Assembly (NCBI GenBank): GCA_030669445.1 | Contig: DAOVDP010000020.1 | Span: 1 to 12,072, forward strand | Length of the DNA: 12,072 nt | From: Candidatus Latescibacterota bacterium | Lineage (GTDB): Bacteria > Latescibacterota > MVCY01 | Direction: 5' to 3' | Shown: positions 1 through 12,072 of the stretch, piece by piece | How the letters are laid out: the number at the start of each line of letters is the position of its first letter | Numbering within the stretch: position 1 is the first letter of the stretch | The notes under the pieces: generated by a model | The model's input: the letters and a program-made list of their open reading frames with translations, nothing else | Told to the model about the DNA's origin: nothing | The model's database searches: none | Made by a program: the position numbers and the translations under genes

Positions 1-2241
1 GATGGACAGGTGCTGACTTTGGACTCGGAGATTAAACTGGAACGCTACAAAAAACACTGGATTGAAGTGGTAGTTGACCGGTTAGTGGTTGAGCCTGAGA
101 TTGGTAAGCGACTTACCGACTCCATAGAGACCGCCCTGTCCTTGGGTGAAGGGCTTGTCTTGGTAGATGTAATGGGCAAAGAGGAGCTGCTTTTCTCTGA
201 ACGTTTTGCCTGTCCGGACTGTGAAGTGAGCTACGAAGAGATAGAGCCGCGGATGTTCTCATTTAACAGTCCCTACGGCGCCTGCCCCACCTGCGACGGC
301 CTGGGAGTGAAGATGGAGGTTAACCCTGACTTGGTAGTGCCTGACCCCAATCTCTCCATCAACCAAGGTGCTATCGCCCCCTGGGGAGCTCCTGAGGAAC
401 GCTGGTTCTTTCATCGCCTGCGTAGAGTCGGCAGGACCTGTAGCATCGACTTTGACTTAACTTTCAACAAATTGACCGAGAGGCAGAAAAGAGTGGTACT
501 TTACGGAACCGAGGACGGCCAGTTCGAAGGGGTGATTCCCAATTTGCAGCGGCGATACAGACAGACTGAATCGGACGGGGTAAGGGAGTGGATAGAGCGT
601 TTTATGAGCACTTATACCTGCCCTCAGTGTCAGGGCAGCCGAATGAGACCAGAGAGTATGGCGGTGAAGATAAAGGACAAGAATATTGCTGAGGTAACTG
701 CCCTTTCAGTTAGAGAGGTTCGGGAATTTTTCTCGGTACTTAGACTTTCTTCTAAGGAGCTGACAATTGCTCACCAGATACTCAAAGAGATCAAAGACAG
801 GTTAGGTTTTTTGATGAATGTAGGGTTGAACTACCTCACCTTGGATCGAGCCGCTGCTACCCTCTCTGGAGGAGAAGCGGAGAGGATAAAATTAGCTACC
901 CAGATCGGCTCACAACTGGTTGGAGTTCTGTATATTCTGGACGAGCCAAGTGTTGGACTTCATCAGCGGGATAACAAAAAACTATTGAAGACACTGTGTG
1001 CCCTGCGTGATCTGGGCAATACCATCCTTATTGTGGAGCATGACAAGGAGACCATTGAGACAGCAGACTATGTCATTGACCTGGGACCGAGGGCAGGGCT
1101 GCAAGGTGGTCAGGTGGTGGCCACTGGCACTCCGGCCGAAATCTGCCGTAACGAATCTTCGCTGACTGGACAATATCTCTCCGGGAAAAAGCAGATTCCG
1201 GTCCCCTCCCGCAGGCACCAGGGAAACGGTAAGTGGCTTTCCATCCTCGGTGCCGAAGGGCACAATCTGAAATCAATAGATGTCCATATTCCTCTGGGGA
1301 TTTTTACCTGTGTAACCGGTGTCTCTGGATCGGGGAAAAGCACTCTGGTGAACGAGACTCTTTACCGGGCATTAGCCCGGAGATTTTACAAAAGCAAAGA
1401 GTCTCCCCACAAATTTAAGGGAATTGAGGGAGTTGAGGGGATTGATAAAGTTATTGACATCGATCAGTCCCCCATCGGCAGGACCCCCCGATCTAATCCC
1501 GCTACTTACACTGGGCTTTTCACCTACATTCGCCAGCTTTTCTCCCAAGTGCCAGAGGCCAAAGTGGCGGGATATAAACCAGGTCGTTTCAGTTTCAATG
1601 TAAAAGGGGGAAGATGCGAGGCCTGTCAAGGTGGCGGTCTCATCAGAATAGAGATGCATTTCCTGCCCGATGTCTATGTTACCTGTGATGTCTGTAAGGG
1701 GAGGAGATACAATCGAGAGACCCTGAACATCCGCTACAAGGGTAAAAACATTGCCGACGTGTTGGAGATGACTGTGGACGAGGCTCTGGAGTTTTTTGCT
1801 AACATCCCGCGTATCAAACGCAAGTTGAAGACACTTTCAGATGTAGGGTTGGGGTATATCCATCTGGGACAACAAGCTACCACTCTGTCAGGGGGAGAGG
1901 CGCAGAGGGTTAAACTTTCCACTGAGCTGTCAAAGGTGGGCACCGGCAATACCCTGTACATTCTGGATGAACCCACTACTGGACTCCACTTTGAGGATGT
2001 CAAAATGCTGTTAGATGTCCTTAACAGATTGATAGATATGGGCAATACCGTGTTGGTTATCGAGCATAATATGGAGGTGATAAAAACCGCCGACTACATC
2101 ATTGACCTGGGCCCTGAAGGTGGAGACGAAGGTGGATGGGTAGTAGCTGCGGGAACTCCCGAGGAGGTAGCCCAGGTGGAGAGGTCCTACACCGGGGAGT
2201 TCTTACGAGAACATCTAATGCCAAACGGGACAAGGAGCTGA
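1..2241 (+). CDS. uvrA: UvrABC system protein A (excinuclease ATPase subunit), 5'-truncated by the window edge
   Basis: UvrA is the dimeric ABC-type ATPase that finds bulky DNA lesions and loads UvrB in cytoplasmic nucleotide excision repair. The reading frame is open from base 1, so the start lies upstream; the GTG at 10 is an internal codon. 746 residues are visible against about 940 in E. coli, so roughly 190 N-terminal residues, including the first Walker A, are missing. Counting from base 1, I see a zinc module CPDC (71-74)/CPTC (95-98), the first ABC signature LSGGE at 288-292 and its Walker B Asp-Glu at 314-315. The second Walker [10 protein letters not shown] is at 440-448, the second zinc module CEAC (539-542)/CDVC (562-565), the second LSGGE at 629-633 and the second Walker B Asp at 656. 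The sequence [19 protein letters not shown] is a UvrA hallmark. All motifs in the visible part are intact and there is no frameshift. The stop is TGA. Confidence 0.98.
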
Positions 2242-2291
2242 GATTTTCAGGTCTTAAACTATTGATTGACTCACAGAAAGTCCAAGAATAT

Positions 2292-2388
2292 AACGCAGAG
2301 ACGCAAAGCCGCAGAGAAACAATAAGAGACATAATTATCTGATTATTAGAAAGTATCTTCCGTCTTTGCGTCTTTGCGACTCTGCGTT
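2292..2388. repeat. Intergenic inverted-repeat element, copy 1 (GCAAAGACGCAGAG family)
   Basis: The left arm (2292-2316, beginning AACGCAGAGACGCAAAG) is complementary to the right arm (2364-2388, ending CTCTGCGTT) over about 25 bp with three mismatches. The arms enclose an AT-rich core. The arms are themselves built of short GCAAAG/GCAGAG units. The core (from ATAATTATCTGATTATT to AAGTATCTTCC) closely matches the core of the copy at 3892-3997, so the two are homologous elements in the same orientation, one on each side of der. No ORF or transposase is present. Strings of this type recur between genes in many bacterial phyla; I know of no established function. It could fold in RNA, but there is no T-tract to make it a classical terminator. 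Confidence 0.85.
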
Positions 2389-2514
2389 GAAAATCAATGG
2401 TGGAGAATTTTTACGGACGGATCAAGATTAGCCGACTCGTAAGAAAACCCAAGATTCTGAAGTCACAAAATGTAGGTCGTAAAATCTTCTTCTTTCTGAA
2501 GGGAAACAATACAG

Positions 2515-3816
2515 TTGCCTAAACCAATGGTTGTCATAATCGGAAGGCCAAATGTGGGAAAGTCCTCGCTTTTCAATCGCATCATCGGGGCAAGGAAGGC
2601 GATTGTGGACGACATTCCCGGAGTGACCCGCGATCGGAACTCTGACCAGGCTCAGTGGAGGGGGTATCATTTTATCATGGTTGACACAGGGGGGTATCTG
2701 CCTCAGAGCTCCCAAAAAATGGAAGCCTTGGTTAAAGAACAAGTGCAAGTAGCAACCCAGGAGGCGGACCTGCTCCTTTTTGTGGTGGATGCCTCCACGG
2801 GGGTGTCGGGCTTGGATTTAGAGATTGTGGATATCATTCGAAAATCGGAGAAAAAGAGGCTGCTGGTGGTTAATAAAGTTGACACCGAACACCAGGAAGT
2901 TCAGGTGCCGCAATTTTACCGCTTTGGTCTGGGAGACCCTATCCCTGTCTCGGCAACTACCGGAAGAAATTGCGGGGAGCTCTTAGATCTCATTGTCCAA
3001 GAGTTACCCCGTCAGGATAGAGGAGAACAGGAGCCAGAGGCGCTTAGGATTGCGATAATAGGACGGCCCAATGTAGGGAAATCTTCCTTTGTGAATGCTC
3101 TGTTAGGAGAGGAAAGGCTTATTATCGATGAGCAGCCTGGCACTACCAGGGATTCTACCGATACGATGTTTTCCTATCAGGGCCAAAAGGTGGTTTTGAT
3201 TGACACCGCAGGCCTACGCCGACGGAGCAAAATTAAGGATCGAATCGAATTTTACTGCACCTTAAGGACAATTCGCAGTCTCCAGAGGTGCAATGTGGCA
3301 ATATTGTTAATCGACGCGGTCGAAGGCTTGACCTCTCAGGATATAAAGATCCTCCAGCAGGCAATTGGGGTTGGAAAAGGAGTTGTTCTGGCGGTGAACA
3401 AGTGGGACTTGTTGGAGAAAGATTCCCATACTGCAGAACAGATCACTCAATACATCCAAAAGAAGATTGCCTCGTTAAGGTATACTCCGGTGATTTTCAC
3501 CTCTGCCTTAACCTGCCAGCGCATCCATAAGAGCATAACCTTGGCCCTTGAGGTTTATCAGAATTGGAACAGGAAGATATCCACTTCCCAGCTCAACAGA
3601 TTTCTCCAAGAGTTGAAGAAAATGGGGTTGTCTCAGCGAAAGGAGTTCAAGCTCTTTTATGTCACTCAAATCTCTGTCCAGCCACCAGGGTTTCTCTTCT
3701 TTGTTAGCAGGCCTGACCTTATTAAGGAAAACTACAGACGGTATCTGGAAAATAGGCTCCGCAAGGAGTTTGATTTCACTGGAACTCCCATAAGGCTGGC
3801 CTTTAGACGAAAATAA
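2515..3816 (+). CDS. der: Ribosome biogenesis double GTPase Der (EngA)
   Basis: Der is an essential tandem-GTPase that binds the 50S subunit during assembly. The first G domain has P-loop GRPNVGKS at residues 10-17, GVTRD (G2 Thr 38), DTGG 57-60 and NKVD 120-123. The second has GRPNVGKS 183-190, Thr 210/211, DTAG 230-233 and NKWD 295-298. The C-terminal KH-like domain (about 350-433) ends in the typical ENRLRKEFDFTGTPIRLAFR. The length of 433 aa matches the short B. subtilis-type Der (about 436). I chose the TTG at 2515 because GAAGGG (2498-2503) sits 11 nt ahead of it; the ATG at 2527 would be 23 nt away and would leave only five residues before the P-loop. The G5 loops vary (SATTG, SALTCQR) without loss of the core motifs. 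The gene is isolated between two copies of one repeat family, so it probably has its own promoter, which I could not locate. Confidence 0.97.
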   Translation: MPKPMVVIIGRPNVGKSSLFNRIIGARKAIVDDIPGVTRDRNSDQAQWRGYHFIMVDTGGYLPQSSQKMEALVKEQVQVATQEADLLLFVVDASTGVSGLDLEIVDIIRKSEKKRLLVVNKVDTEHQEVQVPQFYRFGLGDPIPVSATTGRNCGELLDLIVQELPRQDRGEQEPEALRIAIIGRPNVGKSSFVNALLGEERLIIDEQPGTTRDSTDTMFSYQGQKVVLIDTAGLRRRSKIKDRIEFYCTLRTIRSLQRCNVAILLIDAVEGLTSQDIKILQQAIGVGKGVVLAVNKWDLLEKDSHTAEQITQYIQKKIASLRYTPVIFTSALTCQRIHKSITLALEVYQNWNRKISTSQLNRFLQELKKMGLSQRKEFKLFYVTQISVQPPGFLFFVSRPDLIKENYRRYLENRLRKEFDFTGTPIRLAFRRK

Positions 3817-3891
3817 TTTCCGTAAGACCGAGGAGTTTGTGAAAGGTATTCACATTGTAGTTAACAAATTTGATTCGTCGCAAAAAGTCTA

Positions 3892-3997
3892 ATTTCAACG
3901 CAAAGATGCAAAGAACGCAGAGAAAAGCAAAACATATAATGATTTGATTATTTTAAAGATACTTCCCTTTGCGTCCTTGGCGTCTTTGCGTTGAAAT
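3892..3997. repeat. Intergenic inverted-repeat element, copy 2 (same family as 2292-2388)
   Basis: The outer arms 3892-3906 (ATTTCAACGCAAAGA) and 3983-3997 are perfectly complementary over 15 bp. Weaker complementarity continues inward over about 20 more bases of GCAAAG/GCAGAG units. The core (ACATATAATGATTTGATTATT to AAAGATACTTCC) matches copy 1 at the same relative position and in the same direction. It fills most of the 215-bp gap between der and purF. No coding potential was seen. The right edge is only 34 bp from the purF start. Confidence 0.85.
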
Positions 3998-4020
3998 CTT
4001 GGATACTTTTGTTGAATATT

Positions 4021-4024
4021 GGAG
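4021..4024 (+). promoter_or_regulatory. Shine-Dalgarno site of purF
   Basis: GGAG lies 7 nt ahead of the ATG at 4032. An in-frame TAA at 4026-4028 excludes any upstream start, so this fixes the N-terminus and the very short sequence before the catalytic Cys. Confidence 0.8.
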
Positions 4025-4031
4025 ATAAATA

Positions 4032-5420
4032 ATGGCAGATTGTGGTCTATTTGGGATCTATGGGCATAAGAATGCTGCTGAATTGGCGTATCTTGGGCTC
4101 TATTCTCTTCAGCACCGGGGACAGGAAAGCGCTGGTATTGTGGTGAGTGATCATAAGATTCTGCGGCAGCACAAGGGGATGGGGTTGGTTACAGATGTAT
4201 TTTCTGATTCGGCTACTCTCAGGAAATTGGTAGGGAATCTGGCGGTGGGACATACTCGTTATTCCACTACCGGTTCACCTTTGCCGGGGAATATCCAACC
4301 GCTGTTGGTCAACTGCAAGGATGGCCCGTTGGCTGTTGCCCACAATGGCAATCTGGTTAATGCAAATGCGCTTCGTTACCGTATGGAACAAGAGGGCTCC
4401 CTTTTTCAAACCAGTATGGACAGTGAGACAATAGTTCATTTGACGGCCAGGTCTCAGAAAAAGACTCTGTTAGAGCGAATGATCGAAGCATTGGCACAGG
4501 TGAAGGGTGCCTATTCAATCTTGGCAATGACCAGAGACAAGATCATTGCTATGCGGGACCCTTATGGATTTCGTCCTCTCTGCCTGGGCAGGTTGGGTGA
4601 TGCCTGGCTGGTCAGTTCTGAATCCTGTGCCTTAGACATCATTGGAGGGGAATATTTCCGGGATGTTGAGCCCGGAGAAATCGTTATTTTAAGCGAAGAT
4701 GGACTCAGTTCTCTCAAGCCTTTTGACTCCTCTCGGCAGGCTTTCTGTATTTTTGAGTACATCTACTTCTCTCGTCCAGATAGCAAGATATTCGCCAAAG
4801 ATGTGGACAAGGCACGGCGGGGACTGGGCAAGGAGTTAGCGGTGGAGCACCCGGCCCAGGCGGATATCATTATCTCTGTGCCCGATTCCAGCAATACAGC
4901 AGCTTTGGGTTACTCAGAGACCTCCGGAATCAATTTTGAGCTGGGACTTATCAGAAATCACTATATCGGTAGAACTTTCATCGAACCCCGAAGTGAAATA
5001 CGAGACCTGATGGTGCGAATTAAATTCAACCCGGTAGCTGGGGTACTCAAAGGGAAGAGGGTAGTAGTGGTGGAAGATTCCATTGTCAGGGGCACCACTA
5101 TGCGTAATCTCGCCGGGTTGATCCGACAGGCAGGGGCCAGGGAGATCCATGTCCGGGTGAGCTGTCCCCCTCTTCGTTTCCCTTGTTACTACGGTATTGA
5201 TTTCCAAACTAAACACGAATTGATCGCCTCGTCAAAGACAGTGGAACAGATTCGTAAGTTCCTAAAAGTGGACAGCTTAGGCTACCTCTCCTTGGACGGT
5301 ATGCTCCGGGCAATGGCGGGTAGCCCTCAAGACTATTGTGTTGCTTGTTTTACAGGAGATTACCCTGTAAAGCCAGAAGAAAAAGTGGAAAAACTCTCGC
5401 TGGAGAGAAACAGGGTCTAA
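4032..5420 (+). CDS. purF: Amidophosphoribosyltransferase (glutamine PRPP amidotransferase), 4Fe-4S type
   Basis: PurF makes 5-phosphoribosylamine from PRPP and glutamine, the first committed step of cytoplasmic purine synthesis. The N-terminal Ntn glutaminase domain (about 4-230) begins MADCGLFGIYG with nucleophile Cys4 and carries SLQHRGQESAGI, GHTRYSTTG and AHNGNLVN. The phosphoribosyltransferase domain has the PRPP loop VVVVEDSIVRGTT at 344-356. Four cysteines align, from my knowledge of the B. subtilis enzyme, with its 4Fe-4S ligands: Cys239 (FCIFEYIYF), Cys385 (FPCYYGID), and Cys436 and Cys439 (CVAC). This is therefore the cluster-bearing, oxygen-sensitive type, unlike E. coli PurF. The length of 462 aa is usual. 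Because an in-frame stop precedes the ATG, only Met-Ala-Asp can be removed to expose Cys4, a much shorter propeptide than in B. subtilis. No other pur genes are adjacent. Confidence 0.98.
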   Translation: MADCGLFGIYGHKNAAELAYLGLYSLQHRGQESAGIVVSDHKILRQHKGMGLVTDVFSDSATLRKLVGNLAVGHTRYSTTGSPLPGNIQPLLVNCKDGPLAVAHNGNLVNANALRYRMEQEGSLFQTSMDSETIVHLTARSQKKTLLERMIEALAQVKGAYSILAMTRDKIIAMRDPYGFRPLCLGRLGDAWLVSSESCALDIIGGEYFRDVEPGEIVILSEDGLSSLKPFDSSRQAFCIFEYIYFSRPDSKIFAKDVDKARRGLGKELAVEHPAQADIIISVPDSSNTAALGYSETSGINFELGLIRNHYIGRTFIEPRSEIRDLMVRIKFNPVAGVLKGKRVVVVEDSIVRGTTMRNLAGLIRQAGAREIHVRVSCPPLRFPCYYGIDFQTKHELIASSKTVEQIRKFLKVDSLGYLSLDGMLRAMAGSPQDYCVACFTGDYPVKPEEKVEKLSLERNRV

Positions 5421-5423
5421 GCA

Positions 5424-5452
5424 GTAGGGACAGAACATTGTTCTGTCCCTAC
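5424..5452. repeat. Perfect 13-bp-stem palindrome between purF and the TPR gene
   Basis: The arms GTAGGGACAGAAC (5424-5436) and GTTCTGTCCCTAC (5440-5452) are exact reverse complements around a 3-nt ATT loop. It begins 4 nt after the purF stop and ends 8 nt before the next Shine-Dalgarno. It has no following T-run, so it is not a textbook intrinsic terminator. The GTAGGGACAG-type palindrome resembles dispersed intergenic repeats I have seen in several phyla. In RNA it would form a strong hairpin that could protect the purF 3' end or affect read-through to the next gene. Confidence 0.9.
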
Positions 5453-5460
5453 CGAATTCC

Positions 5461-5466
5461 AGGAGG
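5461..5466 (+). promoter_or_regulatory. Strong Shine-Dalgarno deciding a GTG start
   Basis: AGGAGG lies 4 nt ahead of the GTG at 5471. The overlapping ATG at 5469 is in another frame. This site, together with the lipoprotein signal that follows it, supports 5471 over the longer in-frame reading that begins at 5336 inside purF. Confidence 0.8.
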
Positions 5467-5470
5467 AAAT

Positions 5471-7159
5471 GTGATTTTCAAGAAAGCCATATTTCTTTTT
5501 TGCCTTGCTCTTTCTGCCAGCGGCTGTTTCTTCCCTGCTTTGGTGGGGCGTGCTCCCTCTGCAGTCCATCAGCCAGATCCAGAGGCGATGGATCATTTCA
5601 TCTCAGCGAAAATCCTGGAACTGCAGAGAGATTACCAGGGAACAGTGGCTGAGTTGGAGAGAGCATTGGCATACGATCCTCGTTCGGCAACTATCTGCCA
5701 GCAACTGGCCAATGGCTACTTCACTTTGGGTGATAGACAGAAAGCGATACACTTTGCCCAGCGGGCTACCCAGCTTGACCCCGACTGGACAGAGCCCCAC
5801 CGATTACTCTCTCTGCTGTTCCAATTGCAGGAGGAATTGAAAGAAGCGGCTAAAGAACTGGAGGCAGTGGTTAAATTAACCCCTGGTGACCTACAGGCGA
5901 TCTATGGCCTGGCAGATATCTATCTAAAACAGGATAATCCCCGGAAAGCCATAAAGTTACTCAAAAAAGAGATTAGACACAACCGGGGCCTTCCTGAGGT
6001 CCAGTTCAAATTGGCTCAAATCTATGCGGGATTGGGCAAAAGAGAGATAGCCCGGGCTTATTATCGTCAAATCCTGGCAAAAATCCCCAATTCTGAAAAT
6101 GCTTGGTTGGGATTGGGGATGTCCTTTGAGAAAGAAGGTAAAAACAAACAGGCGATCCAAGCTTACCAAAATGGACTCAAACTGGTTCCCCGCAGTAAGT
6201 CACTGAAGCGAAGGTTAGGACAGATGTATCTATCGGTTGGCAGATACCAGGAAGCTGTCTCTCAATTTGAAGGGATTCGCAGACTTTTTCCAAACGAGAG
6301 AGGAATATTACGGGATCTGCTGTTAAGCTACAACCAGATGAGAGATCAACAAAAATTTGACGAATTGGTCAAAGAAATTCGCCACAGTCGGGTCAATAAT
6401 CCAGATTTCTACTACTATGTGGGTAGGGCCTTTGTAGAGATGGAGGAATTTGCCCTTGCCGGGGAGATGTTCCAGAAAGCAGCCACTTTGGGCAATTATG
6501 GTTGGATAGGTGCAGGTTACGCCTTCATCCAGGCACAAAACTTCCCCAAAGCCAGTGAGGTGTTACTGAAGGCGGCGACAGATATGCCTGAGAATGCTCA
6601 GATATTTTACCTGATGGGGATATCCTTGGAGAAGATAGGAATCTGGACTGAAGCCATTACAGCTTTCCGCCAGGCAATCGAGCTTGATCCTCAGAATACT
6701 GATTTCCTGTTTAGATTAGCCAGTTGTTTGGAACAGGCCGGCCTATTCCAGGAAGCCGTGAAGGAATTTGAAACGCTTTTGGCAATTGACCCGGACCATT
6801 CCTTAGCCCTTAACTACCTGGGCTACATCTTTGCTGATAAGGGGATTAACCTGGAGAAATCCCTGCGATTGCTTAAAAAGGCAGTGGCTCAACAGCCGGA
6901 TAATGGTAATTTCCTTGACAGCTTAGGATGGGTTTATTATCGCTTAGGAAAACTGCAGCAAGCCAGAGAGCTTCTGAACAAGGCCGCTAAGCTTGAGAAA
7001 AATAGCGCCATCATTCTCGATCACCTGGGAGAAGTATGTTTTGGGCTCGGTAAAGATCAAGAAGCTAAACTCTATTGGGAAAGATCTCTCCAGCTTGATC
7101 AGGAGAACCTGGAGATCAAAAAGAAGCTGGAGAAGATAGAGACAGAGGTAAAGCCCTAA
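5471..7159 (+). CDS. TPR-repeat lipoprotein (about 15 tetratricopeptide units)
   Basis: The frame is open from inside purF (ATG at 5336). The GTG at 5471 is preferred because of the AGGAGG before it and because translation then starts MIFKKAIFLFCLALSASGC, a lipoprotein signal peptide with a probable lipidated Cys19 (Ala rather than Leu at -3, so a slightly weak lipobox). The product is 562 aa. After the leader and a short linker, 34-residue helical repeats run to the C-terminus; I count about 15. Clear ones are SATICQQLANGYFTLGDRQK and IFYLMGISLEKIGIWTEAIT, and the last two begin LDSLGWVYYRLGK and LDHLGEVCFGLGK. TPR solenoids are protein-binding scaffolds and no catalytic domain is seen. The downstream lipoprotein gene is only 17 nt away, so the two are probably co-transcribed and both sit in the envelope. 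The partner and exact role are unknown; a part in outer-membrane or polysaccharide assembly is only a guess. Confidence 0.9.
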   Translation: MIFKKAIFLFCLALSASGCFFPALVGRAPSAVHQPDPEAMDHFISAKILELQRDYQGTVAELERALAYDPRSATICQQLANGYFTLGDRQKAIHFAQRATQLDPDWTEPHRLLSLLFQLQEELKEAAKELEAVVKLTPGDLQAIYGLADIYLKQDNPRKAIKLLKKEIRHNRGLPEVQFKLAQIYAGLGKREIARAYYRQILAKIPNSENAWLGLGMSFEKEGKNKQAIQAYQNGLKLVPRSKSLKRRLGQMYLSVGRYQEAVSQFEGIRRLFPNERGILRDLLLSYNQMRDQQKFDELVKEIRHSRVNNPDFYYYVGRAFVEMEEFALAGEMFQKAATLGNYGWIGAGYAFIQAQNFPKASEVLLKAATDMPENAQIFYLMGISLEKIGIWTEAITAFRQAIELDPQNTDFLFRLASCLEQAGLFQEAVKEFETLLAIDPDHSLALNYLGYIFADKGINLEKSLRLLKKAVAQQPDNGNFLDSLGWVYYRLGKLQQARELLNKAAKLEKNSAIILDHLGEVCFGLGKDQEAKLYWERSLQLDQENLEIKKKLEKIETEVKP

Positions 7160-7176
7160 AGGATATGTGGACAACG

Positions 7177-7971
7177 ATGAAACAGAAGGCAATTATAGTA
7201 TTTTTTCTACCTTTCTGTGTTCTTCTGAGCTCCAGTGGATGCAGCCACTGGGCAGAGTTGATGAGAGTTCCAGTGAGGGAGGTCTCCGCCTCTCAGGTAA
7301 TCATTGTCTTAGAAAAGAACCGCTCTGGCCTTAAGTCTTTTTGGGGGGAAGCAAAGATCAAACTGCGGAGTTCTCGGTCAGCAACAGCCGAGCCGATTAA
7401 CCAGAGACTCTTAGCCGGTATTTTATTTAAGTCCCCAGCCCAGATGAGGGTGGAGGTATATGCAGGCTTGGGGACGAATATACTTGCCTTCGTTCAGAAA
7501 GGCAGTCAGTTAGATGTCTTTTTGCCTAAGAGCAAACTACTGCTCAGCGGGGATATTAGGACAGATCCCTTAGCACAGGCCATTGGAATCGAGGGTCTCC
7601 TTGATATAGTACTTGAGACATTTGGATCTCACCAACTGAATCCCCAGGATTTGCTGAGTTTTCAGAGAAAAGATGATGAATATGTACTTTGTTTTCAGAA
7701 GAACGACTGTAGGGAAAGATATTGCGTGGATGGAAGAACCCTTCGAATAGTGCAAAAGGAAGTATTCGACACAGGGGGCAAACTACGGAGAAGGGCGATA
7801 TTCAAAAACTATGTGAAGATAAGCGGAATCAGTTTGCCCCGGCAGGTAGAATTTTTTTTCGATGGACACCAGATAAGGGTGAAGTTTATCCGTCAGAAAA
7901 TCAATTTGAAAATAGGAGAGGAGAAGTTTGAACTCAAGGTGCCGGCAGGCACCCAGCGGGTGTCGATATAA
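7177..7971 (+). CDS. LolB/DUF4292-like outer-membrane lipoprotein
   Basis: This encodes 264 aa with signal MKQKAIIVFFLPFCVLLSSSGC, lipidation expected at Cys22. An in-frame ATG at 7165 would add MWTT, but the purine-rich AAAGGA would then be only 1 nt from it; 7177 gives a cleaner lysine n-region. The mature part is beta-rich. SFWGEAKIKLRSSRS is followed by RLLAGILFKSPAQMRVEVYAGLGTNILAF and a DVFLPKSKLLLSG strand, then a second half that returns as YCVDGRTLRIVQKE and GISLPRQVEFFFDG. This pattern fits the LolA/LolB/DUF4292 half-barrel fold that binds lipid acyl chains. LolB inserts lipoproteins into the outer membrane, but sequence alone does not show that this protein is a true LolB; a generic DUF4292 lipoprotein is equally possible. 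It follows the TPR lipoprotein gene by 17 nt and looks like the end of that transcript. Confidence 0.72.
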   Translation: MKQKAIIVFFLPFCVLLSSSGCSHWAELMRVPVREVSASQVIIVLEKNRSGLKSFWGEAKIKLRSSRSATAEPINQRLLAGILFKSPAQMRVEVYAGLGTNILAFVQKGSQLDVFLPKSKLLLSGDIRTDPLAQAIGIEGLLDIVLETFGSHQLNPQDLLSFQRKDDEYVLCFQKNDCRERYCVDGRTLRIVQKEVFDTGGKLRRRAIFKNYVKISGISLPRQVEFFFDGHQIRVKFIRQKINLKIGEEKFELKVPAGTQRVSI

Positions 7972-7988
7972 CCTTGGACAGGAGACTT

Positions 7989-8006
7989 AACCCCAGGTTT
8001 GGGGTT
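7989..8006 (+). terminator. Possible terminator hairpin after the LolB-like gene
   Basis: AACCCCA (7989-7995) and TGGGGTT (8000-8006) form a 7-bp stem with a GGTT loop, 17 nt after the stop codon. There is no T-run after it (CCTAGTATAG follows), so it is at best a weak or Rho-assisted terminator. It touches the left end of the MITE-like element. Confidence 0.35.
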
Positions 8007-8007
8007 C

Positions 8008-8153
8008 CTAGTATAGCGTTTCATTAAAAACTTGTCATTGCGAGCGTTAGCGAAGCAATCCCGTGGTGTAGTTTGTGAGCCTTGTTAGAGATTGCTTTGT
8101 CGCTTCGCTCCTCGCAATGACAGCGTAAAGGTTTTCATGAAACGTAATACTAG
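8008..8153. mobile_element. MITE-like element, 146 bp, with terminal inverted repeats
   Basis: The left end CTAGTAT-AG-CGTTTCAT (8008-8024) is the reverse complement of the right end ATGAAACG-TA-ATACTAG (8137-8153) except for the two middle bases. Complementarity continues inward: TTAAAAAC against GTTTTC, TGTCATTGCGAG (8033-8044) against CTCGCAATGACA (8111-8122), and AGCGAAGCAATC against GATTGCTTTGTCGCTTCG. The whole element could fold into one long imperfect hairpin. It has no ORF. The TCATTGCGAGCG...GCAATC core resembles a palindromic intergenic repeat found in many bacterial genomes. A TA within each end (8009-8010, 8151-8152) would fit a TA target duplication as left by IS630/Tc1-type transposases, but this is inference. 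Confidence 0.82.
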
Positions 8154-8250
8154 TGTAGCGGTAACTAAATGAAAGCACAATAGTTTGTCATTGCATGGAG
8201 TTTAATATCATATTGGAAACGATATACTGCCGAGAAGGGCTGGATTCAAT

Positions 8251-11031
8251 ATGGTGAATCGAAAGACAGCTATAGTTGTCGCTGTGTGCTTGTGGTTTCT
8301 TAGGGTATCTTCTGGGCTTGCACTCCCTAATCAGGTAGACTACCGGATAGAGATAGCCCTGGACACCGAAGAACATCTGTTGAGGGGAAAGCAGGTAATC
8401 GATTTTGTAAATCGCACCGGGATTGCCTTGGAGGAGTTTTATCTGCACCTTTATCCCAATGCCTACCGGGAAGGGAGCCTCTTTTTTCAGGAGCTCCAGC
8501 AGGGCGGTAATGATCTGGATATACTCTATCCAGCAAGAAGAGACGAGGGCTACATTCACATTCATTCCTTAGTGATTAGAGGAAAGGTTGTAACCGACTA
8601 CTACATTGATGACACTATTATGCGCATTGAACTGAAACCGCCTTTGAAAACTAATAAAGGGATGCAACTGGAGCTCGCATTCACGGAGAAAGTGCCGGAG
8701 ATATTCTGGCGACTTGGCCACCACCGAGGGAATTATCACATTGCCCAATGGTATCCTAAGGTGGTTGTTTACGACAAGGCTGGCTGGCATCCCGACAAGT
8801 ATCATTTTCTGGGGGAGTTCTATGGCGATTTTAGTACCTACACTGTGAGCATCAGCCTGCCGGGGAATATGGTAATGGGCGCCACTGGTCGATTGGTGGA
8901 TGAAATAAGCCACCCCAAAGGGAGCAAAACCTGGGTGTGGCAGGCGGAGAATGTCCATGATTTTGCCTGGGTAGCGGATGAGAGTTATCAGGAGGCACTA
9001 GTCCAGTGGGAAGATATTGCTATCCGGTCTCTTTATTTCAAAGGGCATAGAAAGGGAGGTGAGCGAGCAGCCAGACATGCCCGGGAGGCACTTGCATATT
9101 TCAGCCAGAAATACGGCAGATACCCTTACTCTACCTTAACTGTTTGCGAGAGCTATGTCGGGGGGATAGCGATGGGATATCCCACCCTGATTATGTTACC
9201 CCCGGTTTTGTCCTATCAACTGCCCTCCTTTCTCACCATAGTGGAGGCGGTAACTGCCCACGAGATTGCCCACCAGTGGTGGTACGCAGCAGTGGGAAAC
9301 AACGAGCTGGAAGAAGCCTGGTTAGATGAAGGATTTGCTACCTATTCGGAAATCTGCTACATAGAAGATAAACATGGAAAAGACAATAGCTTTATTGATC
9401 TGCCCCCGAGTCTCAGTTTTCTCAAAATATTCCACCTCGACGACTGGCGTAGCAGCTTTTACAAAAGCTGGATTACCCTCTCACTGGAGGGACGAGAACA
9501 GGAGCTGCTTAGCCCCGTCTATGAATTTGAATATCCAGATGTCTACAGCCGAACCGTCTACCATAAAGGGGCGGTGGTGCTTGCTGTGCTGGAGAACCTG
9601 GTGGGGGAAGAGGTATTCAGTGAGATTATGCGCACCTATTTTGAGAATTACAAGTTCAAAAACGCCACTACCGAGGATTTCCAGGCCGTAGTTGAAGAGG
9701 TTAGCCAAACGGATTTAGATTGGTTCTTCCAGCAGATGCTTCATACCACCCGACGGTGTGATTTTGTGCTGGAAAGGGTAAAAGTCCGCAAGACTTCGGA
9801 AAAAGGGTATTTGACCGAGGCAGTGATAAAGCAGGCAGGAGATACTCAACAGATGCCGGTGGAGGTGATGGTAAAGCTGAAAGACGGAGGAAAACTGGTT
9901 AGAAGATGGGATGGCAAAGGGAAATCGGGAGTTGTCACATTTGAGACCTCGGGTCCCGTCAAAGAGATCCTTATCGATCCCAGTAATTGGAGCCTCGATG
10001 TCAACCGGCTCAATAACCGAGGTTTTCCTAAAGTTGCCTTCCATCCGCTGTTCAGCTTTCCCTACACAGATAGGTACATGGTGACCTACTACCCTAAGAT
10101 CGGCTATACTGACACCGATGGTTGGTTGAGTGGCGTGGGCAGCAGAATAGAGGACCCTTTCGGCCACAGAGTGAGTCTTTCTACTGCTTACATCTTCAAC
10201 AAGAACCGGGTAGTCTACGATGCTGGATTTTTTTCTCCTATCTACAAGTGGGGCAATCGTCTTTCTTATTTTGAGTTCAAAGTGGCCGATGACAGACACG
10301 TTCGCAGCCAGAGGGTCACACTGGCTCCAGTACTGGTGGATTACAACAGTTACCGGCGGCACTTCTTTGCCCTTGAGGCCGAACATGAAGAGAATTACAA
10401 TGTGAATCAGGAAGACTACGATCCGGGAATAATCACTGCCGTAGCTGTTTCGTACCGTTTGACGACTAACAGAAGCGCCCTTCGGCAGAATGGCGGACAA
10501 TACCGGGTGCGCTACGAACACAGTCTACCCGATGGGGACTATATCTACGATAAATATTACCTTGAGGTATGTCGATATTTGAGGCTGGGCTGGATGGCCA
10601 CATTAAGAGGTAGGGTCTTTGCTGGCTGGCAGACGGGACACAGTCCCAGGCAGAGGAAGTTCGCACTTTGGCGAGAAGGCGATATGAGTGGTTTCGATCA
10701 CCGGGTACTGGATATCGGGGACTGTATTGGAGGAACCAACACAATCTTGGAGTTTCCTCTTGGTAAAAGCGTTGAGTTTTTCTCCATACCACTTGTTCCC
10801 ACCGTTAGTCTCTTTCTTAACACCGGCAAGATCTGGCAGTCTTCTGAGATTAGGAGTTGGACCAGGATACGAGAAAGTGGCCTGAAAAACTGGCGGGCAG
10901 AAATGGGGGCCGGATTTTCCCTTGAATGTGTCGCCTTTGCTGGTTTGGCTCTGCGGCTACAACTCCCACTTTTAACCAACACTGAAAGGAAATCCCGAGG
11001 GCTGAGGGTCAGGATTGGCTCGGCCTTCTGA
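8251..11031 (+). CDS. Exported M1-family (gluzincin) metallopeptidase fused to a C-terminal outer-membrane beta-barrel-like domain
   Basis: This encodes 926 aa. AGAAGGG (8233-8239) precedes the ATG by 11 nt. A Sec signal peptide (1-24) has the likely cut GLA|LP. Residues about 28-250 are the beta-rich M1 N-terminal domain. The catalytic domain has HEIAHQWW with zinc ligands His337 and His341, base Glu338, and third ligand Glu360 (the HEXXH-X18-E spacing). The transition-state Tyr is probably Tyr437 in VYHKGAVVL. The helical segment to about 500 (TTEDFQAVVEEVSQTDLDWFFQQML) is standard for the family. The GAMEN region reads GGIAMGYP (304-311), with Gly309 where the N-terminus-binding Glu is expected. 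After LIDPSNWSLDVNRLNN (574-589), about 330 residues show alternating aromatic/polar strands, a GG-x-N-x-x-LEFPL segment, VSLFLNTGKIW, and a final RVRIGSAF ending in Phe. Together these recall the last strands of Omp85/D15-type barrels. A surface- or periplasm-exposed peptidase tethered by its own barrel is inferred. Confidence 0.88.
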   Translation: MVNRKTAIVVAVCLWFLRVSSGLALPNQVDYRIEIALDTEEHLLRGKQVIDFVNRTGIALEEFYLHLYPNAYREGSLFFQELQQGGNDLDILYPARRDEGYIHIHSLVIRGKVVTDYYIDDTIMRIELKPPLKTNKGMQLELAFTEKVPEIFWRLGHHRGNYHIAQWYPKVVVYDKAGWHPDKYHFLGEFYGDFSTYTVSISLPGNMVMGATGRLVDEISHPKGSKTWVWQAENVHDFAWVADESYQEALVQWEDIAIRSLYFKGHRKGGERAARHAREALAYFSQKYGRYPYSTLTVCESYVGGIAMGYPTLIMLPPVLSYQLPSFLTIVEAVTAHEIAHQWWYAAVGNNELEEAWLDEGFATYSEICYIEDKHGKDNSFIDLPPSLSFLKIFHLDDWRSSFYKSWITLSLEGREQELLSPVYEFEYPDVYSRTVYHKGAVVLAVLENLVGEEVFSEIMRTYFENYKFKNATTEDFQAVVEEVSQTDLDWFFQQMLHTTRRCDFVLERVKVRKTSEKGYLTEAVIKQAGDTQQMPVEVMVKLKDGGKLVRRWDGKGKSGVVTFETSGPVKEILIDPSNWSLDVNRLNNRGFPKVAFHPLFSFPYTDRYMVTYYPKIGYTDTDGWLSGVGSRIEDPFGHRVSLSTAYIFNKNRVVYDAGFFSPIYKWGNRLSYFEFKVADDRHVRSQRVTLAPVLVDYNSYRRHFFALEAEHEENYNVNQEDYDPGIITAVAVSYRLTTNRSALRQNGGQYRVRYEHSLPDGDYIYDKYYLEVCRYLRLGWMATLRGRVFAGWQTGHSPRQRKFALWREGDMSGFDHRVLDIGDCIGGTNTILEFPLGKSVEFFSIPLVPTVSLFLNTGKIWQSSEIRSWTRIRESGLKNWRAEMGAGFSLECVAFAGLALRLQLPLLTNTERKSRGLRVRIGSAF

Positions 11032-11107
11032 GCAAGATTCGGAAAAACAGCGAATGAACACCGAAACAACCGAAAAGGTAATAGTGAAATTCAAATACGA
11101 CTCAACG

Positions 11108-11113
11108 AAGGAG
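11108..11113 (+). promoter_or_regulatory. Shine-Dalgarno of the S41 protease gene
   Basis: AAGGAG lies 8 nt ahead of the ATG at 11122. The 90-bp gap after the peptidase-barrel stop (11032-11121) shows no terminator, so read-through from the upstream gene is possible. Confidence 0.75.
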
Positions 11114-11121
11114 AAGAAACA

Positions 11122-12072
11122 ATGTTGAAGAAGAGGCTGATCTTTATCTTGATTGTAGTGTTTGGGTTTTCAATACTTGCCCCATTTCATTCCTGCCAGG
11201 CATCGCAAGCCAATATTTATCTTCAGCTTCAAACCTTGATTGATGTATTAGGTCGCATCAAGAGTGATTATGTGGAAGATATTGATCAATCCGAACTTAT
11301 TGATGGAGCTATAAATGGGGTTCTGCGCCAGCTCGATCCTCACTGTTACTATTTGAAGGCCAAGGAGCTTTCGGATATGGCGGAGAAGTTACGGGGTGAT
11401 TTCGAGGGGATCGGGATTATGTTCGAGATCAGAGATGGTGTACTCACAGTGATTGCTCCTATTGAAGGGTCGCCTTCCGACAGACTTGGCATAAAGGCAG
11501 GTGACAAGATTGTCAGGATTGATGGAAAATCTGCGCTGGGCATCACCACTCAGGAGGTTTACCAGAAATTACGGGGGGCAAGAGGGACAAAGGTGAATGT
11601 TTCGGTGAGAAGAGAAGGGGAGGAAGAACTGCTTGAATTCACCATTATCAGAGATAAGATCCCTAGATATAGCATTCCGTCATCGTTTATGCTCACCCCT
11701 GAAATCGGCTACATTCGGGTTGCCCAATTTTCTCAGAAGACGAACGAGGAGCTGGAGAAGGCATTGAAGCAGTTAGAAGTCCAGGGGATGAAGAAAGTTA
11801 TCCTTGATTTTCGCTGGAATGGCGGGGGGATGCTTTCACAAGCGGTTAAAGTAGCAGATAAGTTTATTAAAACCGGAAAGATCTGTTATACCCAGGGCAG
11901 AACACCTGGTTCTACCCAGGAGTACTATGCCACCCAACAGGGCAGCCATCGCTATTTTCCGCTGATTGTGCTGATTAACCACGCCAGCGCCAGTGCTTCG
12001 GAGATCGTCGCCGGCGCGATTCAGGACTGCGACCGTGGGTTAGTCGTCGGTCAGACCAGTTTCGGCAAAGGT
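11122..12072 (+). CDS. S41 carboxyl-terminal processing protease (CtpA/Prc-like), 3'-truncated by the window edge
   Basis: This is a serine protease with a Ser-Lys dyad that trims or degrades envelope proteins from their C-termini in the periplasm. 317 codons are visible. They begin MLKKRLIFILIVVFGFSILA, an export signal with a probable cut near residues 25-30. Next comes the helical segment with LIDGAINGVLRQLDPHCYYL, characteristic of S41 proteases. A PDZ domain covers about residues 94-168 (GIGIMFE, SPSDRLGIKAGDKIVRIDG). The protease core has VILDFRWNGGGMLSQAVKVADKF and INHASASASEIVAGAIQD. By spacing to the E. coli Prc Ser430/Lys455 dyad, the nucleophile is Ser291 and the base Lys316 in TSFGKG. 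The window ends one codon after that Lys, so the C-terminal 100-200 residues usual for this family are not seen. The visible part is intact. It follows the M1-barrel gene by 90 bp in the same direction. Confidence 0.96.
   Translation, partial: MLKKRLIFILIVVFGFSILAPFHSCQASQANIYLQLQTLIDVLGRIKSDYVEDIDQSELIDGAINGVLRQLDPHCYYLKAKELSDMAEKLRGDFEGIGIMFEIRDGVLTVIAPIEGSPSDRLGIKAGDKIVRIDGKSALGITTQEVYQKLRGARGTKVNVSVRREGEEELLEFTIIRDKIPRYSIPSSFMLTPEIGYIRVAQFSQKTNEELEKALKQLEVQGMKKVILDFRWNGGGMLSQAVKVADKFIKTGKICYTQGRTPGSTQEYYATQQGSHRYFPLIVLINHASASASEIVAGAIQDCDRGLVVGQTSFGKG

Follow-up and report, generated by a model that had tools for sequence, protein, structure and literature searches.

An M1 peptidase fused to a predicted Omp85-type barrel in Candidatus Latescibacterota and several other phyla

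Organization of the locus

The window, i.e., the whole stretch of 12,072 nucleotides analysed here, carries a gene encoding an M1 peptidase that continues into a predicted Omp85-type barrel, together with its neighbours on the same strand. The genome from which it comes is 62% complete, and its closest named relative, with 92% identity, is labelled Candidatus Latescibacterota. The features of the locus are as follows.

5471-7159, forward strand: TPR protein, 562 aa, with a lipoprotein-like start (start set by analogy with L163 and L164)
7177-7971, forward strand: putative DUF4292/LolA-like lipoprotein (DUF4292 E 3.2e-7; L163 counterpart L163:2457-3248)
8251-11031, forward strand: M1-Omp85 fusion gene, 926 aa, no internal stop
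8251-8325, forward strand: N-terminal signal peptide, residues about 1-25, from sequence
8326-9996, forward strand: M1 peptidase domains I-III, residues 26-582
9175-9177, forward strand: codon 309, GGA (Gly); GAA (Glu of GxMEN) in three congeners
9259-9273, forward strand: HEIAH zinc motif, residues 337-341
9328-9330, forward strand: Glu360, third zinc ligand (HExxH-18-E)
9559-9561, forward strand: Tyr437, catalytic tyrosine position
9997-10071, forward strand: short linker, residues 583-607, with a short strand at 594-599 (model)
10072-11028, forward strand: predicted Omp85-type barrel of 16 long strands, residues 608-926 (models, PDB matches, profile comparison)
10642-10722, forward strand: loop 6, residues 798-824, between strands 11 and 12 (model)
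10687-10695, forward strand: SGF, residues 813-815, in loop 6 (model, alignment)
10819-10821, forward strand: Asn857 of strand 13, in the FxDxG column (alignment)
11122-12072, forward strand: S41 C-terminal processing peptidase, extending past the window end

In the predicted model, the M1 part, from which the helical domain IV is absent, runs from its domain III via the short linker into the barrel. The first-pass annotation had recognized a signal peptide, which agrees with a hydrophobic helix (residues 2-18) in the model, and cleavage possibly occurs after GLA. It had also pointed to an aromatic C-terminal end; the protein does close with RVRIGSAF, and this Omp85 trait, a Phe in the window protein, is found as F or W in 44/64 aligned rows. 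NCBIfam returned M1 models alone, all far under their cut-offs, plus one chance-level match.

The M1 peptidase domain

Residues 329-495 were assigned to Pfam Peptidase_M1 (PF01433) with an E value of 2.8e-26 and a score of 92.9 bits, above the cut-off of 27.7. A complete M1-like zinc domain with HEIAH, Glu360, and Tyr437 had been claimed earlier, and all of these residues lie where they were placed, with H337, E338, and H341 conserved in 64/64 aligned rows, the Glu in 62/64, and the Tyr in 63/64. The HExxH-18-E motif, the catalytic Tyr, and a PF01433 score above cut-off, which mark family M1, are thus all found in the window protein. "Complete" holds for the zinc site, but not for the GxMEN exopeptidase motif, a further mark of the family, because its Glu, present in the other 63 of the 64 rows, is replaced by Gly309 in the window copy alone.

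A congener (G001) carries Cys at the Tyr437 position and the window copy carries Gly309, so activity in the genus may be altered. Both substitutions would fit a domain that is inactive in this genus and, mounted on its outer-membrane anchor, serves for binding. We consider this reading unlikely: the zinc ligands are whole in all four congeners, the M1 part shows a dN/dS of 0.09-0.16 (six pairs, four congeneric genomes), and three other congeners retain the Glu, with GGA and GAA only one base apart, so that Gly309 is possibly an assembly error.

The C-terminal barrel

When the whole-protein model was compared with the PDB, its matches were all M1 enzymes and uninformative on the barrel, and residues 582-926 were therefore modelled separately. 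In the tail modelled by itself, residues 608-926 reached a pLDDT of 87.2, and by our own count the confident predicted models contain 16 long strands, leaving out the short strands 594-599 and 841-843. Every one of the best 50 PDB matches of the predicted barrel was an Omp85 entry. Its fold is like that of BamA, TamA, Sam50, FhaC, and CdiB, which are generally known to have POTRA domains and an assembly or secretion role, and no peptidase. A structure prediction with a strand count was the check proposed by the first-pass annotation, and the outcome that it had named as contrary to a barrel, a soluble sandwich or a sorting domain, did not emerge from the models.

A resemblance of the last ~120 residues to the end of D15/Omp85 proteins had been noticed earlier. 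Pfam Omp85 (PF01103) matches residues 726-926 to profile positions 112-325 of 325 with an E value of 0.002, although at 18.1 bits this match lies below the cut-off of 24. Among 50 family members scanned, the window protein included, 14 matched Pfam Omp85 at E <= 0.01. According to previous studies, a C-terminal membrane barrel is the defining feature of the Omp85 superfamily (PMC4104836), and the Omp85 barrel is 16-stranded (PMC11116518); a barrel of this kind is what the models predict for the window protein. As to the other marks of the superfamily, its PF01103 score is below cut-off, its loop 6 is without RGF/RGY, and the search for POTRA-like domains, also proposed earlier, was negative with the Pfam families at E up to 1. 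POTRA domains are usual in the superfamily but are missing from several described subfamilies (PMC4104836).

The family barrel profile matched own-genus BamA with a probability of 94.9% (E 4e-8) and own-genus PD40-Omp85 with 96.8% (E 2e-10); of the two own-genus Omp85 sets compared, the PD40-Omp85 barrel is thus the nearer one on profile evidence. The profile of the window's own clade gave 81.0% against PD40-Omp85, only 0.7% against BamA, and 99.5% against the rest of the family. Negative controls reached at most 1.5%. PF04453 (LptD) gave no match in eight genomes (G000-G005, G007, and G011, some of them incomplete), and as no LptD control barrel was found, the controls were reversed and column-shuffled alignments and one family-unassigned ORF adjoining L108. 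The barrel part has a dN/dS of 0.10-0.21 over six pairs from four congeneric genomes, and both halves of the protein look to be under purifying selection. Because dN/dS is low in both halves and the profile matches lie far above the controls, the weak Omp85 match is more than chance.

Loop 6 and strand 13

In BamA, loop 6 is held inside the barrel by its Arg, which pairs with a strand-13 Asp. An SGF triplet had been noted at the loop-6 position of the window protein, with the Arg absent; the model indeed puts SGF in loop 6, and the corresponding columns hold RGY in 40 rows and RGF in 6, together 46/64, the RGY of relatives lying within the consensus GxGNLRGY. The Arg itself is found in 56/64 rows. 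In the FxDxG column, Asp is present in 49 of the 56 rows having the loop-6 Arg and in none of the eight rows lacking it (one of which is a gap), giving a Fisher p of 1.5e-6 for related sequences. Arg and Asp are retained jointly in 49/64 rows, and neither is kept in the window protein or the two relatives nearest to it.

Relatives and distribution of the fusion

A search of 5.8 billion proteins yielded 221 relatives, of which 120 were listed, and alignment A1 comprises 64 long sequences, one of them the query. Alignment A2 consists of 50 of these 64 sequences, while A3 holds 60 relatives and the window fragment, with P0037, P0089, and P0103 omitted; the barrel profile, too, was built without P0037, whose tail seems to be read in a wrong frame. 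The C-terminal tail is conserved across the 64 aligned sequences. At E <= 1e-30 there were 3268 proteins, 120 of them listed, and M1-only proteins may be included in that number. It had been suggested that the family exists in databases with its barrel unrecognised, and precomputed Pfam indeed gives Omp85 for just 17/120 members among the matches listed; the fusion is hidden in annotation because Pfam usually misses the barrel.

Homologues keeping both parts, which the first-pass annotation had proposed to look for, were found in several phyla. The fusion is present in 5/5 genomes of the window's genus (in G004 it is interrupted by a contig end), and the other 59 of the 64 genomes searched of the window's phylum gave no listed match covering both parts; M1 matches in other genera of this phylum include some in frames of 1077-1198 aa (G018, G019, and G047). 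A fusion was counted where one match starts ahead of position 50 and reaches position 855 or further in a length of 966. By this rule, at least 20 of the 148 genomes in the Hymenobacter phylum carry it, and so do at least 26 of the 98 genomes in the phylum to which a Zixibacteria genome belongs; both counts are lower bounds among the matches listed, both totals include the centre genome, and one row of the 98-genome sample holds an in-frame stop. Named members include KSB1 and Krumholzibacteriota proteins. Judged from sequence, the fusion is recurrent in Bacteroidota and related phyla, and the peptidase-barrel fusion is real and more general than had been proposed.

Among 80 named loci, a tail of at least 300 aa was found in five, namely two Latescibacterota, one Hymenobacter, and two Bipolaricaulota, and the barrel profile (hmmsearch) matched two of these five, L002 and L003, which are the Latescibacterota of the window's genus. 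The Hymenobacter tail (Hymenobacter sp. CRA2, locus L008) gave a weak profile match (58.8%) and no Pfam Omp85 match. In the Clostridia relatives, no more than a few residues follow the M1 match. An M1 protein with an unexplained 172-residue tail was also seen at L013:5179- (Firmicutes label, UBA3567).

Co-occurrence of long tails with Omp85 genes

A tail seated in the outer membrane is expected to be confined to genomes with Omp85 machinery. Of 199 genomes in the Natronincola phylum (Bacillota sample), seven have an M1 frame of at least 897 aa, and these seven, all the listed rows with such a frame, were taken together with two Bipolaricaulota genomes from the named-loci set. A separate Omp85 gene is present in all nine of these long-tailed genomes, and in none of the 13 short-framed genomes that score best, which are the first 13 rows of the Natronincola-phylum listing; as the genomes are related, the 22 are not independent events. 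G373, whose 856-aa protein has a helix-rich PepN-like tail as judged by eye, was left out of this test. Lower in the Natronincola-phylum listing, at least six genomes (G264, G279, G297, G303, G338, and G395) combine a short-framed M1 with a barrel-profile match, and because short-framed M1 proteins also occur in Omp85-bearing genomes, the rule is one-way: a long tail implies Omp85, and not the reverse.

Among the long tails themselves, that of G235 matches Omp85 (E 5.7e-4), and the tails of L190/L191 reach a barrel profile probability of 94.0%. Seven of the nine (L189 and L192-L195 from the Bacillota sample, L058 and L197 from Bipolaricaulota) were unrecognisable as this barrel by profile (0.4-1.7%), and for these the test therefore gives only co-occurrence. 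Their C-terminal parts measure 310-342 aa, lie in Omp85-bearing genomes, and are possibly other barrels.

The sub-cut-off Pfam match of the window copy could suggest that the tail is a soluble beta-rich or sorting domain and no membrane barrel. This is very improbable, given the 16 long strands predicted, the exclusively Omp85 entries in the 50 PDB matches listed, the loop-6 motif in relatives, and the occurrence of all nine long tails in Omp85-bearing genomes, seven of those tails being unrecognised by profile.

Neighbouring genes

The order TPR - DUF4292 - M1-Omp85 - S41 is repeated in L163 and L164, the latter on the same contig as L002. The S41 ortholog (L163:6129-7802) has 7rpq and 8sxe_A as its best PDB matches, with E values of about 1e-64 (3.4e-64 for the protease chain of 8sxe). 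The TPR ortholog (L163:752-2437) matches 8sxe_C at an E value of about 1e-23 and PA4667, which is presumably LbcA, as 7rqf at 1.3e-23, ninth in the list and outranked by designed TPR proteins and OGT. TPR proteins match one another promiscuously. The PA4667-like and S41-like matches fall on two chains of one solved entry, 8sxe, which suggests that the TPR and S41 neighbours may form a shared LbcA-CtpA-like proteolytic line. No TPR-S41 pair was seen by eye, without a family search, around ten members of the Bacteroidota sample, subgroups of which have other neighbours in common.

Probable cellular location and proposed function

Loop 6 faces outside in Omp85 proteins. Because the predicted barrel has 16 strands, both of its ends lie on one side with loop 6 opposite; its N-terminus would thus exit on the periplasmic side, and a periplasmic position is predicted for the M1 domain. 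The outer membrane thus probably carries the enzyme on its inner face. According to one study, the enzyme domain of PlpD is likewise exclusively periplasmic, contrary to the earlier autotransporter view (PMC11116518).

PlpD, a patatin-Omp85 protein of type Vd, is the closest parallel in build, sharing an N-terminal enzyme followed by a C-terminal 16-strand Omp85 barrel (PMC11116518). The enzyme differs, being a patatin lipase in PlpD and an M1 peptidase in the window protein, where Pfam at E up to 1 gave no patatin domain; PlpD, which forms a homodimer, also has POTRA, unlike the window protein. The two-domain M1 peptidase of Deinococcus radiodurans (6koy, 6a8z) has no barrel.

The first-pass annotation had proposed a type Vd-like architecture with the peptidase at the cell surface or on the inner face of the outer membrane. 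The combination of enzyme and Omp85 barrel is supported and the inner-face option is favoured, whereas the predicted topology and periplasmic PlpD (PMC11116518) speak against the surface option. In a type Vd-like autotransport, the barrel would carry or present the M1 domain on the cell surface, digesting external peptides. A surface route was first proposed for PlpD (PMC4104836), and surface peptidases would suit a scavenging life style. However, as deduced from the models, the N-terminus of strand 1 lies opposite loop 6, and a linker of just ~25 residues follows an M1 domain of ~555 residues that is predicted to be folded, so we regard surface display as distinctly unlikely.

The M1 domain might also act in outer-membrane protein quality control, clipping stalled or misfolded barrels beside BAM, with its own barrel docking BAM or substrates. 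Omp85 barrels are generally known as outer-membrane folding machines, BepA, a zinc protease, breaks down outer-membrane proteins that have stalled (PMC13067283), and the fusion has a CtpA-like protease gene on one side and genes for TPR and LolA-like proteins on the other. However, M1 enzymes are in general exopeptidases that cleave internal bonds poorly, Pfam at E up to 1 gave no POTRA domain that could receive substrates, and the window protein and its nearest relatives have lost the loop-6 Arg/Asp pair; we therefore think that this role is rather unlikely.

The best explanation of the whole, which we consider quite probable, is an outer-membrane-anchored periplasmic M1 exopeptidase with putative LbcA-CtpA-like partners. 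The protein would be exported by its signal peptide and inserted in the outer membrane by the C-terminal Omp85-type barrel, which would act as an anchor, replace the helical domain IV that larger M1 enzymes have, and place M1 domains I-III at the inner face of this membrane. There, working as a zinc exopeptidase, the M1 domain would trim peptides. Its partners in the window's genus may be the LbcA-like TPR lipoprotein and the CtpA-like S41 protease, and perhaps it finishes peptides freed by the latter.

Other Omp85 fusions

PF00149, which we take to be the calcineurin-like phosphoesterase family, gave no match in the window protein at E up to 1. This family defines the Omp85 'Metallo' subfamily of Heinz and Lithgow (2014), in which, as here, a non-POTRA enzyme-like domain precedes the barrel; the domain is called a metalloprotease in PMC4104836 but is not an M1 peptidase. 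The WD40-Omp85 subfamily, represented in the same genus, resembles the M1-Omp85 protein in joining a gluzincin-type peptidase (HExxH, Peptidase_MA_2) to an Omp85 barrel, and differs in its peptidase family and in the PD40 propeller between peptidase and barrel. Section 10 of PMC4104836 describes ten Omp85 subfamilies, none of them named there with an M1 domain, and our literature search, which covered titles and abstract openings outside subscription papers and bioRxiv, returned no M1-Omp85 fusion.

On a wider reading, M1-Omp85 proteins would form a POTRA-less subfamily spread over several phyla, in which the barrel is purely an anchor for a periplasmic exopeptidase and, together with the Peptidase_MA-PD40-Omp85 and DUF4097-Omp85 fusions, would exemplify a general strategy of mounting periplasmic working domains on Omp85 barrels; in the window's genus, LbcA-CtpA-type coupling would add an outer-membrane-tethered peptide-processing line. 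We put this forward tentatively, as somewhat less than an even prospect. M1-Omp85 would be the second enzyme type, after PlpD, apparently anchored by an Omp85 barrel, and in such fusions the barrel appears to anchor an enzyme, not to fold or export proteins. Recognition of the barrel shifts the likely cell location of many entries annotated as 'M1 family peptidase' or 'hypothetical protein', and with cultured Bacteroidota, the idea that an Omp85 barrel can be no more than an anchor may be put to the test.

Several other Omp85 fusions were observed in the window's genus. Peptidase_MA_2, a PD40 propeller, and Omp85 occur in a single chain at L116:2415-5372 (reverse strand), with HExxH present. 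The peptidase and propeller part of such a chain lies at L115:1-1908 (reverse strand), and the propeller and barrel part at L102:634-2727 (reverse strand) in the window's own genome, both being contig- or stretch-limited. DUF4097-Omp85 fusions, which section 10 of PMC4104836 does not name as a subfamily, were found in congeners at L111:151-2166 and L117:932-2968 (both forward strand), with a clear TLRGY loop-6 motif.
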